From Actinomycetota bacterium (GTDB lineage Bacteria > Actinomycetota > CADDZG01 > WHSQ01), in contig JACDAL010000179.1 in NCBI GenBank assembly GCA_013695465.1, positions 1 through 57,281 of the forward strand: a stretch of 57,281 nucleotides of DNA, read 5' to 3'. Made by a program: the position numbers and the translations under genes. Below, piece by piece: positions 1 through 57,281 of the stretch (within the stretch, counting starts at the first letter, position 1; each line of letters starts with the position of its first letter). The notes under the pieces were generated by a model. It saw nothing but the letters and a program-made list of their open reading frames with translations, was not told where the DNA came from and ran no database searches.

Positions 1-82
1 CGAAGGCAAAGAGCCGCCCGCGGAGTTCTCGCGGCCCGAAGTAGCGCGCATCTTGATCGAAGCCGAACGCAACCGCGCTTAA
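1..82 (+). CDS. C-terminal end of an unidentified protein (partial)
   Basis: An open plus-strand frame enters from the left edge and closes with TAA at 80-82, leaving about 26 residues ending in ILIEAERNRA. The charged helical tail and gene-like codon use suggest a real C-terminus. It ends 11 nt before the next start, so it is probably the preceding member of the same operon. The family cannot be identified from this fragment. In view of the cysC gene downstream, a sulfotransferase or sulfate-activation protein is possible, but that is only a guess. Confidence 0.5.
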   Translation, partial: EGKEPPAEFSRPEVARILIEAERNRA

Positions 83-93
83 GGGGGTTTCAA

Positions 94-1575
94 GTGGGTC
101 TGCTGGACAAGATCAAGAAGAAGGCGATGGATCTGTCTCAGCCTTCTCAGCCCTCTGAGAAGGAACGAGCGGTTCCCCAGACGGCGGCGCGAGGAAGAGT
201 CATGGTCATCGGCCTCGATTGTGCTCCACCGCGTCACATCTTCAATGAGTACGCAGATGACATTCCCAACCTCACGAAGCTGCGGGAGAATGGGTTGTGG
301 GGCCCGCTCGAGTCCATCACTCCGCCTATCACCGTGCCCGCGTGGATGTGCATGATGACGTCGAAGGATCCCGGCACGCTGGGGATTTACGGGTTCAGAA
401 ATCGCAAGGACCACACCTACGATGGACTCTCGTTTGCGACCTCGTGGGCGGTCAAGGAACGCACCGTGTGGGATATCTTGTCCGACGCCGGCAAGGATTC
501 CATCGTCATGTCGGTACCGCCCTCGTACCCACCGAAGCCCTTGCGCGGAATTCAGATCGGTTGCTTCCTCACCCCCAACGACAATGCGGAGTACACCTAT
601 CCGAAGGAGATCAAAGCCGAGCTCAAAGAGAACGTCGGCGAGTACATCTTCGACGTTCGCAATTTCCGTACCGACAATACGCAGTACATCCTCGACGAGT
701 CTTACCGGATGACCGAACAGAAGTTCAAGGCAGCGGACTACTTACTGTCGCACAAGCCGTGGGACTTCTTCATGGTGGTCGAGATGGGCCCCGACCGACT
801 CAACCACGGCATTTGGTCCTATATAGACCCACAGCATCCCCGGCACAAGCCGAACAATCCCTATCAAGAGTCACTGCGTGACTACTATCGCTTTCTTGAT
901 GGAAAGATCGGCGAGTTGCTCCGCCATGCGGACGACGACACGACAGTGCTTGTGGTCTCAGACCACGGGGCCAAGGCGATGGTAGGCGGCGTGTGCTTCA
1001 ACGAATGGCTGAGGAGCGAGGGATATCTCTCGTTCACGGGTGAGATTCCCGAGGGACTTACTCCTGTCGACAAGCTCGACATCGACTGGTCGAAGACGAC
1101 TGCGTGGGGTGACGGTGGGTACTACGGGCGTCTGTTCCTGAACGTCGAAGGGCGCGAGCCGGACGGGATCGTGCCTGCCAACCGCTACGAGCAGACGCGG
1201 GACGAGCTGATCAGGAAGATCGAGTCGATGGTGGACCATGACGGAAACCCCATGGAAAACAGGGCGTTGAAGCCTGAAGAGATATATCAGCAGAACAACG
1301 GCGTGGCTCCGGATCTCATCGTGATCTTCGGCGAGTTGAAGTGGCGTTCAGTCGGGTCGTTGGGTCACGGATCGATCTACACGTTCGAGAACGACACCGG
1401 CCCCGACGAGGCAAACCACGCCGAGCAGGGCATCTTCATCATGAACAACGCTCCCGGCCAGGAAACGGGGCCGAAGGAGGGTCTGCATTTGTGGGACGTC
1501 CATTCGACGATCCTCGACTTGTTCGGTCTCGAGCCCGCCCCAGGCGCTCTCGGGACCTCTGTGCTTAAGAAATGA
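94..1575 (+). CDS. Alkaline phosphatase-superfamily protein (type I phosphodiesterase/nucleotide pyrophosphatase-like)
   Basis: 493 aa, GTG start preceded by AGGGGG at 82-87. The alkaline phosphatase metal-ligand pattern is visible in order: Asp42 in VIGLDCAPP, the probable nucleophile Thr80 in PPITVPAW, Asp234 and His238 in [11 protein letters not shown], Asp290-His291 in [10 protein letters not shown], and His442 in [10 protein letters not shown]. The length is usual for the bacterial PF01663-type family. No signal peptide is evident; the N-terminus is lysine-rich, so a cytoplasmic location is likely. Family members hydrolyse phosphodiesters or phosphonate/sulfate esters, and the substrate here is unknown. 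It is followed 40 nt later by cysC, so a role in sulfonucleotide or sulfated-product metabolism is inferred. Confidence 0.85.
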
Positions 1576-1615
1576 CCCAGGCCCTCGATCGTCCGAGGGA
1601 GAGAGGAACAACGAC

Positions 1616-2161
1616 ATGAGGCAAGCGAACCGCGAGCGCGGATGCGTCATTTGGTTCACCGGGCTGTCGGGATCGGGGAAGACTACGATCGCGCAGATCG
1701 TGGAACACAAGCTGCTCGACGGCGACGTGCCGATCGAAATCCTCGACGGCGACGTCGTGCGGGAGAACCTGTCCAAGGGCCTTGGCTTCTCCAAAGAGGA
1801 TCGCGACATCAACATCCGCCGGATTGCATTCGTGGCTCACCTTCTGCAGCGCAATGGGGCGTTCGTGATAACTGCTGCGATCTCTCCCTATCGCTCGATC
1901 CGCAACGAGGCGCGCGGGATGATCAAGGAGTTTGTCGAGGTCTATGCTGAAGCGCCGCTGGAGGTTTGCGAGGAGCGCGATGTAAAGGGTCTGTACGCGA
2001 AGGCGCGTGCCGGCGAGATAAAGGGTTTCACGGGTATCGATGACCCCTATGAGGCTCCGAGCGCTGCCGAAGTGACGTGCAACACCGCGCAGGAATCCCC
2101 CGAGGAGTCGGCGCAGAAGGTGATCGACAAGCTCGTTGAGCTGAAGTACCTGGAGGCCTGA
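1616..2161 (+). CDS. cysC: Adenylylsulfate kinase (APS kinase)
   Basis: 181 aa. Makes PAPS from APS and ATP in sulfate activation. The Walker A loop is GLSGSGKTT near residues 16-24. The APS-binding stretch [16 protein letters not shown] follows, then [12 protein letters not shown] and the [18 protein letters not shown] region characteristic of CysC. Length is typical of the stand-alone enzyme. ATG start with a GAGAGG Shine-Dalgarno about 9 nt upstream. No ATP sulfurylase is visible in the window, so APS must come from an enzyme encoded elsewhere or just left of the edge. Cotranscribed with the upstream phosphodiesterase-like gene and the downstream PHP gene, 4 nt away. Confidence 0.95.
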
Positions 2162-2165
2162 GCGC

Positions 2166-3059
2166 GTGATCGATCTTCACGCTCATACAACAGTCTCCGA
2201 TGGAGGCGATTCCCCGACCGAGCTGGTTGAAAAGGCAGCGCGAGCAGGTCTCGAGGCGATCGCCGTGACCGATCACGACAACGACGCGGGCTGCGACGAA
2301 GCAGTCGAGGCAGGTCGGCGCGCGGGCATCGAGGTCGTGCGCGGAGTTGAGATCTCATGCGACGTCGAGGATCTCTCGTCACGCGGCTACCACCCCTCCG
2401 ACCGCCCCACCATGCACCTCCTCGGTTACTTCATCCCAGAGCTTGACAATCCCCTGTCCGAAGCGCTGGCCGAACTCCAGTACCACAGGGCCAATCGCAA
2501 CGTACTGATCGTGGAGCGAATCAACGAGCTGGGGATACCGATGACGTTCCAGGAGGTCGAGCAAGAGGCCGGCGGCCCCGGCTCCCAGATAGGGCGCCCC
2601 CACTTCGCCGCGGTGCTTGTCCGCCATGGGGCGGTTCCCGATTACCAGACTGCCTTCGACGAGTACCTCGCTAAGGGCGCCAAGGCCTACCTCAGTCGCA
2701 AGCTCTACCGGCCGTCAGACGCGATCAAGCTGATGCTGGACGCCGGAGTCGTGCCGGTCTTCGCCCACCCCTTCACTCTCAATCTGGAAGCCGACGAGCT
2801 GGCGCGTTTCACCGACGAGCTGACCGCGGCCGGCATCAAGGGGATCGAGGGGTACCACGGCGACTGGAGCGAAGAGGAGCAGGCGGCGCTGCGGGCGCTG
2901 GGACAGGAGCGCGGCTTGGTGGTGTCTGGAGGAAGCGACTATCACGGTCGTATGCGCCCGGACCGAGCGATGCCCGGAGGAAAGCGCGGCGTTCTGGCAC
3001 CCGCCGAGGCGCTCGAAGCTCTTCGCCGAGTGGCGGGCGAGCTGCGGCAAGCCGCCTGA
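2166..3059 (+). CDS. PHP-domain phosphoesterase (YciV/RNase AM-like, possible pAp phosphatase)
   Basis: 297 aa, GTG start 4 nt after the cysC stop. PHP motifs are intact: DLHAHTTVSDG at the N-terminus, AVTDHDND near residue 36, GVEISCD near residue 60, then an internal helical insertion, VFAHPF, and SGGSDYHG at the C-terminus. These supply the His/Asp ligands for a trinuclear metal site. The closest characterised relatives hydrolyse 3',5'-bisphosphonucleotides such as pAp or trim 5' ends of RNA. Adjacency to APS kinase fits removal of the PAP left by PAPS-using enzymes. That substrate assignment is inference; the PHP fold is clear. Confidence 0.88.
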   Translation: MIDLHAHTTVSDGGDSPTELVEKAARAGLEAIAVTDHDNDAGCDEAVEAGRRAGIEVVRGVEISCDVEDLSSRGYHPSDRPTMHLLGYFIPELDNPLSEALAELQYHRANRNVLIVERINELGIPMTFQEVEQEAGGPGSQIGRPHFAAVLVRHGAVPDYQTAFDEYLAKGAKAYLSRKLYRPSDAIKLMLDAGVVPVFAHPFTLNLEADELARFTDELTAAGIKGIEGYHGDWSEEEQAALRALGQERGLVVSGGSDYHGRMRPDRAMPGGKRGVLAPAEALEALRRVAGELRQAA

Positions 3060-3064
3060 GCACA

Positions 3065-3475
3065 GTGTTCATCAGCAGAGCGACGCGCCACGACCTCTCA
3101 GACATCGAGGAGCTGCTCCGGCGCCACGACTGGAAGGTGTCGGATCTAAAGGCCGGCACCTTCTTCTTTGCACGCGAAGGAGCGGTGCTCGGCTGCATCC
3201 GCTTCATCGAGGTGGCGCCGCAGGCGGTCATCGTGCAAGACATGCTGGTCGCGTCGGAGAGACGGCGACAGGGAGTTGGCGAGCAGCTGATGAGAGCGGC
3301 GATGAACAGCCGCGGCGGCACGCTCTATCTGCGTTGCTACGAGGATCTCGTTCCCTACTACGAGCGCTTCGAGTTTGCTGTGGCCGAGCACGACGATCTT
3401 CCCGAACCGGTCACAGCCTTCTTCAACGACGCCGGCCCCCTCGAAGGCCAGACCCACTACCTGAAGGCCCGCTGA
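3065..3475 (+). CDS. GNAT-family N-acetyltransferase
   Basis: 136 aa with a GTG start 5 nt after the PHP stop. It has the single-domain GNAT layout. The acetyl-CoA pyrophosphate-binding loop is RRRQGVGEQL (around residues 63-72), preceded by the beta-4 strand VIVQDMLVAS and followed by LYLRCYEDLVPYYERF, the usual 'Y..xGF' region. Resembles the ArgA/YhbS-like single-domain group, but the substrate cannot be told. Last gene of the plus-strand run starting near position 94. A GC hairpin lies about 25 nt downstream. Confidence 0.85.
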   Translation: MFISRATRHDLSDIEELLRRHDWKVSDLKAGTFFFAREGAVLGCIRFIEVAPQAVIVQDMLVASERRRQGVGEQLMRAAMNSRGGTLYLRCYEDLVPYYERFEFAVAEHDDLPEPVTAFFNDAGPLEGQTHYLKAR

Positions 3476-3494
3476 GCAAGCTTTCTATGCACGC

Positions 3495-3855
3495 TCAGCC
3501 CCGCTCAGCGGGGTCGGCTCTGCACTGAACTCGATTATCTTGGCAGCCCCCGGCGACATGAGGCTCCGTGTGTTCCTTCTCGTTTCGAAAGCGGCGACCG
3601 CAATCGATGCAGTTGAACCCATCGAACTCGGGCGGCTCGCCCAGCTGTAGTGCCAACAGAACCTCCACCGGAGTGCGGGTCCAGCGGCGAAGTGGCGCAG
3701 GTCTCTGCCGCCATAGAACAGCCCGCTCAGGAACGCATCTGAGGCGATCTCTCTGGCCCTGCGGGAGAGATGGGCCCGACCCCTTGGAACTTGCACACCT
3801 CGTCCTCTCTCACTTCGTTCCAGCCCCTGGTTGCGATCTCGTGTGAGACCAGCAT
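3495..3855 (-). pseudogene. Decayed small gene with at least two frameshifts
   Basis: No intact gene spans this stretch, but three minus-strand reading frames contain protein-like pieces that join end to end. From ATG at 3855 one reads MLVSHEIATRGWNEVRED..., then after a shift near 3770 SRRAREIASDAFLSGLFYGG, then after a shift near 3690 RTPVEVLLALQLGEPPEFDG followed by NCIDCGRRFRNEKEH, ending at a stop at 3495-3497. The last piece has a CxxC knuckle resembling half a zinc ribbon. The inferred intact protein would have been about 115 aa. I do not recognise the family. Alternatives are sequencing indels or chance; the consistent composition across pieces argues mildly for a real relic. Confidence 0.35.
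3499..3513. terminator. GC hairpin after the cysC/PHP/GNAT run
   Basis: CCCCG (3499-3503) and CGGGG (3509-3513) form a 5-bp stem with a 5-nt loop, 24 nt after the GNAT stop codon. There is no U-run, so if it terminates transcription it is of the U-less actinobacterial type. It also falls inside the C-terminal part of the decayed minus-strand gene, so it may be accidental. Confidence 0.3.
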
Positions 3856-4029
3856 TGCAGGGCACTGTGACACTTCAAGGGGTCCAAACTGACCCGCGAA
3901 GTGCATTTCTCAAATTTCTTTGGGAATCTCTCCGGAAGTGTCGGGGTCAGGATGTTGGTGCGGGAATACGTTTCCGCTATCGGGTTTGCGTCCAGGTTCC
4001 ATCCAGCCGCTTACCGCGAATCAAGATGA
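3856..4029. other. Gene-free stretch between two decayed genes
   Basis: No reading frame here looks protein-like on either strand and no RNA gene is recognisable. Base composition is more AT-rich than the flanks. The piece around 3866-3896, containing GGGGTCCAAACTGACCC, looks like the outer end of an insertion sequence, but no matching second end or transposase was found, so it is left unassigned. Confidence 0.4.
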
Positions 4030-4497
4030 TCACAGGGGATGTTTGATTAACCCTCTGTTCGGGGCGCGGTCCACGCAGGTGCGGACTACATCCGTGGGTG
4101 TCCCGCAAGGACCATCCCCGCTAGTGTGGAAGAAGGTGTTTGCGTACCATGCGTACGCCGTGACACCCTCACCGAGAAAGGATTTCGGAAACGCCACCGA
4201 CACCGACCACTTGTTCGGCCGCCACACGTCTGCGTAACCGACTCGCACAACGCTCGGATATCGATCCATTCGTGCGAGTAATTTGTTCTTGCGGACATCG
4301 ATGGTGAGCCGGCGCTCAGGCCTCTTGTCCCCGTCGGTGTTCAAGAACACATTGATGAAGGTCGGATTCCCTTGCAAGTGTCGCGCGTACCAGCGCCTGC
4401 GACTAGATAGCCGGTGCCTGATTAAGCTGCGCTCTCCCCCCAGCCGGTGTCCGTAGACGATCCTCCTGATGTCAAGACGACCGGGACCATCGTTGCG
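4030..4497 (-). pseudogene. Start-less remnant of a secreted beta-sandwich-like domain protein
   Basis: The minus-strand frame is open for about 155 codons between an in-frame TGA at 4498-4500 and the stop at 4030-4032. It reads as real protein: NDGPGRLDIRRIVYGHRL at the start, then WYARHLQGNPTFINVFLNTD, VAFPKSFLG, and the C-terminus DRAPNRGLIKHPL. From memory this matches a C-terminal domain seen in secreted actinobacterial proteins that begins DPND..PGPLDIRRV and ends CxDxAPxxG. The usual signal peptide and any ATG/GTG start are absent, and the TGA sits exactly where the domain begins. It is therefore a 5'-truncated or point-mutated gene. A TTG at 4377 could start a 115-aa fragment but would lose half the domain. 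Confidence 0.6.
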
Positions 4498-4583
4498 TCA
4501 TGAGCTGGAATTTAAGCTCGAGCAATGATCTATTCGACGTGAGCATCGGAGAGCGGGTCTGAAGTAGAAAAGATCGTGGCTGG

Positions 4584-5150
4584 TCAGGCGCAGTTGGGCC
4601 AGCGGTCGTCCTCGCCCATCGCCAGCAGCCGTGCTGTGGTGCGGGTCTGGGCCTCCGGGTCCCATATCGACCCGTATCCGTATTCCGACCACGTCTTCTC
4701 GTCGAACTGGAACAGCCCGTAGTAGCCGGCAGAGCTGTAGGCGTTGGGGTCGAGATCAGACTCGCACCACGCCAGCGAGCGCAGGTAGTCGCCGTCGACT
4801 CCGAACTCTGCGGCCGCCGAGCTGATCGCATCCTCGATCGGGTCGGAGGGTGGACGGGGCTGAGGCCTGCGATTCGGTGAGGACCGGCGCGGTCCCGACT
4901 CGTTGCGAGCCTTGCGAGAGGCGGTTTCAGGCGGAGAAGGGGGCCCGGGCTCGGGCCGGGATTCAGGCGCGACGAAAGCGCTCTGTAGCGAGACGACACC
5001 CTGCATTGCAGCGCCGGGTGCCTCCTCCACCTGCGTCACCGCTCCGCCACCGGCCGCAATCAGCGATGTGATCCACGCAGCCAGGCCAAGCCGCGCTCGT
5101 CGTCGGCTTCGGCGCGCTCGCGCGCCGAATATGAGGTTTTTTTCTTGCAC
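4584..5150 (-). CDS. Secreted transglycosylase-like (lysozyme/Rpf-like) protein
   Basis: 188 aa. A basic N-terminus (RARRSRRRAR) precedes a hydrophobic segment at about 21-38, forming a signal peptide or anchor. A Pro/Arg/Ser-rich linker runs to about residue 105. The C-terminal 80 residues are an SLT-type lytic transglycosylase domain: LAWCESDLDPNAYSS with probable catalytic Glu130, then AGYYGLFQFDEKTW. The ending WPNCA could disulfide-bond with Cys129. The GTG start is set by GGGAGG six nt upstream. Predicted to cleave peptidoglycan outside the membrane during growth or division. Transcribed away from the cysteine hydrolase gene. Confidence 0.85.
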   Translation of the reverse strand: MQEKNLIFGARARRSRRRARLGLAAWITSLIAAGGGAVTQVEEAPGAAMQGVVSLQSAFVAPESRPEPGPPSPPETASRKARNESGPRRSSPNRRPQPRPPSDPIEDAISSAAAEFGVDGDYLRSLAWCESDLDPNAYSSAGYYGLFQFDEKTWSEYGYGSIWDPEAQTRTTARLLAMGEDDRWPNCA

Positions 5151-5395
5151 AGTTTGCCTCCCAGCCGCCTCGAGTGGACGGCGTCGGGGGACCCCAGAGG
5201 AAGTGTGGAAAGAGTTGGGCCCCGATCGAAGGGGCGCTGCCTGCTGAGGCCCCGCCCAGGCACCCTACCGAGAAGCGGCACTAGAGGCAAATCGCTCCGT
5301 CGAATGGGGGCCGAACCTGCCGAGCGACCTCTCACTTCTCGAGGCAGGGAAGCTACTAGACTGGAGTCCGTCGAGCGTGCAACTCTGGAGGCCGT

Positions 5396-6058
5396 GTGCC
5401 GGGCGATCCCTATGTCGAACCCCATCTCTCATCGGCCGCGCTCCTCACCATTGACACGCAAAACGACTTCGCTGAGGGCCCTTACACGATTGCGGGGACC
5501 GCTGCGGCCGCCTCCTCCATTGCAGGCCTGGCGCGAGGCTGGCGCGCAGCCAGCCTCCCGATCGTGCACATCGTCCGTTTCTACCGGGACGATGGCTCGA
5601 ACGTCGATGCCTGCAGGCGCTCTCTCATCCAGAGCGGGATGCGGCTGGTCAGTCCCGGCTCCAGCGGCTCACAACTGGTTTCAGGGATTACCCCGGAAGG
5701 AGCAGACGACCTCGACTGCGAGCTCCTGCTTCGGGGAGAGATACAGCGCCTCGGCCCCCACGAAGCCGTCATCTACAAGCCTCGCTGGAGTGCATTCTTC
5801 AGCACGCCCCTCGACCCCTATCTTTTGGCTGCGGGCATCTCGACGCTGGTCGTTACGGGCTGCAACTACGCCAACTGCCCGCGGGCAACGATCTACGACG
5901 CAAGCTGCCGCGACTACAGGCTCATCGTCGTGCGCGATGCGATCTCTGGCATCCAAGGTCGCGATGTGACCCAGCTCGAAGGCATCGGTGCCGTGGTGGC
6001 GAGCTCCGAAGAGTTGTTGGCCGCTCTGCCGAGCCTCAAAGCGGGAGCGAGGTTGTGA
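5396..6058 (+). CDS. Isochorismatase-like cysteine hydrolase
   Basis: 220 aa with a GTG start and a TGGAGG Shine-Dalgarno just upstream. The cysteine hydrolase triad is present: Asp20 in LLTIDTQNDF, Lys128 in VIYKPRWSAFF, and Cys161 in NYANCPRATIYDAS, together with the VVTG loop before the nucleophile elbow. The fold covers isochorismatases, nicotinamidases and N-carbamoyl hydrolases; the substrate cannot be chosen from sequence. Its stop overlaps the start of the PDH E1 gene by 4 nt, so the two are translationally coupled. A role in salvage of an amide or carbamoyl compound feeding cofactors is conceivable but unproven. Confidence 0.88.
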   Translation: MPGDPYVEPHLSSAALLTIDTQNDFAEGPYTIAGTAAAASSIAGLARGWRAASLPIVHIVRFYRDDGSNVDACRRSLIQSGMRLVSPGSSGSQLVSGITPEGADDLDCELLLRGEIQRLGPHEAVIYKPRWSAFFSTPLDPYLLAAGISTLVVTGCNYANCPRATIYDASCRDYRLIVVRDAISGIQGRDVTQLEGIGAVVASSEELLAALPSLKAGARL

Positions 6059-8412
6059 CTACACTGCTGCCCCGGCCATCCTCGGAATCGGCGCCGGATG
6101 ATCTCGCCGTCCTGGAGTCGATCCAGCGCCGCGTCTTGTGGCTCGCCACCTTCATGGTGCACCACGCCAACAAGGTCAGAGAGAACCCCGATCCCATCAA
6201 GGTGGGCGGCCACCAGGCGTCGTCGGCGTCTGTCGTGAGCATCCTCACCGCGCTCTACTTCGACTTCCTGCGGGCCGGCGATCGAGTGGCGATCAAGCCC
6301 CACGCCTCGCCCGCGTTTCACGCCTGCCAGTACCTTCTCGGAGCCCTTGATAAGGAATACCTCACGACCTTGCGGTCGTGGCACGGCCTACAGGCCTACC
6401 CGAGCCGCACCAAGGACCCCGACCCCGTCGACTTCTCGACCGGGTCCGTGGGGCTCGGGTGCGTCGCCCCCAACTACGCGGCGCTGACCGAACGCTACAT
6501 TGCCTCCCACTTCGGCCGGTCGGGCGCCCGCCCTCGCTTCATCTCGGTGCTGGGCGATGCCGAGCTCGACGAGGGCTCGGTGTGGGAGACGGTCGCTGAG
6601 CCCGTGCTCGAGGGAGTCGACAACCTCATCTGGATCGTCGACCTGAACCGGCAGAGCCTCGACCGGGTCGTGCCGGGGATCCGAGTGGAGCGGCTGCGGG
6701 CGATGTTCGCCGCCAACGGCTGGGCCGTGATCGATGCGAAGTACGGGCGCAGGCTGGAGGCGGCTTGCCGGAGGCCTTCAGGAGAGCTTCTACGCCGGCG
6801 TATCGACGACCTTCCCAACGACGAGTACCAGCGGCTCCTGCGGGTTCCCGAACACGAGCTGGCTCAGAGGCTGGCGGCATCGGACGAAGAATTGAGGGAG
6901 TTCGCCGCCGCCTTCGAGCCGTCGGAGCTGGCCCGCGTGGTCTCGGACCTCGGAGGACACGACCTCGCGGTCCTGAGGGCGGCGCTGGGCGCCGCCGACG
7001 AAGCAAATAAGCCCGCAGTGATCTTCGCCTACACGATCAAGGGCTGGTGGCTGCCTATTGCCGGAGACCCCCTGAACCACTCGGCCCTGTTGAGCACCGA
7101 GCAGATAACTCAGCTTTCCTCGGACCTCGGCGTCCCGGACGGAAAGCAGCTCGAGCGCTTCGAGGAGGGTTCGCAAGAGGCCGAGCTGTGCCGCAGCTCC
7201 GCCGAGCGTCTCGGCCTCGGAGACCCCTCGCGGGCCCGGCTTCCAACGGCGGTCGAGATTCCCTCAGATCTCGAGGGCGACTATCCCGGCTCGATCTCGA
7301 CCCAGCGCGCCTTCTCTTTGGCCATCTCCGATCTGGCACGCTCGCACGCGGGCGTGGCCGACCGGGTCGTCACCGCCAGCCCCGACGTCGCCACCTCGAC
7401 CAACCTCGGCGGCTGGATCAACCGGCGCGGCATCTTCGCCGCCGCCGACAGGCCCGATGTCTTCTCCGACGCAGGCCCCCGCCTGCTCCAGTGGAACGAG
7501 CGGCGCACAGGGCAGCACGTCGAGCTGGGTATCTCCGAGAACAACCTGTTCCTGTTGTTGGGTGCACTGGGGCTGTCCGAGGAGCTCTTCTCCGAGTTGC
7601 TATTTCCCATCGGGACCCTCTACGACCCGTTCGTGTGCCGGGGCCTGGACGCGCTCATCTATGGGCTCTACTCGGGCGCTAGGTTCGTGGTCGTCGCTAC
7701 TCCCTCGGGCGTCTCTCTCAACCCCGAAGGGGGCGCCCATCAAAGCGTCATCACTCCCTCGATCGGCCTCGAGCTGCCCCAGCTCACCTATTGGGAGCCG
7801 GCCTTTGCGCGAGAAACGGAATGGGTATTGCTCGAGGCGCTGCGTGCGGTGGCGGACCGCTCCGACGGCGGCTCGTCCTACCTGCGGCTGTCGACCCGGC
7901 CGGTGGATCAGAGCTTGCTGCCGGTTGCTCGCGACGACGAGCGCGAGGCGCTGCGCGTGGCGGTTCTCTCGGGAGCTCACCGTGTCTTTGGGGAGCAGGG
8001 GAGCGCGGTCACGATAGCGGCCTGCGGGGTCATGGTCGCAGAAGCGATCACGGCAGCGCGCCAACTCTCGGAAGATGACGTCGCCGTCGACGTCATCAGC
8101 GTCACTTCGCCCGGCCGCCTCTACCGCGGCTACCAAGAGGCCCAAGGAGCCGGGCTCGAAGAGGTCTCTAGGGGCGGGTTGGCTCAGCCGTGGTCGCATC
8201 CCGCCTTCGAAGGATCCGACTCGCCCGTCGTCACGGTCATCGACGGCCATCCCCACACGCTTGCCTGGCTTCCGGGCGCTCTCGGAAGGCGGGGCGCGCC
8301 CCTCGGGGTCACGGGGTTCGGCCGCTCCGGTACCAGTGCCGAGCTCTACCGGGAGTTCGCCATCGACGCGGAGGCGATCGTCACCGCCGCGGTCTCGGTC
8401 CTTGACCGCTGA
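6055..8412 (+). CDS. Pyruvate dehydrogenase E1-like, transketolase-superfamily ThDP enzyme
   Basis: 785 aa, GTG start overlapping the upstream stop. It resembles homodimeric AceE-type E1 but is about 100 residues shorter than E. coli AceE. The N-terminal ThDP domain shows GGHQASSASVVSILTALYFD near 51-70 and the ThDP/Mg motif GDAELDEGS...NLIWIVDLNRQSLDR (Gly167 to Arg204). A Pyr-binding domain with HVELGISENNLFLLLG follows, then a transketolase C-terminal domain (AGVMVAEAIT-like region, VISVTSPGRLY). No E2 or E3 gene is nearby, so any 2-oxoacid dehydrogenase complex would need partners from elsewhere. It could instead act on another 2-oxoacid. Confidence 0.82.
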   Translation: MTTLLPRPSSESAPDDLAVLESIQRRVLWLATFMVHHANKVRENPDPIKVGGHQASSASVVSILTALYFDFLRAGDRVAIKPHASPAFHACQYLLGALDKEYLTTLRSWHGLQAYPSRTKDPDPVDFSTGSVGLGCVAPNYAALTERYIASHFGRSGARPRFISVLGDAELDEGSVWETVAEPVLEGVDNLIWIVDLNRQSLDRVVPGIRVERLRAMFAANGWAVIDAKYGRRLEAACRRPSGELLRRRIDDLPNDEYQRLLRVPEHELAQRLAASDEELREFAAAFEPSELARVVSDLGGHDLAVLRAALGAADEANKPAVIFAYTIKGWWLPIAGDPLNHSALLSTEQITQLSSDLGVPDGKQLERFEEGSQEAELCRSSAERLGLGDPSRARLPTAVEIPSDLEGDYPGSISTQRAFSLAISDLARSHAGVADRVVTASPDVATSTNLGGWINRRGIFAAADRPDVFSDAGPRLLQWNERRTGQHVELGISENNLFLLLGALGLSEELFSELLFPIGTLYDPFVCRGLDALIYGLYSGARFVVVATPSGVSLNPEGGAHQSVITPSIGLELPQLTYWEPAFARETEWVLLEALRAVADRSDGGSSYLRLSTRPVDQSLLPVARDDEREALRVAVLSGAHRVFGEQGSAVTIAACGVMVAEAITAARQLSEDDVAVDVISVTSPGRLYRGYQEAQGAGLEEVSRGGLAQPWSHPAFEGSDSPVVTVIDGHPHTLAWLPGALGRRGAPLGVTGFGRSGTSAELYREFAIDAEAIVTAAVSVLDR

Positions 8413-8447
8413 GTCCTCGCCCGAAGGGTGGCAACAGCGTTCCGCGT

Positions 8448-8480
8448 GCGTCTGCCCACGGAATCCTAGTGGGTAGGCGC
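8448..8480. terminator. Bidirectional hairpin between convergent genes
   Basis: GCGTCTGCCCAC (8448-8459) pairs with GTGGGTAGGCGC (8469-8480) over 12 positions, two of them G-U wobbles, with a 9-nt loop. It lies in the 121-nt gap between the PDH E1 gene (plus) and the GNAT gene (minus), which is where a shared terminator is expected. There is no U-tract on either side. Confidence 0.55.
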
Positions 8481-8533
8481 GGACCGCGGACATTTGTCAC
8501 ACGAGGTGCCCGAGGGGTCCGGCGCGGGAGTCT

Positions 8534-9055
8534 TCACAACCCGGGGAGGTCGGCCCTGGTGACGGCGTAGAGCCGGTAGTCGACCCGGCCCCCATCGCCC
8601 GGCATGAAGTCCCTCATCGTGCCCTCGAAGACGTAGCCGGCCTTCTCCAGGCAGCGTCTCATGGCGTGGTTCGAGTCTGCGGTCGAGGCCTGCACGCGCT
8701 CGGCCCCCTCCTGCTCCAAGAGGTGGCGAGTCAACAGGGCCACGGCTTCGGTGCCGATGCCCCGGCCGCGCATTGAGGCGCGATAGAGGCCTATTCCGAT
8801 CTCCACCACCCCCGGGGGATAGGTGCCACGTCCCCGCCTGGCATCCATCTCCCCGACTAGTTCGCCCTCGGCTTCGATCGCGAGATCGAGCCGGTTCTCA
8901 TTCCAGTGACCGGAGCGGGCCAAGCGATCGAGAAGACTGTCGCGCTCGGGCTCGGGTCCAACCATCCCCGGCGTGACCGCCCGTCCTGCTATGACATCGT
9001 CCAGTTCCTGCGGCTGGAATGCCCGCAGCTGAACGGGGCCGGATCGAAGCAACAA
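8534..9055 (-). CDS. GNAT acetyltransferase, RimJ/RimL-like
   Basis: 173 aa, TTG start (a second TTG follows directly). It has the RimL-type layout: VQLRAFQPQELDDV at the N-terminus, VEIGIGLYRASMRGRGIGTE carrying the acetyl-CoA loop, and the terminal helix motif NHAMRRCLEKAGYVFEGTMR. These enzymes acetylate N-terminal or small-molecule amines such as ribosomal proteins or antibiotics; the target is not evident. It begins about 10 nt after the M14 peptidase stop and is probably its operon partner. It converges on the PDH E1 gene. Confidence 0.88.
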   Translation of the reverse strand: MLLRSGPVQLRAFQPQELDDVIAGRAVTPGMVGPEPERDSLLDRLARSGHWNENRLDLAIEAEGELVGEMDARRGRGTYPPGVVEIGIGLYRASMRGRGIGTEAVALLTRHLLEQEGAERVQASTADSNHAMRRCLEKAGYVFEGTMRDFMPGDGGRVDYRLYAVTRADLPGL

Positions 9056-9064
9056 CCGGGCCGC

Positions 9065-10828
9065 TTATCCCAGCGCAATCGTGCGCCGTGCCACGCCCGC
9101 TCTAGGGTGGCGGGCCTCTATCTCGACGGGGCTTCCCGGGGGGTGGCGGTCGGAGTCGTGCCGCAAAGTGCCTGTGGGCACCTCGATCACCCACTGGGCC
9201 TTGGCCCGGTCGGACGGCTCGTCGGCATCGAGCCACGATGGAAAGCTGCGCTCCGTCACCCTGCCCCCGAGCTGACCGAGCTCGACCTTTGCTTCGCCCG
9301 TGAGCAGCCGAGCGTGCTTCTGACCCCCATCCCCGCCCAGGGTGAGCTCGACCTCGACTCCCGTGCACACTTTGCGCTCGTTCGCCTTGGCGGTAACGTT
9401 CGTGGGCAAGAAGCCCGAATTCCCGACCACCACCGTGATGCGGTAGGTGCTCGGGCCCAGCCGCTCGACCTCGACGCGCTGAAGCTCGAGTCGCGGCGAG
9501 ATCAAGAGGTGGTAGACGGCGAATTCGGAATGAGGAGCGATCTCTTGCTCGAGGAACTCCGGGGGCGGGTTGACCCAGCAATAGAAGAGGTCCCACCCGC
9601 CGAGCTCGACGGGCCCTAGCTGTGGATGATCAATGGGATACCAGTCGATATAGCCGCGGCCCGATAGCTCTTCGTCGTTCCAGGCGAGCAGCTTCAAGTC
9701 GTCCTCGACGGAGTGCTCCTTGAACCACTCGATCAGGTGGAAATCGGTGATGCCGGCACGCCGCTGGGGACTCCAGAACTCGGTGGTCCACGAGAACACG
9801 CCCAGGTGCTCGTAAGTCCAGTCATCCGCGCCCCCCTTGATGGTCGATTTGGGGTCGTACTTGAAGTCGTGGAACACGGACGCGGATGGATATCCGGTTA
9901 GCGCCGTCGCCTTCTCTCCGATCAGCTTGTAGGCGACCAGGTCCTTGGTGGGGAAGTGGTCGTCGGGATGGCTCGAGTAGGGCCGCAGGTGGACGCCTGA
10001 GAAGGTGTGGTAGGTGATATGGGCGGTGATATTGGGCCTCGCCACCACCGCTTCAACCATGGCCCTGACCTCGGGCTCCGACGTCGGGTAAGGGCCGGCC
10101 CCCGACTGCTCGCTCTCGGGCGACCACTCCATCGGATAGTTGCGGTTGAGGTCGAGCCCCTCGACCGGCTCGGCGGGCCTCTCCGACACCCCGTCGTAGC
10201 CCTCGAGGGTGCCTTCGGAGATGATGCGGTAGAAGGTGCCGGCCTTGGCCGGCTCGTCGGGCTCCCGGCGAACCATCAGCCGGGGCTGTTCGGGGTGCGC
10301 CTTCCAAGCGCCGTTGGGGTCCTCCATACGCATCATGAGGATGCGTCCGTCACCGTCGACGTCCTCCTCATGCAGACCCTTGCGGCGATGAGAGAAGGGA
10401 TAGGCCCGGACGCTCGATCTCACGAACCGAGGCCTGTCTGCGAGTGCCAGCTCTGCGCCGTCGGGGTTGAGGCGAGGGACGATGTAGAAGGCCCGGGTGT
10501 CGAGCACCGCAGTGACCCTAGGGTCGCGCTGGTGGCCGCTCAGGAGATGGTGGATGAGATGCAGGGTGGCGGTGCAGCCGGTGACCTCGGCGGCGTGGAT
10601 GTTCGCATCGAGCCACAGCGCGGGCTTGTCCCGATCGGGTCCCGTGTCGAAGTTGGTGACCGTTGCAAGCCAGATGTCGCGTCCCTCATAGGATCTGCCG
10701 ATGCTCTCCAGCCGCAGCAGCGTGGGATGGCTTTTCGCCCAGCCCTCGAGAATCGCACGGAGCTCGTTGTAGCGGAAGAAGCGGTTGAACGGCGGAGGCC
10801 CCTCCGCCGTCACGTCAGTGCTCCGCAC
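9065..10828 (-). CDS. M14-family zinc carboxypeptidase
   Basis: 587 aa with a GTG start. Zinc ligands are visible as His78 and Glu81 in DANIHAAEVTG, with the third His in ITYHTFSGVHLRPYSS. The general-base Glu lies in SWTTEFWSP. VPRLNPDGAE and DLNRNYPMEW are typical substrate-pocket motifs of the family. A C-terminal beta-sandwich of about 170 residues (from ISPRLELQRVEVE) follows the catalytic domain, as in several large bacterial M14 enzymes. No signal peptide is obvious, so location is unclear. It probably trims C-terminal residues from peptides. The start is not strongly supported, since a second in-frame GTG lies five codons later. Confidence 0.87.
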   Translation of the reverse strand: MRSTDVTAEGPPPFNRFFRYNELRAILEGWAKSHPTLLRLESIGRSYEGRDIWLATVTNFDTGPDRDKPALWLDANIHAAEVTGCTATLHLIHHLLSGHQRDPRVTAVLDTRAFYIVPRLNPDGAELALADRPRFVRSSVRAYPFSHRRKGLHEEDVDGDGRILMMRMEDPNGAWKAHPEQPRLMVRREPDEPAKAGTFYRIISEGTLEGYDGVSERPAEPVEGLDLNRNYPMEWSPESEQSGAGPYPTSEPEVRAMVEAVVARPNITAHITYHTFSGVHLRPYSSHPDDHFPTKDLVAYKLIGEKATALTGYPSASVFHDFKYDPKSTIKGGADDWTYEHLGVFSWTTEFWSPQRRAGITDFHLIEWFKEHSVEDDLKLLAWNDEELSGRGYIDWYPIDHPQLGPVELGGWDLFYCWVNPPPEFLEQEIAPHSEFAVYHLLISPRLELQRVEVERLGPSTYRITVVVGNSGFLPTNVTAKANERKVCTGVEVELTLGGDGGQKHARLLTGEAKVELGQLGGRVTERSFPSWLDADEPSDRAKAQWVIEVPTGTLRHDSDRHPPGSPVEIEARHPRAGVARRTIALG

Positions 10829-10876
10829 CGGAGATACGGTCCGTACCGAGAGGCCATTGCACCTTCGTCGCTAGAC

Positions 10877-11007
10877 GCGAGGAGCGCCGCGTACCTGGAG
10901 GGCGCGTGAGCGACGGATCGAATCCCAATTCCGACCTCGGCCGGATAAGAATCCCAATTCCGACCTCGGCGGATAAGAATCCCAATTCCGACCTCGGCGG
11001 AGCCGTG
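10877..11007. repeat. Dispersed repeat, copy A, with three tandem 28-29 bp units
   Basis: Three head-to-tail units start at 10920, 10949 and 10977, each containing CCCAATTCCGACCTCGG. The left flank 10877-10919 (GCGAGGAG...GCGTACC..GGAGGG...GTGAGCGACG) matches the flank of the second copy at 22568-22707. The 249-nt gap in which it lies, between the M14 peptidase and methyltransferase genes, holds no gene. Both the core and the hairpin-bearing flank occur twice in this window in opposite orientation, which marks a mobile or amplifiable intergenic element rather than a local duplication. Confidence 0.75.
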
Positions 11008-11077
11008 CCGTGCCGTGGACGCCGCGAGCGGGGATGCAGGGGGGTTCGAATGTGACCGTATTGACGGGGAGGTGTAC

Positions 11078-11806
11078 CTAGGCCTGACGGCACGACCAGA
11101 CGGCGAGTCTCCACAGCAGGCGGCTTCCCCGGCGCTTGAGATCCACGAGTCCGTCCGAGATCAAACGTGCCACTTTGTCCGATTCCAGAATCGAGCCGGG
11201 CAGCGGGAACTGGCGCTCGATCAGCTTCTTGACGTTTTCCGTTCCGAACAGTCGGCGGGCCGTCTCGAGGACCGTGCTCTCGTCCTGGATCGTGCCGGTC
11301 GGGAGGTAGAGACGGCCACCGGGCTTGAGACAGCTCTGGACGCCCTCCAGCATGGCGACCGGCAGCTCGGCCCCGGTCGGGCCTCCCCCTTTGCCGTCCG
11401 GGAACCACCCGGTCGCCAGCGCTATGGGGTCGGGAATGCCGGAGACGTCCCCGATGATGACGTCGGCCCTGATGTCTCTTACGGGCTCCAGCAGGTTCCC
11501 GACTCTGAACTCGGTCACGGCCGAAATCCCGAGGCGGCGAGCGTTCTCCCCCGCCGTTTTCACTGCTTCGGATGAGAGATCACAGCCATAGGACATGGCG
11601 GCCCTTAGCCGGGCCGCGACGAAGGCGAGGACGCCTGAGCCGCAGCCCACGTCCACGACCACGTCCCCCTCGTGTATCTCCATGGCTTCCGCCAGCGCGA
11701 CGCTCGTGGAGGTCGGCTTGAAAACTCCGGGGGTCAGGGACACGGTGAAGGGACCGGTGCGGCCCTTCCACGTGTATTCGGTTGTCGCTTGCGGCTCGTT
11801 GCTCAT
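11078..11806 (-). CDS. SAM-dependent methyltransferase (class I, PrmA/PrmC-like)
   Basis: 242 aa from the ATG at 11806, chosen because GGGGGA lies just upstream and homology begins here. The open frame extends 85 codons further, but that part is Pro/Gly/Ser-rich and not protein-like. SAM-binding motif I is VVVDVGCGSGVLAFVAA, the acidic end of beta-2 is YGCDLSSEAV, and post-motif VIIGDVSGIPD sits where PrmC has its NPPY tetrad. That catalytic motif is altered, so glutamine methylation is doubtful. SCLKPGGRLYLPTG is motif III. Substrate unknown. Transcribed divergently from icd. Confidence 0.82.
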   Translation of the reverse strand: MSNEPQATTEYTWKGRTGPFTVSLTPGVFKPTSTSVALAEAMEIHEGDVVVDVGCGSGVLAFVAARLRAAMSYGCDLSSEAVKTAGENARRLGISAVTEFRVGNLLEPVRDIRADVIIGDVSGIPDPIALATGWFPDGKGGGPTGAELPVAMLEGVQSCLKPGGRLYLPTGTIQDESTVLETARRLFGTENVKKLIERQFPLPGSILESDKVARLISDGLVDLKRRGSRLLWRLAVWSCRQA

Positions 11807-12142
11807 CAGTCCCCCGTAGCTAGTGTTCTGAGACGATGATAGGCGGCCTGAAGGCCCTGCGCTAGCCGCCCCCCGCCCCTCGGTCCCCGGCGGTGGGATA
11901 AAATCATGCACAGTTCCCATTCCACTTACCCGAATCGGTGGTCGAACGGCCAACGGTTCCCATTTTGATACCGCCGCTTCGCTCCCCGTACCGCCCCCCG
12001 TCCCCCGCACCGTCGTCCGCCCCCCGCCTTCAGGCCCCGCGGTCCCTTCGGACTCAGCCAACTCTCCCCAAGGCCCAGGCGGACCCTGCCCATCGAGTAG
12101 TTTTCAACCTCGGCCCCCTTTCCAGCCCCCTCAGGAGTCCCA
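11807..12142. other. Divergent intergenic region, pyrimidine-rich on the plus strand
   Basis: This 336-nt gap separates the methyltransferase (minus) and isocitrate dehydrogenase (plus) starts. The plus strand from about 11970 to 12130 is strikingly C-rich, with runs such as CCGCCCCCCGTCCCCC. CAGGAG at 12131-12136 serves the icd start. ATAAAATCAT near 11898 is the most AT-rich spot and a candidate promoter, but I cannot pair it with a convincing -35. No gene or RNA gene was seen. Confidence 0.45.
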
Positions 12143-13243
12143 ATGAGCGACAAAACACACCGCGTAACCCTGATTCCAGGCGACGGGACCGGCCCCGAGA
12201 TCTCCGAGGCCACCCGGCGAGTGTTGGATGCCACCGGCGTGAGCTTCGACTGGGAGGTGCAGCACGCCGGCGTGGACGTCATGGACGAGTACGGCACTCC
12301 GCTTCCCGACCAGGTCCTGGACTCGATCCGTTCCAACAGAGTCGCCATCAAGGGTCCGATCACCACCCCCGTGGGCACCGGCTTCAGGAGTGTCAACGTG
12401 GCTCTGCGAAAAGAGCTCGATCTCTACATGTGCTTGCGGCCGTGCAAGTCCTATCCGGGCGTGAGATCACGCTACGAGAACATCGATCTCGTTGTCGTGC
12501 GCGAGAACCATGAAGACCTCTACGCAGGGATCGAGTTCGAGCAGGGCTCGGCCGAGGCGAGGAAGCTCATCGACTTCCTAGCCGACCTCGGCAGCCGCCG
12601 TATACGCGACGATTCCGGCATCTCGATCAAGCCCATATCGGTCACGGGTACGCGCAGGATCGTCTCGGCCGCGTTCGACTACGCCATCAAGCACGAGCGT
12701 TCCAAGGTCACCGCAGTGCACAAGGCGAACATCATGAAGTTCTCCGACGGGCTCTATCTGAAAACGGCACGCGAGGTCGCCGAGGAGTACTCCGACTCGG
12801 GCATCGAGTTCGAAGATCGCATCGTCGACAACATGTGCATGCAGCTCGTGCAGAAGCCTGAGCTCTACGATGTGCTCGTGCTCCCCAATTTATACGGGGA
12901 CATCATCTCGGACCTCGGGGCGGGGCTGATCGGAGGGCTCGGGGTGGCGCCCGGAGGCAACATCGGTGACGAGGCCGCAGTGTTCGAGCCGACCCACGGC
13001 TCGGCCCCCAAGTACACGGGACAAAACAAGGTCAATCCCATGGCGATGATGCTCTCGGGAGTCCTGATGCTGCACCACCTCCAGGAGATGGAAGCGGCCG
13101 AGCGTCTGGAAGCGGCCATCGCAGCAGTAATCGAAGAAGGCAGCAGCGTCACTTACGACATGAAGCCCAACCGTGATGATCCGAGCGCAGTGGGTACCTC
13201 TGAAGTGGCGGACGCCGTCATCAGAAAGCTCGAGAGCAGTTAA
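12143..13243 (+). CDS. icd: NAD-type isocitrate dehydrogenase (isocitrate/isopropylmalate dehydrogenase family)
   Basis: 366 aa, ATG with a CAGGAG ribosome site. The start [12 protein letters not shown] and the substrate loop [20 protein letters not shown] match NAD-dependent IDH and the related beta-decarboxylating dehydrogenases. [14 protein letters not shown] carries the Tyr-containing region, [11 protein letters not shown] the catalytic Lys, and [19 protein letters not shown] the Asp metal ligands. [18 protein letters not shown] is the cofactor loop. Length fits the short IDH3-like form rather than the large NADP type. Malate dehydrogenase follows 30 nt later, so the TCA-cycle role is favoured over leucine or lysine biosynthesis. 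Confidence 0.88.
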
Positions 13244-13273
13244 GGCGGGCAATACTAAGGAGAGCTCAGAAAA

Positions 13274-14212
13274 GTGACCAAGGCTACAGTGGTAGGTGCA
13301 GGAAACGTCGGCTCCAATACCGCTCGCCGCATCGCGGAGAAGGATGTCGCCGACGAAGTCGTGATGATCGACATCGTCGAGGGCCTGCCTCAAGGCCTCG
13401 CGCTCGACCTCAATCAATCAGCTCCGGTGGAGGGTTTCGAAGCGACCGTCGTGGGGACCAACGACTACGCGGACACGGCTTCATCCGACGTCGTAGTGAT
13501 CACCGCCGGTCTTGCCCGCAAGCCCGGCATGAGCCGCATGGACCTGCTCGAAAAGAACGCCGAGATCGTGTCGGGGGTAACCGAGCAGATCGCTAAGCAT
13601 TCGCCCGACGCCGTGCTCGTTGTCGTCTCGAACCCACTCGACGAGATGACCTATCTCACCTCTCTGGTTTCGGGCTTTCCCAAGGAGCGCGTGATGGGAA
13701 TGGCAGGCGTGCTCGACTCGAGCCGCCTTCGCTTCTTCATCGCCGAACGTCTTTCGGTGCCGCCCACGTCCATCGAGGCGATGACGCTCGGCTCTCACGG
13801 CGATCAGATGGTAGCGCTTCCTCGACATGCCACCGCCGGCGGCAGGCCGGTCCCGGAGCTCATCGACGACGATGGTCTGGCGAGACTCTTCGCTCGCACG
13901 CGCGATGCGGGGGCCGAGATCGTGGGGTACCTCAAGAAGGGCAGCGCTTTTTATGCTCCGTCGTCCGCGGCCGCCGCAATGGTGAATGCGATACTGAAAG
14001 ATACCGGTGAGGTCTTCCCAACCTGTGTCTGGACCACCGGTGAGTACGGGATCTCTGATGTCTATCTGGGGCTTCCTGCGCGACTCGGCCTTTCCGGTGT
14101 CGTAGAGATCGTCGAGCTCGAGCTCAACGACGACGAAAGCAACCAACTGAACGAGGCTGCCGAGGCGATTCGTGCCAAGTGCAAGGAGCTGGAGGCACAC
14201 CGCCCCTCGTGA
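13274..14212 (+). CDS. mdh: Malate dehydrogenase (LDH-like type)
   Basis: 312 aa, GTG start with AGGAGA upstream. The Rossmann motif VVGAGNVGSNTA leads, and Asp33 at the end of beta-2 indicates NAD. The active site has Arg82 in LARKPGMSRMD, which marks malate/oxaloacetate specificity where lactate dehydrogenases carry Gln. Arg88, Asp148 and Arg151 in GVLDSSRLRFF, and His175 in LGSHGDQMV complete the set. The canonical length matches the tetrameric bacterial enzyme. It forms an operon with icd upstream and the thioredoxin-TPR gene downstream, whose GTG start overlaps its stop. Confidence 0.95.
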   Translation: MTKATVVGAGNVGSNTARRIAEKDVADEVVMIDIVEGLPQGLALDLNQSAPVEGFEATVVGTNDYADTASSDVVVITAGLARKPGMSRMDLLEKNAEIVSGVTEQIAKHSPDAVLVVVSNPLDEMTYLTSLVSGFPKERVMGMAGVLDSSRLRFFIAERLSVPPTSIEAMTLGSHGDQMVALPRHATAGGRPVPELIDDDGLARLFARTRDAGAEIVGYLKKGSAFYAPSSAAAAMVNAILKDTGEVFPTCVWTTGEYGISDVYLGLPARLGLSGVVEIVELELNDDESNQLNEAAEAIRAKCKELEAHRPS

Positions 14213-14958
14213 CTCCCGTGATGGAAGTGGACGAGGCGACCTTCGACCAGGAGGTCCTCGAGCGCTCGCGCGAGACGCCGGTTGTGGTCGACTTCTGGGC
14301 GGAGTGGTGCGGGCCGTGCCGGGCGCTGGGGCCGGTTCTCGAACGGCTCGCCGCCGAGGCCGATGGTTCCTGGACTCTCGCCAAGGTGGACGTGGACAAG
14401 AACCCGATGCTCGCCCAGACCTTTGGAGTTCGGGGGATCCCCTCGGTCAGAGCCTTCAAGGACGCCCGCCCCGTGGCTGAGTTCACCGGAGCCCTTCCCG
14501 AGCCTCAGGTGCGCGAATGGCTCAAGGGACTGGCCCCATCGCCGGCGGATTTTGAGTTCGATCGGGCCGGACAGTTGGAGGAGGCCGGTAGCCTTGTAGA
14601 AGCTGCCACCAGCTACCAGAGCGTGCTCAACCTCGAACCGGCGCACCCGGGGGCGCGCAGGGGCCTTGCCGGGGTCGAGCTCGCCCTGCGTGCGCAAGGC
14701 CATGACGAGGCAGAGCTCAGGCGCAGGCTCGACGAGAATCCCTCCGATGTCGAGCTTCTCGGAAACCTCGCCGATGTCGAGGCCGTCTCGGGACGCTTGG
14801 AGGAGGCGCTGGAGCGTCTGCTGGATGCCGTCCGCACCAGCTCCGAGTCGGATCGGGAAGAGGCGCGCCTACATCTCGTAGGTCTCATGGATGCGCTGCC
14901 GCCGGATGATCCTCGTCTCGTCTCCACTCGCAGGGCGCTGTCGCGCGCTCTGTTCTAG
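14209..14958 (+). CDS. Thioredoxin-domain protein with C-terminal TPR-like repeats (CnoX-like)
   Basis: About 249 aa from the GTG at 14209, which overlaps the mdh stop as GTGA and has GGAGG at 14191-14195. An ATG at 14221 is the alternative. The N-terminal thioredoxin fold has VDFWAEWCGPCRALGPVLE with the canonical CGPC site and the cis-Pro loop GVRGIPSVRAF. The C-terminal half (from about FDRAGQLEEAG) is helical and TPR-like. This pairing is that of CnoX/YbbN, a redox-linked holdase. Cotranscription with IDH and MDH suggests protection or redox control of central enzymes, which is inference. Confidence 0.85.
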   Translation: MTPVMEVDEATFDQEVLERSRETPVVVDFWAEWCGPCRALGPVLERLAAEADGSWTLAKVDVDKNPMLAQTFGVRGIPSVRAFKDARPVAEFTGALPEPQVREWLKGLAPSPADFEFDRAGQLEEAGSLVEAATSYQSVLNLEPAHPGARRGLAGVELALRAQGHDEAELRRRLDENPSDVELLGNLADVEAVSGRLEEALERLLDAVRTSSESDREEARLHLVGLMDALPPDDPRLVSTRRALSRALF

Positions 14959-15025
14959 GCTTCCACAGGAGGTTTCTGCAATCCGCGAACCGATCTGGGG
15001 CCGAACTAGCTTTAGAAAGGTCTCC

Positions 15026-15056
15026 TTGAGCAGGCTGGGAGCGATTGACCTACGAT
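15026..15056 (+). promoter_or_regulatory. Candidate leaderless promoter of the ECF sigma gene
   Basis: TTGAGC (15026-15031) and TACGAT (15051-15056) are separated by 19 nt. Only 7 nt lie between the -10 hexamer and the ATG at 15064, so transcription would start at or next to the start codon. Confidence 0.45.
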
Positions 15057-15063
15057 TTTCACC

Positions 15064-15618
15064 ATGGATCTCGAGGCAGACATGACTCTCGCTGGAAGGC
15101 TGGTGGCTCGTGACGAGGACGCGCTGCGGGAAGTCATGGAAACCTACGGAGGGATGGTGTTCGGGATGGCGAAACGGATCGTAAACGATCCGAACCTCGC
15201 TGAGGAGGTAGCCCAGGACACTTTTCTAAGCCTGTGGCGCCGCCCGGAAGCCTTCGATTCCCGGAGGGGCGGCATGGGCAGCTTCCTTGTCGGTGTGGCT
15301 CGCAATAAGGGCGTGGACCTCGTTCGCCGGGAGGAGTCTGTGCGGCGACGACGGGATTCGCTTGCCGCCGAGGTCGAAGCGATGTCCGCGATAGATCCGG
15401 CTGCGGACGGGCTCGGGGCCGTCGATGATCGCGAGCAGGTGAAGAACGCGCTCGCTCAACTCTCTGACATGCAACGGGAAGCCCTCGTGCTGGCGTATTT
15501 CGGGGGGCGCACCTACCGCGAGGTGGCGGTAGAGCTCGGCGTGCCCGAGGGCACGGCAAAGACGAGGTTGCGAGACGGGCTGCTGAGGCTTCGGCAGCTA
15601 CTGGCGAGCGAGGCATGA
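15064..15618 (+). CDS. ECF-type RNA polymerase sigma factor
   Basis: 184 aa. Sigma region 2 covers about residues 20-90 (YGGMVFGMAKRIVNDPNLAE, then EVAQDTFLSLWRRPEAFD). A linker precedes region 4 (LAQLSDMQREALVLAYFGG, then TYREVAVELGVPEGTAKTRL), which holds the helix-turn-helix for the -35 element. Length and two-domain layout fit the SigK-like group. Its stop overlaps the start of the anti-sigma gene (ATGA), the standard arrangement for a cognate pair. The promoter it recognises, possibly its own, cannot be read with confidence here. Confidence 0.93.
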   Translation: MDLEADMTLAGRLVARDEDALREVMETYGGMVFGMAKRIVNDPNLAEEVAQDTFLSLWRRPEAFDSRRGGMGSFLVGVARNKGVDLVRREESVRRRRDSLAAEVEAMSAIDPAADGLGAVDDREQVKNALAQLSDMQREALVLAYFGGRTYREVAVELGVPEGTAKTRLRDGLLRLRQLLASEA

Positions 15619-16349
15619 GCGTGGATCGTTCCCACGAGGAGCTCAAGGCCCTGGTCGCTCCCTACGCGGTGGGGGCGGTCCCTCCCGATGAGATGGACGT
15701 GACCCGCGCTCACATAATGAGCTGCGAAGAGTGCACGGCGGAGCTCGAATCGATCCAGTCGGCAGTCGACGATCTCGCCTTCGCCGTGGAGCCTGTGCCT
15801 CTGCCCCCTGGTCTCGCCGAAAGAGTCATGGCCCAGGTCGCAGCCGAGAGACCCGCAGAGGTAGTCGGGATCCGATCGCAGCGGAGGTTCTCGTTTTCGC
15901 TGGGCTCAGCCCTGGCGGCCGCGGCCCTGCTGCTCGCGACCGCCGTGATGGCGGCCGGCTTCGTGGACGCGCGCAGCGATTTGGCGAGTAGTAAGCGCAT
16001 CTCGTCGGCGCTGTGGCAGGCGAAGGCGGACTTCACGCTGGAGGGCGACGGCCGCGTCTACAGCAAGGTACTGGCCGCCTCGGACGGAGGAGCGATCTTC
16101 GTCTCCCGAGGGCTAGATGCGGTGGACGAGGGCCGCGATTATCAGCTGTGGCTGATGCGTGGAACCTGTGCGGATGTCGCAGCTCCCGCTTGCAGGAAGA
16201 TCAGCGCAGGAACTTTTGAGGTTAGGGACGGCGTCGCGATCGTGCGTTCTGAGAAGTCGCTCGAAGGCGTCAAGCGGGTGGCGGTAACGGTTGAGCCCGA
16301 AGGCGGTTCGCCGCAGCCGACCACGAACCCGGTGCTCCTCTCGGCCTGA
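15615..16349 (+). CDS. Zinc-type transmembrane anti-sigma factor (RskA-like)
   Basis: 244 aa. The N-terminal cytoplasmic anti-sigma domain carries the zinc motif H33-x3-C37-x2-C40 (AHIMSCEEC). One membrane segment lies at about 96-116 (ALAAAALLLATAVMAAGF). The extracytoplasmic C-terminal half matches the RskA/anti-sigma-K domain (DYQLWLMRGTC, VAIVRSEKSLEGVKR). It should hold the ECF factor inactive at the membrane until proteolysis or a signal. Two cysteines 8 residues apart (GTCADVAAPAC) in the outer domain could form a disulfide and sense redox state; that is speculation. Confidence 0.9.
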   Translation: MSVDRSHEELKALVAPYAVGAVPPDEMDVTRAHIMSCEECTAELESIQSAVDDLAFAVEPVPLPPGLAERVMAQVAAERPAEVVGIRSQRRFSFSLGSALAAAALLLATAVMAAGFVDARSDLASSKRISSALWQAKADFTLEGDGRVYSKVLAASDGGAIFVSRGLDAVDEGRDYQLWLMRGTCADVAAPACRKISAGTFEVRDGVAIVRSEKSLEGVKRVAVTVEPEGGSPQPTTNPVLLSA

Positions 16350-16382
16350 CCTCGGCCGGACCTCGGCCTCTTGAGATCGCCG

Positions 16383-16388
16383 TAATCT
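16383..16388 (+). promoter_or_regulatory. -10 hexamer, probable leaderless start of the lipid-kinase gene
   Basis: TAATCT lies 6 nt upstream of the ATG at 16395 and no Shine-Dalgarno is present. No clear -35 is seen. Confidence 0.4.
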
Positions 16389-16394
16389 GCTGCC

Positions 16395-17264
16395 ATGCGG
16401 ATTCTTCTGCTCTCCAACGAATCGTCGGGAAGCTCGGACTCTCAGGTGGTCGAGTCCATCGCGCGGGAGCTCTCGGCCCGCGGTTCAGTGACCTCGCTCG
16501 TTCCCAGCTCGCGTGAGGCTTTCGACGAAGAGGTCTCCCAGGCGGCCCGCGAGGTCGACCTCCTGGTAGTGGCGGGCGGGGACGGAACCATCAACTGCAC
16601 GGTGAATGCGCTTCGCGACGACCTCGGCTCGGTGACCTTTGGGCTCGTGCCCATGGGCACCGGGAACGACCTCGCGCGTACTCTGGAGGTGTCCCGCGAT
16701 CCACTCGATGCGGCGCGAGCGGTGGTCTCGGCCCCCGAGCGTTCGATCGATGTGTGGCGAGCGCGTGGTGGGGGCGTCGATCGCCTCTTCATCAACGCCT
16801 GTATGGGCGGTTTCCCGGTCGAGGTCAACGAGGCCATCGACGAGGACCTCAAGCGCAAGGTCGGCGCCCTCGCATTCGTCATCGGTGGAGCAAAGGGGGC
16901 CGCGGACATGACCCGTTACCGAGTGACGATTGACGGCAAGGTGGTGGACGACTGCATAGCGGCCGGGGTCGGCAACGGGCGGACCTGCGGAGGTGGCGTA
17001 CGGGTATGGCCACAGGCCGATCCCTCAGACGGCTTGCTCGACGCCTGCGTTCTCAGCGCCGAGGGTATCGGCGACACGCTCAAGCTCGCCGCCACCGTCC
17101 GAGCCGGCCGACACACCGCGCTCGAGGAGGTCGAGACTTTGCGGGCAGAGCACATCGAGATATCGAGTGAGCCTGCAATGGAGTTCAACCTCGATGGCGA
17201 ACTTGTGGAGTTGGTTACGCCCGTGATCTTCGAGGGGGCCGGGTCGATCATGATGCGGGTCTGA
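16395..17264 (+). CDS. Diacylglycerol kinase-family lipid kinase
   Basis: 289 aa. The DAGK catalytic motif is VVAGGDGTINCTVNAL near residues 58-73 and GLVPMGTGNDLARTL near 85-99, the ATP-binding and lipid-kinase signatures. The C-terminal beta-rich half shows GGVRVWPQADPSDGLLDAC and the terminal FNLDGELVE loop typical of DgkB/YegS-type enzymes. Predicted soluble, membrane-associating kinase for diacylglycerol or a related lipid, possibly for phospholipid recycling or phosphatidylinositol-type lipids. It follows the sigma/anti-sigma pair by 45 nt but may have its own promoter. Confidence 0.9.
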   Translation: MRILLLSNESSGSSDSQVVESIARELSARGSVTSLVPSSREAFDEEVSQAAREVDLLVVAGGDGTINCTVNALRDDLGSVTFGLVPMGTGNDLARTLEVSRDPLDAARAVVSAPERSIDVWRARGGGVDRLFINACMGGFPVEVNEAIDEDLKRKVGALAFVIGGAKGAADMTRYRVTIDGKVVDDCIAAGVGNGRTCGGGVRVWPQADPSDGLLDACVLSAEGIGDTLKLAATVRAGRHTALEEVETLRAEHIEISSEPAMEFNLDGELVELVTPVIFEGAGSIMMRV

Positions 17265-17370
17265 ACCGCCTCGGCCCTCAGCCCAAGTACTCAATCATCC
17301 AAGATGGGTTTTGCAAGGTACCGAATCTGTACTCTCTGGCCCAACTTGGAGAATCGAATGCCGGCCCCCC

Positions 17371-17955
17371 TCAGCGATTCAGCCACTGGTACGCCAGCAG
17401 CGAGGCGACCTCGTGCACCAGCTCACGGGCCTTGGTGGCGCGGCTGCGGTTGAGCTCGGCATAGGAGGCCGGGCTCGTGTAGGCGGCCTCGAAGCCGAGG
17501 TCCAGCGCCATCGTCTTGATCCGCCTCGAGTGCAGAGGGTCCGAGACCAATAGCACCGAGTCGATGCCCTGTTGCTCGGCAATTTCGGCGACGGCCTCAA
17601 GGCTCTCTAACGTCGTCGTTCCCTGTTCTTCGAGGAGGATCCTTTGCGCGGGGATACCCTGCTCGATCAAGTAGGCCTCGCCTGCCTCGGACTCGGTGAA
17701 GCGGTCGCCCGGCTGCTTTCCTCCGGTCACGATGATCGTTTCCGAGACATCGGTGTCGAAGAGGTGGGCGCTTTGCTCGAGTCGTGCTTCGAACACCGGC
17801 GAAGGCACGCCGTCGTACTGCGCTGCGCCGAGCACCACGATAGCATCGGCCGAGCGGACCTCGTCGTCGCGCGACTGCTCCCAGACCAAGAATGCGAGCG
17901 TGGCAGGATAGGCGAGTGCCGCTAGAAGTAACGCGATGGTGATCTTGCGGAACAT
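17371..17955 (-). CDS. YdcF-family (DUF218) membrane-anchored protein
   Basis: 194 aa. An N-terminal membrane segment (ITIALLLAALAYPATLAFLV) is followed by the DUF218 domain: ADAIVVLGAAQYDGVPSPVF, TIIVTGGKQPGDRFTESEA, a middle stretch resembling AYLIEQGIPAQRILLEEQ, and LLVSDPLHSRRIKTMA. Family members are linked to envelope biogenesis and vancomycin sensitivity, and their enzymatic activity is still unclear. The stop faces the lipid-kinase gene across a 106-nt gap in which I see no strong hairpin. The gene lies 24 nt downstream of sdhB on the same strand, so it may be read through from the sdh operon. Confidence 0.87.
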   Translation of the reverse strand: MFRKITIALLLAALAYPATLAFLVWEQSRDDEVRSADAIVVLGAAQYDGVPSPVFEARLEQSAHLFDTDVSETIIVTGGKQPGDRFTESEAGEAYLIEQGIPAQRILLEEQGTTTLESLEAVAEIAEQQGIDSVLLVSDPLHSRRIKTMALDLGFEAAYTSPASYAELNRSRATKARELVHEVASLLAYQWLNR

Positions 17956-17979
17956 CGTCGCACCGGCCTAGTGGGGCAC

Positions 17980-18684
17980 CTAGAACGACCTGTAAAGCGC
18001 GACGCGCTTTACTTCTTGAATCGCCTTGGTGACCTTGATCCCGCGCGGACATGCCTCAGTGCAGTTGAACGCGGTCCGGCATTTGTAGGCGCCGTCCCTC
18101 TGCGAGAGGATCTCGAGGCGCTCGTCTCCTCCTGTGTCGCGCGAGTCGAAGATGAAACGATGAGCGTTGACGATGGCTGCGGGACCAACGTATTCCTCGT
18201 CGGACCAGAAGATTGGACACGCGGTAGTGCATGCTGCGCAAAGGATGCATTTGGTGGTGTCCTCGAAGCGGTCGCGCTCTTCCTGGGACTGGATGCGCTC
18301 GCGCGCGGGCTCGTGCTCTGACTCGTCGACGATGAGCCATGGCTTGACCGCCTTGTAGCCAGCGAAGAAAGGCTCCATGTCGACGATGAAGTCCTTGAGC
18401 ACCGAAAGGCCCCGGATGGGCTCGACTGTTATTGGCTGCTTGAGATCCTTGATGAGGACCTTGCAAGCCAGCACGTTGACACCGTTCACGACCATGGCAT
18501 CGGAGCCGCACACTCCGTGCGCGCAGGAAAAGCGCAGCGCCAGTGAGGAATCCAGCTCCCACTTGACCTTGTGGAGGCAGTCCAACAGGCGCTCCATCGG
18601 GTCTGCCTGGACGCGATAGCTCTCGAAGTGAGGCCGGGAGTCGAACTCCGGGTTGTAGCGCAGCAGGTTGAGGTCGACGTTCAA
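17980..18684 (-). CDS. sdhB: Succinate dehydrogenase iron-sulfur subunit
   Basis: 234 aa, TTG start 4 nt after the sdhA stop, with GGAAG upstream. The [2Fe-2S] motif is Cys54-x4-Cys59-x2-Asp62...Cys74 (SCAHGVCGSDAMVVNG). Asp in third position is the same substitution as in E. coli SdhB, so not a defect. The C-terminal half has CILCAACTTACP for the [4Fe-4S] cluster and CRTAFNCTEACPRGI for the [3Fe-4S]/[4Fe-4S] ligands. It passes electrons from the flavoprotein to quinone at the inner membrane. Confidence 0.95.
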   Translation of the reverse strand: MNVDLNLLRYNPEFDSRPHFESYRVQADPMERLLDCLHKVKWELDSSLALRFSCAHGVCGSDAMVVNGVNVLACKVLIKDLKQPITVEPIRGLSVLKDFIVDMEPFFAGYKAVKPWLIVDESEHEPARERIQSQEERDRFEDTTKCILCAACTTACPIFWSDEEYVGPAAIVNAHRFIFDSRDTGGDERLEILSQRDGAYKCRTAFNCTEACPRGIKVTKAIQEVKRVALYRSF

Positions 18685-18688
18685 CCTT

Positions 18689-20425
18689 TCAGTACTTCCT
18701 TTCGACGGGCTCGTAGCGCCCCATGGTGACGTCCTTGTGGTGGAGCTTGGTGTCTCCAGCCGCGGTCCTGGTGATGAATGAGTGCTTGAGCCAGTGATCG
18801 TCCTCGCGCATCTGGTGGTCCTCGCGGTAATGTCCGCCGCGACTCTCGGTGCGAGCGCGCGCTGCGACCACCAGCGCTTCGGCCATGTCCAGCAGAAAGC
18901 CGAGCTCGATGTGCTCGACCAACTCGGTGTTGAAGATCTTGCTGCGGTCCTTTACCCGGCAAACCTCATAGCGCTTTCGCAGCTCGGTGATAGTCGAGAG
19001 AACGGAGCTCAGCGAGTCTTCAGTGCGCACGACCGAGGCCTTGTCCATCATCTCGTCCTGTAGTGTCGCCCTGATCGAGGCGGTCGATTCCTCCGAGCCG
19101 CCGTCGCACAGGGCCGCGATCCACTTCTCGGACGCCTTCTCCGCCCCCTCGGGCAGTGGGGGAAGCGGATGAGTGGAGGCGTACTCTGCCATGGCGATGC
19201 CGCCTCGGCGGCCGAACACGACGATGTCCAACAGCGAGTTGGTGCCCAGCCGGTTGGCTCCGTGAACGGACACGCAGGCGCACTCGCCGGCCGCATAGAA
19301 ACCCTGCACTACGGCGCCGGTGTGGTCGGCGAGGACCTCGGCTTGAACGTTGGTGGGTATCCCGCCCATGGCGTAATGCGCGGTGGGCACGATCGGCACG
19401 CCTTCCTTGACGGGATCGACGTCCAGATAGGTGCGAGCGAACTCGGTGATGTCGGGCAGCTTCTTCTCGATGACCTCGGGATCCACCTCGGTCAAATCGA
19501 GCAGGATGCAGTCCTTGTCTGGCCCTGCGCCGCGACCCTCCTTGATCTCGAAGAACTCTGCACGCGACACCATGTCGCGCGGCGCCAAATCCTTGATGGT
19601 GGGGGCGTAGCGCTCCATGAAGCGCTCGCCCTCGCCGTTTCGGAGGATGCCTCCCTCCCCGCGCGCTGCTTCCGATAGAAGGATGCCGAGGCGGTAGAGC
19701 CCGGTTGGGTGGAACTGATAGAACTCCATGTCTTCGAGCGGCAGTCCCGCCCGGTAGACAACTCCGGGCCCGTCCCCGGTGAGAGTATGGGCGTTGGAGG
19801 TAATCTTGAACATCTTGCCGTAACCACCGGTGGCGAATAGAACCGACTTGCAGTGAAAGATGTGGAGTCGCCCGGTGGCGAGTTCGTAAGCCACGATGCC
19901 GCTGCAGACGCCGTCGGCCATCAGCAGGTCCAGAACGAAGAACTCGTTGTAGAACTCGACCCCGAACTTAGTGCACTGCTGAAAAAGTGTTTGCAGGATC
20001 ATGTGGCCGGTGCGATCGGCTGCGTAGCAGGCTCGCTTGACGGGAGCCTCTCCGTGGTTGCTGGTGTGTCCGCCGAAGCGGCGCTGGTCGATCCTTCCTT
20101 CGGGCGTCCGGTTGAAGGGCAGGCCCATGCGCTCGAGCTCGAGCACCGAGTCGACGGCCTCCTTACACATGATGTCGACCGCATCCTGGTCGGCGAGGAA
20201 GTCCGAGCCCTTTACCGTGTCGAAGGCGTGCCACTCCCACGAGTCCTCTTCGACGTTGGCGAGGGCGGCGCACATGCCTCCCTGGGCGGCGCCGGTGTGG
20301 GAGCGGGTGGGATAAAGCTTGGACACGACCGCGGTCTTGACGCGCCTTCCCGCCTCCAGCGCGGCGCGCAGGCCGGCCCCTCCGGCGCCGACGATTACGG
20401 CGTCGTACTCGTGGATCTGGGCCAT
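18689..20425 (-). CDS. sdhA: Succinate dehydrogenase flavoprotein subunit
   Basis: 578 aa from ATG at 20425, which shares one base with the upstream stop (TGATG). The frame stays open 113 codons further upstream, but that part is an out-of-frame shadow of the membrane subunit. FAD-binding [14 protein letters not shown] leads. His43 in [10 protein letters not shown] is the expected covalent FAD attachment. [29 protein letters not shown] and YAMGGIPTN are dicarboxylate-site signatures. [20 protein letters not shown] is the family's C-terminal flavin loop. Catalyses succinate to fumarate. Confidence 0.97.
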
Positions 20426-20844
20426 CAACCCGATACGCCGGCGTCGAAGGCGACGACCACGGTGGTGCCCATGATCATCAGGATCGCGGTCAGCCCGTAG
20501 AGCGTTCCCTTGACCGCCGTCCTGGCTCCCGGGGAGCGGATGTAGTCGTCGATGATGATGCGCAGGCCGTTGACCCCGTGAAGCAGAGCGAGCACTAGGA
20601 GGACCCAGTCGAACGCCCGCCAGCCGACGTTCGCCCAGCGCTCGGCGACGAAGTCGAAGCCGACCCTCTCCACCCCCGAGCCGACCAGGTGCATGACGTA
20701 GAGGTGGATGAGCACCAAGAACAGCAGGATGACCCCAGAGATCCGCATGAAGAACCACCACCACACCTCGGTGGAGGAAGGGCGGCGGCCGGGGGAGAAC
20801 GCTTTGGGCTTGTGCTTGCGATAGATGTCTTCCACGGTCGCCAT
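20425..20844 (-). CDS. sdhD: Succinate dehydrogenase membrane anchor subunit (SdhD-like)
   Basis: 139 aa from ATG at 20844; the longer upstream frame is not protein-like. Three membrane segments are visible: about 35-55 ([20 protein letters not shown]), 75-97 ([19 protein letters not shown]), and 110-132 ([19 protein letters not shown]). His residues in LIHLYVMH and ALLHGVNG are candidate haem ligands. The gene is the first of the operon; no second membrane subunit (sdhC) precedes it, since the next gene upstream is the divergent mutase. Either sdhC is elsewhere or this enzyme uses one anchor type. Confidence 0.87.
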
Positions 20845-20852
20845 TGGCTCGA

Positions 20853-20858
20853 ATCCTA
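20853..20858 (-). promoter_or_regulatory. -10 hexamer of the sdhDAB operon
   Basis: On the minus strand TAGGAT stands 8 nt before the sdhD ATG, suggesting a leaderless mRNA. No convincing -35 at 16-18 nt is seen. Confidence 0.45.
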
Positions 20859-20985
20859 ACCGTGGAGTTTGCCGTACGACCACAATGGGTCCACCGGCGC
20901 TTCCTCTAGCGGCTTCGGAGCGACGGAAGCTGCGGCGGGGAACTCTGGAGGAGCCGCAAGCGGGGGAGCCGAGCGGCCGCGAGAG

Positions 20986-20991
20986 TAGCAT
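20986..20991 (+). promoter_or_regulatory. -10 hexamer of the acyl-CoA mutase gene
   Basis: TAGCAT stands 7 nt before the GTG at 20999, again placing the transcript start at the start codon. It helps choose GTG 20999 over the longer open frame. Confidence 0.45.
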
Positions 20992-20998
20992 TAAAAGG

Positions 20999-22567
20999 GT
21001 GAGCGACCAGCGCATTACCGATTCGGGCATCGTCGTCGAGCCTGTGTACGGACCTTCTGAGAGACCGGTGCTCAACCCTCCCGGGGAGTATCCCTACACA
21101 CGCGGCATCCACCCGGGCATGTATCGCTCCCGCGTGTGGACCATGCGCCAATACGCGGGCTTTGGATCGGCGGCCGAGACCAACGCTCGCTTTCGCTACC
21201 TGTTGGAGGCGGGCCAGACGGGGCTGTCGGTGGCGTTCGATCTGCCCACACAAATGGGATATGACTCAGATCATCCCCTAGCCGAAGCCGAGGTCGGCCG
21301 TGTCGGCGTCGCCATCGACTCGCTCGCAGACATGGAGCTGCTCCTCGATGGGATCCCTCTGAACGAGGTGTCGACGTCAATGACCATTAACTCAACCGCC
21401 GCGATCCTGTTGCTGCTTTACGAGCTTGTCGCGGCGAAACAGGGAGTGAGCGGCGAACACCTGAGCGGGACGACTCAGAATGATATCTTGAAGGAATACA
21501 TTGCTCGCGGCACCTATATCTATCCTCCCAAGCCTTCGATGCGGATCGCCACCGATCTCTTCTCCTATTGCCAAGACAGGTTGCCGCAATGGAACACGAT
21601 TTCGATATCCGGCTATCACATGCGCGAAGCCGGTTGCACTGCAGTGCAAGAAGTGGCCTTCACACTTGCCGACGCGATTGCGTACGTCGAGGCCGCGATC
21701 GAGGCGGGACTCGAGGTGGATGACTTCGGTCCGCGCCTGTCATTCTTCTTTGCCTGCCACATGAACTTCTTCGAAGAGGTGGCGAAGTTTCGCGCCGCCC
21801 GCAGATTGTGGGCGGGGATCATGAAGGGGCGTTTCGGGGCCTCCAACGAGCGATCAATGATGCTTCGCTTCCATACGCAGACGGGCGGGGCAACGCTTAC
21901 CGCGCAGCAGCCGGAGAACAACATCGTGCGGACTGCACTCGAAGCTCTCTCTGCGGTGCTGGGGGGCACGCAGTCGCTGCACACCAACGCATACGATGAG
22001 GCGCTGGCTCTACCCTCTCAAAGATCGGCCATGATCGCCCTGCGCACACAACAAGTGATCGCGTTTGAGTCCTCGGTCGTCGACTCGGCCGATCCTCTCG
22101 GAGGCTCCTATTTCATAGAGGCGCTGACCGACGGCATCGAAGCTGAAGCGCGCGCCTACATCGAGCGAATCGACGAGCTCGGGGGCGCGGTCGAGGCGAT
22201 CGAATCCGGATACATGAAGCGCGAGATCGAGGACTCGGCCTACCGCATCGCCCGTGAGCTCGAGAGCCGGCGGCGCACGGTCGTGGGTGTGAACAAGTTC
22301 CAGAGCGGCGACGAGGAGGCGGTTGAGCTGTTGGAGATGAAGGAAGAGTGGCTCGGGGCTCAAAAAGCCCGGCTGGCCGAGGTCCGGTCCGGCCGGGACG
22401 AAGACGCAGTGGCCAAGGCACTGCGCGAGCTCGAGGACGCTGCTCGAGGGCGCGACAACCTGCTCTACCCAATGAGAGATGCGCTGGCGGCCTACGCCAC
22501 GCTCGGCGAGGTCTCGGACAGGCTGCGGGAAGTCTTCGGCGAGTACCGACCGCCGGCGAGCCTCTAG
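20999..22567 (+). CDS. Acyl-CoA mutase large subunit, catalytic domain only (methylmalonyl-CoA mutase family)
   Basis: 522 aa from GTG at 20999; the frame upstream is not conserved-looking. The TIM-barrel motifs are clear: [68 protein letters not shown], and [20 protein letters not shown]. The family's full-length mutases have about 200 further residues for B12 binding; these are absent here, so a separate small B12-binding subunit is required. The motifs are compatible with methylmalonyl-CoA mutase and with isobutyryl- or 2-hydroxyisobutyryl-type mutases. Paired with propionyl-type carboxylases elsewhere in the window, a propionate route is plausible. Confidence 0.88.
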
Positions 22568-22707
22568 TGCACCCTCACGCAAGTCCCGTTGTACCAGAAC
22601 GGCCCTGGATCGCCGATGGCGGCGTTACTCGTCGCTCACGTACCCTCCGGGTACGCTCGACTCCTCGCGCCTTGCCCACGGCTCCGCCGAGGTCGGAATT
22701 GGGATTC
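22568..22707. repeat. Dispersed repeat, copy B, inverted relative to copy A
   Basis: The stretch begins at the mutase stop codon. CCGAGGTCGGAATTGGG (in 22688-22704) is the reverse complement of the core unit at 10920-11007. The adjacent segment 22624-22669 corresponds to the flank of copy A in reverse, with a perfect hairpin CGTACCC/GGGTACG at 22639-22655 (3-nt loop). Only one core unit is present here against three in copy A. The 196-nt gap between the mutase and npdG contains no gene. Confidence 0.75.
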
Positions 22708-22763
22708 AATCTGCCGCGCAGTGCCGCCCTGGATACTGACGGTGCTTGCGCTCAGGAGCACAT

Positions 22764-23432
22764 ATGAGCATCGAGCGCGTCGCGGTGATCGGCGGGACGG
22801 GGGCCGAGGGTTTCGGTCTTGCGCTCAGGTGGGCCTCCGCCGGGATGGAGATCGTGATCGGCTCGCGCGATAAGAGCCGGGCGGAGGAAGCGGCCGCCCG
22901 TTTGCGAGAGCGCATAGGAGAGGCGCAGGTCTCCGGGCAGGTGAACGCCGAGGCCGCAGCAGGCTGCAGCACGGTAGTGGTCGCAGTCCCGTTCTCGGGC
23001 CAGGCCACCATCTACAAGTCGCTTGCGGGCGGGCTCAGGTCTGACGCCGTGGTGGTCGATTGCACGGTTCCGGTCGAGGCCGCGGTCGGAGGCAAGGCGA
23101 CGCACGTGCTCGGCGTGTGGGAGGGCTCGGCGGCCCAGCTGGCAGCTTCCCTGCTCCCGGAGGGAACCACCTTGTGCGCGGCCTTCCACACCCTCTCTGC
23201 CTCGGCTCTGGAAGATCTCGAGAACCATCTGGACGGCGATGTCCCAGTCTGTGGGCCCAAGGCCGGCAAAGCAGTTGTCCGTGAGCTGGTGGAGGCGATC
23301 CCGAGGCTCGGCTTCGTGGACGCGGGGCCGCTGGAAAACGCCCGCGTGGTCGAGCCCATCACTTCGTTGTTGATCGGCATCAACCGTCGCTACAAGACCG
23401 ACCGGGCGGGCATTCGCTTCACCGGGCTGTAG
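22764..23432 (+). CDS. npdG: NADPH:F420 oxidoreductase
   Basis: 222 aa from ATG 22764 with CAGGAG upstream. The Rossmann loop AVIGGTGAEGFGLALRWASA and IGSRDKSRAEEAA, the NADP 2'-phosphate-binding Ser/Arg stretch, are typical of F420-dependent NADP reductase. VVVAVPFSGQATIYKSLA and the terminal INRRYKTDRAGIRFTGL, including the conserved C-terminal tail, fit NpdG. The enzyme links NADPH and the deazaflavin F420, indicating that this organism makes F420. Monocistronic between the repeat and the convergent MarR-GNAT gene. Confidence 0.93.
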   Translation: MSIERVAVIGGTGAEGFGLALRWASAGMEIVIGSRDKSRAEEAAARLRERIGEAQVSGQVNAEAAAGCSTVVVAVPFSGQATIYKSLAGGLRSDAVVVDCTVPVEAAVGGKATHVLGVWEGSAAQLAASLLPEGTTLCAAFHTLSASALEDLENHLDGDVPVCGPKAGKAVVRELVEAIPRLGFVDAGPLENARVVEPITSLLIGINRRYKTDRAGIRFTGL

Positions 23433-23480
23433 CCGGTGCGACTGTTCGAGAACTAGAGCCCAGGCGAGATCCGCGGTGAG

Positions 23481-24398
23481 CTAGAGGTCAAGCAACCAGT
23501 TCTGCCCCACGAGGTCTTGACCGAAGCTCTGGTGGGCCTCGTCCGCCACGAGTCGGAACCCAACACGCTCATAGATCCTTCGAGCGTCCACCAGCACATC
23601 GTTGGTCCACAACATCATCTGCTTGTAGCCGGCCCGCCGAGCAAAGCGGATGCACTCATCTACGAGATGGCCTCCGACCCCGATTCCACGAGCGCTTGGC
23701 TCGACGAGGAGGATTCGGAGTTGAGCGACATTGTCCTCCTTCTTCATGCAGAAGACGCATCCCACGCGCTCGCCGTTCACTTCCGCGATCCAAGCTGCCT
23801 CGCGCTTGGGATCATGTTTATCCACGTGGTCTGCGACGATCCGGGCCACCAAGGCCTCGAAAGTCTCGTCCCAGCAATACTCCTGCGCGTACAACTCGCC
23901 GTGCCGTTGCACGACCCAGCCGTAGTCGCCGGTAACGGGCGCACGAAGGGTGACAACGGGTGGAACCTTTTCGCCGAGAAGCGACTCGATCACTGTTATC
24001 GAGGACATTAAGGCGTCTTGTGCGTCGGCGCTCAGACCGGACAAGAGTTCTCCGATCTGCTCCGAAGACCTGTCGTCGAGCAACTTGAACGCCTCCCGAC
24101 CCTGCCTTGTAAGTGAAACGACCTGACGCCGTCCGTCATCAGGCGAGGTCTCCCCACGAACAAGACCCCGCTCCTTTAGCCCCGATAGGACTCGGCTCAC
24201 GTAGCCCAAGTTCAGTTGAAGCCGTTCGGCCAGATGGCTTGGGGATGTGGATTCCAACGTCCCAAGCTCGAAAAGGACACGGCTCTCGGTGAGCGGGTGG
24301 GGGGTGTCCAGGAGGCCGTCCTTAAGAAGGCCGAGGAGCCGCGTGTAGAAGCGGTTGAACGACCTCAGGCGGATAACGCGGTCTTCGGTCGGCGACAG
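23481..24398 (-). CDS. MarR-type regulator fused to GNAT acetyltransferase
   Basis: About 305 aa if the CTG at 24398 is the start. Protein-like sequence continues upstream of the first TTG (24257) as SFNRFYTRLLGLLKDG and PHPLTESRVLFELG, the usual start of MarR-GNAT fusions. No ATG, GTG or TTG is available before an in-frame TAA at 24414-24416, but AAGGAG stands 8 nt before CTG. Winged-helix recognition residues are in LAERLQLNLGYVSRVLSGLK and the wing is DDGRRQVVSLT. The GNAT half has LLVEPSARGIGVGGHLVDEC. The fused enzymes probably sense and modify a small molecule. Unusual start and adjacent duplication are noted separately. Confidence 0.8.
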   Translation of the reverse strand: MSPTEDRVIRLRSFNRFYTRLLGLLKDGLLDTPHPLTESRVLFELGTLESTSPSHLAERLQLNLGYVSRVLSGLKERGLVRGETSPDDGRRQVVSLTRQGREAFKLLDDRSSEQIGELLSGLSADAQDALMSSITVIESLLGEKVPPVVTLRAPVTGDYGWVVQRHGELYAQEYCWDETFEALVARIVADHVDKHDPKREAAWIAEVNGERVGCVFCMKKEDNVAQLRILLVEPSARGIGVGGHLVDECIRFARRAGYKQMMLWTNDVLVDARRIYERVGFRLVADEAHQSFGQDLVGQNWLLDL

Positions 24399-24402
24399 AG
24401 TC

Positions 24403-24430
24403 TTAACTCCTTGCTCTTAACTCCTTGCTC
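24403..24430. repeat. Perfect 14-bp tandem duplication over the ribosome-binding site
   Basis: TTAACTCCTTGCTC occurs twice in a row (24403-24416 and 24417-24430). On the minus strand each copy reads GAGCAAGGAGTTAA, so the AAGGAG Shine-Dalgarno of the MarR-GNAT gene is doubled directly before its apparent CTG start. Just beyond, ACTATAGT in CAACTACTATAGTTG is a short palindrome that could be a MarR operator. Confidence 0.7.
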
Positions 24431-24551
24431 AAGTCAACTACTATAGTTGCTTCAGGCAAGCATATACGGCGGCGGTGTTCTGGATACCTTCCCTGTTTGG
24501 ACCTGCGCGGCCCGGAGCTGACGTGAGGTGGCCTCGACCGCCGCCTCCTGA

Positions 24552-24992
24552 TCACATCTCGATAGGGGCGAGAGCCCTCCGCGGAACCGGCGAGGAGTGG
24601 ATTATCGAGGTTGTCGTCTGCCCATGCGAAGTGAAGCGATCGATCACCTGCTCCAACTCATCGATGCTCGGGACCATGATCGTCATGATGTAGCAGTCCT
24701 CGCCGGTGATGCGATGGCATTCGATGACCTCGGGCGTCTCTTGCGCGACCCCGGCGATCCGCTTCAGATCTCCCGTATTGGGCCTGATCCGCAACATCGC
24801 CGAGATCCCGTAACCAACCTTTTTCGGATCGATCGAGGCGTGGTAGCCAACAATGACTTTCGTTTCCTCGAGCCTCCGCAGCCTGTCCGCCACCGCCGTC
24901 GAGGAGAGTCCGACGCGGCGACCAAGCTCGCTCCGAGTCAGCCTGGCATCGGCCTGAAGCTCTTGGACGATCTTCCGGTCGATAACGTCCAC
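24552..24992 (-). CDS. Lrp/AsnC-family transcriptional regulator
   Basis: 146 aa from GTG at 24992, preferred because AGAGG precedes it by 5 nt and length matches the family. The HTH runs from VIDRKIVQELQADARLTRSE to GLSSTAVADRLRRLEET. The RAM/effector domain shows VIVGYHASIDPKKVGYGISA and ITGEDCYIMTIMVPSIDELE. Expected to bind an amino acid and form octamers. It is divergent from an EamA transporter 113 nt away, the classic arrangement of an amino-acid-sensing regulator and an exporter. Confidence 0.92.
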   Translation of the reverse strand: MDVIDRKIVQELQADARLTRSELGRRVGLSSTAVADRLRRLEETKVIVGYHASIDPKKVGYGISAMLRIRPNTGDLKRIAGVAQETPEVIECHRITGEDCYIMTIMVPSIDELEQVIDRFTSHGQTTTSIIHSSPVPRRALAPIEM

Positions 24993-25040
24993 GACAACCT
25001 CTTTTCGAGTCGGCACCCAGATACACACACGGTTCCACGC

Positions 25041-25047
25041 TATTATG
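25041..25047. promoter_or_regulatory. Possible shared -10 region between Lrp and EamA genes
   Basis: TATTATG reads TATTAT (25041-25046) on the plus strand and CATAAT on the minus strand from the same bases. It is the most AT-rich point of the 113-nt divergent spacer. Transcript leaders of roughly 45-55 nt would result on both sides. No -35 was confirmed. Confidence 0.3.
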
Positions 25048-25105
25048 GCCCGAACACGCTCGACATGCCGTTCCCCGGACTTGCCCGGCAGGTCACGCTT
25101 TAGCC

Positions 25106-26047
25106 ATGGCGACGACGGGGAATCGAACGAAGCGATGGCAGCGGCGCGTCCTATCCGTCCCGCCGCACGCCTACTTCGTGGTCGGCGCGATCTTCCATTA
25201 CCTGGGCCCAGCCTTCGCCGTTCTTCTATTCACTCGTGTCGAGCCGCTGGGAGTCGCGTGGTTGCGCATCACCTCTGCAGGAATCGTCTTCGCGGCATGG
25301 CGTAGACCCTGGCGAGCATGGAGCTCCTTCTCGATCCGAACAAAGTGTGCCATCGTCGCGTGGGCAGCAGTGCTCGCCGCGATGAACTCCTGCTTCTACA
25401 TCGCGATCGACCGGCTGCCGCTAAGCACGGTGGCGAGCGTCGAGTTCATCGGGCCCGTCCTGCTCGCCGTCGTCGGGATCCGCAGCAGGCAAAATGCACT
25501 TGCAATATTCCTCGCGGCAGCCGGGGTCTACCTGCTCACCGGGATGCGTCTGGAGCTCGAACTGATCGGGTTGTTGTTCGCTTTCGCCAACGCAGCACTG
25601 TTCACGCTCTACATCGTTCTCGGGCACCGGGTGGCGCAGGGGGGACGCACGGCCGGCATCGACGCGCTTGGGATCGCCATGCTCCTTGCAGCCGGGTTCG
25701 CAGCTCCTATCGGTATCGCCGACGCCGGCGACGCGCTGCTTGACCCGATAGCGCTCCTGGCCGGGGTGGGCGTTGGTATCACCTCGTCAGTGATCCCTTA
25801 CGTCTTTGACCAGCTGGCTCTCGGACGCCTCACCCGGGCAACCTATTCTCTATTCGTCTCGATTCTTCCGGCCACAGCAACCGTCATCGGGATCGTGGTC
25901 CTCGCCCAGATCCCTGCCCTCAGAGAGCTCTTTGGGGTCGCCTTGGTGATATCAGGCGTAGCGACTCACCAGTCTCCGGGTGACAAGGCTCCTCCCGCTC
26001 AACCCGAGGTTCCCGGGCTGCAGGCGACGCACCAAACGCCAACCTGA
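25106..26047 (+). CDS. EamA/RhtA-like drug/metabolite transporter
   Basis: 313 aa with about ten membrane segments arranged as two EamA repeats (for example PAFAVLLFTRVEPLGVAWLR, IGPVLLAVVGIRSRQNALAI, ALFTLYIVLGHRVAQGG, GITSSVIPYVFDQLALGRL, LFVSILPATATVIGIVVLAQ). The second repeat begins near residue 150. Similarity is to the RhtA threonine/homoserine exporter branch. The last 30 residues are hydrophilic and proline-rich. Divergent from an Lrp-type regulator, so export of an amino acid under its control is the likely role. Start ATG lacks a strong ribosome site. Confidence 0.88.
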   Translation: MATTGNRTKRWQRRVLSVPPHAYFVVGAIFHYLGPAFAVLLFTRVEPLGVAWLRITSAGIVFAAWRRPWRAWSSFSIRTKCAIVAWAAVLAAMNSCFYIAIDRLPLSTVASVEFIGPVLLAVVGIRSRQNALAIFLAAAGVYLLTGMRLELELIGLLFAFANAALFTLYIVLGHRVAQGGRTAGIDALGIAMLLAAGFAAPIGIADAGDALLDPIALLAGVGVGITSSVIPYVFDQLALGRLTRATYSLFVSILPATATVIGIVVLAQIPALRELFGVALVISGVATHQSPGDKAPPAQPEVPGLQATHQTPT

Positions 26048-26232
26048 ACCTGAGACACTCGATGTCACCGGCGCTCTCAGGCAAGCTTCGGCCACCGCGC
26101 CTGAGGAAGTCCCTCTCCGCGTGGAAGGGGTGGGAGTAGTCGAGGTCCAACTCGTCGACCAGACCTCAGGGGCCTGCTGTCATGCTCGGGATGCCTCCTC
26201 GACATCTGACGCGTGTGTGGCTGCAACCAGTG

Positions 26233-26694
26233 CTACTCGCCCAGGACCTTGATGACCAGCCGCTTGCTGCGTCGCCCGTCGAACTCGCAATAGAAGATCG
26301 CTTGCCACGGACCGAGGTCGAGCCTTCCCCCGGTCACCGGGACAATGACCTGATGGTGTACGAGCAGGTTCTTGAGATGGGCGTCGCCGTTGTCCTCGCC
26401 CCCGCGATGATGGCGATAGTCGCCGGGGTCGGGACTCAACGCCGCAGACACTTCGCCGGCCTGCTCTTTCCACGACGGCGGAGCGATCTTGTCGAGCCAC
26501 TCGAGCACGTCCTCCTGAATGCCGGGCTCGTCGTCGTTGATCCACACGCCCGCGGTGATGTGCATGGCCGAGACCAGCACTAGGCCCTCTGCGATTTCCG
26601 CCTTTTGGACGGCTGCGGCGACGTCCTCGGTGATACGTACGAACTCACGCCGTTCTCTCGTCTTGAAGGTCTTGTAGACGGTGTGCGACTTCAT
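26233..26694 (-). CDS. YjbQ/UPF0047-family protein
   Basis: 153 aa, ATG with AGGAGG ribosome site 7 nt upstream. UPF0047 signatures: [20 protein letters not shown] near residue 40, [20 protein letters not shown] and [16 protein letters not shown] at the end. Conserved His residues form the putative metal/substrate site. Members can substitute for thiamine phosphate synthase in E. coli, but their natural role is unsettled. It is 25 nt downstream of the nucleotidyltransferase gene and likely cotranscribed with it. Confidence 0.92.
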
Positions 26695-26719
26695 GTGTTC
26701 CTCCTAGTGGGCGGGACGC

Positions 26720-27520
26720 TCACTCCTGAAGTTTAGCCAGCACCACGGCGCGTGCATCCTCGTCCTTCTCCACCCCGCGCTGCTCGAGAAGCGGGTCGGC
26801 CAGCTTCAGATAAAGCTCGACCGTAGCCCGCAGTGCATCCATCACTCGGTCGTGCTCAAACGCCGGCACCGTGCGCGCGAACACTGGGCCGAGCTCCCCG
26901 ACATGTTGCTCTGCCCGGCGTGATCCATAGGGCCTGACCCCAGAAGTCTCGGCGAGGAGTGCGAACAGCACGTTCCCGCGTAGGTACTGCAGGGCATCGA
27001 GGGCCTCGTAGAGCTCTCCCCGGAGGATCTTCGAATGCGTGTACCACACCCAGGTCCACATGCGGGCTTCGATCCAGGTGAGGTCCACACTGGTTGCATC
27101 GGCCGGCCCGCTCAAGGCCACAGGGATGTCGTCTTCCTCTGACCACGTCACCCAACTCGCCAAGCCCCCGTTCTTGGCGCTCAGCTCCCCGAGCCGAACT
27201 AGGTAGAAGTCGATGTGGACGAGGTCGTTGTAGAGCACGATGAGCATGCCGGGATGGCCGACGTGTTCGGCGGTGAATCGAGCCACCGGAACACCACAGG
27301 CATCTATCAGGCCATCCCTGTGCTTCGCGGCCTCGCCGTGCAGCTCGTCCCGGGTAACGATTTTGAGATCGAGGTCCGAGTAGGCGTCGGCCGTCCCGGT
27401 CGCCAGCGAGCCGGACACCACCAAACCGATAACGCCCGGCATTGTCCGGGTGAACTCGCTTGCGGCCTCCAACTTTGCTTTGTGCAGTGGCAGGTCGTCG
27501 AGTCCGGGGGGTAGGTGCAT
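26720..27520 (-). CDS. Nucleotidyltransferase-domain protein
   Basis: 266 aa. The polymerase-beta-like motif is GLVVSGSLATGTADAYSDLDLKI split around residues 32-54 (GS...G...SDLD), with a third acidic residue in HIDFYLV near residue 108. The C-terminal 150 residues are helical with several Trp (EARMWTWVWYTHSKILRGEL). This resembles aminoglycoside/streptomycin adenylyltransferase-like or MNT-type proteins of about 260 aa. Target unknown. It is not paired with a HEPN gene, so a classical MNT-HEPN toxin-antitoxin system is not supported. Confidence 0.8.
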   Translation of the reverse strand: MHLPPGLDDLPLHKAKLEAASEFTRTMPGVIGLVVSGSLATGTADAYSDLDLKIVTRDELHGEAAKHRDGLIDACGVPVARFTAEHVGHPGMLIVLYNDLVHIDFYLVRLGELSAKNGGLASWVTWSEEDDIPVALSGPADATSVDLTWIEARMWTWVWYTHSKILRGELYEALDALQYLRGNVLFALLAETSGVRPYGSRRAEQHVGELGPVFARTVPAFEHDRVMDALRATVELYLKLADPLLEQRGVEKDEDARAVVLAKLQE

Positions 27521-27605
27521 GGAACGAGACCCTATCGAAGCCGTTCCCCCTTTGGTTCAGCAAACCTAGCGGAGTGGGTCTGCGGCCTGAACACAGCGGA
27601 AAGCT

Positions 27606-27947
27606 TCAACGGCCGAGAATCACGTCGATTCCATTGAGGACGAGTTCGAGCTGTGCCTTAGAGATCCTGCCGACGTGTTCCGTAAGCACGCCCCGGTCGA
27701 TGGCCACGATCTGCGAAACGTTCGCCACAGAATCCTTGGGCAGCCCAGTTCGCCGGGGCTTTAGGAGCACGTTGCCGGGGGCCGCGGCCCAACGGAGATT
27801 GGAGGTGAGCGGCACAACCACGACTGTTGCCACTCGACTAGCGTTCAGGGCATCGCCTTGAACAACTACCACCGGACGCGTAAATCCAGGCCCCGAGCCC
27901 ACGGGATCGGGCAAGGAAGTCCAAAGGACATCGCCCTGAGCGATCAC
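27606..27947 (-). CDS. MazF/PemK-family toxin (endoribonuclease)
   Basis: 113 aa from a GTG at 27947 that overlaps the antitoxin stop as GTGA; GTG at 27950 is the alternative. Fold signatures: GDVLWTSLPDP at the N-terminus, GFTRPVVVVQGDALN, VVVVPLTSNLRWAAAPGNV and SVANVSQIVAIDRGVL, with the catalytic Arg in TRPVVVV and Ser/Thr in LTSN. It should cleave specific mRNA sites when released from its partner. Transcribed as second gene of the pair, downstream of the antitoxin. Confidence 0.92.
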   Translation of the reverse strand: MIAQGDVLWTSLPDPVGSGPGFTRPVVVVQGDALNASRVATVVVVPLTSNLRWAAAPGNVLLKPRRTGLPKDSVANVSQIVAIDRGVLTEHVGRISKAQLELVLNGIDVILGR

Positions 27948-28180
27948 CACTCGTTGCGTTCGAGCGTTCGGCGGCCGGCTTCGATCGACCACTGATCATG
28001 TTCCGGATCGATGTCGACCAGAACCTCATCCATGGCTTGGGTTACGGCCCCAGGATCTCGTCGAAGCAGGTACTCGGCCAATGCTTCTTGGTACAGTTGG
28101 CTGCGGGATTTGCCGGATTTCCTGGCGATTACCTCGGCTCTATTGAATAGCTCGTCGGGGATCGAGACTGCGGTTTTCAT
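27944..28180 (-). CDS. Ribbon-helix-helix antitoxin (MazE/CopG-like)
   Basis: 78 aa. The start MKTAVSIPDELFNRAEVIAR and RKSGKSRSQLYQEALAEYLL form a canonical RHH DNA-binding dimerisation domain. The acidic tail (residues 45-78, DEVLVDIDPEHDQW) should wrap and neutralise MazF. It precedes the toxin with a 4-nt overlap and presumably represses the operon. A near-consensus -10 lies 6 nt upstream of the ATG. Confidence 0.92.
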   Translation of the reverse strand: MKTAVSIPDELFNRAEVIARKSGKSRSQLYQEALAEYLLRRDPGAVTQAMDEVLVDIDPEHDQWSIEAGRRTLERNEW

Positions 28181-28186
28181 ACCCGG

Positions 28187-28192
28187 AGTATA
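28187..28192 (-). promoter_or_regulatory. -10 hexamer of the mazEF-type operon
   Basis: TATACT on the minus strand, one mismatch from consensus, 6 nt before the antitoxin ATG. A leaderless transcript is indicated. Confidence 0.5.
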
Positions 28193-28266
28193 ACCGGCCT
28201 CAGCTGCTTGTTCGACCCAGGCCCCGTTGAAAACGGGTCACGGCTGAAGAGAGCGATAATCTGTAG

Positions 28267-28911
28267 CTACAGCCCTCCCAGGTTCGTCGGCGGCCACGCC
28301 AGCAGGAACGCCCGGCCCACGACGTCTTCGAGTGGCACCGGTCCGATCACGCGAGAGTCCTCGGAGTGGTTGCGGTTGTCGCCCATCACGAATACCGTGC
28401 CTTCCGGCACGAGACACGCACTAGCAGAGACCAGAAGGCCCATCGATCCACAGGTCCCGTGCGTGACGGCACGGCTGGTCTTGTCTTTTTCTTGCAGGTA
28501 GGGCTCTGTGATCGTGCGTCCTTCAACCGTCAGGACACGGGGCAATCCCTTGTAGGAGATCGTGTCCCCGGCGACCGCGACCACGCGCTTGATGACGTAG
28601 GTGCGGTCACCTCCCGCCAAGCCCTTGACCAGCGCCAGGGCCTTGTCCCCCAGAGAGAGCGCGGGGGCCGGCTTCCCGCTCCCGAAGACGAGGATGTCCT
28701 TGCGCTCCGGTGGGTCGAGGCGGTAACCGATCCTTTCGACCAACACTCGATCGCCCTGATGCAGAGTCGGGAGCATGGACTCGGAGGGAATAAAGAACGC
28801 CTGGACCACTAACGACTTGAGCGTCAACGCAATGAGGAATGATGCCGCCACCAGCAGCGGCAAGGTCACGATTCTGGGCGCCCGCATACTTGAGGCGCCC
28901 ACTTTCCCCAT
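28267..28911 (-). CDS. lepB: Signal peptidase I
   Basis: 214 aa from ATG at 28911. A membrane segment at about 13-35 (IVTLPLLVAASFLIALTLKS) leads into IPSESMLPTL with nucleophile Ser45. The general base is Lys108 in TYVIKRVVAVAGDTI, and the C-terminal box GDNRNHSEDSR is the Bsu/Lep box E. The length between boxes is slightly extended by a Cys-containing stretch (GTCGSMGLLVSASACLVP). It cleaves signal peptides outside the membrane. The upstream open frame is not conserved-looking, and SD support is weak. Confidence 0.92.
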   Translation of the reverse strand: MGKVGASSMRAPRIVTLPLLVAASFLIALTLKSLVVQAFFIPSESMLPTLHQGDRVLVERIGYRLDPPERKDILVFGSGKPAPALSLGDKALALVKGLAGGDRTYVIKRVVAVAGDTISYKGLPRVLTVEGRTITEPYLQEKDKTSRAVTHGTCGSMGLLVSASACLVPEGTVFVMGDNRNHSEDSRVIGPVPLEDVVGRAFLLAWPPTNLGGL

Positions 28912-29032
28912 GACTCTCAGTCTGCCTTCTCTGACATGAAAAGGGAAGAGGGTCCCACCAGAGCGGCCGTGAGAATCGGGCTTGCTCTCAAGCGGGCTTG
29001 GCCGCACCGGGCCCAAGTTTCGGACTCGGATA

Positions 29033-29300
29033 TCAGAGCTCCAGCACGAACGCGATGAGGCAGACCTGGGGCAAGTCGATGTCCAGTCTCTGCGTGCGCT
29101 TGAAGCCGAATCCCGAGTAGAGCCTATGGGCGGCGTGCATCCAGAGTGTCGTGTGCAAGATGACCTTGCTCTTGTCCTCGGAGCGCGCCCCGAGCGATGG
29201 GGGTGAGTCGTCGGCCGCGAGAGGGCTGAGGTATGCCGCGACCGTTAGCTCCCCCGCGGCCGCATGCTCCTCGGAACGCAGAGGCCTAATCGTGAGGCTC

Positions 29301-29305
<5 letters not shown>
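29033..29305 (-). pseudogene. GNAT acetyltransferase with internal deletion
   Basis: The frame begins with a good GNAT N-terminus (ESLTIRPLRSEEHAAAGELT, VAAYLSPLA) and ends with a good GNAT C-terminus (WMHAAHRLYSGFGFKR, then QRLDIDLPQ and LIAFVLEL). The middle 70-90 residues, including the acetyl-CoA loop R/Q-x-x-G-x-G/A, are missing and replaced by a short Ser/Asp-rich joint. No start codon is present before the preceding carboxylase stop. It is therefore a relic that lost its core by deletion. Family assignment is firm; the substrate of the ancestor is unknown. Confidence 0.65.
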
Positions 29306-31037
<1,732 letters not shown>

Positions 31038-31042
31038 CGTCC

Positions 31043-31049
31043 TATCCTA
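31043..31049. promoter_or_regulatory. Overlapping divergent -10 elements for carboxylase and birA
   Basis: The 7-bp TATCCTA gives TATCCT (31043-31048) on the plus strand, 8 nt before the birA ATG, and TAGGAT (31049-31044) on the minus strand, 6 nt before the carboxylase ATG. The two start codons are only 19 bp apart, so both -35 regions would lie inside the opposite gene. Confidence 0.5.
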
Positions 31050-31056
31050 CGAGCGC

Positions 31057-31848
31057 ATGTCCTCGGATCTGAGTGCCGCCCGAATCGAAGGCGCCCTGCG
31101 AGGCCGCTGGGGCCGCCCTCTGAGGTTCTTCGAGGAGATCGCATCGACCAACTCCGAGGCGCTCGAGTGGGCGGATGGGGGCGCGCCTGAGGGGGCCGCC
31201 GTCGTCGCCGATCATCAGAGCGCCGGCCGGGGGAGGCTGGGACGGACATGGCTGTCGGAGCCGGGCGCCATCCTGCCTCTGTCGGTCGTGCTGCGACCTC
31301 TGCTCCCGCCCCATCGCCTGGGCCTTCTCAGCGCCGCCGCCGGGTTGGCCGCAGCCGAGGCCATCGCCGGGGCATCGGGCCTGAGCTGCCGGCTAAAGTG
31401 GCCCAACGATGTCACGATCTCGGGCCGCAAGGTGGCCGGGATACTGCTCGAGAGCCGTGTAATAGGCACCGGTGGAGCCCCCGCAGTCGTTTGCGGGATC
31501 GGCATCAACGTGAGGTGGACGAAGCTGCCGGAAGAGCTAGGGGGCCGCGCCACGAGCCTCGCTCTGGAGGGCGCCTCGGTGGACCGTGCGCTACTCGCGG
31601 CCTCCCTCCTTCACGCCTTGGAAATCGTTTGTGGCAGGCTCGATGAACAGAGGGGAACCGCCGAAATCATCGCGCGGGCCACTGCTCTCTCCGAGGTGTT
31701 GGGGCAAGCCGTCGAAGCTCGCGTAGGCGGAGTGCTCGTTTCGGGTGTTGCCCTGTCGCTCTCCACGGCCGGCGGGCTCGTGCTCGACACTGCCGAGGGC
31801 TGCAGGGTCCTCGATGCCGGCGAGATCGAGAGGCTGCGGCCGGCGTGA
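31057..31848 (+). CDS. birA: Biotin-[acetyl-CoA-carboxylase] ligase
   Basis: 263 aa from ATG at 31057; the open frame continues 45 nt upstream into the carboxylase but has no support. ATP/biotin motif GRGRLGRTW at residues 57-65, KWPNDV at 114-119 and KVAGIL at 125-130. The N-terminal winged-helix domain of bifunctional BirA is absent, so it is a class I enzyme that does not act as repressor. The C-terminal SH3-like domain (about 215-263) is present. It overlaps mug downstream by 4 nt. Confidence 0.95.
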   Translation: MSSDLSAARIEGALRGRWGRPLRFFEEIASTNSEALEWADGGAPEGAAVVADHQSAGRGRLGRTWLSEPGAILPLSVVLRPLLPPHRLGLLSAAAGLAAAEAIAGASGLSCRLKWPNDVTISGRKVAGILLESRVIGTGGAPAVVCGIGINVRWTKLPEELGGRATSLALEGASVDRALLAASLLHALEIVCGRLDEQRGTAEIIARATALSEVLGQAVEARVGGVLVSGVALSLSTAGGLVLDTAEGCRVLDAGEIERLRPA

Positions 31849-32414
31849 GCGCGCCGGTGCGGCCCACGAGGGAGCAGATCGCCGCGGCCCACGGCCGCTT
31901 GGTCCCGGACGTCATTGCCCCCGGACTCAACTGCTTGTTCTGCGGCATCAACCCCGGCCTCTACTCGGGAGCGGTGGGACATCATTTCGCCCGGCCCGGC
32001 AATCGCTTCTGGGCCGCGCTGGCCCTCTCGGGCTTCACCGACCGGCGGCTGAATGCATACGAGGAAGAGGATCTACTCGAGCATGGTCTGGGAATTACCA
32101 ACCTTGTCGAGCGCGCCACCGCCACTGCCGACGAGATAGGGAAGGCTGAGCTCGAAGACGGAGCCCGGGCCCTTCGGCGCAAGGTCCGGAGGCTGTGGCC
32201 ACAGACGGTCGCGTTCCTGGGCCTGGGCGCCTACCGGGTGGCCTTCTCGGCCCCCGCCGCCGTGGTAGGCGAACAGCCGAAGCGCATCGGCGACACCCGG
32301 CTGTGGCTCCTGCCCAACCCTTCTGGCCTCAACGCCCACTATCAGGTGGACGCACTGGCCGAGGTCTTCGCCGAGCTGCGCCGGGCAGTCGAGTCGGGAC
32401 AGAGTGGTCGTTGA
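31845..32414 (+). CDS. mug: G/U mismatch-specific uracil/thymine DNA glycosylase
   Basis: 189 aa, GTG start overlapping the birA stop. The Mug motif I is LFCGINPGLY (GINPG at 34-38, Asn36 positions water) and motif II is PNPSGLN (157-163), both as in E. coli Mug/TDG. ARPGNRFWAAL is a typical substrate-pocket stretch. It removes uracil or ethenocytosine from mismatched DNA. The final residues past 180 are short and non-conserved. Functionally unrelated to birA but translationally coupled. Confidence 0.93.
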   Translation: MSAPVRPTREQIAAAHGRLVPDVIAPGLNCLFCGINPGLYSGAVGHHFARPGNRFWAALALSGFTDRRLNAYEEEDLLEHGLGITNLVERATATADEIGKAELEDGARALRRKVRRLWPQTVAFLGLGAYRVAFSAPAAVVGEQPKRIGDTRLWLLPNPSGLNAHYQVDALAEVFAELRRAVESGQSGR

Positions 32415-32463
32415 GTTGTCGCTATGCAGCATCTGGCGACCACTCGGTGCCCAGACCCCACAC

Positions 32464-32492
32464 TTGACGGGCGCCCCGACCCCATCTAATGT
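32464..32492 (+). promoter_or_regulatory. Sigma70-type promoter of the membrane protein-gntR unit
   Basis: TTGACG (32464-32469) and TAATGT (32487-32492) are spaced by exactly 17 nt. Transcription would start near 32499, leaving a leader of about 28 nt that carries GAGAGGAG before the ATG at 32527. This is the best-looking promoter in the window. Confidence 0.7.
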
Positions 32493-32509
32493 ATTGATAC
32501 ATTGATACA
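32490..32509. promoter_or_regulatory. Probable operator for the GntR-type regulator
   Basis: TGTATTGATACA (32490-32501) is an inverted repeat TGTAT-N2-ATACA and is followed by a direct repeat of TTGATACA (32502-32509). It overlaps the -10 hexamer and the predicted transcription start. YtrA-type GntR regulators bind TGTA...TACA palindromes, so autorepression by the downstream gene is likely. Confidence 0.6.
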
Positions 32510-32526
32510 AAGAGAGGAGCGGTGCG

Positions 32527-33381
32527 ATGTTGGGTGCTATTGAGATCGCCGTGATCGCGGCAGTCGTGGGAGGTTTGGCGATCGCGCTGTGGCGGAGCCT
32601 GAACGAGCGGCAGTCGGTCGAGCGCTGGGCCCGGGACTCGGGACTGCGGTTGACGTCCGACAACCGAGCCTATGTAGCTGCCTACCTCAGGCGCACTCGC
32701 ATGTTCCGCCTCGTCGGGGGGCTCATCGGCCTGTTCCTGCCGTGGATCGCCGTCACTAACGGCCCGTTGCCGAAGCCGTTCGACTTCGGATTGTTCGATG
32801 CGCTGCTCGGCTATCTGCTGGGCGCGTTGGTCGCGGAGCTCAGCTTCAAACGGCCACAAGGGGAGTTCCCGAGTGCATCACTCGTTCCTCGCTCGGTGAG
32901 CGACTACCTGGCCCGCTGGTATCGGATATCTCTGCGCGTCGGCGCGGGCCTGGGACTCGGGCTGACTGTCTGGTACGACACACTTCCCGATCGCGAAACC
33001 TCCGGGCCGGGCGCGCCCCCTCTGGCGATCGTGCTGGTGGTGATGATCGTCGGTGCGTGGTTGACAGTGGAGCTTTTTCAGCGCTACATCGTTGCGCGAC
33101 GGCAACCGGCAGTCGACCTCGATCTCGTGCGCGCCGACGACGCCATCCGCTCGGCGTCGATTCACGCCCTTGCGGGTGCCGGCCTCGCTCTGGAACTGCT
33201 CGTCGCCTCTGTCATGTTGGGCGAGATCGCCGGCACCTTCAACGACACTCTCACCACCTGGTCGCTCGGTGGCGCAGCAGTCGTGCTCTTCGGTAGCGCG
33301 TTGGGATCATGGTTTCATCTCACCCGGCCGTTCGAGCGACGCGAGCTGCATCCCCCAGGCGGCGAGGCTGTCGTTCGATGA
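32527..33381 (+). CDS. Polytopic membrane protein of unknown function
   Basis: 284 aa. About seven membrane segments are visible, for example at 3-21, 59-77 (MFRLVGGLIGLFLPWIAV), 87-105, 138-150, 164-182 (PLAIVLVVMIVGAWLTVE), 216-236 and 244-262. No enzymatic motif is evident and I do not recognise the family. The gene is the first of a two-gene operon with a GntR regulator, whose start overlaps its stop. A role as a transporter or sensor of a cell-envelope stress, as in other YtrA-type loci, is inferred from context only. Confidence 0.85.
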   Translation: MLGAIEIAVIAAVVGGLAIALWRSLNERQSVERWARDSGLRLTSDNRAYVAAYLRRTRMFRLVGGLIGLFLPWIAVTNGPLPKPFDFGLFDALLGYLLGALVAELSFKRPQGEFPSASLVPRSVSDYLARWYRISLRVGAGLGLGLTVWYDTLPDRETSGPGAPPLAIVLVVMIVGAWLTVELFQRYIVARRQPAVDLDLVRADDAIRSASIHALAGAGLALELLVASVMLGEIAGTFNDTLTTWSLGGAAVVLFGSALGSWFHLTRPFERRELHPPGGEAVVR

Positions 33382-33749
33382 TCCTGCGGATCGAGCCCGA
33401 TGGGCATGTTCCCCCCTACGAGCAAATTCGCTCGCAGATCGCCACCATGGCTGCGAGCGGTGTCCTGCTCGAGGGCACGAGACTGCCGGCTATCCGGCAG
33501 CTCGCCTCCGACCTCGGTCTCGCCGGCGGCACCGTCGCACGCGCCTATCGGGAGCTTGAGCAGGCGGGCATCATCACCACGCGAGGAAGACATGGGACGT
33601 TCGTCGAAAAGGTTGCTGCGACCGGGGATAACGGCGAGCTTGATGCCGCCGCTCAGCTCTTTGCGATTCGCGCGCTGCAGCTCGGCGTCAAGCCCTCGCG
33701 CGCGTTCGACTCGGTGCGCCGCGCGCTCGATGCTGTGACGCAGACCTAA
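33378..33749 (+). CDS. GntR-family transcriptional regulator (YtrA-like)
   Basis: 123 aa from the ATG at 33378 that overlaps the membrane-protein stop (ATGA). The winged helix is canonical: VPPYEQIRSQIATMAASGVL, GTRLPAIRQLASDLGLAGGT, VARAYRELEQAGIITTRGRH and GTFV. A short C-terminal helical region of about 40 residues replaces the large effector domain, typical of the YtrA subgroup. It very likely represses its own operon through the inverted repeat at 32490-32509. Confidence 0.93.
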   Translation: MILRIEPDGHVPPYEQIRSQIATMAASGVLLEGTRLPAIRQLASDLGLAGGTVARAYRELEQAGIITTRGRHGTFVEKVAATGDNGELDAAAQLFAIRALQLGVKPSRAFDSVRRALDAVTQT

Positions 33750-33988
33750 CCTAACTCGGCCAAGCCTCGCCGCGTGGTGGACAAAGGTTGATAGGAACGA
33801 TTAATGACCACTCGGCTTAATGCCCTACCTGTCGCCAGGCCACTCCTTGGCGACGCGCCCCACCACTGGACTCGACAAGCATGACCACAATTGCCTCCGG
33901 CTCCAGTTATCGAACGAGATTATCGTAGAAATCCGAGACTCTTCATGCAGGGACTGCATTCTGGGCCGTTTCTGTCACAGCCCTCCTG

Positions 33989-33994
33989 TAGCGT
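33989..33994 (+). promoter_or_regulatory. -10 hexamer of the 13E12-type gene
   Basis: TAGCGT is 7 nt before the ATG at 34002, again a leaderless spacing. It favours ATG 34002 over the longer open frame that starts at 33891. Confidence 0.35.
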
Positions 33995-34001
33995 GATGTT
34001 C

Positions 34002-35175
34002 ATGGGAGAACCTTGTTACGACGGCTTCGACACCGATCAGCTGGGCGTCGCGATGGACCAGCTCAACGGCCTCCACAACGCCGCGCTGTGGCAACTTCTT
34101 CGTGTGGTTGCGGCCTATGAGCGAAAGAGCGCCTGCGAGAGCGACGGGATGAGGACCATGGCCGAGTGGTTATGCACGCGCTATGGCGTCGGCCTCGCCA
34201 CCGCACGCAGCTGGGTAGAGGCCGCGACCGCGCTCGAGGGGTTGCCGCTGCTGGCCCATGCCTTTGCCCAGGGCAGGCTCAGCTTCGACAAGCTCTCAGC
34301 CCTGCTGGCGATCGCGACCTCAGACAACGAGGCAGAGCTGTTGGAGCAGGCCCTGGCACTCAACCTCAATGCCCTCAAGTCGCTGGTGCGCCGGCAGCGG
34401 CCGGTGACCAAGGAGGAGGAAGCCGAGGCCCACGAGCAGCGCTCGCTGCGGTGGGCGGTGGACGAGCGCAAGAACAGCGTCAGGCTGTGGGGCTATCTTC
34501 GGGCCGATCAGGGGGCAACGGTGGTAAAGGCCCTCGAGCGGGGCGCCCATGGCATCGGGCGCAACCCCAACGGGAGCTGGGACCCGCTTCCGCAGCGTGC
34601 CGCCGATGCCCTGGTCGAGTTGTGCGGGCAGGCGCTGGTGGCCGACTCGGATGCGGACCGGGCCACGGTCGTGATCCACGCCGACGCCTCCGCGCTGGTG
34701 GCGGCAGAGGGCTCGGCCCTGACCGAAGAGGGCTTTGCGCTCTCCTCGGAGGCGCTGAGGCGCTCGTGCTGCGACTGCCGCCTGCAGATCGTGGCCCACG
34801 ATGATGACGGCGAAACGGTAGGGATCGGGCGGCTGTCGCGTTCGGTGAGGCGGTGGCTGGTGCGCCAGCTGCGGGCCCCGGGACCAGGGCTGCGTGTTCC
34901 CCGGCTGCAATCGCAGGCGCTACCTGCAGGCACACCATGTCTGGCACTGGACCAAGGGCGGGCCCACCGATATCGACAACCTCTGCCTGCTGTGTGGCTA
35001 TCACCACTACCTGGTGCACGAGGGGGGCTGGGAGATGAAGATAAGCAAGGCCGAGCCCCCGGTGTTCTACCGCCCCAACGGGCTAGTGTTCGAGCCTTCG
35101 CCCGAGCCTCTGTGCGATGAGATATTCTCCCGCTTCCTGTGGGATATGGCGCCGGAAGTGGTCGATACGTCGTAG
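34002..35175 (+). pseudogene. 13E12-type DUF222-HNH endonuclease gene, frameshifted
   Basis: The N-terminal DUF222 part (TMAEWLCTRYGVGLATARSW, LSFDKLSALLAIA and on) runs in one frame to about 34875. There a CCCC run (34876-34879) sits where three Cs would keep the frame. The HNH part continues in another frame as GCVFPGCNRRRYLQAHHVWH, TDIDNLCLLCGYHHYLVHEG, and ends at 35175. Joined, the protein would be about 390 aa, the family's usual length. Either the gene is freshly inactivated or it is a homopolymer sequencing error. These genes are multicopy in Actinomycetota and behave as selfish elements; HNH His and Cys residues are intact. Confidence 0.85.
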
Positions 35176-35306
35176 AGCGCGTCTAATCAGATCAGGGCGC
35201 GATCATTGGGTATCGGCCCATCAGTTGCATAGGAGCGGCCTAGGCTTGACCAGTTTGCCGACGTGTCCCTGAACTCACCGTGATCGAGGGAGAGTCTTTG
35301 GCCGTG

Positions 35307-35882
35307 ATGACCGAGCCCGGCCTCCACGAAATCGTCCTCGTCCGCCATGGAGAAACCGAGTGGAGCGAGGCCAAAAAGCACACCTCGACAACCGATCTTC
35401 CGCTGAACGAGCGCGGCCACGAGCGAGCGCTAACGGTTGCTCCCAAGCTCGAGGGCCGCGAGTTCGCCGCGGTTCTGGTCAGCCCGCTGCGCCGCGCGCA
35501 CGAGACGTGTGAGCTGGCCGGCTTCGCGGATCGAGCCGAGGTCGCAGACGATCTTTTCGAGTGGCGCTACGGCGATGACGAGGGCCGCACTACCGAGGAC
35601 ATCCGGCGAGACCGTCCCGGGTGGACCGTCTGGAGCGACGGCCCCCAAGGGGGCGAGACCGCGGAGCAGGTGCGGGTCCGGGTCGACCGGATCATCGAAC
35701 AGGCGGGCAACGCCACGGGAGACACCCTGCTGTTCGCCCACGGCCACATCCTGCGCGCCCTTGCGGCACGCTGGATCGGGCTCGAGGTCTTGGGCGGCGC
35801 CCGCCTTGCGCTGGGGACGGCGACGGTGAGCCGGCTCGGCTATGAGCGCGACACCAGGGTGATCCTCGCTTGGAATACCTAG
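35307..35882 (+). CDS. Histidine phosphatase-family protein
   Basis: 191 aa from ATG 35307; GTG at 35304 and TTG at 35298 are alternatives served by the same GGGAGAG. The catalytic RHG is in EIVLVRHGETEWS (His14), and LVSPLRRAHETCELAG has the second phosphate-binding Arg. The second His lies in LLFAHGHILRALAARWIGL. It is in the phosphoglycerate-mutase-like fold, with a short insertion typical of small phosphatases such as PhoE or alpha-ribazole phosphatase. Substrate not determinable. Single gene between the 13E12 pseudogene and the carboxylase cluster. Confidence 0.9.
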   Translation: MTEPGLHEIVLVRHGETEWSEAKKHTSTTDLPLNERGHERALTVAPKLEGREFAAVLVSPLRRAHETCELAGFADRAEVADDLFEWRYGDDEGRTTEDIRRDRPGWTVWSDGPQGGETAEQVRVRVDRIIEQAGNATGDTLLFAHGHILRALAARWIGLEVLGGARLALGTATVSRLGYERDTRVILAWNT

Positions 35883-35940
35883 ACCGGGTGCCGAGTGGTT
35901 GCAAAGCGACCATATAGAGCATCCGGCCATCACTCGGGGC

Positions 35941-35946
35941 TAGGAT
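35941..35946 (+). promoter_or_regulatory. -10 hexamer of the acyl-CoA carboxylase cluster
   Basis: TAGGAT is followed 11 nt later by the ATG at 35958, giving a leader of only a few nucleotides. Confidence 0.4.
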
Positions 35947-35957
35947 CGACCGCCACG

Positions 35958-37499
35958 ATGACCGATCCCGGCCCCCGGCTCTCGAATCTCGCCGAGCTCT
36001 CCTCGCGCGCCGAGCAAGGGGGAGCCGAGAAATACCACTCCCGGCTGGCGGAGCAGAACAAGCTATTCGTACGCCAAAGGCTCGCGCTGCTGCTCGACTC
36101 GATGGACGGCTTTGCCGAGGACGGGCTTCTCGTCAATGCTCTGAGCGGCGATCTCCCGGCCGACGGAGTCGTTACCGGGGTGGGCCGTATCGACGGGCGC
36201 CCGGTGGCGGTCATGGCCAACGACGCGACGGTCAAGGCCGGATCGTGGGGAGCCCGAACGGTCGAAAAGATCATCCGCATCATCGAACTCGCCCGCAAGC
36301 ACTCCCATCCGATCCTCTATCTCGTCGACTCCGCCGGCGCCCGCATCACCGACCAGGTCGACCTCTTCCCCGGGCGTCGGGGGGCCGGAAAGATTTTCTA
36401 TAACCAGGTCCAGGCCTCCGGGCACATCCCGCAGATCTGCTGCCTGTTCGGGCCCTCGGCGGCCGGCGGCGCTTACATCCCCGCCTTCTGCGACGTCGTG
36501 TTCATGGTCGAGCACAACGCTTCGATGTACCTGGGCTCGCCGCGCATGGCCGAGGAAGTCGTCGGCGAGAAGGTCACTCTCGAGGAGATGGGCGGGGCGC
36601 GCATGCACTGCGAGATCTCCGGCTGCGGCGACCTCCTGGTGTCGGACGAGAAGGCGGCGATCGAGGCCGCACGCGCTTACCTCTCCTACTTCCCGCAGTC
36701 CTTCGAGCTAGCTCCGCCGCGCTTGGAGGCCCGGGCCCCCGCCTATCCCGGCTCGCTTGCTGAGATCGTGCCGGACGACGAGAGCCGCGTCTTCGACATG
36801 TTCGAGTTGATCGCTGGCATCGTCGACGAAGAGTCTTTGTTCGAGATCAAGCCGGGCTTTGCTCCCGAGCTCATAACCGGGCTGGCCCGCATCGAGGGCC
36901 GCGCTGTGGGCATCGTTGCCAATCAGCCGCAGCAAAAGGGGGGCGTGCTCTTCATCGATTCGGCCGACAAGGCCGCGCGTTTCATATGGCTGTGCGACGC
37001 GTACAACCTTCCGCTGTTGTTCCTCGCCGATGTGCCGGGATTCATGATCGGTGCCGATGTCGAGCGCGGCGGGATCATCAGGCACGGAGCCAAGTTGATC
37101 ACCGCGGTGTCGCAAGCCACCACACCGAAGCTGTGCGTGGTGGTTCGAAAGGCCTATGGAGCAGGCCTCTACGCCATGGCGGGGCCGGGTTTCGAGCCGG
37201 ACGCGACCATCGCGCTTCCTACCGCACGCATTGCGGTCATGGGGCCAGAGCCCGCCGTCAGCGCCGTCTACTACAACAAGATCCAAGCCATCGAAGATGA
37301 TGACGAGCGTGCCGCCTTCGTCGCGAGAAAGCGTGCGGAGTACGAGAAAGACATCGACCTCGTCCGCCTCGCCTCCGACAACGTGGTGGATGCCGTCGTT
37401 CAGCCCGACGAGTTGAGGGCAGAGATCTGCCGCCGCCTTGGTGCACTTCAGGTCAAGGCGTCGCGCCCTCGCGGCCTGCGAGGGGTTCCCCCGGTATGA
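35958..37499 (+). CDS. Acyl-CoA carboxylase beta (carboxyltransferase) subunit
   Basis: 513 aa from ATG 35958; the frame extends 63 nt upstream without support. N-terminal crotonase fold: LSSRAEQGGAEKYHSRLAEQ, VNDATVKAGSWGARTVEKI-like region, and SAAGGAYIPAFCDVVFMVE. The C-terminal half has ADVPGFMIGADVERGGIIRH, GAKLITAVSQATTPKLCVVV, and MAGPGFEPDATIALPTAR. This C-terminal pattern belongs to the AccD/MCC-like beta subunits. Substrate may be methylcrotonyl-, propionyl- or geranyl-CoA; not resolvable here. Overlaps the hydratase gene by 4 nt. Confidence 0.9.
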   Translation: MTDPGPRLSNLAELSSRAEQGGAEKYHSRLAEQNKLFVRQRLALLLDSMDGFAEDGLLVNALSGDLPADGVVTGVGRIDGRPVAVMANDATVKAGSWGARTVEKIIRIIELARKHSHPILYLVDSAGARITDQVDLFPGRRGAGKIFYNQVQASGHIPQICCLFGPSAAGGAYIPAFCDVVFMVEHNASMYLGSPRMAEEVVGEKVTLEEMGGARMHCEISGCGDLLVSDEKAAIEAARAYLSYFPQSFELAPPRLEARAPAYPGSLAEIVPDDESRVFDMFELIAGIVDEESLFEIKPGFAPELITGLARIEGRAVGIVANQPQQKGGVLFIDSADKAARFIWLCDAYNLPLLFLADVPGFMIGADVERGGIIRHGAKLITAVSQATTPKLCVVVRKAYGAGLYAMAGPGFEPDATIALPTARIAVMGPEPAVSAVYYNKIQAIEDDDERAAFVARKRAEYEKDIDLVRLASDNVVDAVVQPDELRAEICRRLGALQVKASRPRGLRGVPPV

Positions 37500-38269
37500 G
37501 CCTGGTCTCTCTTCAGGTGAAAGACGATATCGGAGTAATCACGCTCGAGCGCCCCGAGGCTCTGAATGCAATCTCGTCGAGCGTCGCCGAGTCTCTGCGC
37601 GAGGTTCTGAGAGAGGTCGGCTCGCGCCCCGACATCCTTGTCGCCGTTCTTACCGGGGCGGGCGATTCTTTCTGTGTGGGGGCCGATTTGAAGGAGAGGG
37701 GCAACTTCGAGATCGACGACTGGTATTCGAACAGGCGACAGATCTCAGGAATGTTCCAGGCCCTCAGAGAGCTCCCCCAACCCAGCATCGCCGCGGTCTT
37801 CGGGTGGACGCTCGGAGGCGGCTTCGAGCTGGCCCTCTCGTGCGATCTCATGGTTGCCGCAGAAGGGACGCGCATGGGGCTCCCGGAGGCCGGCGTGGGC
37901 TTGCTCCCGGCGGGCGGGGGGACGCTGTTGCTGGCGCGCATGGTGGGGATTCGCCGCGCCAAAGAGATCGTCTACACGCGCCGCCGCCTCGAGGCCTCAG
38001 AGGGCTTGGAGATGGGGCTCGTCACCCGGAGCGCACCCGCGGCGGAGCTGCAAGCCACCGCCCTCGAGCTAGCCGCAGAAGTGTGCGGCTCGTCACCCGT
38101 CGTGGTGCGGGAGGCAAAGCGCCTCATCGAGGCATCGTGGAGCGAGCCGCTGCCCCGGGCCCTCGAGCTCGAGAACGAGGCCTGGGCCCGGGTGATCGTC
38201 ACCGAGGACCGCGCCGAAGGCATCGCCGCCTTCAACGACAAGCGCAGCCCTCGCTGGCGCAACCGCTAG
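37496..38269 (+). CDS. Enoyl-CoA hydratase/isomerase-family protein
   Basis: 257 aa, ATG overlapping the upstream stop. The crotonase signature is present: ITLERPEALNAISSS, VLTGAGDSFCVGADLKE (oxyanion hole) and FGWTLGGGFELALSCDLMVA. The first catalytic Glu lies in MGLPEAGVGLLPAGGGT, the second region in ASEGLEMGLVTR. Length and motifs fit hydratases such as methylglutaconyl-CoA hydratase. Placement between carboxyltransferase and biotin carboxylase genes is the liuB-C-D order known for leucine degradation, so this role is possible but not proven. Confidence 0.9.
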   Translation: MSLVSLQVKDDIGVITLERPEALNAISSSVAESLREVLREVGSRPDILVAVLTGAGDSFCVGADLKERGNFEIDDWYSNRRQISGMFQALRELPQPSIAAVFGWTLGGGFELALSCDLMVAAEGTRMGLPEAGVGLLPAGGGTLLLARMVGIRRAKEIVYTRRRLEASEGLEMGLVTRSAPAAELQATALELAAEVCGSSPVVVREAKRLIEASWSEPLPRALELENEAWARVIVTEDRAEGIAAFNDKRSPRWRNR

Positions 38270-38275
38270 GACGAC

Positions 38276-39973
38276 ATGTTCAAGCGGGTGCTGATCGCCA
38301 ACCGGGGGGAGATCGCGGTCCGAATCGCCCGGACCTGTCGTGAGCTCGGCGTTACGCCGATGGGCGTCTACTCGGACCTCGACCGCCGCTCCCTCCACGT
38401 TTCAGAGATGCGCGACGCGGTTGGCCTCGAGGGCGACAATCCTGCAACCACTTATCTGAACGCGGACGCCCTCATCGCGGCGGCGCACGATCTGGGGGCC
38501 GAGGCGATCCATCCCGGCTATGGCTTCTTGTCCGAGGATGCCCCCTTTGCCGAAGCGGTGACGGCGGCGGGAATCACTTTCATCGGCCCTCCCGTGGAGG
38601 CGCTGCGGGCCTCGGGCGACAAGCTCAGAGCTCGGCGGCTGGCAGCGGCTGCAGGGGTCCCGACGGTGCCGGGGAGCAGCGAGCCCTGCCCAGATCACGA
38701 GGCCGCAGCCGCGCTCGCCGCAAGAGTGGGCCTGCCGGTGGCGATCAAGGCAGCAGGAGGGGGCGGGGGGCGGGGCCTCAGGGTGGCCCACTCGCTGGAC
38801 GACATACCCTCCGCCTTCGACCGGGCCCGGCGAGAGGCGCAGGCCTATTTCTTCTCTTCCGAGGTCTACGTCGAACGCTATCTGCCGGCCCCCAAGCACC
38901 TCGAGGTCCAGATCCTCGCACCCGCGCCCGACGAGGCGCTGTGGCTGGGCGTGCGGGACTGCTCGTTGCAGCGACGCAATCAGAAGCTGGTGGAGGAGAC
39001 GCCGCCCGCTCTGTTCCGAAATCTCGAGCCCGCGATGGGGGCCGCGGCGGCCGGCTTCGCCCGAGCCTGCGGTTACGTCGGGGTGGGGACCGTCGAGATG
39101 CTGGTCGATACTGCGACCGAGTCCTTCTACTTCCTCGAGATGAACGCCCGGCTCCAGGTCGAGCACACCGTGACCGAGGAGGTCTTTGGGATAGACCTTG
39201 TCGCCTGCCAGTTGCTGATCGCCTCGGGCGATTGGCGAGAGGCGCGCCCGAACAACATTCAGCCGCGGGGCCACGCCATTGAGTGTCGCATCAATGCCGA
39301 GGACCCTGCCGCAGGCTTTACCCCGGCCCCCGGACGCATCTCCGGCTACCGAGAGCCTGCCGGGCTTGGAGTGAGGGTCGACTCGGGTTACCGGGCCGGC
39401 GATGAGATCCCCAGCGCTTACGATTCCCTCATCGCCAAGCTGGTCACCTGGGGCTCCGACCGGCACCAGGCCGTGCGCCGCATGCGCAGGGCGCTCGACG
39501 ATTTCGTCATCGAGGGCGTGCCCACGACGATCTCGGCCCACCGAGCGCTGCTGTCCGACGAATCCTTCCTGGCCGGCTCTCACACCACCGCCACGGTCGG
39601 GGAGCTGGCGGCCCGTTTCGAGCCTGCCGCTTCCCCGAGGGCGGAGATTGGGGGCGTGGTGGTCGTGGGCGGGCGGCAGGCCCATCTGTGGCATCCGGCC
39701 ATGGCGGCTTCGGCCACTCAGGCAACCGGCTCGACGGGCGGAGGTGCGGTGGTGGCGCCGATGCAGGCGGTCGTGCTCGAGGTATTGGTGGCGGAGGGCG
39801 ACAGGGTCGTGGCGGGGGCCACGCTCGTGAGGCTCGAAGCCATGAAGATGGAAACCGTGCTGTGCGCTCCTCGGGAGGCTGAGGTCACGCGCGTGGCTGT
39901 GGCTCCGGGAGAGACGGTGCCGTCGGGCGGCGTGGTGGTCGAGCTGGAAGTGGATCCCGTGGATATGGAGTGA
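38276..39973 (+). CDS. Acyl-CoA carboxylase alpha subunit (biotin carboxylase-BCCP fusion)
   Basis: 565 aa. Biotin carboxylase: FKRVLIANRGEIAVRIARTC, ATP-grasp loop IKAAGGGGGRGLRV, RDCSLQRRNQKLVEET, FLEMNARLQVEHTVTEE. C-terminal biotinyl domain has LVRLEAMKMET with Lys524. It differs clearly from the paralogue at 29301 (for example in the linker and the biotinyl domain), so they are not a recent duplication. Expected to form the heteromeric carboxylase with the beta subunit two genes upstream. BirA at 31057 should biotinylate both. The stop overlaps the GTG of the next gene. Confidence 0.93.
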   Translation: MFKRVLIANRGEIAVRIARTCRELGVTPMGVYSDLDRRSLHVSEMRDAVGLEGDNPATTYLNADALIAAAHDLGAEAIHPGYGFLSEDAPFAEAVTAAGITFIGPPVEALRASGDKLRARRLAAAAGVPTVPGSSEPCPDHEAAAALAARVGLPVAIKAAGGGGGRGLRVAHSLDDIPSAFDRARREAQAYFFSSEVYVERYLPAPKHLEVQILAPAPDEALWLGVRDCSLQRRNQKLVEETPPALFRNLEPAMGAAAAGFARACGYVGVGTVEMLVDTATESFYFLEMNARLQVEHTVTEEVFGIDLVACQLLIASGDWREARPNNIQPRGHAIECRINAEDPAAGFTPAPGRISGYREPAGLGVRVDSGYRAGDEIPSAYDSLIAKLVTWGSDRHQAVRRMRRALDDFVIEGVPTTISAHRALLSDESFLAGSHTTATVGELAARFEPAASPRAEIGGVVVVGGRQAHLWHPAMAASATQATGSTGGGAVVAPMQAVVLEVLVAEGDRVVAGATLVRLEAMKMETVLCAPREAEVTRVAVAPGETVPSGGVVVELEVDPVDME

Positions 39974-41811
39974 GCGGCCCCGACTTGCTCCGGGTACTTG
40001 CCCTTGCGGTTCTCGTGGTCGTCCTGGGGTGGGTGTGCTGCGAGGGGTTCCTCCGAGCGATCTTCCGAAGTGACCCCCCGCAGGAGATCGGGTTGCCCGA
40101 GCGCGCTCTAGGTGCGATCGGGAGCTTCGTCGCTCTGGCCGTCGTCCTCATGATCACGAATCTCCTCACCGGCGGTGTCGTCTTCGGTGTCGCCGCGGTC
40201 GTGCCCCTAGTCGGCACGGGGGTGCTGGTCTACGGGATGCTGCGCGCCCGACGGCCGGTGGGGGTCCCGTGGCTCCGTCTCGGGTTGTTCGCAGCCGTTC
40301 TCACCCTCGCGTTCATCGTTCCGGTCCTGCGCGGCGGCACCGGCGCCCGCACCGGCGATACTCCCTGGCACCTCGGCTGGACCGAGCAGCTTCTGGGTGG
40401 GCAAGCGATCCCAACAGGCCCGGCCCCGGAAGCCCGCAACGCCTATCCGTGGGGGTGGCATGCGGTGCTGGCTACCACCGCTCGTCTCGTGCCCGGCTCC
40501 GACGCCCTCGACGCTCACGATGCCTGGCACCTGCTGCTCGTGTTCGCACTGCCCCTCGGGGCAGCCTGCATCGCCCGCCGAGTGCGCCCGGAGGCGGGAT
40601 GGGGGGCCGCGGCGGCTATGGGGCTCATCGGCGGTTTTGGCTGGGTGGCGACCCGGGAGCCGTACCTCTCGACGGTTCCCGGCCGGGCCCGCTACGGTGC
40701 CGATCTCACCGTCGCCTCTCCCAACGGCGCCTACGCGCTCCTGCCTCCCGCCCTCCCGCGCGAGCTGGCCCTCGTGCTGCTTGCCCTGGCCGGAATGCTC
40801 CTGATGACCGCCGTGCGCCGACCTGACATAGGGGCGAGGATCGCGGCCGGGACCGCATTGGGGCTGACGGGTCTCGTCAGCGCGCCTCTGTTTCTCGGCG
40901 GAGCCCTGTGGGCCGCAGTCTGCGCCCTGCGTGCCCCCAACCGGCTGCGCTTCGCAGTGACGGTCTTCTTAACCGCCCTCTTCGTCATCGCCCTGTGGGC
41001 GGCGCCGGTGGCGGCCGACTTTTTCCGCTACGGGGGTTTCATTGCTCTCACGCCCAAGCTCGGAGTCGAGTGGGCGCTGGGAACCGCCCTGGGATCCTGG
41101 GGGCTGCTGCTGCCGCTCGCCGCCGCCGGGCTGTACTTGTCGAGCGGCCCCAGAGCGCTCGTGCCGTGGCTGTGCGCCGCCACCGGAGTGCTGTTGCTGG
41201 CGGCCGCGGTGAGAGACGTGCTGGGGCTCGAGCTTGCCGGCAACTCCACGCTGCTGCATCAGGGCCGCGTGTGGCCCGTAGCTCACCTGCTGGCGGCGGC
41301 GCTGGCGGGAGTGGCGCTGACCGAGCTTGCGACCCGCTTGGCATCTCGCTCCGGTGCGGCCGCCCTGGCGGCATGTGCCCTTCTGGTTGGGGTGGGCTCG
41401 CTCTCGGTGTGGCTCGCCTCCGCGCGCATGACCGAGCTGCTCGAGGACAATCTCCAGGGCTTTACCTACGACCGGCCCGATCTTGCGCCCGACGGGTTCG
41501 CCCGCAGCGTTGCGGCCACCCTGAGCCCGGGCGATGTGGTCAGCGTCCGGGGCGACGGCGGCGACCGCCTCGCCTTTCTCCTGTGGCAGCTATCGGGAGC
41601 CACGCTGGCGGCCTTTGACGATCCCGAGCGCAGCTCCAACGACCTGCGCGTCCGTTTCGCGGAGCTTGCCGAGCGCTGGGACAGGCGCAACTCACGAGGA
41701 GGATTTCGGCCTACCGTTGTCATTCGGCAGGTCGACCCGCCCGCCGGGGAGTACGGAAACCTTTACTGGTCAATGACTCCCTTACGCCGGCCGGGACGAG
41801 CAGCGCGGTAG
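39970..41811 (+). CDS. Large polytopic membrane protein, GT-C-like
   Basis: 613 aa, GTG start overlapping the carboxylase stop. About twelve to thirteen membrane segments are visible from residue 5 to 475, with a hydrophilic extracytoplasmic loop near TGDTPWHLGWTEQLLGGQA and NAYPWGWHAVLA, and a soluble C-terminal domain of about 120 residues (from YDRPDLAPDGF). That layout resembles GT-C glycosyltransferases or oligosaccharyl-type membrane enzymes, but no diagnostic DD/DE motif is clear. The overlap with a fatty-acid gene may be coincidental; envelope function is inferred. Confidence 0.75.
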   Translation: MSGPDLLRVLALAVLVVVLGWVCCEGFLRAIFRSDPPQEIGLPERALGAIGSFVALAVVLMITNLLTGGVVFGVAAVVPLVGTGVLVYGMLRARRPVGVPWLRLGLFAAVLTLAFIVPVLRGGTGARTGDTPWHLGWTEQLLGGQAIPTGPAPEARNAYPWGWHAVLATTARLVPGSDALDAHDAWHLLLVFALPLGAACIARRVRPEAGWGAAAAMGLIGGFGWVATREPYLSTVPGRARYGADLTVASPNGAYALLPPALPRELALVLLALAGMLLMTAVRRPDIGARIAAGTALGLTGLVSAPLFLGGALWAAVCALRAPNRLRFAVTVFLTALFVIALWAAPVAADFFRYGGFIALTPKLGVEWALGTALGSWGLLLPLAAAGLYLSSGPRALVPWLCAATGVLLLAAAVRDVLGLELAGNSTLLHQGRVWPVAHLLAAALAGVALTELATRLASRSGAAALAACALLVGVGSLSVWLASARMTELLEDNLQGFTYDRPDLAPDGFARSVAATLSPGDVVSVRGDGGDRLAFLLWQLSGATLAAFDDPERSSNDLRVRFAELAERWDRRNSRGGFRPTVVIRQVDPPAGEYGNLYWSMTPLRRPGRAAR

Positions 41812-41959
41812 TCGGTCGCGCGTTCCTCGCGTTCGAGGACCGGAACGGTAGCGGATCGCGCGTTGCGCGCATTGGTGGGGGGGCCAGGGGGGGCACACCC
41901 AACAGGAACCCGCCCGCCCGTATATTAGATCTAGAGTTCCCCGCCCGGCGCCCTCTCGG

Positions 41960-41965
41960 TAACCT
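41960..41965 (+). promoter_or_regulatory. -10 hexamer of the acyl-CoA dehydrogenase gene
   Basis: TAACCT stands 7 nt before the ATG at 41973; no Shine-Dalgarno is present. Leaderless transcription fits. Confidence 0.45.
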
Positions 41966-41972
41966 GTGGCCA

Positions 41973-43127
41973 ATGGATTTTGACCTCGCCGATGAGCAGC
42001 ATGATTTCGTTCGGTCCCTGCGGTCGTTCGTGGACGACGTCATCCGGCCCCGAGCCGAGGCCTGGGACGAGTCCCACGAGCTGCCTTTGGAGGCGGTCGA
42101 GCAGATGGCTTCGCTAGGGCTCTTCGGGCTGCCCTTCCCCGAGAGGTACGGGGGCTCGGGTGCCGACTTCCTCACCCTCTGCCTCGCCATCGAGGAGATC
42201 GCCCGGGTCGACTCCTCCCTGGCGATCACGCTGGAGGCGGCGGTCTCGCTCGGCGCCATGCCGATCTATCTCTTCGGCACCGAGGAGCAAAAGAGCAGAT
42301 GGCTGCCACCTCTGGCGGCGGGGGAAGCGCTTGCCGGATTCGGCCTGACCGAGCCGGGTGGTGGCTCTGATGCGGGTGCAACCCGAACCTCGGCCCGCTT
42401 GGCCGACGGCCATTGGCTAATCAACGGCTCGAAGTCGTTCATCACCAACTCGGGGACGGCAATCACGTCGTTCGTGACCGTCACCGCCGTGACTGGAACC
42501 AGGGACGGCGACAAGGAGATCTCCGCATTCATCGTTCCTACGGGGACAGCCGGCTTTCAGGTCGGCAAGGACTATCGGAAGATGGGATGGTGGCATTCAG
42601 ACACCCACGAGCTCTCGTTCAGCGACTGCCGGGTGCCCGAAGATCATCTCCTGGGTAGCAAAGGTGAGGGTTTTCGCAACTTCCTGCGCATCCTCGACGA
42701 CGGCCGCATCGCCATCGCCGCGCTCGCCGTCGGCCTCGCCCAGGGTTGCCTCGACGAGAGCCTCCGCTACGCCTCGGACCGGACCGCCTTCGGGCGCCCA
42801 ATCGGCTCTTTCCAGGGCCTGCAGTTCAAGCTTGCCGACATGGCGATGAAAGTCGAGCTCGCCCGAGGAGCCTATTACCGGGCCTCGTGGCTCAAGCAGC
42901 AAGGGCGCCCGTACCGTAAAGAAGCCTGTATGGCCAAGCTCTTTGCATCCGAGAGCGCGGTCGACGTCGCCCGCGACGCCGTGCAGATCCATGGCGGATA
43001 CGGCTATATCGAGGAGTTTCCCGTCTGCCGTCACTTCAGAGACTCGAAGATCCTGGAGATCGGCGAGGGGACCTCGGAGATCATGAGAGTGCTGATCGCA
43101 CGCGAGCTTGGTCTCACCGGCTCGTGA
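41973..43127 (+). CDS. Acyl-CoA dehydrogenase
   Basis: 384 aa. FAD enzyme: MDFDLADEQHDFVRSLRSFV, LPFPERYGGSGADFLTLCLA, FGLTEPGGGSDAGATRTSA and INGSKSFITNSGTA. The end IHGGYGYIEEFPVCRHFRDS and ILEIGEGTSEIMRVLIAREL has Glu at the position of the SCAD catalytic base. Isovaleryl-CoA dehydrogenases carry Ala or Gly there, so a butyryl/short branched-chain substrate is favoured. It starts its own transcript 161 nt after the membrane protein and runs into rnd with a 4-nt overlap. Confidence 0.93.
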   Translation: MDFDLADEQHDFVRSLRSFVDDVIRPRAEAWDESHELPLEAVEQMASLGLFGLPFPERYGGSGADFLTLCLAIEEIARVDSSLAITLEAAVSLGAMPIYLFGTEEQKSRWLPPLAAGEALAGFGLTEPGGGSDAGATRTSARLADGHWLINGSKSFITNSGTAITSFVTVTAVTGTRDGDKEISAFIVPTGTAGFQVGKDYRKMGWWHSDTHELSFSDCRVPEDHLLGSKGEGFRNFLRILDDGRIAIAALAVGLAQGCLDESLRYASDRTAFGRPIGSFQGLQFKLADMAMKVELARGAYYRASWLKQQGRPYRKEACMAKLFASESAVDVARDAVQIHGGYGYIEEFPVCRHFRDSKILEIGEGTSEIMRVLIARELGLTGS

Positions 43128-44308
43128 GCGGGCTCCCCCAGGTCATCTCATCGCCTGCCGAGCTCGCCGTCGCCGTGGCCGGCGCGCAGGCCTCCGGATG
43201 CGTGGGGCTAGACACCGAGTTTCTGAGGGAGCGCACCTATCGAGCTCGCCTCTGCCTGGTGCAACTCGCCACCACCGAGGACATCTTCGTAGTCGACCCG
43301 GTATCGGGCCTCGATGTGGCGGCAATTGCAGAGCTGGTCTCCGATCCCTCGGTTCAGGTGATCGTCCATGCAGGCAAGCAGGATTTCGAGCTATTCTTCG
43401 ACCGCTTCGGGGCCGTTCCGGCCAATGTTTTCGACATCCAGATCGCGGCGGGCTTCCTCGGCTACGGCTCCTCACTACCGTACGGAAGACTCGTCGAGGC
43501 GGTCACCGGACGAGCCCTCGAGAAGGGGGAGTCCTATACCGACTGGTGCCGGCGGCCGCTGACCGAGGCGCAGCTGCGCTACGCCTCAGACGACGTCGCC
43601 TACCTGCTCGAGGTGGCCGGCCGCCTCGAATCAGAGCTGGAAGACCGCCACCGCCTGTCGTGGGCGCAGGAGGAGATGAGTTCGCTTGAGCAGGCCTCGG
43701 CCTACGAAAACGATCCCGAACAGGCCTGGCGCCGGGTGGCCGGGAGGGGCAGCCTGAGCGCGAACCGGCTCGGAGTTCTGCGCGAGGCGGCCGCCTGGCG
43801 TGAACGCAGCGCGTCCCGCCGCGATCTGCCCCGCGGCTGGGTAGTCAAGGATCCGACTCTGGTCGAGATCGCCCGGCGAGCCCCCAAGGATCTCCGGGGG
43901 CTCGAGGCGATTCGAGGCCTGAGCCCAAAGGAGGCCGAACGTTCCCAGAAGGCGTTGCTGGAGGCCATTGCCAAGGGTCGCTCCCATCCCATCGAGGCCG
44001 AGCATCCGGCCCCCTCACGGGTTATCCAGAGGAGGGCACGCCTGTTGTCGTCCCTGGCCGACGCGGTCGTCAGGGCACGCTGCGAGGACGCAGGGGTCGC
44101 CACCGAGCTCGTCGCCACCCGCTCTGAGCTGGAGTCGCTGCTTTCATTCATCGTGGCGGGCTCCCTGAGGGAGGACGACTACCGCATACTGCGAGGATGG
44201 CGCCGTGAGCTGGCTGGCGAGGCGGTGCTTGCCGTTGCCGAGGGCAGGGTCGCGGTGAGGTCGACTGATCTCCCCCCGTACATCGAAGAAGTGGATCTGG
44301 GGGGGTGA
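43124..44308 (+). CDS. rnd: Ribonuclease D-like 3'-5' exonuclease
   Basis: 394 aa, GTG start overlapping the dehydrogenase stop. DEDDy exonuclease residues: Asp30 and Glu32 in GLDTEFLRERTYR, Asp87 in VHAGKQDFELFF, and Tyr153/Asp157 in LRYASDDVAYL. An HRDC domain follows (LGVLREAAAWRERSASRRDL, LVEIARRAPKDLRGLEAIRG), then a second helical region. The layout is that of RNase D, which trims tRNA precursors. It precedes the NYN-LOTUS gene, suggesting a common RNA-processing theme. Confidence 0.93.
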   Translation: MSGLPQVISSPAELAVAVAGAQASGCVGLDTEFLRERTYRARLCLVQLATTEDIFVVDPVSGLDVAAIAELVSDPSVQVIVHAGKQDFELFFDRFGAVPANVFDIQIAAGFLGYGSSLPYGRLVEAVTGRALEKGESYTDWCRRPLTEAQLRYASDDVAYLLEVAGRLESELEDRHRLSWAQEEMSSLEQASAYENDPEQAWRRVAGRGSLSANRLGVLREAAAWRERSASRRDLPRGWVVKDPTLVEIARRAPKDLRGLEAIRGLSPKEAERSQKALLEAIAKGRSHPIEAEHPAPSRVIQRRARLLSSLADAVVRARCEDAGVATELVATRSELESLLSFIVAGSLREDDYRILRGWRRELAGEAVLAVAEGRVAVRSTDLPPYIEEVDLGG

Positions 44309-44380
44309 AGAACATGGCACAGGTGCCACGTTCTAGAATGACAGAGAGCGGAGAGGTGCAGCCGAGATGAAGGCGCGTTG

Positions 44381-45400
44381 ATGGCGGACGACGAAGAGCG
44401 CATAGCGCTGTTCCTCGACTTCGAAAACCTCGCTTTGGGTGCCCGGGACCGGGGGGAGAAGCTCGACATGGCGGTCATCATGGACGCCCTCACCGAACGG
44501 GGCCGCGTCGTGGCGAGGCGCGCTTACGCCGACTGGAATCTCTTCTCCGACTACCGGCAGGGCCTTCTCTCGCAGCGGATAGAGATGATCGAGATTCCTC
44601 AGCGTGCGGGCATGGTGCGCAAGAACGCGGCCGACATCAAGCTTGCAGTAGACGCCCTGGAGGTCGCCTTCCAACGGGATTTCGTGACCACCTTCGTGGT
44701 CGGCTCGGGAGACTCCGACTTCACGCCCTTGGTGCTGAAACTAAGAGAGCTCAACAAGCGGGTGATCGGAGTAGGTGTCGAGGGCTCAACCTCCGAGCTG
44801 CTGCCCGGCGCCTGCGACGAGTTCCTCTTCTACGAGCGCCTCTTGGGCCCCGGCACCGCACGGTCTGCTCCTCGCAAGCGACGCAAGCCCGACGACGCCG
44901 AGGAGGCGGAGGGTTCAGAGCTGTCCGAGATCTCGCGTCTTGTGACGAGCACTCTCGGGGGCCTGCAGCGCAGCCAGAACTCTCCCGTATTGTCCTCGAG
45001 CATCAAGCGGGCGATCAAGAGAAAGGACCCCACCTTCTCGGAGGGTGATTACGGCTTCCGGACGTGGGGGGAGCTCATGACCCATCTTCAGGACTCGAGT
45101 GTCGTGGAGCTTCGCAGCGGCTCGGCCGAGGGCGACCCCACTGTCGATTTCCCCTCCAACGGCGGGGGCCAGGCGCAAGCCTTCGAGCTACTGCGGGTGG
45201 TGGTTCACGAGCTCGAGCAGAAGAACGGGTCCCCCATGCTGTCGGGGCTCAAGAACGAGCTTCGCAGGCGTCAGTCGACCTTCTCCGAGAAGGAGTTCGG
45301 TTATGGGGGCTTCTTGCAGTTCGTCAAGGCCGCCGCGGCCAAGGGCGTGATCGATCTGGAGTGGGACGACGTCGACGAGGACTACTATCTGACCACGTAG
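44381..45400 (+). CDS. NYN-domain RNase-like protein with two OST-HTH/LOTUS domains
   Basis: 339 aa from ATG 44381. The NYN (LabA/DUF88) PIN-like fold: ALFLDFENLALGARDRG with acidic residues at 13 and 15, KNAADIKLAVDALEVAF and FVVGSGDSDFTPLVLKLREL. Two C-terminal LOTUS/OST-HTH modules follow a basic/acidic linker: one around TWGELMTHLQDSSVVELR, the other around GYGGFLQFVKAAAAKGVIDL. LOTUS domains bind RNA, notably G-rich RNA. The protein probably degrades or binds a class of transcripts. TAGAAT at 44334-44339 is a candidate -10. Confidence 0.9.
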   Translation: MADDEERIALFLDFENLALGARDRGEKLDMAVIMDALTERGRVVARRAYADWNLFSDYRQGLLSQRIEMIEIPQRAGMVRKNAADIKLAVDALEVAFQRDFVTTFVVGSGDSDFTPLVLKLRELNKRVIGVGVEGSTSELLPGACDEFLFYERLLGPGTARSAPRKRRKPDDAEEAEGSELSEISRLVTSTLGGLQRSQNSPVLSSSIKRAIKRKDPTFSEGDYGFRTWGELMTHLQDSSVVELRSGSAEGDPTVDFPSNGGGQAQAFELLRVVVHELEQKNGSPMLSGLKNELRRRQSTFSEKEFGYGGFLQFVKAAAAKGVIDLEWDDVDEDYYLTT

Positions 45401-45495
45401 CCGTTGGTCTTGTGGGGTCAGTGCAGGCAGGAACGGGATTCTAGGGGCGCCAGGAGTCCCAAAAGGGCACCCAGAGGCGCTCAAACCGGAAAGCG

Positions 45496-45708
45496 TCAGT
45501 AGCCCTCGTTGCCCCCGTCCGAGTCGGTGGCCTCGTCCTTGGCCTTGTCCGCCTCCTTCTTTATCTTCTCGCCGGCCTTGTCGGCTTTTTTCTCAACTTC
45601 GTTGCCGACCTTGTTGGCTGCGTCCTTGGCCTCTCCGCACGCCACCAAGGCGCCGCCCGGCAGCGCCAGGGCCGCGACCAGAGCCCAGTTGCTCAACTTC
45701 GTCTTCAT
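45496..45708 (-). CDS. Small Lys/Glu-rich lipoprotein
   Basis: 70 aa from ATG 45708, with GAGGAGG ribosome site; the long open frame upstream is unsupported. The N-terminus KTKLSNWALVAALALPGG and lipobox LVAC give a cleavage and lipidation site at about Cys22. The mature 48 residues are a heptad-like amphipathic helix rich in Lys/Asp/Glu (AADKAGEKIKKEADKAKDEA-like), ending in a DSDGGNEGY tail. It resembles entericidin- or ATP-synthase-tail-like small lipoproteins but has no clear assignment. It may act in the envelope or in stress protection. Confidence 0.78.
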   Translation of the reverse strand: MKTKLSNWALVAALALPGGALVACGEAKDAANKVGNEVEKKADKAGEKIKKEADKAKDEATDSDGGNEGY

Positions 45709-45873
45709 CCGGACCTCCTCTCGTCTGGTTGTGGATGGGACGTACTCCTTTGACGAAAGCGGCCAGGGCGAAGGTTGCGCTCGGGTCCCGCCTGCCCTAA
45801 ATCTAGCTTTGTGCCAGAAATAGTGCGGAATCCGCCCCTGATCTGACAAAGAACCGAATCCGGGGCGGCCTCC

Positions 45874-47037
45874 TCAGGACGAGCCGGAGGATGACCGGGT
45901 CTCCGGTTCGGGATCTTCGGCCCCCACCTTGAGCGCCAGCCCGGCCGAGTTCGACACCCAGCGCGGAGAGCCCTGCGAGGCTCTCTTGCCCGGGGGCTGA
46001 CGCAGCCAGGTGCGGGCGATCGCCTTGGTGAAACCCCACGCGTAGCGCATCGTGGTCGGTTTCTTCGTGAGTCCCGAGGCGCGCCGTCGCAGCGTTATCG
46101 GGACCTCCGAGACCCTCAGCCCGCGGCGGGCCGCCTCCAGGATCATCTCTGACACATAGAACTGGTCCTGGCGCAGGTCGAGGCGCTGGAGGGCCTCCGC
46201 AGTTACCGCTCGATAGCCGTTCGAGGGGTCCGAGACCGAGGTGCGTGAGAGGGCGGTGAGCAGTTTGGAATAGAGCATCACGCCGTGCTTGCGCACGCTC
46301 GACTCGACCTCGAAGCTTCCCATGGTCCTCGAGCCCTGGACCATGTCGGCCTCCCCGTCGAGCAGGGGGGTCACCAGCCGCTCCATCTCTGAAGGATCGT
46401 GCTGGCCATCGGCGTCGATCGTCACCACGATCCGGGCCCGGGTCCGCAGTGCCGCCTGGTAGCCGAGCCGCACCGCGGCCCCCGACCCTCGCCGCAGGTC
46501 TCGCCGTATCACCGCAGCTCCCAATGCCCGGGCGGTCGCCTCGGTCTCGTCGGTGCAGCCGTCGGCGACCACAATTGTCATGACCGGCAGGGCCCCGACC
46601 CGGCGAGGCATTTCGCCCAGCACGGTGGGAAGATTGTCCGCCTCGTTGAACGCCGGCAGAACTACCACGCAGGCCCCGTCTGCGGGCGCCACGCCCTCCT
46701 CCTCCAGTCGCCGCAACGCCATGTAGTCGACCAGGTCTCCGATCTCGTCGGAGAGCTGGTCCTCGCGCGAGAACCCCCGGAACACGAGCGCCAGCGTGAA
46801 CAGGTTTGAGAGCACGAGCAGACCGATGATCCGCGCCCGTTCTTGTCCGGGCTTGAACCCCAGGGGGGTAAGAAAAGAGTCGAAGATTCTCGGCGCCAGC
46901 GCCGCGATGGTCAGTCCCAGGACCACGAAGAGGGCGGCCACGAGCTCGCCGCGCCGGAGCTGGCCCTTGCGATAGCGAATTATCGCAAAGACGGCCAGCA
47001 GCAGGGCGACGACGGCGCCGAAGATCCTCAGAGCCAT
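45874..47037 (-). CDS. DUF2304-GT2 glycosyltransferase fusion
   Basis: 387 aa. N-terminal 120 residues are DUF2304: three membrane segments ending LVLSNLFTLALVFRGFSRED. The GT-A domain follows: ACVVVLPAFNEADNLPTVLG, MTIVVADGCTDETEATARAL, RRGSGAAVRLGYQAALRT, and TIDADGQHDPSEMERL with the DADG metal site. Acceptor region: RAVTAEALQRLDLRQDQFYV. Similar to dolichol-phosphate/undecaprenyl-phosphate sugar transferases. Paralogue of the next gene, so the pair probably build related envelope sugars. Confidence 0.9.
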   Translation of the reverse strand: MALRIFGAVVALLLAVFAIIRYRKGQLRRGELVAALFVVLGLTIAALAPRIFDSFLTPLGFKPGQERARIIGLLVLSNLFTLALVFRGFSREDQLSDEIGDLVDYMALRRLEEEGVAPADGACVVVLPAFNEADNLPTVLGEMPRRVGALPVMTIVVADGCTDETEATARALGAAVIRRDLRRGSGAAVRLGYQAALRTRARIVVTIDADGQHDPSEMERLVTPLLDGEADMVQGSRTMGSFEVESSVRKHGVMLYSKLLTALSRTSVSDPSNGYRAVTAEALQRLDLRQDQFYVSEMILEAARRGLRVSEVPITLRRRASGLTKKPTTMRYAWGFTKAIARTWLRQPPGKRASQGSPRWVSNSAGLALKVGAEDPEPETRSSSGSS

Positions 47038-47146
47038 ATTTCAAGTGTCCCATCCGCCATCTCTGACCTCAACCGCTTTAGGCGAGGTGTTTGGAGCGCC
47101 GCGCGCCTTGGTGCCGCGCCATGCAAATGGCCGAGCCGGCTCCTTA

Positions 47147-48217
47147 TCAGCCCAACCACGTGCGCAGCAGGCTGCGCGCGTAGCCCATTCCATACCGGAA
47201 AACAGGCGGTTTCTTGGTGAAGCCCGCCCGGCGTTCCCTGAACGAGCAGGGCACCTCCCTCACCCGCAGACCGAGCTTGGTGGCCGCTACGGTGACCTCC
47301 GAGGCATGGAACTGGTTCTCCCTGAACTCGAGCACCTCGAGTGCTTCTGCAGAGAAGGCGCGAAACCCGCTGGCGGGGTCCGTGATCGGCTGCCCCGCCA
47401 TGTGAGTGGTTACCCACGCAAACACCTTGAGCCCGTGGGCCCTGCCCCACAGTGGTCGCTCGTAGGCGCCCAACAAGCGTGACCCATGGACGACGTCGGC
47501 CTCGCCCCTCACGATCGGGGAGATGAGCCGGGAAAGCTCGAGGGGGTCGTACTGGCCGTCCGCGTCTACCGTCGCGATCACCACCGCACCGCGCTGCAAC
47601 GCGAGGCGGTAGCCGAGTCTCACCGCGGCCCCCTGCCCACGGCGCAGGTCGCGCCCCGCCACCAGTGCGCCGTGGCGCAGTGCGATGTGCTCGGTGGCGT
47701 CGTCGGAGCCGTCCGACACCACAATCTGGTCGACCTTCATACCGAGGATCACATCGGGAATTACCGCCAGCACGTCTTCGATCCCGTCCGCCTCGTTGAA
47801 CGCGGGAACCACCACCGCGACCGTTCGTTCTGGCGTGACCGAGCGAAGAGGGTTCTCGTGAGTGAACCAGCGGCTCGCGAGACGGTCGGCGTGGTCGCCG
47901 AGCAGGCCCTCCAGCCGATCGGTCTTGGAGAAGGCCCGCAGAAGGAGCAGGAACATGGAGATGTTCGAGAGAACGAGCACGCCGAGCACCCGTCGAGCGT
48001 CCCCCGGGGGAAAGCCCAGTTGCCGCAGTAGCGGATCGACGGTCGCGGGAGCAACCGAGATCACTCCGAGCGCTCCCCCCAGCAGCGCTGTGATGAGGGC
48101 GTCGGGCAGACGCAGCGCCTTCCGGCGGTAACGAGCCGCGGCTACGATTAGCAGCGTCACGGCGACCGCAAGCCCGAGCACACGCAGAAGCATCATCGGA
48201 CTCGTACCAGGCAACAT
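47147..48217 (-). CDS. DUF2304-GT2 glycosyltransferase fusion (paralogue)
   Basis: 356 aa from ATG 48217, favoured by a -10 hexamer 8 nt upstream; the 56-codon longer frame is poorly conserved. Same layout as the neighbour: DUF2304 (LLRVLGLAVAVTLLIVAAAR, LGVLVLSNISMFLLLLRAF), then GT2 with VAVVVPAFNEADGIEDVLAV, RRGQGAAVRLGYRLALQRG and TVDADGQYDPLELSRLI. The acceptor region ITDPASGFRAFSAEALEVLE differs from the first paralogue, so substrates probably differ. 109 nt separate the two genes, both minus strand. Confidence 0.9.
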   Translation of the reverse strand: MLPGTSPMMLLRVLGLAVAVTLLIVAAARYRRKALRLPDALITALLGGALGVISVAPATVDPLLRQLGFPPGDARRVLGVLVLSNISMFLLLLRAFSKTDRLEGLLGDHADRLASRWFTHENPLRSVTPERTVAVVVPAFNEADGIEDVLAVIPDVILGMKVDQIVVSDGSDDATEHIALRHGALVAGRDLRRGQGAAVRLGYRLALQRGAVVIATVDADGQYDPLELSRLISPIVRGEADVVHGSRLLGAYERPLWGRAHGLKVFAWVTTHMAGQPITDPASGFRAFSAEALEVLEFRENQFHASEVTVAATKLGLRVREVPCSFRERRAGFTKKPPVFRYGMGYARSLLRTWLG

Positions 48218-48225
48218 GGCCGCAG

Positions 48226-48235
48226 ATACTACTTT
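48226..48235. promoter_or_regulatory. Overlapping divergent -10 elements for glycosyltransferase and epimerase
   Basis: Minus-strand TAGTAT (48231-48226) is 8 nt before the glycosyltransferase ATG. Plus-strand TACTTT (48230-48235) is 15 nt before the epimerase ATG at 48251, which has GAGGGG. The two share bases 48230-48231. Confidence 0.4.
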
Positions 48236-48250
48236 GGAGAGTCGAGGGGC

Positions 48251-49177
48251 ATGGCCGGCATCGAAAAGGTCCTTATCACCGGTGGCTGCGGATTCATCGG
48301 CGCTAACCTCGTCCGCTACCTGCTTGACCGGACGCAATGGTCCTTGCGGGTGCTCGACGACCTTCGTGCGGGTAAGCGAGCCCACCTCGAGGATGGGATG
48401 GCAGACATCGTGGTGGGCGACGCCTCAGTCCACGAAACCGCCCGCTCGGCACTGCAGGGCGTCGACGCGGTGGTCCACCTGGCCGCACAGACCGGCGTGC
48501 TCCCCTCGCTCGAAGACCCGGAACGAGATTTCTGGGGAAACGCCGGGGCCACTTTCTCGATACTGGAGAGCTGCCGCCGGATGGGCGTCGAACATCTTGT
48601 ATTCGCCTCTTCAGGAGCAGCTCTGGGCGACGCAGAGTCGCCACTGCACGAGAACATGGTGCCACGGCCTCTGTCGCCCTACGGTGCCGGCAAGCTTGCA
48701 GGAGAGGCCTACTGCTGTGCTTACGCCGCGTCCTTCGGCATGCACACCGTGGCTCTGCGCTTCGCCAATGTCTACGGGCCCTTCTCACGCCACAAGCCCA
48801 ACGCGGTTCCGCTCTTCATCGCTCGAGCGCTCGGGGGCGAACCGCTAGAGATCTACGGCGATGGGTCCCAGACGCGCGATTTCATCTACGTAGAGGATCT
48901 CTGCGAGGGCATCTACAGAGCACTTACGGCCGAGGACGTTGCGGGGGAGGTGTTCCAGCTGGGAACCGGCGTGGAGACGTCCGTGCGCCGGCTCGCGGAC
49001 ACCGTCCACGACGCGCTGGGTGGCACTGAGGTCGTGTTCAAACCGGCTCGTTCGGGAGAGGTCAGACGCAGCCGAGTCGACGTCTCGAAAGCTCGATCGA
49101 TGCTGTCCTTCGAGGCATCCGTGGAGCTGCGTGAGGGAGTTGAGAGGACCGCACGGTGGTTTAGATCATCCTCCTGA
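48251..49177 (+). CDS. NAD-dependent sugar epimerase/dehydratase
   Basis: 308 aa. Extended SDR: VLITGGCGFIGANLVRYLLD, VVHLAAQTGVLPSLEDPERD, LVFASSGAALG (Ser-x-Ser) and the YxxxK catalytic pair in LSPYGAGKLAGEAYCC. RDFIYVEDLCEGIYRAL is typical of UDP-glucose 4-epimerase-like enzymes. Which nucleotide sugar it converts is unclear. The 3' end overlaps the minus-strand UDP-sulfoquinovose synthase gene by 12 nt, convergent. Confidence 0.9.
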   Translation: MAGIEKVLITGGCGFIGANLVRYLLDRTQWSLRVLDDLRAGKRAHLEDGMADIVVGDASVHETARSALQGVDAVVHLAAQTGVLPSLEDPERDFWGNAGATFSILESCRRMGVEHLVFASSGAALGDAESPLHENMVPRPLSPYGAGKLAGEAYCCAYAASFGMHTVALRFANVYGPFSRHKPNAVPLFIARALGGEPLEIYGDGSQTRDFIYVEDLCEGIYRALTAEDVAGEVFQLGTGVETSVRRLADTVHDALGGTEVVFKPARSGEVRRSRVDVSKARSMLSFEASVELREGVERTARWFRSSS

Positions 49178-50335
49178 ATGACGCCCTGCCTTCCACGAGT
49201 GAGTCGGATACAGGAGTCTGCGGTTGACCTCCGAGCTGTGTCTCCGCACAGTCTCGAGCAGGTGGTCGATGAGCGTTTCGGACAGGAAGTGCGGTTCGAG
49301 TCCCAGGTCCAGTAGCTTCGTGTGCTTGGCGTTGTAATAGTGCTCCTCAGCTTCAACGCGAGGGTTGTCCACGTTCTCGATCATGGGTTCCCAGCCCATC
49401 TTCGTCGAGGCATCGGCGACCTTGTGAGCCAGCTCCAAGACCGTGAATTGTTCGGTGAATTGGTTGAAGACCCGATACTCACCCGGGGCGGCGGGGTAGA
49501 TGGTAGCCAACTCGACGCAGCGCAGTGTGTCTCTGATATCGAGAAACCCGCGCGTCTGACCTCCCTTGCCGTACACGGTCAGCGGATGATCGATTGCCGC
49601 CTGCACGCAGTAGCGATTGAGCACCGTCCCCCAGACGTCGTCGTAGTCCAAACGTGTAGCTAGTCCCGCATCCAGGGCGGTCTCGTCTGTGTGTATTCCG
49701 TACACGACGCCCTGGTTCAAGTCCGTGGACCGGAGACCCCAGGCACGGCAGACGAACATGATGTTATGGGAATCGTGCACTTTGGAGAGGTGGTAGAAGG
49801 ATGGTGGCTGCTTCGGGTAGGGCATGAGGTCGCTGCGCCCATTGTGATTGATTTCGAGAAAGCCTTCTTCGATATCGATGTTGGGCGTTCCGTACTCCCC
49901 CATGGTGCCGAGCTTTACGAGATGTGAATCGGGGGAGAGATCGTGCATAGCGAATAGAATGTTCATTGTGCCGACGATGTTGTTCACCTGCGTAAGCACG
50001 GCATGGCGGCGCGACAGCATCGAGAACGGCGCACTGCGATGTTCGCCGTAGTGGATGATCGCTTCCGGATCGTACTTTTTGAAAACGTGCTCGACAAAGG
50101 GATAGTCGGTAACGTCGCCCACCTCCACCCCGATGGGCTTATTGCTGATGCGTTCCCATAGCACGACACGCTCCTGCAACGAAAGGATCGGGACAAGGGA
50201 GCTGGCACCGATCTCCAGGTCCCAGAGTCTGCGGTGAAAGTTGTCGACCACGGTCACGGCGTGACCTCTGTTTGCCAGATACATGGCTGTGGGCCAACCG
50301 AGATAGCCATCTCCGCCGACAATAAGGATCTTCAT
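49166..50335 (-). CDS. sqd1: UDP-sulfoquinovose synthase
   Basis: 389 aa, ATG with GGGAG ribosome site. SDR-fold enzyme that makes UDP-6-sulfoquinovose from UDP-glucose and sulfite. The NAD loop is LIVGGDGYLGWPTAMYLANR, followed by DNFHRRLWD. KLGTMGEYGTPNIDIEEGF carries the catalytic Thr/Glu region and YHLSKVHDSHNIMFVCRAWG carries YxxxK. TDLNQGVVYGIHTDETA, RLDYDDVWGTVLNRYCVQAA and VYGKGGQTRGFLDIRDTLRC are highly characteristic of SQD1/SqdB, as is the full length. No SqdX-type lipid transferase is adjacent; a flippase is. Confidence 0.93.
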   Translation of the reverse strand: MKILIVGGDGYLGWPTAMYLANRGHAVTVVDNFHRRLWDLEIGASSLVPILSLQERVVLWERISNKPIGVEVGDVTDYPFVEHVFKKYDPEAIIHYGEHRSAPFSMLSRRHAVLTQVNNIVGTMNILFAMHDLSPDSHLVKLGTMGEYGTPNIDIEEGFLEINHNGRSDLMPYPKQPPSFYHLSKVHDSHNIMFVCRAWGLRSTDLNQGVVYGIHTDETALDAGLATRLDYDDVWGTVLNRYCVQAAIDHPLTVYGKGGQTRGFLDIRDTLRCVELATIYPAAPGEYRVFNQFTEQFTVLELAHKVADASTKMGWEPMIENVDNPRVEAEEHYYNAKHTKLLDLGLEPHFLSETLIDHLLETVRRHSSEVNRRLLYPTHSWKAGRHSGG

Positions 50336-50379
50336 ACGCTCACTCCCTCAACGCCCCTCAAATCGTGGGCGGGAGCGTA

Positions 50380-51912
50380 TCAGCTGCGTCCCGCGAGCCT
50401 GAGCCGAGCCAGGAGAACGGCTGCCCCTCGGCGCTCCTCTGGGGTGAGCCCGGTTGCGCCGTAGGCGATGGCATACACAAGCCCCCCGACGACGGCCGTC
50501 GACACCAGGTCGATAAGAGGCGCCGCCGCTATCGCCGAATGCACGATCCACATTGTCGCAGCGCAGGCTGCTCCGGGCAGCACGAGTCTTGAGTAGTTGG
50601 CGTCATACGGCTGGATGCCGATGAACCTCCGCACCAGCAGGAGGCGTGCGACATTTGAGAACAGGAAGGTGGCGGCACTGGCTGCGGCCGCGCCCTCGAT
50701 GCCGTAGCGGGCCCCCAGCCACAGGGCAAGCACGACGTTGAGGGCAATCGATGCCGCGTAGATGAGGAAGTCCGAGCCGGTGCGACCGGTCATGACGAGA
50801 ATGAAGCCGGCCGAGCCGGTCGCGATATTGGCGACCTGGCCCCCCAGGAGTATCAATAGAGCCGTCTCTCCACCGGAGAACGCTGTGCCGAAGACCGACA
50901 GCACCGAGGTGGGACCGATCGCTATCAGCAAGAACACGGGGAGAGTCGCAGCTGCGATCCAGCGGGTCAACGTCTTGTAGAGGCGATCAAGATGTTCTGT
51001 TTGTCCGCGATTGTGGAGATCCGCAACGTAGGGAGAGAACATCAGGTTGACGGCCGCAAGAAACAGCATCATGACCTGTGCGGCGCGCAGCGCCGCAGAA
51101 TAGACCCCCACCTGTGCGTCCGAGACGAAGCGGGCGACGACGAAGAGATCGACCCAGAACAACAGCTGCGCGAACAGGGCCGCAGGCGTCCTTGGGCCGG
51201 CGTAGCGAACCAGCTGGGTCAGCCACCCGGGTTCCATGCCCTGTATGTCCCAGTGCCGGCTCGTTCGGCGCCACACGTAGGCGGCGGTGCCGGCCGCCCA
51301 CACCCAAGACAAGGAGTAGGCCAGAGTGCTGGAGGCGGCGGAGACCGAGAATCGCCACAGCAGCAGGGTCAACGCCACCCACATGACATTCTGTCCTGCC
51401 CAGAAGATGTAGAGCGTATAGCGCATTATCTTGAGGCCTCGTGTTGCGGCGAGGTAGACGTTTGTAACGGCGATGAACGGCAGACCCAGAGCCGCCGCCG
51501 GGAGAGCAGCGGCGTAGTTGGCCTCGGATATCGAGAACGCCTCCAGGAGGGAGCTCTTGAACGCGACGGCCGCTACTGCGGCCGCAGTGCTTACGATCGC
51601 GGCGATGAAAACGGCTCGCGTCACGCGGCCTCTTATGGTGCCGTAGCGGCCCTCTCCTGCCTCTATCGCGACCGCGCGCAGGATCGCCATATCCATACCC
51701 GCCCGAGTCCCGAAAGAGGCCACGAACGCGGCCTGGCTCAAGACGGTGACAACGCCGAAGCCCGGCGCTCCAAGGGCACGCGTCAGCAGCACCTGAACCA
51801 CGAGCATTCCCACCGCTGCAGCAGCGAGCCCCATCACGTTCTGAGATACGCCGGAAAATATCACCAGGTAATCGCGTGAGGCCCCTTCCTCGATATCCGA
51901 AACGGGCTTCAC
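50380..51912 (-). CDS. Polysaccharide flippase (MOP/Wzx-like)
   Basis: 510 aa from GTG at 51912, which overlaps the upstream stop as GTGA; the longer frame has no homology-like content. Twelve to fourteen membrane segments from about 20 to 505, with NVMGLAAAAVGMLVVQVLLT, GAPGFGVVTVLSQAAFVASF (motif of the MATE/MOP fold), and WVDLFVVARFVSDAQVGVYS. Similar to Wzx/MurJ-type lipid-linked oligosaccharide flippases. With a GT-C and sqd1 nearby it suggests export of a glycan containing sulfoquinovose. Confidence 0.88.
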   Translation of the reverse strand: MKPVSDIEEGASRDYLVIFSGVSQNVMGLAAAAVGMLVVQVLLTRALGAPGFGVVTVLSQAAFVASFGTRAGMDMAILRAVAIEAGEGRYGTIRGRVTRAVFIAAIVSTAAAVAAVAFKSSLLEAFSISEANYAAALPAAALGLPFIAVTNVYLAATRGLKIMRYTLYIFWAGQNVMWVALTLLLWRFSVSAASSTLAYSLSWVWAAGTAAYVWRRTSRHWDIQGMEPGWLTQLVRYAGPRTPAALFAQLLFWVDLFVVARFVSDAQVGVYSAALRAAQVMMLFLAAVNLMFSPYVADLHNRGQTEHLDRLYKTLTRWIAAATLPVFLLIAIGPTSVLSVFGTAFSGGETALLILLGGQVANIATGSAGFILVMTGRTGSDFLIYAASIALNVVLALWLGARYGIEGAAAASAATFLFSNVARLLLVRRFIGIQPYDANYSRLVLPGAACAATMWIVHSAIAAAPLIDLVSTAVVGGLVYAIAYGATGLTPEERRGAAVLLARLRLAGRS

Positions 51913-53381
51913 GGAGAAGGGCTGCGCCGCGTTGCGAAGGGAAGATCTGGCCGGCGCATCGAGTGTCTGCCCCTCCATCCTGCGAGCTGAGTGGCACCGA
52001 GGGCCCCTGCGGGACCCAGGAGCGGTAACGCCGGAATCACGTAGCGGAAGTGATAGACCGTCGTCATTACCGGTGCCAGCAATGCGACTAGGCCGAGCAG
52101 GCTGAGAAGCAAACACGCGCTTCCCCGCCGATCCCGCCACCGGGGCCTGGAAGCCCAAGAGCCTGCCAGCCCGGCTATGAGCAGCGCCCCCAGTAGAGGG
52201 CCGTAGGTGTAAACGACGCCCTGATAGAGGCGCAGAGCGGCTGCAGGGCCCGCGGCAATGCGGAACTCGGCCATCCGCAGCTCCGGGGGCGCTGAGCCCC
52301 CGAGCCGCTTCACATGCGAGCGGGGATCGGCGTCTTCCAGGGTGCGAGGAAAGCGCCAGCGGGCGACGTTGGGTTCCTGGCTGGGCGGCGACCGGGGCGC
52401 GAAGAAGCGTAGGAAGTCATAGCCGACCGCGCCTGCATACTCAAGTGGCTTGGCGAAGATCATGCGCCGCGAGAAGCTCAGGAGAATCTGGTTGGCTCGA
52501 GGGGAGCTGGTCAGCTCCCTGGGCAGATCCAGACTCCAGAAGCCCGTGGGCACGAAACCCTGCTGCGGCGGTTCCTCGATGCAGAGGGCAGTCTGGGATG
52601 GTGGAACATCGACTCCCTTACAGCTTGCAAAGCTCGCTATCCGCCCGTAGAGGAAGAACCCGTTGCGGTTGCTCACTCCCGCACTGCCCTGCGCAACCCG
52701 AAACCATGTGCCGTAGACGACGAGCGGGAGGATGAAGCCGAGCACCAGACAACCAAGCCTTAGCAATCCCACGCGTCGAATGAGTGCGTAGAGCAGAAAC
52801 GGTGCAATCAGCGCCAGCCCTACGAAGCGAGTAAGCCCCGACAGGGCGACGAGGGCGCCGGCCCCTGCGAGAGCCGCCGGGGAGGGCTGGGCTCGCCATA
52901 ACACCAGGGCGACCGAGGACACCACGAGCGTGGCGAACAGTGCCTCCGTGAGCACGTATTGCTCGATGATGAGCTGATAGCCGTCCAGGAGGATCGGTGC
53001 CGCGCCCAGAGCAGCGGGGTTGGGCTGGGCTCCCAGGCGTCTGAGCAGGGCATAGAGGAGCAGCCCGATGCCCAGGCCCAAAGTGTGCTGGATGAGGGGG
53101 ATGAGGGCGAGGTTGTGTAGCGCCAGAGCAGGCTTTATGAGAGCGGGATAAAGGAAGGGCCGGAAGCCCGACGGCGATCCACCACGCGCCTGGATGAGAT
53201 AGGCGAGGGTGTCCAATTGGAGTAGCAGGGCAGGCTGATAGGCAAAGAAGACCACCGCCCGCAGGAGCCCTCCCACGGCGAACAAGGCTGCAAAGAGCGC
53301 GTTATCCCGCATCATCTGGGCGGGCCTGGTGCGGGACCGGCCGGCGCCGATGGTTCGGGTGGCGACTGAGGCGAGGTCCAC
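51909..53381 (-). CDS. Polytopic membrane glycosyltransferase-like protein (GT-C fold)
   Basis: 490 aa from GTG 53381, chosen for GGGAGA 8 nt upstream; the open frame extends 42 codons further. Around ten membrane segments between about residues 25 and 475 (for example LFAALFAVGGLLRAVVFFAY, PLIQHTLGLGIGLLLYALLR, ALFATLVVSSVALVLWRAQP). An extracytoplasmic loop with three Cys follows (FASCKGVDVPPSQTALCIEE). Layout suits GT-C sugar transferases such as ArnT/mannosyltransferases, but no catalytic Asp pair is assigned with confidence. Overlaps the flippase by 4 nt. Confidence 0.78.
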   Translation of the reverse strand: MDLASVATRTIGAGRSRTRPAQMMRDNALFAALFAVGGLLRAVVFFAYQPALLLQLDTLAYLIQARGGSPSGFRPFLYPALIKPALALHNLALIPLIQHTLGLGIGLLLYALLRRLGAQPNPAALGAAPILLDGYQLIIEQYVLTEALFATLVVSSVALVLWRAQPSPAALAGAGALVALSGLTRFVGLALIAPFLLYALIRRVGLLRLGCLVLGFILPLVVYGTWFRVAQGSAGVSNRNGFFLYGRIASFASCKGVDVPPSQTALCIEEPPQQGFVPTGFWSLDLPRELTSSPRANQILLSFSRRMIFAKPLEYAGAVGYDFLRFFAPRSPPSQEPNVARWRFPRTLEDADPRSHVKRLGGSAPPELRMAEFRIAAGPAAALRLYQGVVYTYGPLLGALLIAGLAGSWASRPRWRDRRGSACLLLSLLGLVALLAPVMTTVYHFRYVIPALPLLGPAGALGATQLAGWRGRHSMRRPDLPFATRRSPSP

Positions 53382-53528
53382 AGGATGAGTCTCCCACCGT
53401 AGCGAGATCCCCAGCCCCACGCTCCCCGGGCCTCTCCTGCGGCCGGGTTGCCGCCCCCTGCCCTTCCGGTTTGAGCCTCTCCTAAACGTCAAGCTGCCGG
53501 CGAGCACCGCTCTCGGCCGTGGGGCTCG

Positions 53529-54323
53529 TCACCCGGTCGCGAGGGCTCTCATGCTGACGATACCGACGAGCTTTCCATCCTCCATCACCGGGAGGTGACG
53601 GAAGCCGTGGGCCATCATGAGAGACAGAGCGGCACCGGCGGTGGTGAAGGGAGTGATTGTGCGGGGCTTGCGGGTCATGCATTCGCCCACGGGCGTCGTC
53701 CACGGAACGAGTCCGTTGGCGACGGCCCGCATCAGGTCTCTTTCGGTGACGATGCCGGCAACGCGGCCGTCATCCATGACTATCGCGGCGCCGACTCGCC
53801 GCTCCATCATGGACTGGGCAGCCTTGTCCAAGTTCGTCTTGAGAGACAGGGAGATGACGTCTGGGATCATGCAGTCTCCGACTCTCTTGACACGTGACGA
53901 TTTCTCAGCGCCTTCGTCGTTCGAGCCTTCGCCGCTTGTTTGTTCGCCTATTTGCTCGAGCACAGCGCGGAGCAGATCTCTGATCGATAGCACTCCGGCG
54001 ACTGTGTGGTCATCGTTGACGACGATCAAATGCCTGAAGCCTTCACCTAACATGCGAGTTGCGGCCTGCATTGCATCTACGGAGGGAGCGAGAGTGAAGG
54101 CCTTCTTGGTCATGTAGGACTCGATGGAACTCGTGTTCGGATCGGCCCCGCCGGCCAGCGCGAACAGGAGATCGCGCTCCGTAAAGATTCCGGGCGCCTG
54201 GCCTTCCGACGCAACTACAACCGAGCCTACCCCGTGCTCTGCCATCCGCTCTGCCGCCCGCCGAAGGCTGCGGGAAGGCTCGAGCCCGACCACGGAGCGA
54301 TTGATAAGCGTCGCGATCTCCAC
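53529..54323 (-). CDS. Four-CBS-domain protein (two Bateman modules)
   Basis: 264 aa, GTG start sharing one base with the prk stop. Four CBS repeats: VGLEPSRSLRRAAERMAEHG..., MTKKAFTLAPSVDAMQAATR..., VGDCMIPDVISLSLKTNLDK..., CMTRKPRTITPFTTAGAALS.... VASEGQAPGIFTERDLLFAL, HTVAGVLSIRDLLRAVLEQ and DGKLVGIVSMRALATG are the adenosine-binding ends. Such proteins sense AMP/ATP. As the last gene of a phosphoribulokinase operon it may report energy charge to carbon metabolism. Confidence 0.92.
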   Translation of the reverse strand: MEIATLINRSVVGLEPSRSLRRAAERMAEHGVGSVVVASEGQAPGIFTERDLLFALAGGADPNTSSIESYMTKKAFTLAPSVDAMQAATRMLGEGFRHLIVVNDDHTVAGVLSIRDLLRAVLEQIGEQTSGEGSNDEGAEKSSRVKRVGDCMIPDVISLSLKTNLDKAAQSMMERRVGAAIVMDDGRVAGIVTERDLMRAVANGLVPWTTPVGECMTRKPRTITPFTTAGAALSLMMAHGFRHLPVMEDGKLVGIVSMRALATG

Positions 54324-55291
54324 TATCCGTTGTCCTTGGCGCTTGCCGTCTGGGCCACCAGCAGGAGCTGTGTCAGGGCCAGGGACTCGGAGCGGCGCGT
54401 CTTCTCGCCGTCCTGGAAGCTTCCGATCGCATCGCGCTGGAGGTCGTGGCCATCCAGACCCATGCCTTCCCAGATGATGTCCTCAACGGTGGCCGACACG
54501 TCTGACGGCATCGAGCCCTGAACCTCCATGACGTCGGCGGGCTTGCCGCCATCGCGCGCCAGCGAGATCCGAATGGGTTCAAAGGAGCGGACACGCGTCT
54601 TTTCTGCCAGCTCCATGAGATAGGGATGCGGAAGCACTGGTCTCAACACGACTCGAACATCCAGCGTGGCGGCGTCCACATCAAGCGAAGGACCGGGTGG
54701 ATGGAAGCGGACCACGATGTCGGCGTGCTCGCGCTGCGGCCGAATGAAGGCTTCCGAATCGGGTTCGCGGCGTTCCAGATCGGCCAGTACCTGCTCCTCG
54801 TCGTAGTTGCGTTTCGTGCAATCACGAGTGATCTTCCATCTCCGTCGCAGGTCTTCGGGAGGATCCAGGTAGACCTTGACGTCGAAGCAGTGACGCATCG
54901 CCTTGGTGTGATAAGGGAGCAAGCCTTCGATGACGACAATGTCGCGAGGTTCGATGAGCTCCGGAGCCTCGAGTGTCCCGTGGCTGTGTCCGTAGACGGG
55001 TTTGAGGATCGTCTCTCCTGCGGCCAAGAGCCTTAGGTGCTGTTCCATGATCCCGATGTAATTGCATTCGGGGTTGAGCGGGGTGATGGTGAGCTCCTTG
55101 CGCTGCTCGCGATCATAGCGATGGTAGTCATCTACGCACACCGCTGTGACGCGCTCGGCGCCGAATACGTTGACGATCCCTCTCGTCAAGGTCGTCTTGC
55201 CGGCCGCGGAATCTCCGGCGATGCCGAGCATTACCGGCCTCGTCCGGACGCTCCCAGCGAGCGCTCCTTGCTGAACCGCGTCCGAGCTCAA
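54323..55291 (-). CDS. prk: Phosphoribulokinase
   Basis: 322 aa if TTG at 55291 (overlapping the aldolase stop as TTGA) is the start; ATG at 55231 just before the P-loop is a plausible alternative. P-loop GIAGDSAAGKTTLTRG near residues 23-38, VCVDDYHRYDREQRK with Asp pair, TPLNPECNYIGIMEQHLRLL, PVYGHSHGTLEAPELIEPRD and VVIEGLLPYHTK. The plant redox Cys in the P-loop is Ala30 here, while Cys52 remains, so thioredoxin switching is unlikely. It makes ribulose-1,5-bisphosphate; no RuBisCO is in the window. Confidence 0.93.
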   Translation of the reverse strand: MSSDAVQQGALAGSVRTRPVMLGIAGDSAAGKTTLTRGIVNVFGAERVTAVCVDDYHRYDREQRKELTITPLNPECNYIGIMEQHLRLLAAGETILKPVYGHSHGTLEAPELIEPRDIVVIEGLLPYHTKAMRHCFDVKVYLDPPEDLRRRWKITRDCTKRNYDEEQVLADLERREPDSEAFIRPQREHADIVVRFHPPGPSLDVDAATLDVRVVLRPVLPHPYLMELAEKTRVRSFEPIRISLARDGGKPADVMEVQGSMPSDVSATVEDIIWEGMGLDGHDLQRDAIGSFQDGEKTRRSESLALTQLLLVAQTASAKDNG

Positions 55292-56304
55292 GAGCGTTCC
55301 ATGTCGGCCGTGTACTTGCCCGCCCGCGCCAGGCTTGTGAGCTTGACCCGGTGGTGGAAGGCCTCCTGTCCGGCGCCGAAGTTCGATTCCTCGCCTTTCC
55401 AGGCGTCAAGCGCCGGCTGCTGCAAGGCGCGCGCGAACGAGAAGCTTAGTTCCCAAGGGTGAGGGCCCATGTTGTTCATGGCGTTGAGGTGGGCCGTGGC
55501 GTGTTTGCTGCTCTGTCCTCCCGAAAGGAAGACGATCCCGGGGACCGCGGCAGGAACGACGTCTCTCAAGCAGCGGACTGTCTGTTCCGCGACCTCCTCG
55601 ACGCTTATCTGCTGAGGGCAGTCCTTGCCCGGAAGCACCATGTTGGCCTTCAGCAACATCCCATCGAGCATCGCCTGCTGCTCGAACAGCTCGTCGAAGA
55701 GGGCATGAAGTGTTTTTGCGGTGACCTCATAACAGCGCTCGATCGTGTGATCGCCATCCATGAGAACCTCGGGCTCAACGACGGGAACGATGCCAGCCTC
55801 TTGGCACAGGATCGCGTAGCGGGCCAGCGCATGTGCATTGACGCCGATGCAGTAAGAGCTCGGGAGACCGTCACCGATCGCAATCACCGCGCGCCACTTG
55901 GCAAAGCGCGCACCCAGCTCCCGGTACTCGCTCAGGCGATCGCGCAGCCCGTCGAGCCCTTCGGTGACCTTTTCTCCGGGGGAGGCGGCAAGTTCCTTGG
56001 CGCCCGTGTCCACCTTGATGCCGCAGATGATGCCGTCGCGCTGAAGCTGCTCGGGGAACGGCGTTCCCTCAATGGTCGACTGCCTGATGGTCTCGTCATA
56101 CAGGATCACGCCGCTGATTTGTTCGGATGCACCGGGCGTGGTCGTGAGCATGCTGCGGTAGAAGCGCCTCGACTCGTCGGTGGACGAGATTCCGAGGCTC
56201 TCCAACCGCTTCATGAGAGTGGGCGTGCTCTCGTCGGCGGCCAGGATGCCCTTGCCCGGCGCTACGAGAGCGGAGGCGGTGGAGCGCAGTTTTGTAGCGC
56301 CCAT
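55288..56304 (-). CDS. Fructose-bisphosphate aldolase, class I
   Basis: 338 aa, ATG with GGGAGC upstream. Class I motifs: LVAPGKGILAADESTPTLMK, GVILYDETIRQSTIEG, GIKVDTGAKEL and EPEVLMDGDHTIERCYEV. Schiff-base Lys219 lies in MLLKANMVLPG. FLSGGQSSKHATAHLNAMN and PWELSFSFARALQQPALDAW close the barrel. It is metal-independent and resembles the eukaryote-like class I enzyme, found in some bacteria. Cleaves or forms fructose- and possibly sedoheptulose-bisphosphate, which fits its coupling to phosphoribulokinase downstream. Confidence 0.95.
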   Translation of the reverse strand: MGATKLRSTASALVAPGKGILAADESTPTLMKRLESLGISSTDESRRFYRSMLTTTPGASEQISGVILYDETIRQSTIEGTPFPEQLQRDGIICGIKVDTGAKELAASPGEKVTEGLDGLRDRLSEYRELGARFAKWRAVIAIGDGLPSSYCIGVNAHALARYAILCQEAGIVPVVEPEVLMDGDHTIERCYEVTAKTLHALFDELFEQQAMLDGMLLKANMVLPGKDCPQQISVEEVAEQTVRCLRDVVPAAVPGIVFLSGGQSSKHATAHLNAMNNMGPHPWELSFSFARALQQPALDAWKGEESNFGAGQEAFHHRVKLTSLARAGKYTADMERS

Positions 56305-56305
56305 G

Positions 56306-56932
56306 TCAAAGGCTCCCTTCCCAGATGCCTTGTGCGGTCTCTTCCGAGGCCGAGTCTAAGAGCGGCGGCTTGTCTTTTGAATCCCCGGGTGAGATTAGAT
56401 CAGGGGTGACGCCCAAGTCGTAGACCGGCCATCCGTCGTCCGCGGCCCTAGCCGCGGGGTGAAGGGGGTGCTCTTGGGCCGAGCCGGCGCTCAGGAGATG
56501 TTCCACGAAGGTCCCCCGCAGCAGCAGGGCATCGGCGATCAGTCGCCGATGGCAGTGCCACCAGAGGGTCTCGGCGCACAAGACCGCCGCCGACTCGCAG
56601 CCGGCAGCCTCTTCGATCGCTTCCAAGGCGGCTCGGAACTCGGCGGTGTCCATGTGGTCGGCGTAGGCACGAAAGGACCGGTTGCGCCAGGCCGGGTGCC
56701 GGCTGTTCTCGGCCCCCTTTCGGCGCCCGCCTAGCTCTTCGCCGCGCCACTCGTAGTCGAGCTCCGCAACTCTCAGAGATCGCGCCAGAGCGGCTCGGGA
56801 GAATTGGGGATGTCGGCGGGAGCCGGGGAAGCGACGGACATCGACCAGTCGGCACACACCCGCGCTCTGGAGCATCTCGATCAGCTCGGCTGAGGTCTTG
56901 GTGCCATGCCCGATCGTGTGGACGAGGGCCAT
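56306..56932 (-). CDS. DUF488-family protein
   Basis: 208 aa. Starts LVHTIGHGTKTSAELIEML, followed by LVDVRRFPGSRRHPQFSRAA and AVLCAETLWWHCHRRLIADA, the three signature motifs of DUF488 with conserved Cys and His. The function is unknown; some members are linked to base modification or nucleotide chemistry. C-terminal 40 residues are variable. First gene of the operon running into aldolase and prk: the aldolase starts 1 nt after its stop. TAGGTT stands 8 nt before the ATG. Confidence 0.9.
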   Translation of the reverse strand: MALVHTIGHGTKTSAELIEMLQSAGVCRLVDVRRFPGSRRHPQFSRAALARSLRVAELDYEWRGEELGGRRKGAENSRHPAWRNRSFRAYADHMDTAEFRAALEAIEEAAGCESAAVLCAETLWWHCHRRLIADALLLRGTFVEHLLSAGSAQEHPLHPAARAADDGWPVYDLGVTPDLISPGDSKDKPPLLDSASEETAQGIWEGSL

Positions 56933-56939
56933 GGCGGGC

Positions 56940-56946
56940 TAACCTA
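56940..56946. promoter_or_regulatory. Overlapping divergent -10 elements for DUF488 operon and mutM
   Basis: TAACCTA reads TAACCT (56940-56945) on the plus strand, 13 nt before the mutM ATG, and TAGGTT (56946-56941) on the minus strand, 8 nt before the DUF488 ATG. Confidence 0.45.
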
Positions 56947-56958
56947 ATGGTCCGTCAT

Positions 56959-57281
56959 ATGCCCGAGCTACCAGAGGTCGAGTCCGTCCGCCGCCAGCTC
57001 GACCCCGCGCTTGCCGGCCGCACCGTCGTGCAGGTGTGGGCCGATCCCATCCCCTCCATCCCGCGCCAGTTCACGGGCCTCGACCGGCTTGCAGGCCGCA
57101 CCATCGCGAGGGTTTCTCGGCGCGGCAAGTTCCTCATCGCTCCACTCGACCGCGACCTCGAGCTGATCATGCATCTCGGTATGACGGGTCAACTGGGGTT
57201 CGACCTCCTGGGCGACCCCTATGTGAGGGCTCGGCTGCGGTTTGACGACGAACGCACGCTGACGTTTCGTGACGTGCGCCG
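56959..57281 (+). CDS. mutM: Formamidopyrimidine-DNA glycosylase, N-terminal part (partial)
   Basis: The frame is open to the window end, giving 107 codons plus two bases. It begins MPELPEVESVRRQL, where Pro2 is the catalytic nucleophile after Met removal and Glu3/Glu6 are active-site residues. This fixes the start at ATG 56959 and rules out the in-frame ATG at 56947. ISRRGKFLI-like stretch (RVSRRGKFLIAPL) and MHLGMTGQLGF with the conserved Met loop follow. The enzyme excises 8-oxoguanine and FapyG from DNA. The C-terminal H2TH and zinc finger lie beyond the window. Confidence 0.93.
   Translation, partial: MPELPEVESVRRQLDPALAGRTVVQVWADPIPSIPRQFTGLDRLAGRTIARVSRRGKFLIAPLDRDLELIMHLGMTGQLGFDLLGDPYVRARLRFDDERTLTFRDVR

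Follow-up and report, generated by a model that had tools for sequence, protein, structure and literature searches.

The window analysed in this study is the whole 57,281-nucleotide stretch of contig JACDAL010000179.1, which belongs to an uncultured Actinomycetota metagenome-assembled genome (MAG) of 2.55 Mb in 186 contigs that is 89.5% complete (G000). In an intergenic gap lies a 258-bp element, W1, bordered on one side by the TAG stop codon of a methyltransferase gene (complement 11078-11080) and on the other by an M14 carboxypeptidase gene that probably starts with a GTG at about 10813 (complement). Within W1 three exact copies of the 17-bp core CCCAATTCCGACCTCGG stand on the plus strand at 10924-10940, 10953-10969 and 10981-10997, spaced 29 and then 28 bp from start to start. 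TRF places a tandem repeat at 10920-11001 (period 28, 2.9 copies, score 155), so the three identical cores that the preliminary description saw in this intergenic gap are confirmed both by exact matching and by TRF. A shorter repeat, GCCGT, made from the 3' end of the unit, follows three times at 11002-11016 and occurs four times in the C92 element. W1 (10819-11076) extends beyond the array on either side, so the interval 10877-11007 given earlier clips the feature at both ends. A second element, W2, begins at the base directly after the TAG of a methylmalonyl-CoA mutase gene (22565-22567) and ends three bases ahead of the ATG (22764) with which an F420-dependent oxidoreductase gene probably starts. 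It carries the one inverted exact core of the window (22687-22703, minus strand), and a 31-nt flank is common to both sites at 100% identity (10977-11007 and 22677-22707), its inverted arms being 11,669 nt apart; the single inverted copy of unit and flank reported some 11.7 kb away is thus where it was said to be. Within 3 mismatches CCCAATTCCGACCTCGG has 4 matches in the window, against a mean of 0.34 and a maximum of 2 in 100 shuffles. The features are as follows.

10819-11076, plus strand: W1, MITE-like element of 258 bp, TGCTCC...GGTGTA (sequence, BLAST)
10869-10924, plus strand: central hairpin module X of W1, damaged (model R1, 28.5 bits)
10920-11001, plus strand: tandem array of the 28/29-nt unit, 2.9 copies (pattern search, TRF)
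11002-11016, plus strand: GCCGT three times, from the 3' end of the unit (seen in the sequence)
11017-11076, plus strand: right arm of W1, ending in GGTGTA (sequence, BLAST)
22568-22760, minus strand: W2, 193 bp, of another arm subfamily (93% to C96)
22614-22676, minus strand: intact central hairpin module X of W2 (83.5 bits, E 2.8e-18)
22687-22703, minus strand: single unit core of W2 (pattern search)

The right arm of W1 is followed by CCTAG, which contains the stop codon of the neighbouring gene. Compared with a unit-less element of the same genome (C64), W1 is 82% identical over 10819-10914 and 88% over 11019-11074. The conserved 3' strand of its central hairpin is missing where the array begins, and its score of 28.5 bits under hairpin model R1 (28.6 with filters off) compares with 83.5 for W2, a near-identical copy of which (C96) was in the model. 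The two elements resemble different arm subfamilies, and all the units of W1 lie 3' of the hairpin and none 5', whereas W2 has one unit 5' of an intact hairpin and none 3'. The difference of three units to one had been taken to imply expansion at this site; the counts stand, but the comparison is one of different slots and not of the same site. It should be added that the third unit of W1 could be an assembly error of the MAG.

In the whole of its own genome CCCAATTCCGACCTCGG has 26 exact copies, and 58 places match within 3 mismatches against 5 for a reversed control, in agreement with the earlier view that the array lies inside a dispersed repeat; a lack of further copies, which was to have refuted that view, is thereby ruled out. 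CRISPR repeats span a range of lengths that includes that of the present unit, yet the units here are contiguous at 28-29 bp with no spacers, which rules out a CRISPR array, as had already been suggested. With so many exact copies dispersed through the genome, a CRISPR remnant or a chance tandem repeat is scarcely credible as an explanation of the array.

By BLAST with three elements of the genome and by inspection, 34 elements with both ends parsed were recognised, ranging from 42 to 296 bp. They mostly start with TGC(T/A)CC- or TGGTCC-like sequences and end with approximately the inverse, fall into several arm subfamilies, and, like MITEs, are short, non-coding and bounded by terminal inverted repeats, in the form of TG...CA-type arms; in most of the 15 elements that were folded the ends pair with each other. 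Counted apart from the 34 are the truncated or decayed C117, C80 and C15, the fragments C119 and C127:10324, and two solo units. Counting of units per locus, as the preliminary description proposed, gave 0 to 4 unit matches per element: 18 elements bear units (33 matches with up to 4 core mismatches, two of them partial or shifted) and 16 are without. The short elements form a nested deletion series in which the ends are kept and the middle is lost. Two miniature elements, L088 (C45:30871-30912, 42 bp) and L155 (C142:7685-7736, 52 bp), consist of ends only, beside CTAG/TTAG-type flanks. The solo units, L095 (C45:47033-47067) and L096 (C50:8595-8626), have no arms; read by eye, the prefix of each contains the TGA that closes the gene upstream.

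Units recur in particular slots: before the hairpin (near position 58 of the element), after it (near 140 in the longest element) and within the right arm (C57, C92, C90a and C185a), and some stand in place of a lost hairpin. First units have a GATTGAAT-like prefix and following ones a TAAGAAT-like prefix. The 28-nt joint between units, CGGCGGATAAGAAT, is present twice in W1 and also in C127d, C92, C90a and, with one change, C168, and since it recurs at these four other loci the dimer was already part of the family; tandem copies at 33 nt occur in C185a and C117. Three units in the 28-nt register are found in W1 alone among the 34 elements.

The number and placing of the units allow for another reading, in which the unit, of about 33 nt, would be a micro-mobile element in its own right, nested by insertion in the host MITE and occasionally inserted at other places. 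It occupies at least three slots of the element, its right-arm copy looks like a clean 33-nt insertion when set against unit-less copies, and, as judged by eye, it stands twice without arms next to gene ends; these solo copies (C45:47033 and C50:8595) are not accounted for by slippage inside an element. Against this, the unit is without consistent terminal repeats or a target duplication of its own, its prefix varies by slot between GATTGAAT and TAAGAAT, and nearly all its copies are inside elements, where shared ancestry and recombination can explain them. We therefore regard independent mobility of the unit as unlikely, and favour its being an internal module of the element.

The folding of the 15 elements of the 34 so analysed bears on what the units contribute. 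Folding was clearly better than in shuffles for the unit-less C127a (z -3.8) and C64 (-3.5) and for W2 with its one unit (-4.1), and no better than shuffles for W1 (0.1), C92 (-0.5), C185a (-0.1) and the hairpin-less, one-unit C16 (0.1). The remaining eight elements gave z values from -0.7 to -2.9, among them the short unit-less C185b (-0.7) and C142b (-1.4) and the one-unit C96 (-2.6) and C48 (-1.5). As W1, C92, C185a and C16 fold no better than shuffled sequence, the units may be read as passengers that the structure of the element does not need. The array as a whole probably serves no function.

The position of the elements relative to genes is distinctive. When open frames of at least 70 codons (frames and not annotated genes) were considered in the own genome, 30 of the 34 elements had a stop codon no more than 8 bp from a boundary (at both ends in 8 elements), and 34 of the 38 such stops were within 1 bp of it; only C182, C14a, C16 and C124 had none at either end. 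The same held for 13% of 2000 random window positions and for 29 of 53 CTAG sites of the window, and elements and CTAG sites differ (Fisher p 0.001). In other genomes a stop was near a boundary at 24 of 29 loci, compared with 136 of 658 random places, at a threshold of 50 codons. The commonest flanks in the own genome are CCTAG and CTAAG, and identical 5-bp flanks occur in 6 of 34 elements, where shuffling gave 1.6 (p 0.001). Outside the own genome a strict 5-bp target duplication did not hold up: identical 5-mer flanks were found at 0 of 29 loci and many flanks read CTA|G...C|TAG; these are 29 of the 35 loci, L181, L308, L216, L227, L229 and L236 having been dropped for want of a 155-165 bp end pair. 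The boundary search used for those loci rewards a TA beside the ends, which biases its TA counts (26 and 26 of 34). A TA close to either end is what the elements have in common, and all that can safely be stated is that the target contains TA, any duplication of it being of uncertain length.

At the centre of the elements a conserved asymmetric hairpin, AGGCGCGAGGAG - variable stem - CGACGAGCAACGC, lies within a covarying outer stem. Alignment A1 comprises 35 of the 47 sequences extracted, some of them chosen by motif pattern, and the structure was drawn by hand from it. The twelve sequences left out (disrupted, truncated or near-duplicate copies of the own genome, the truncated L204 and the divergent L185, L187 and L188) make for a selection that favours the model. 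In this alignment the structure pairs in 94.8% of cells. Two-sided changes number 26 against 6.8 in shuffled alignments (reached in 0 of 500), and both sides vary in all three pairs of the outer stem; further pair types, at 10 against 8.9 (160 of 500), show no excess over shuffles. A covariance model detected the hairpin in 29 of the 396 genomes searched in the phylum (E <=0.001), the genomes used for model building included, and in all 9 source genomes of the loci, which are positive by construction.

When the species collection was searched with a degenerate version of the hairpin, 41 stretches matched. Every one comes from a record titled as a MAG, the labels being Actinomycetota (5 bins), Nevskia (2), Elusimicrobia, Candidatus Berkelbacteria, an alphaproteobacterium and an unnamed bacterium. 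There are 26 hairpin copies in the Berkelbacteria MAG and 23 in one Nevskia MAG, and the single-contig genome G287 has nine, with end pairs 155-161 bp apart in which 11-14 of 14 bases match. The arms around the hairpin differ by lineage, which argues against simple contamination by actinobacterial DNA (an argument from the arms and not from bin purity), and the Elusimicrobia and Nevskia copies have inverted-repeat ends beside CTAG/CTTAG-type flanks. Rfam gave nothing for the whole window at the gathering threshold; at E up to 1, for 10750-11150 and six related loci, it gave a tRNA at another place in L209, and matches that fell short of the gathering scores. A text and sequence-string search of the open-licence literature found no paper on the element family, the string matches listed concerning other subjects. 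In three loci of Candidatus Berkelbacteria DeMMO2_25 (L212, L220 and L239) the hairpin is accompanied by another in inverted orientation (CAAGGCGCGACGACGA-like ... GAGGAGGAGCAACG-like), and the ends of these elements look similar to a tRNA T-arm, GGTTCGAATCC. In G210 (contigs C10, C61, C69, C70, C98, C139, C162 and C193) and in some contigs of G011, G014 and G015, hairpin copies are no more than about 145 bases from a contig end, so that these repeats seem to break metagenome assemblies.

Stop-codon position, covariation of the hairpin and its wide spread would each be expected if elements and units were functional signals of the 3' end of genes, such as terminators or sites of RNA processing, maintained by selection and not recently mobile. 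A promoter and terminator scan of 10700-11200, however, gave nothing, and in particular no terminator-like site with a T-tail, other terminator types being outside the scan. Nor would such signals be expected to form lineage-specific multi-copy families with a series of internal deletions, and in W1 the conserved hairpin is itself broken by the array. Selection on a 3'-end signal is therefore an improbable account of the elements, and a MITE-like origin is preferred.

Among relatives the element is more widely distributed than the unit. The unit was searched for as a 20-mer, CCCAATTCCGACCTCGGCGG, which is the core plus CGG; it had no exact match in 84,980 species genomes, where records of the own genome may be absent, and within 2 mismatches it was missing from 59 of 60 relatives and matched once, at 2 mismatches, in the other (G009). 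The 17-mer CCCAATTCCGACCTCGG had no exact match in viral contigs, and there was no match of W1, L191 and L292 to plasmids or of W1 to phages. BLAST with a composite element, on the other hand, gave matches in 14 of 25 genomes, the own genome included, from the family, the class and one further relative, of which the match in G021 (E 0.0075) is doubtful and looks like coding sequence. The copies inspected in the relatives are unit-less; in G023, a relative at class level, 19 nt of the unit match exactly (E 0.006), probably by chance. At 29 of 35 loci from other genomes the ends form a pair 155-165 bp apart, and as the script accepts only pairs in which at least 11 of 14 positions match, it is the constant length that is informative. 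From the unit-less versions of about 161 bp in relatives, the unit looks like a lineage-specific addition, and together with the end pairs they suggest that the ancestral element, too, may be read as unit-less and about 161 bp long.

Of the transposase families that might move the element, PF13546 (IS701-type) and PF01609 (DDE_Tnp_1) had 0 matches in the own genome, and two ORFs with weak rve domains (C13 and C115) were rejected as partners, being below the family cut-off and having no matching ends. No autonomous element sharing the ends was found among the element BLAST matches, nor a suitable transposase with the profiles covered (PF13546, PF01609, PF01797 and rve). The preliminary description had thought of a REP-associated transposase (TnpA-REP, RAYT). 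REP and BIME sequences are extragenic hairpins in mosaic arrangements. The hairpins here are likewise extragenic, and the GGAG that precedes the central one resembles, we presume, a REP foot. To our knowledge, REPs lack inverted TG...CA-type ends with TA-containing flanks, both of which are present here, and the Y1 transposase domain (PF01797) has 0 matches in the own, 89.5% complete genome, while 5 of 14 control genomes were positive. A repeat of the REP/BIME type moved by such an enzyme thus has very little to recommend it.

Considered together, these observations make it likely that the array arose by expansion of an internal module in a non-autonomous, MITE-like element with an ancestor of about 161 bp, and that it grew by slippage or recombination between units. 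The ancestor would have consisted of two imperfect inverted arms with TG...CA-type ends around the covarying central hairpin, and would have been inserted at TA-containing (C/T)TA(A/G) sites by a transposase acting in trans. In a GC-rich, gene-dense genome such sites are often stop codons, so that the surviving copies would be those at gene ends, where insertion may mainly be tolerated. In the lineage of the window a unit of about 34 nt could then have entered the arm beside the hairpin, and also have come to occupy the right arm and the 3' side of the hairpin. Once repeated, units might have permitted slippage and unit-unit recombination, leading to the 28-nt and 33-nt tandems, to removal of a hairpin that stood between two units and to short derivatives. 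W1 would be one such derivative, in which one more slippage step led to three units.

The closest analogy is offered by the BOX elements of Streptococcus pneumoniae, in which, according to PMC3049150, a variable number of boxB modules stands between boxA and boxC, with TIR, TSD, a length of 67-637 bp and extensive secondary structure; BOX is described there as less dense in S. mitis and as almost wholly lacking in other streptococci, although S. suis has related elements. Here too an inner module is present in variable tandem number (0-4 units) between end modules, in folding elements of 42-296 bp. The hosts are unrelated, however, and the present unit occupies several slots and is separate from the hairpin; the elements stand at stop codons and the hairpin occurs in distant phyla. 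By analogy, then, the element may work like BOX as regards architecture, the level at which the two were compared. Set beside them by description, CE, RUP, SPRITE, ERIC and Nezha share with the present elements shortness, lack of coding sequence, mostly inverted ends and strong folding; the present elements differ in having no Rfam match and in boundaries that coincide with the stop codon itself. SPRITE is enriched near the 3' ends of CDS, as stated in PMC3049150, and the words 'stop codon' occur 0 times in the main text of a MITE review (PMC10969869).

The array is thus best seen as the expanded module of a BOX-like MITE that points to an apparently undescribed, cross-phylum element family. 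Forms without units, with one unit, with a dimer or a trimer, and with the hairpin lost make up a series that shows the growth of a modular BOX-like repeat, and a stop-codon-associated, hairpin-bearing family of elements would be common to distant bacteria. The mobilising enzyme, or a role of the hairpin as an RNA signal of the 3' end, becomes directly testable. More speculatively, and with considerable doubt, the host element might represent a cross-phylum class, so far undescribed, of mobile elements with a structure but no gene, about 160 bp or longer, with a conserved hairpin and lineage-specific arms, that insert at stop codons. One widespread trans-acting enzyme would use the hairpin as its handle, in the form of RNA or of single-stranded DNA, and the 33-nt unit would be a second-order parasite of the element.

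Other repeats in the window were also noted. Two inverted pairs, 30079-30190 with 39120-39231 (112 nt, 78%) and 30931-31037 with 38276-38382 (107 nt, 72%), are possibly paralogous genes on opposite strands. At 46460-46669 and 47610-47819 two repeat families share an equal offset of 1150 bp, which suggests a tandem gene duplication. A perfect 14-bp tandem repeat, TCTTAACTCCTTGC in 2.1 copies, is present at 24401-24430 and is unrelated to the array.

Follow-up and report, generated by a model that had tools for sequence, protein, structure and literature searches.

The 57,281-nt stretch analyzed here (the window) is contig C169 of assembly G000, which totals 2.55 Mb in 186 contigs and is 89.5% complete. 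It carries a biotin carboxylase gene and a biotin protein ligase gene, birA, that are read away from each other across a very short spacer. Positions 31035-31059 read CATCGTCCTATCCTACGAGCGCATG, that is, CAT, CGTCC, TATCCTA, CGAGCGC and ATG in turn, with the carboxylase ATG at 31037-31035 on the minus strand and the birA ATG at 31057-31059 on the plus strand. The features of the locus, with domains assigned by Pfam and NCBIfam and promoter elements and starts as proposed below, are:

29301-31037, minus strand: biotin carboxylase/biotin carboxyl carrier fusion, 578 aa (Biotin_carb_N, CPSase_L_D2, Biotin_carb_C, Biotin_lipoyl)
31038-31056, no strand: spacer separating both start codons, 19 bp
31057-31848, plus strand: birA, biotin protein ligase without helix-turn-helix, 263 aa (BPL_LplA_LipB, TIGR00121)
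31043-31049, no strand: putative shared symmetric -10 element, TATCCTA
31043-31048, plus strand: putative birA -10 hexamer, TATCCT, ending 8 nt before the ATG
31044-31049, minus strand: putative carboxylase -10 hexamer, TAGGAT (complement of 31044-31049), ending 6 nt before the ATG
31055-31057, plus strand: birA transcription start predicted from geometry (31055 by the 7-bp rule; 31057 is the A of the ATG)
31037, minus strand: carboxylase transcription start predicted from geometry (the A of its ATG)

A coding-score gene caller placed the birA start about 28 nt farther upstream, inside an overlap with the carboxylase gene; an alignment that includes relatives favors the ATG at 31057. The ligase domain is present, no match to an N-terminal helix-turn-helix was found in birA, and models of bifunctional BirA align only from residue 64 onward, as expected of a Group I (non-regulatory) biotin protein ligase; the initial annotation's description of a BirA without a DNA-binding domain thus holds. 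In BirA-regulated bio operons, the biotin ligase gene lies beside biotin-related genes in a divergent layout. The ligase here, in contrast, lacks the helix-turn-helix with which it could act as repressor of an autoregulated operon of this type, and the 19-bp spacer leaves no room for a separate operator. Scanning genome contigs with a profile of the carboxylase alignment returned mostly distant carboxylases and one same-family record, WHSV01000043.1. A second biotin-enzyme set lies at 35895-39973 of the window, all on the plus strand, and comprises a carboxyltransferase gene, an enoyl-CoA hydratase-like gene and a paralogous biotin carboxylase/BCCP fusion.

Leaderless signals and the geometry of the spacer

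Gene statistics cover 350 kb from G000 and, from a second genome of the same family (G003), 400 kb; genes were called with a simple, home-made program that is blind to promoter information and leaves some start choices uncertain. A TANNNT hexamer whose end lies 6, 7 or 8 nt from the start codon precedes 45/297 genes in G000 and 43/355 in its relative (88/652 combined), against a background of about 0.5 per position farther upstream in G000. This sharp excess near starts indicates that leaderless promoters are common in these genomes, as they are in other Actinobacteria (PMC3160421, PMC3898074). A Shine-Dalgarno peak is also present in G000. RbpA (PF13397) had no match in the G000 assembly, which is of actinobacterial lineage but incomplete at 89.5%, and a scan with the sigma-70 consensus, which is uninformative for TANNNT promoters, likewise gave none.

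As a bare word, TATCCTA is meaningless because 0.91 copies are expected per window, and its count was discarded as evidence; its placement is what counts. By chance, only 0.33% of 19-mers randomized at this composition would have a TANNNT 6-8 nt ahead of both starts, and this spacer is the single place in the 2.55-Mb assembly where the strict pattern CAT-N5-8-TANNNTA-N5-8-ATG matches. The arrangement described in the initial annotation, with 19 bp between divergent starts and TATCCTA set 8 nt (plus) and 6 nt (minus) from them, was confirmed in the sequence, and both spacings fall within the genome-wide 6-8 nt peak. The plus-strand reading, TATCCT, ranks second in frequency among the leaderless -10 hexamers sampled (7/88); TAGGAT, on the minus strand, scores even higher and is the top sequence on a matrix of leaderless -10s built from these genomes. 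The two readings interlock: position 31048 is -7 on the plus strand and -11 on the minus strand, while 31044 is -7 on the minus strand and -11 on the plus strand. The predicted starts, 31055 and 31037, are separated by 18 bp; were birA transcription to begin at its ATG, the separation would be 20 bp.

Conservation and rival readings

We aligned the spacers of 12 same-family genomes, representing 10 genera, on the element. TATCCTA is intact in 11 of them, whereas the remaining spacer sequence has drifted; the exception, G002, carries a broken version, TATCCGTATTGT. The initial annotation had named disappearance of the 7-mer from close relatives with unchanged gene order as evidence against a shared promoter; within the family, G002 is the sole such case, and the outcome favors the proposal. 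Each of the seven element columns holds 1.6-2.5 bits of information, and the other spacer columns mostly hold less than 1. In nearly all spacers, 6-10 nt separate the hexamer from the start codon on either side, G010 having a longer carboxylase leader; the predicted mRNAs would accordingly carry leaders of 0 to about 4 nt, and in the several relatives with distances of 8-10 nt, slightly above the genome-wide peak, a leader of 1-4 nt is likely. A C at -2 (11/12) and a G at +8 (10/12) are also conserved, symmetrically about the element center (C-N-TATCCTA-N-G); ordinary leaderless -10s in these genomes show no such flank preference. Beyond the family, merged and separate -10 versions both exist: family f3, of the same class, has the pair with two separate leaderless -10s (ATTCTA...TAGGAT); in family f8, one genome (G056) retains the layout in a different sequence, CATAGTATCTG, and another (G028) keeps TATCCTA for the carboxylase and has a separate -10 for birA; and in f18 (G038) TATCCTA is predicted to serve birA without a leader and the carboxylase with a long one.

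The seventh base of the element provides the best evidence, at the level of sequence, for use of both directions. TANNNT suffices for one direction, and an A in the seventh position is useful solely to the opposite strand, where it supplies the -12T. This A is found in 11/12 carboxylase/birA spacers versus 3/78 other leaderless -10s, taken from genes with no close divergent neighbor (p = 1e-10, for genomes that are related and hence not independent). Where carboxylase and birA lie apart, their elements read TAAGATT (G001 carboxylase), TATTCTT (birA of G016 and G021) and TAGGATG (G021 carboxylase), so the symmetry is gone there.

Could the element serve the carboxylase alone, with TATCCT a by-product and birA driven by a different promoter, perhaps one within the carboxylase gene? 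TAGGAT is a near-ideal leaderless -10 and outscores TATCCT, as this reading would have it, but the conserved first T and the conserved 6-10 nt spacing to birA are of no use to the carboxylase, TATCCT is itself a common leaderless -10 in these genomes, and the symmetry vanishes once the genes are separated; we consider this improbable. Still less credit is due to the idea that the promoter reading is illusory and that AGGA, within TAGGATA on the minus strand, is conserved as the carboxylase Shine-Dalgarno site. AGGA does end 7 nt before the carboxylase ATG in a genome with a Shine-Dalgarno peak, but this function accounts neither for the outer bases of the 7-mer (T, A and A) nor for the birA spacing; moreover, family f8 (G056) has TACTAT and f3 has TAGAAT at that place, without AGGA, and other pairs with the same layout use TAGCCTA, TAACCTA or TTACCGTA, none with a Shine-Dalgarno site on either strand. 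AGGA may nevertheless double as a Shine-Dalgarno site for the carboxylase alone, beside its -10 role.

The symmetrically conserved C and G around the element could instead mark the pseudo-palindrome C-N-TATCCTA-N-G as the operator for a regulator of both genes. This, too, is highly implausible: genes unrelated to this pair also have TATCCT as their leaderless -10, other pairs show the same arrangement spelled by a different sequence, and a bound regulator would cover the sole promoter. An operator overlapping the promoter is possible but is not needed to explain the observations.

The reading that one symmetric -10 serves both strands at leaderless or near-leaderless spacing, as first proposed in the initial annotation, is well supported by these comparisons, and we posit that TATCCTA at 31043-31049 is very probably the core of a bidirectional promoter serving birA and the carboxylase, with starts at or near both start codons. 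RNA polymerase would engage the same seven bases either way, using TATCCT as the -10 for birA and TAGGAT as the -10 for the carboxylase, with the -11A of one strand paired with the -7T of the other. Transcription would begin directly at the start codon or no more than about 4 nt from it, making both mRNAs leaderless or nearly so and a Shine-Dalgarno site, we propose, dispensable. The element itself, the genome-wide leaderless signal, conservation, the seventh-base test and the geometry are all matters of sequence; from them we infer starts at the predicted positions, use of the housekeeping sigma factor and leaderless translation. At published bidirectional promoters, polymerases cannot occupy both orientations together, there is hardly any interference at low activity and strong activation of one direction can repress the other (PMC12825309). 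By analogy, the element studied here would be occupied in one orientation at a time, never in both, with little interference at low activity and possible repression of one direction when the other is strongly activated. Selection would hold the element in place because it serves two genes at once.

Other divergent pairs and exchange of partners

The same layout recurs at other genes. Among 21 genomes, 19/39 TANNNTA sites placed between CAT and ATG lie between two coding genes versus 2/40 sites of the control pattern ATNNNAT (p = 8e-6, counting sites across related genomes and ignoring phylogeny). A stricter rule that drops sites inside a called gene yields 13/39 versus 2/40, but wrongly discards the carboxylase/birA site, since birA had been called from the start farther upstream. 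Recurrent pairs include a PIG-L deacetylase and a membrane protein (TAGCCTA, in ten same-family genomes), formamidopyrimidine-DNA glycosylase and a tRNA-binding-like protein (mostly TAACCTA), FTCD_N and DUF302, and others; most pairs with the shared layout have no evident common pathway. The window itself holds a second element that looks shared in this way:

56940-56946, no strand: TAACCTA (region 56930-56961), between a DUF488 gene and a formamidopyrimidine-DNA glycosylase gene
56932, minus strand: ATG of the DUF488 gene, 8 nt from TAGGTT
56959, plus strand: ATG of the glycosylase gene, 13 nt from TAACCT

In relatives, the tRNA-binding-like protein takes the place of DUF488 as the partner of the glycosylase at TAACCTA. 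The carboxylase promoter can also change partners: in G006 (L015), the gene for a PLP-dependent enzyme lies between promoter and birA in a leaderless position, 9 nt from TATCCT, and a genus-mate, G013 (L012), has in that place a 19-codon ORF, possibly a remnant, that overlaps birA by GTGA. When GTG starts are allowed, three more divergent pairs with TANNNTA between close starts appear in G000, one of which (TAGGCTA) has a counterpart in G004:

C16, 41591-41613 (L295)
C43, 8636-8659 (L296)
C177, 2081-2105 (L302)

The element thus appears to be retained on behalf of a pair of genes, which need not be carboxylase and birA. The purpose suggested in the initial annotation, coupling of a biotin enzyme to its ligase, fares less well than the promoter itself: the same design stands at pairs without an evident common pathway, the gene for a PLP-dependent enzyme replaces birA beside the promoter in one relative, and the two orientations of published promoters are mutually exclusive and largely independent at basal activity (PMC12825309). 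Coupling could apply in the case of biotin, but this is the weaker claim, and the pattern as a whole does not show it.

Relation to known promoters and significance

Bidirectional -10 elements have been described mostly through start-site mapping, and one of the two products is often non-coding. The symmetric elements reported by Warman, Grainger and colleagues (Nat Microbiol 2021, via PMC10268837; PMC12825309) resemble ours in that a short -10 is read both ways, with -7T and -11A reciprocally paired and starts 7-25 bp apart, 18 bp being both the commonest distance (PMC10268837) and that predicted here. In our case, however, both products are protein-coding, both mRNAs are predicted to be leaderless, promoter and both start codons fit within 25 bp, and the evidence comes from comparison, whereas theirs comes from start-site mapping. 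Leaderless TANNNT promoters of Actinobacteria (PMC3160421, PMC3898074) are similarly placed about 6-9 nt before the start codon, with no clear -35 element, but here one element faces two start codons and its seventh base is also constrained. The adjacent divergent genes prpD (Rv1130) and Rv1129c of M. tuberculosis, both mapped as leaderless (PMC3898074), are a possible parallel; the neighbor there is a regulator, whereas here it is a ligase without a DNA-binding domain. Our literature search on bidirectional and leaderless promoters found no description of the double-leaderless form.

More tentatively, and with odds we would put somewhat against it, the compact module of start codon, shared -10 and opposite start codon (about 23-28 bp) could, in this class of uncultured Actinomycetota, recur as an evolutionary unit at many conserved divergent pairs; such a unit would lock gene order, because moving either gene breaks the promoter of the other, yet accept new partners and set the balance of two proteins by polymerase orientation. 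Comparison alone points to a symmetric -10 under selection between two protein genes, down to a base that matters only to the opposite strand, and the seventh-base comparison provides a simple sequence test for bidirectional promoters in uncultured genomes. A shared -10 also offers a testable reason, besides shared function, for the conservation of head-to-head gene order.
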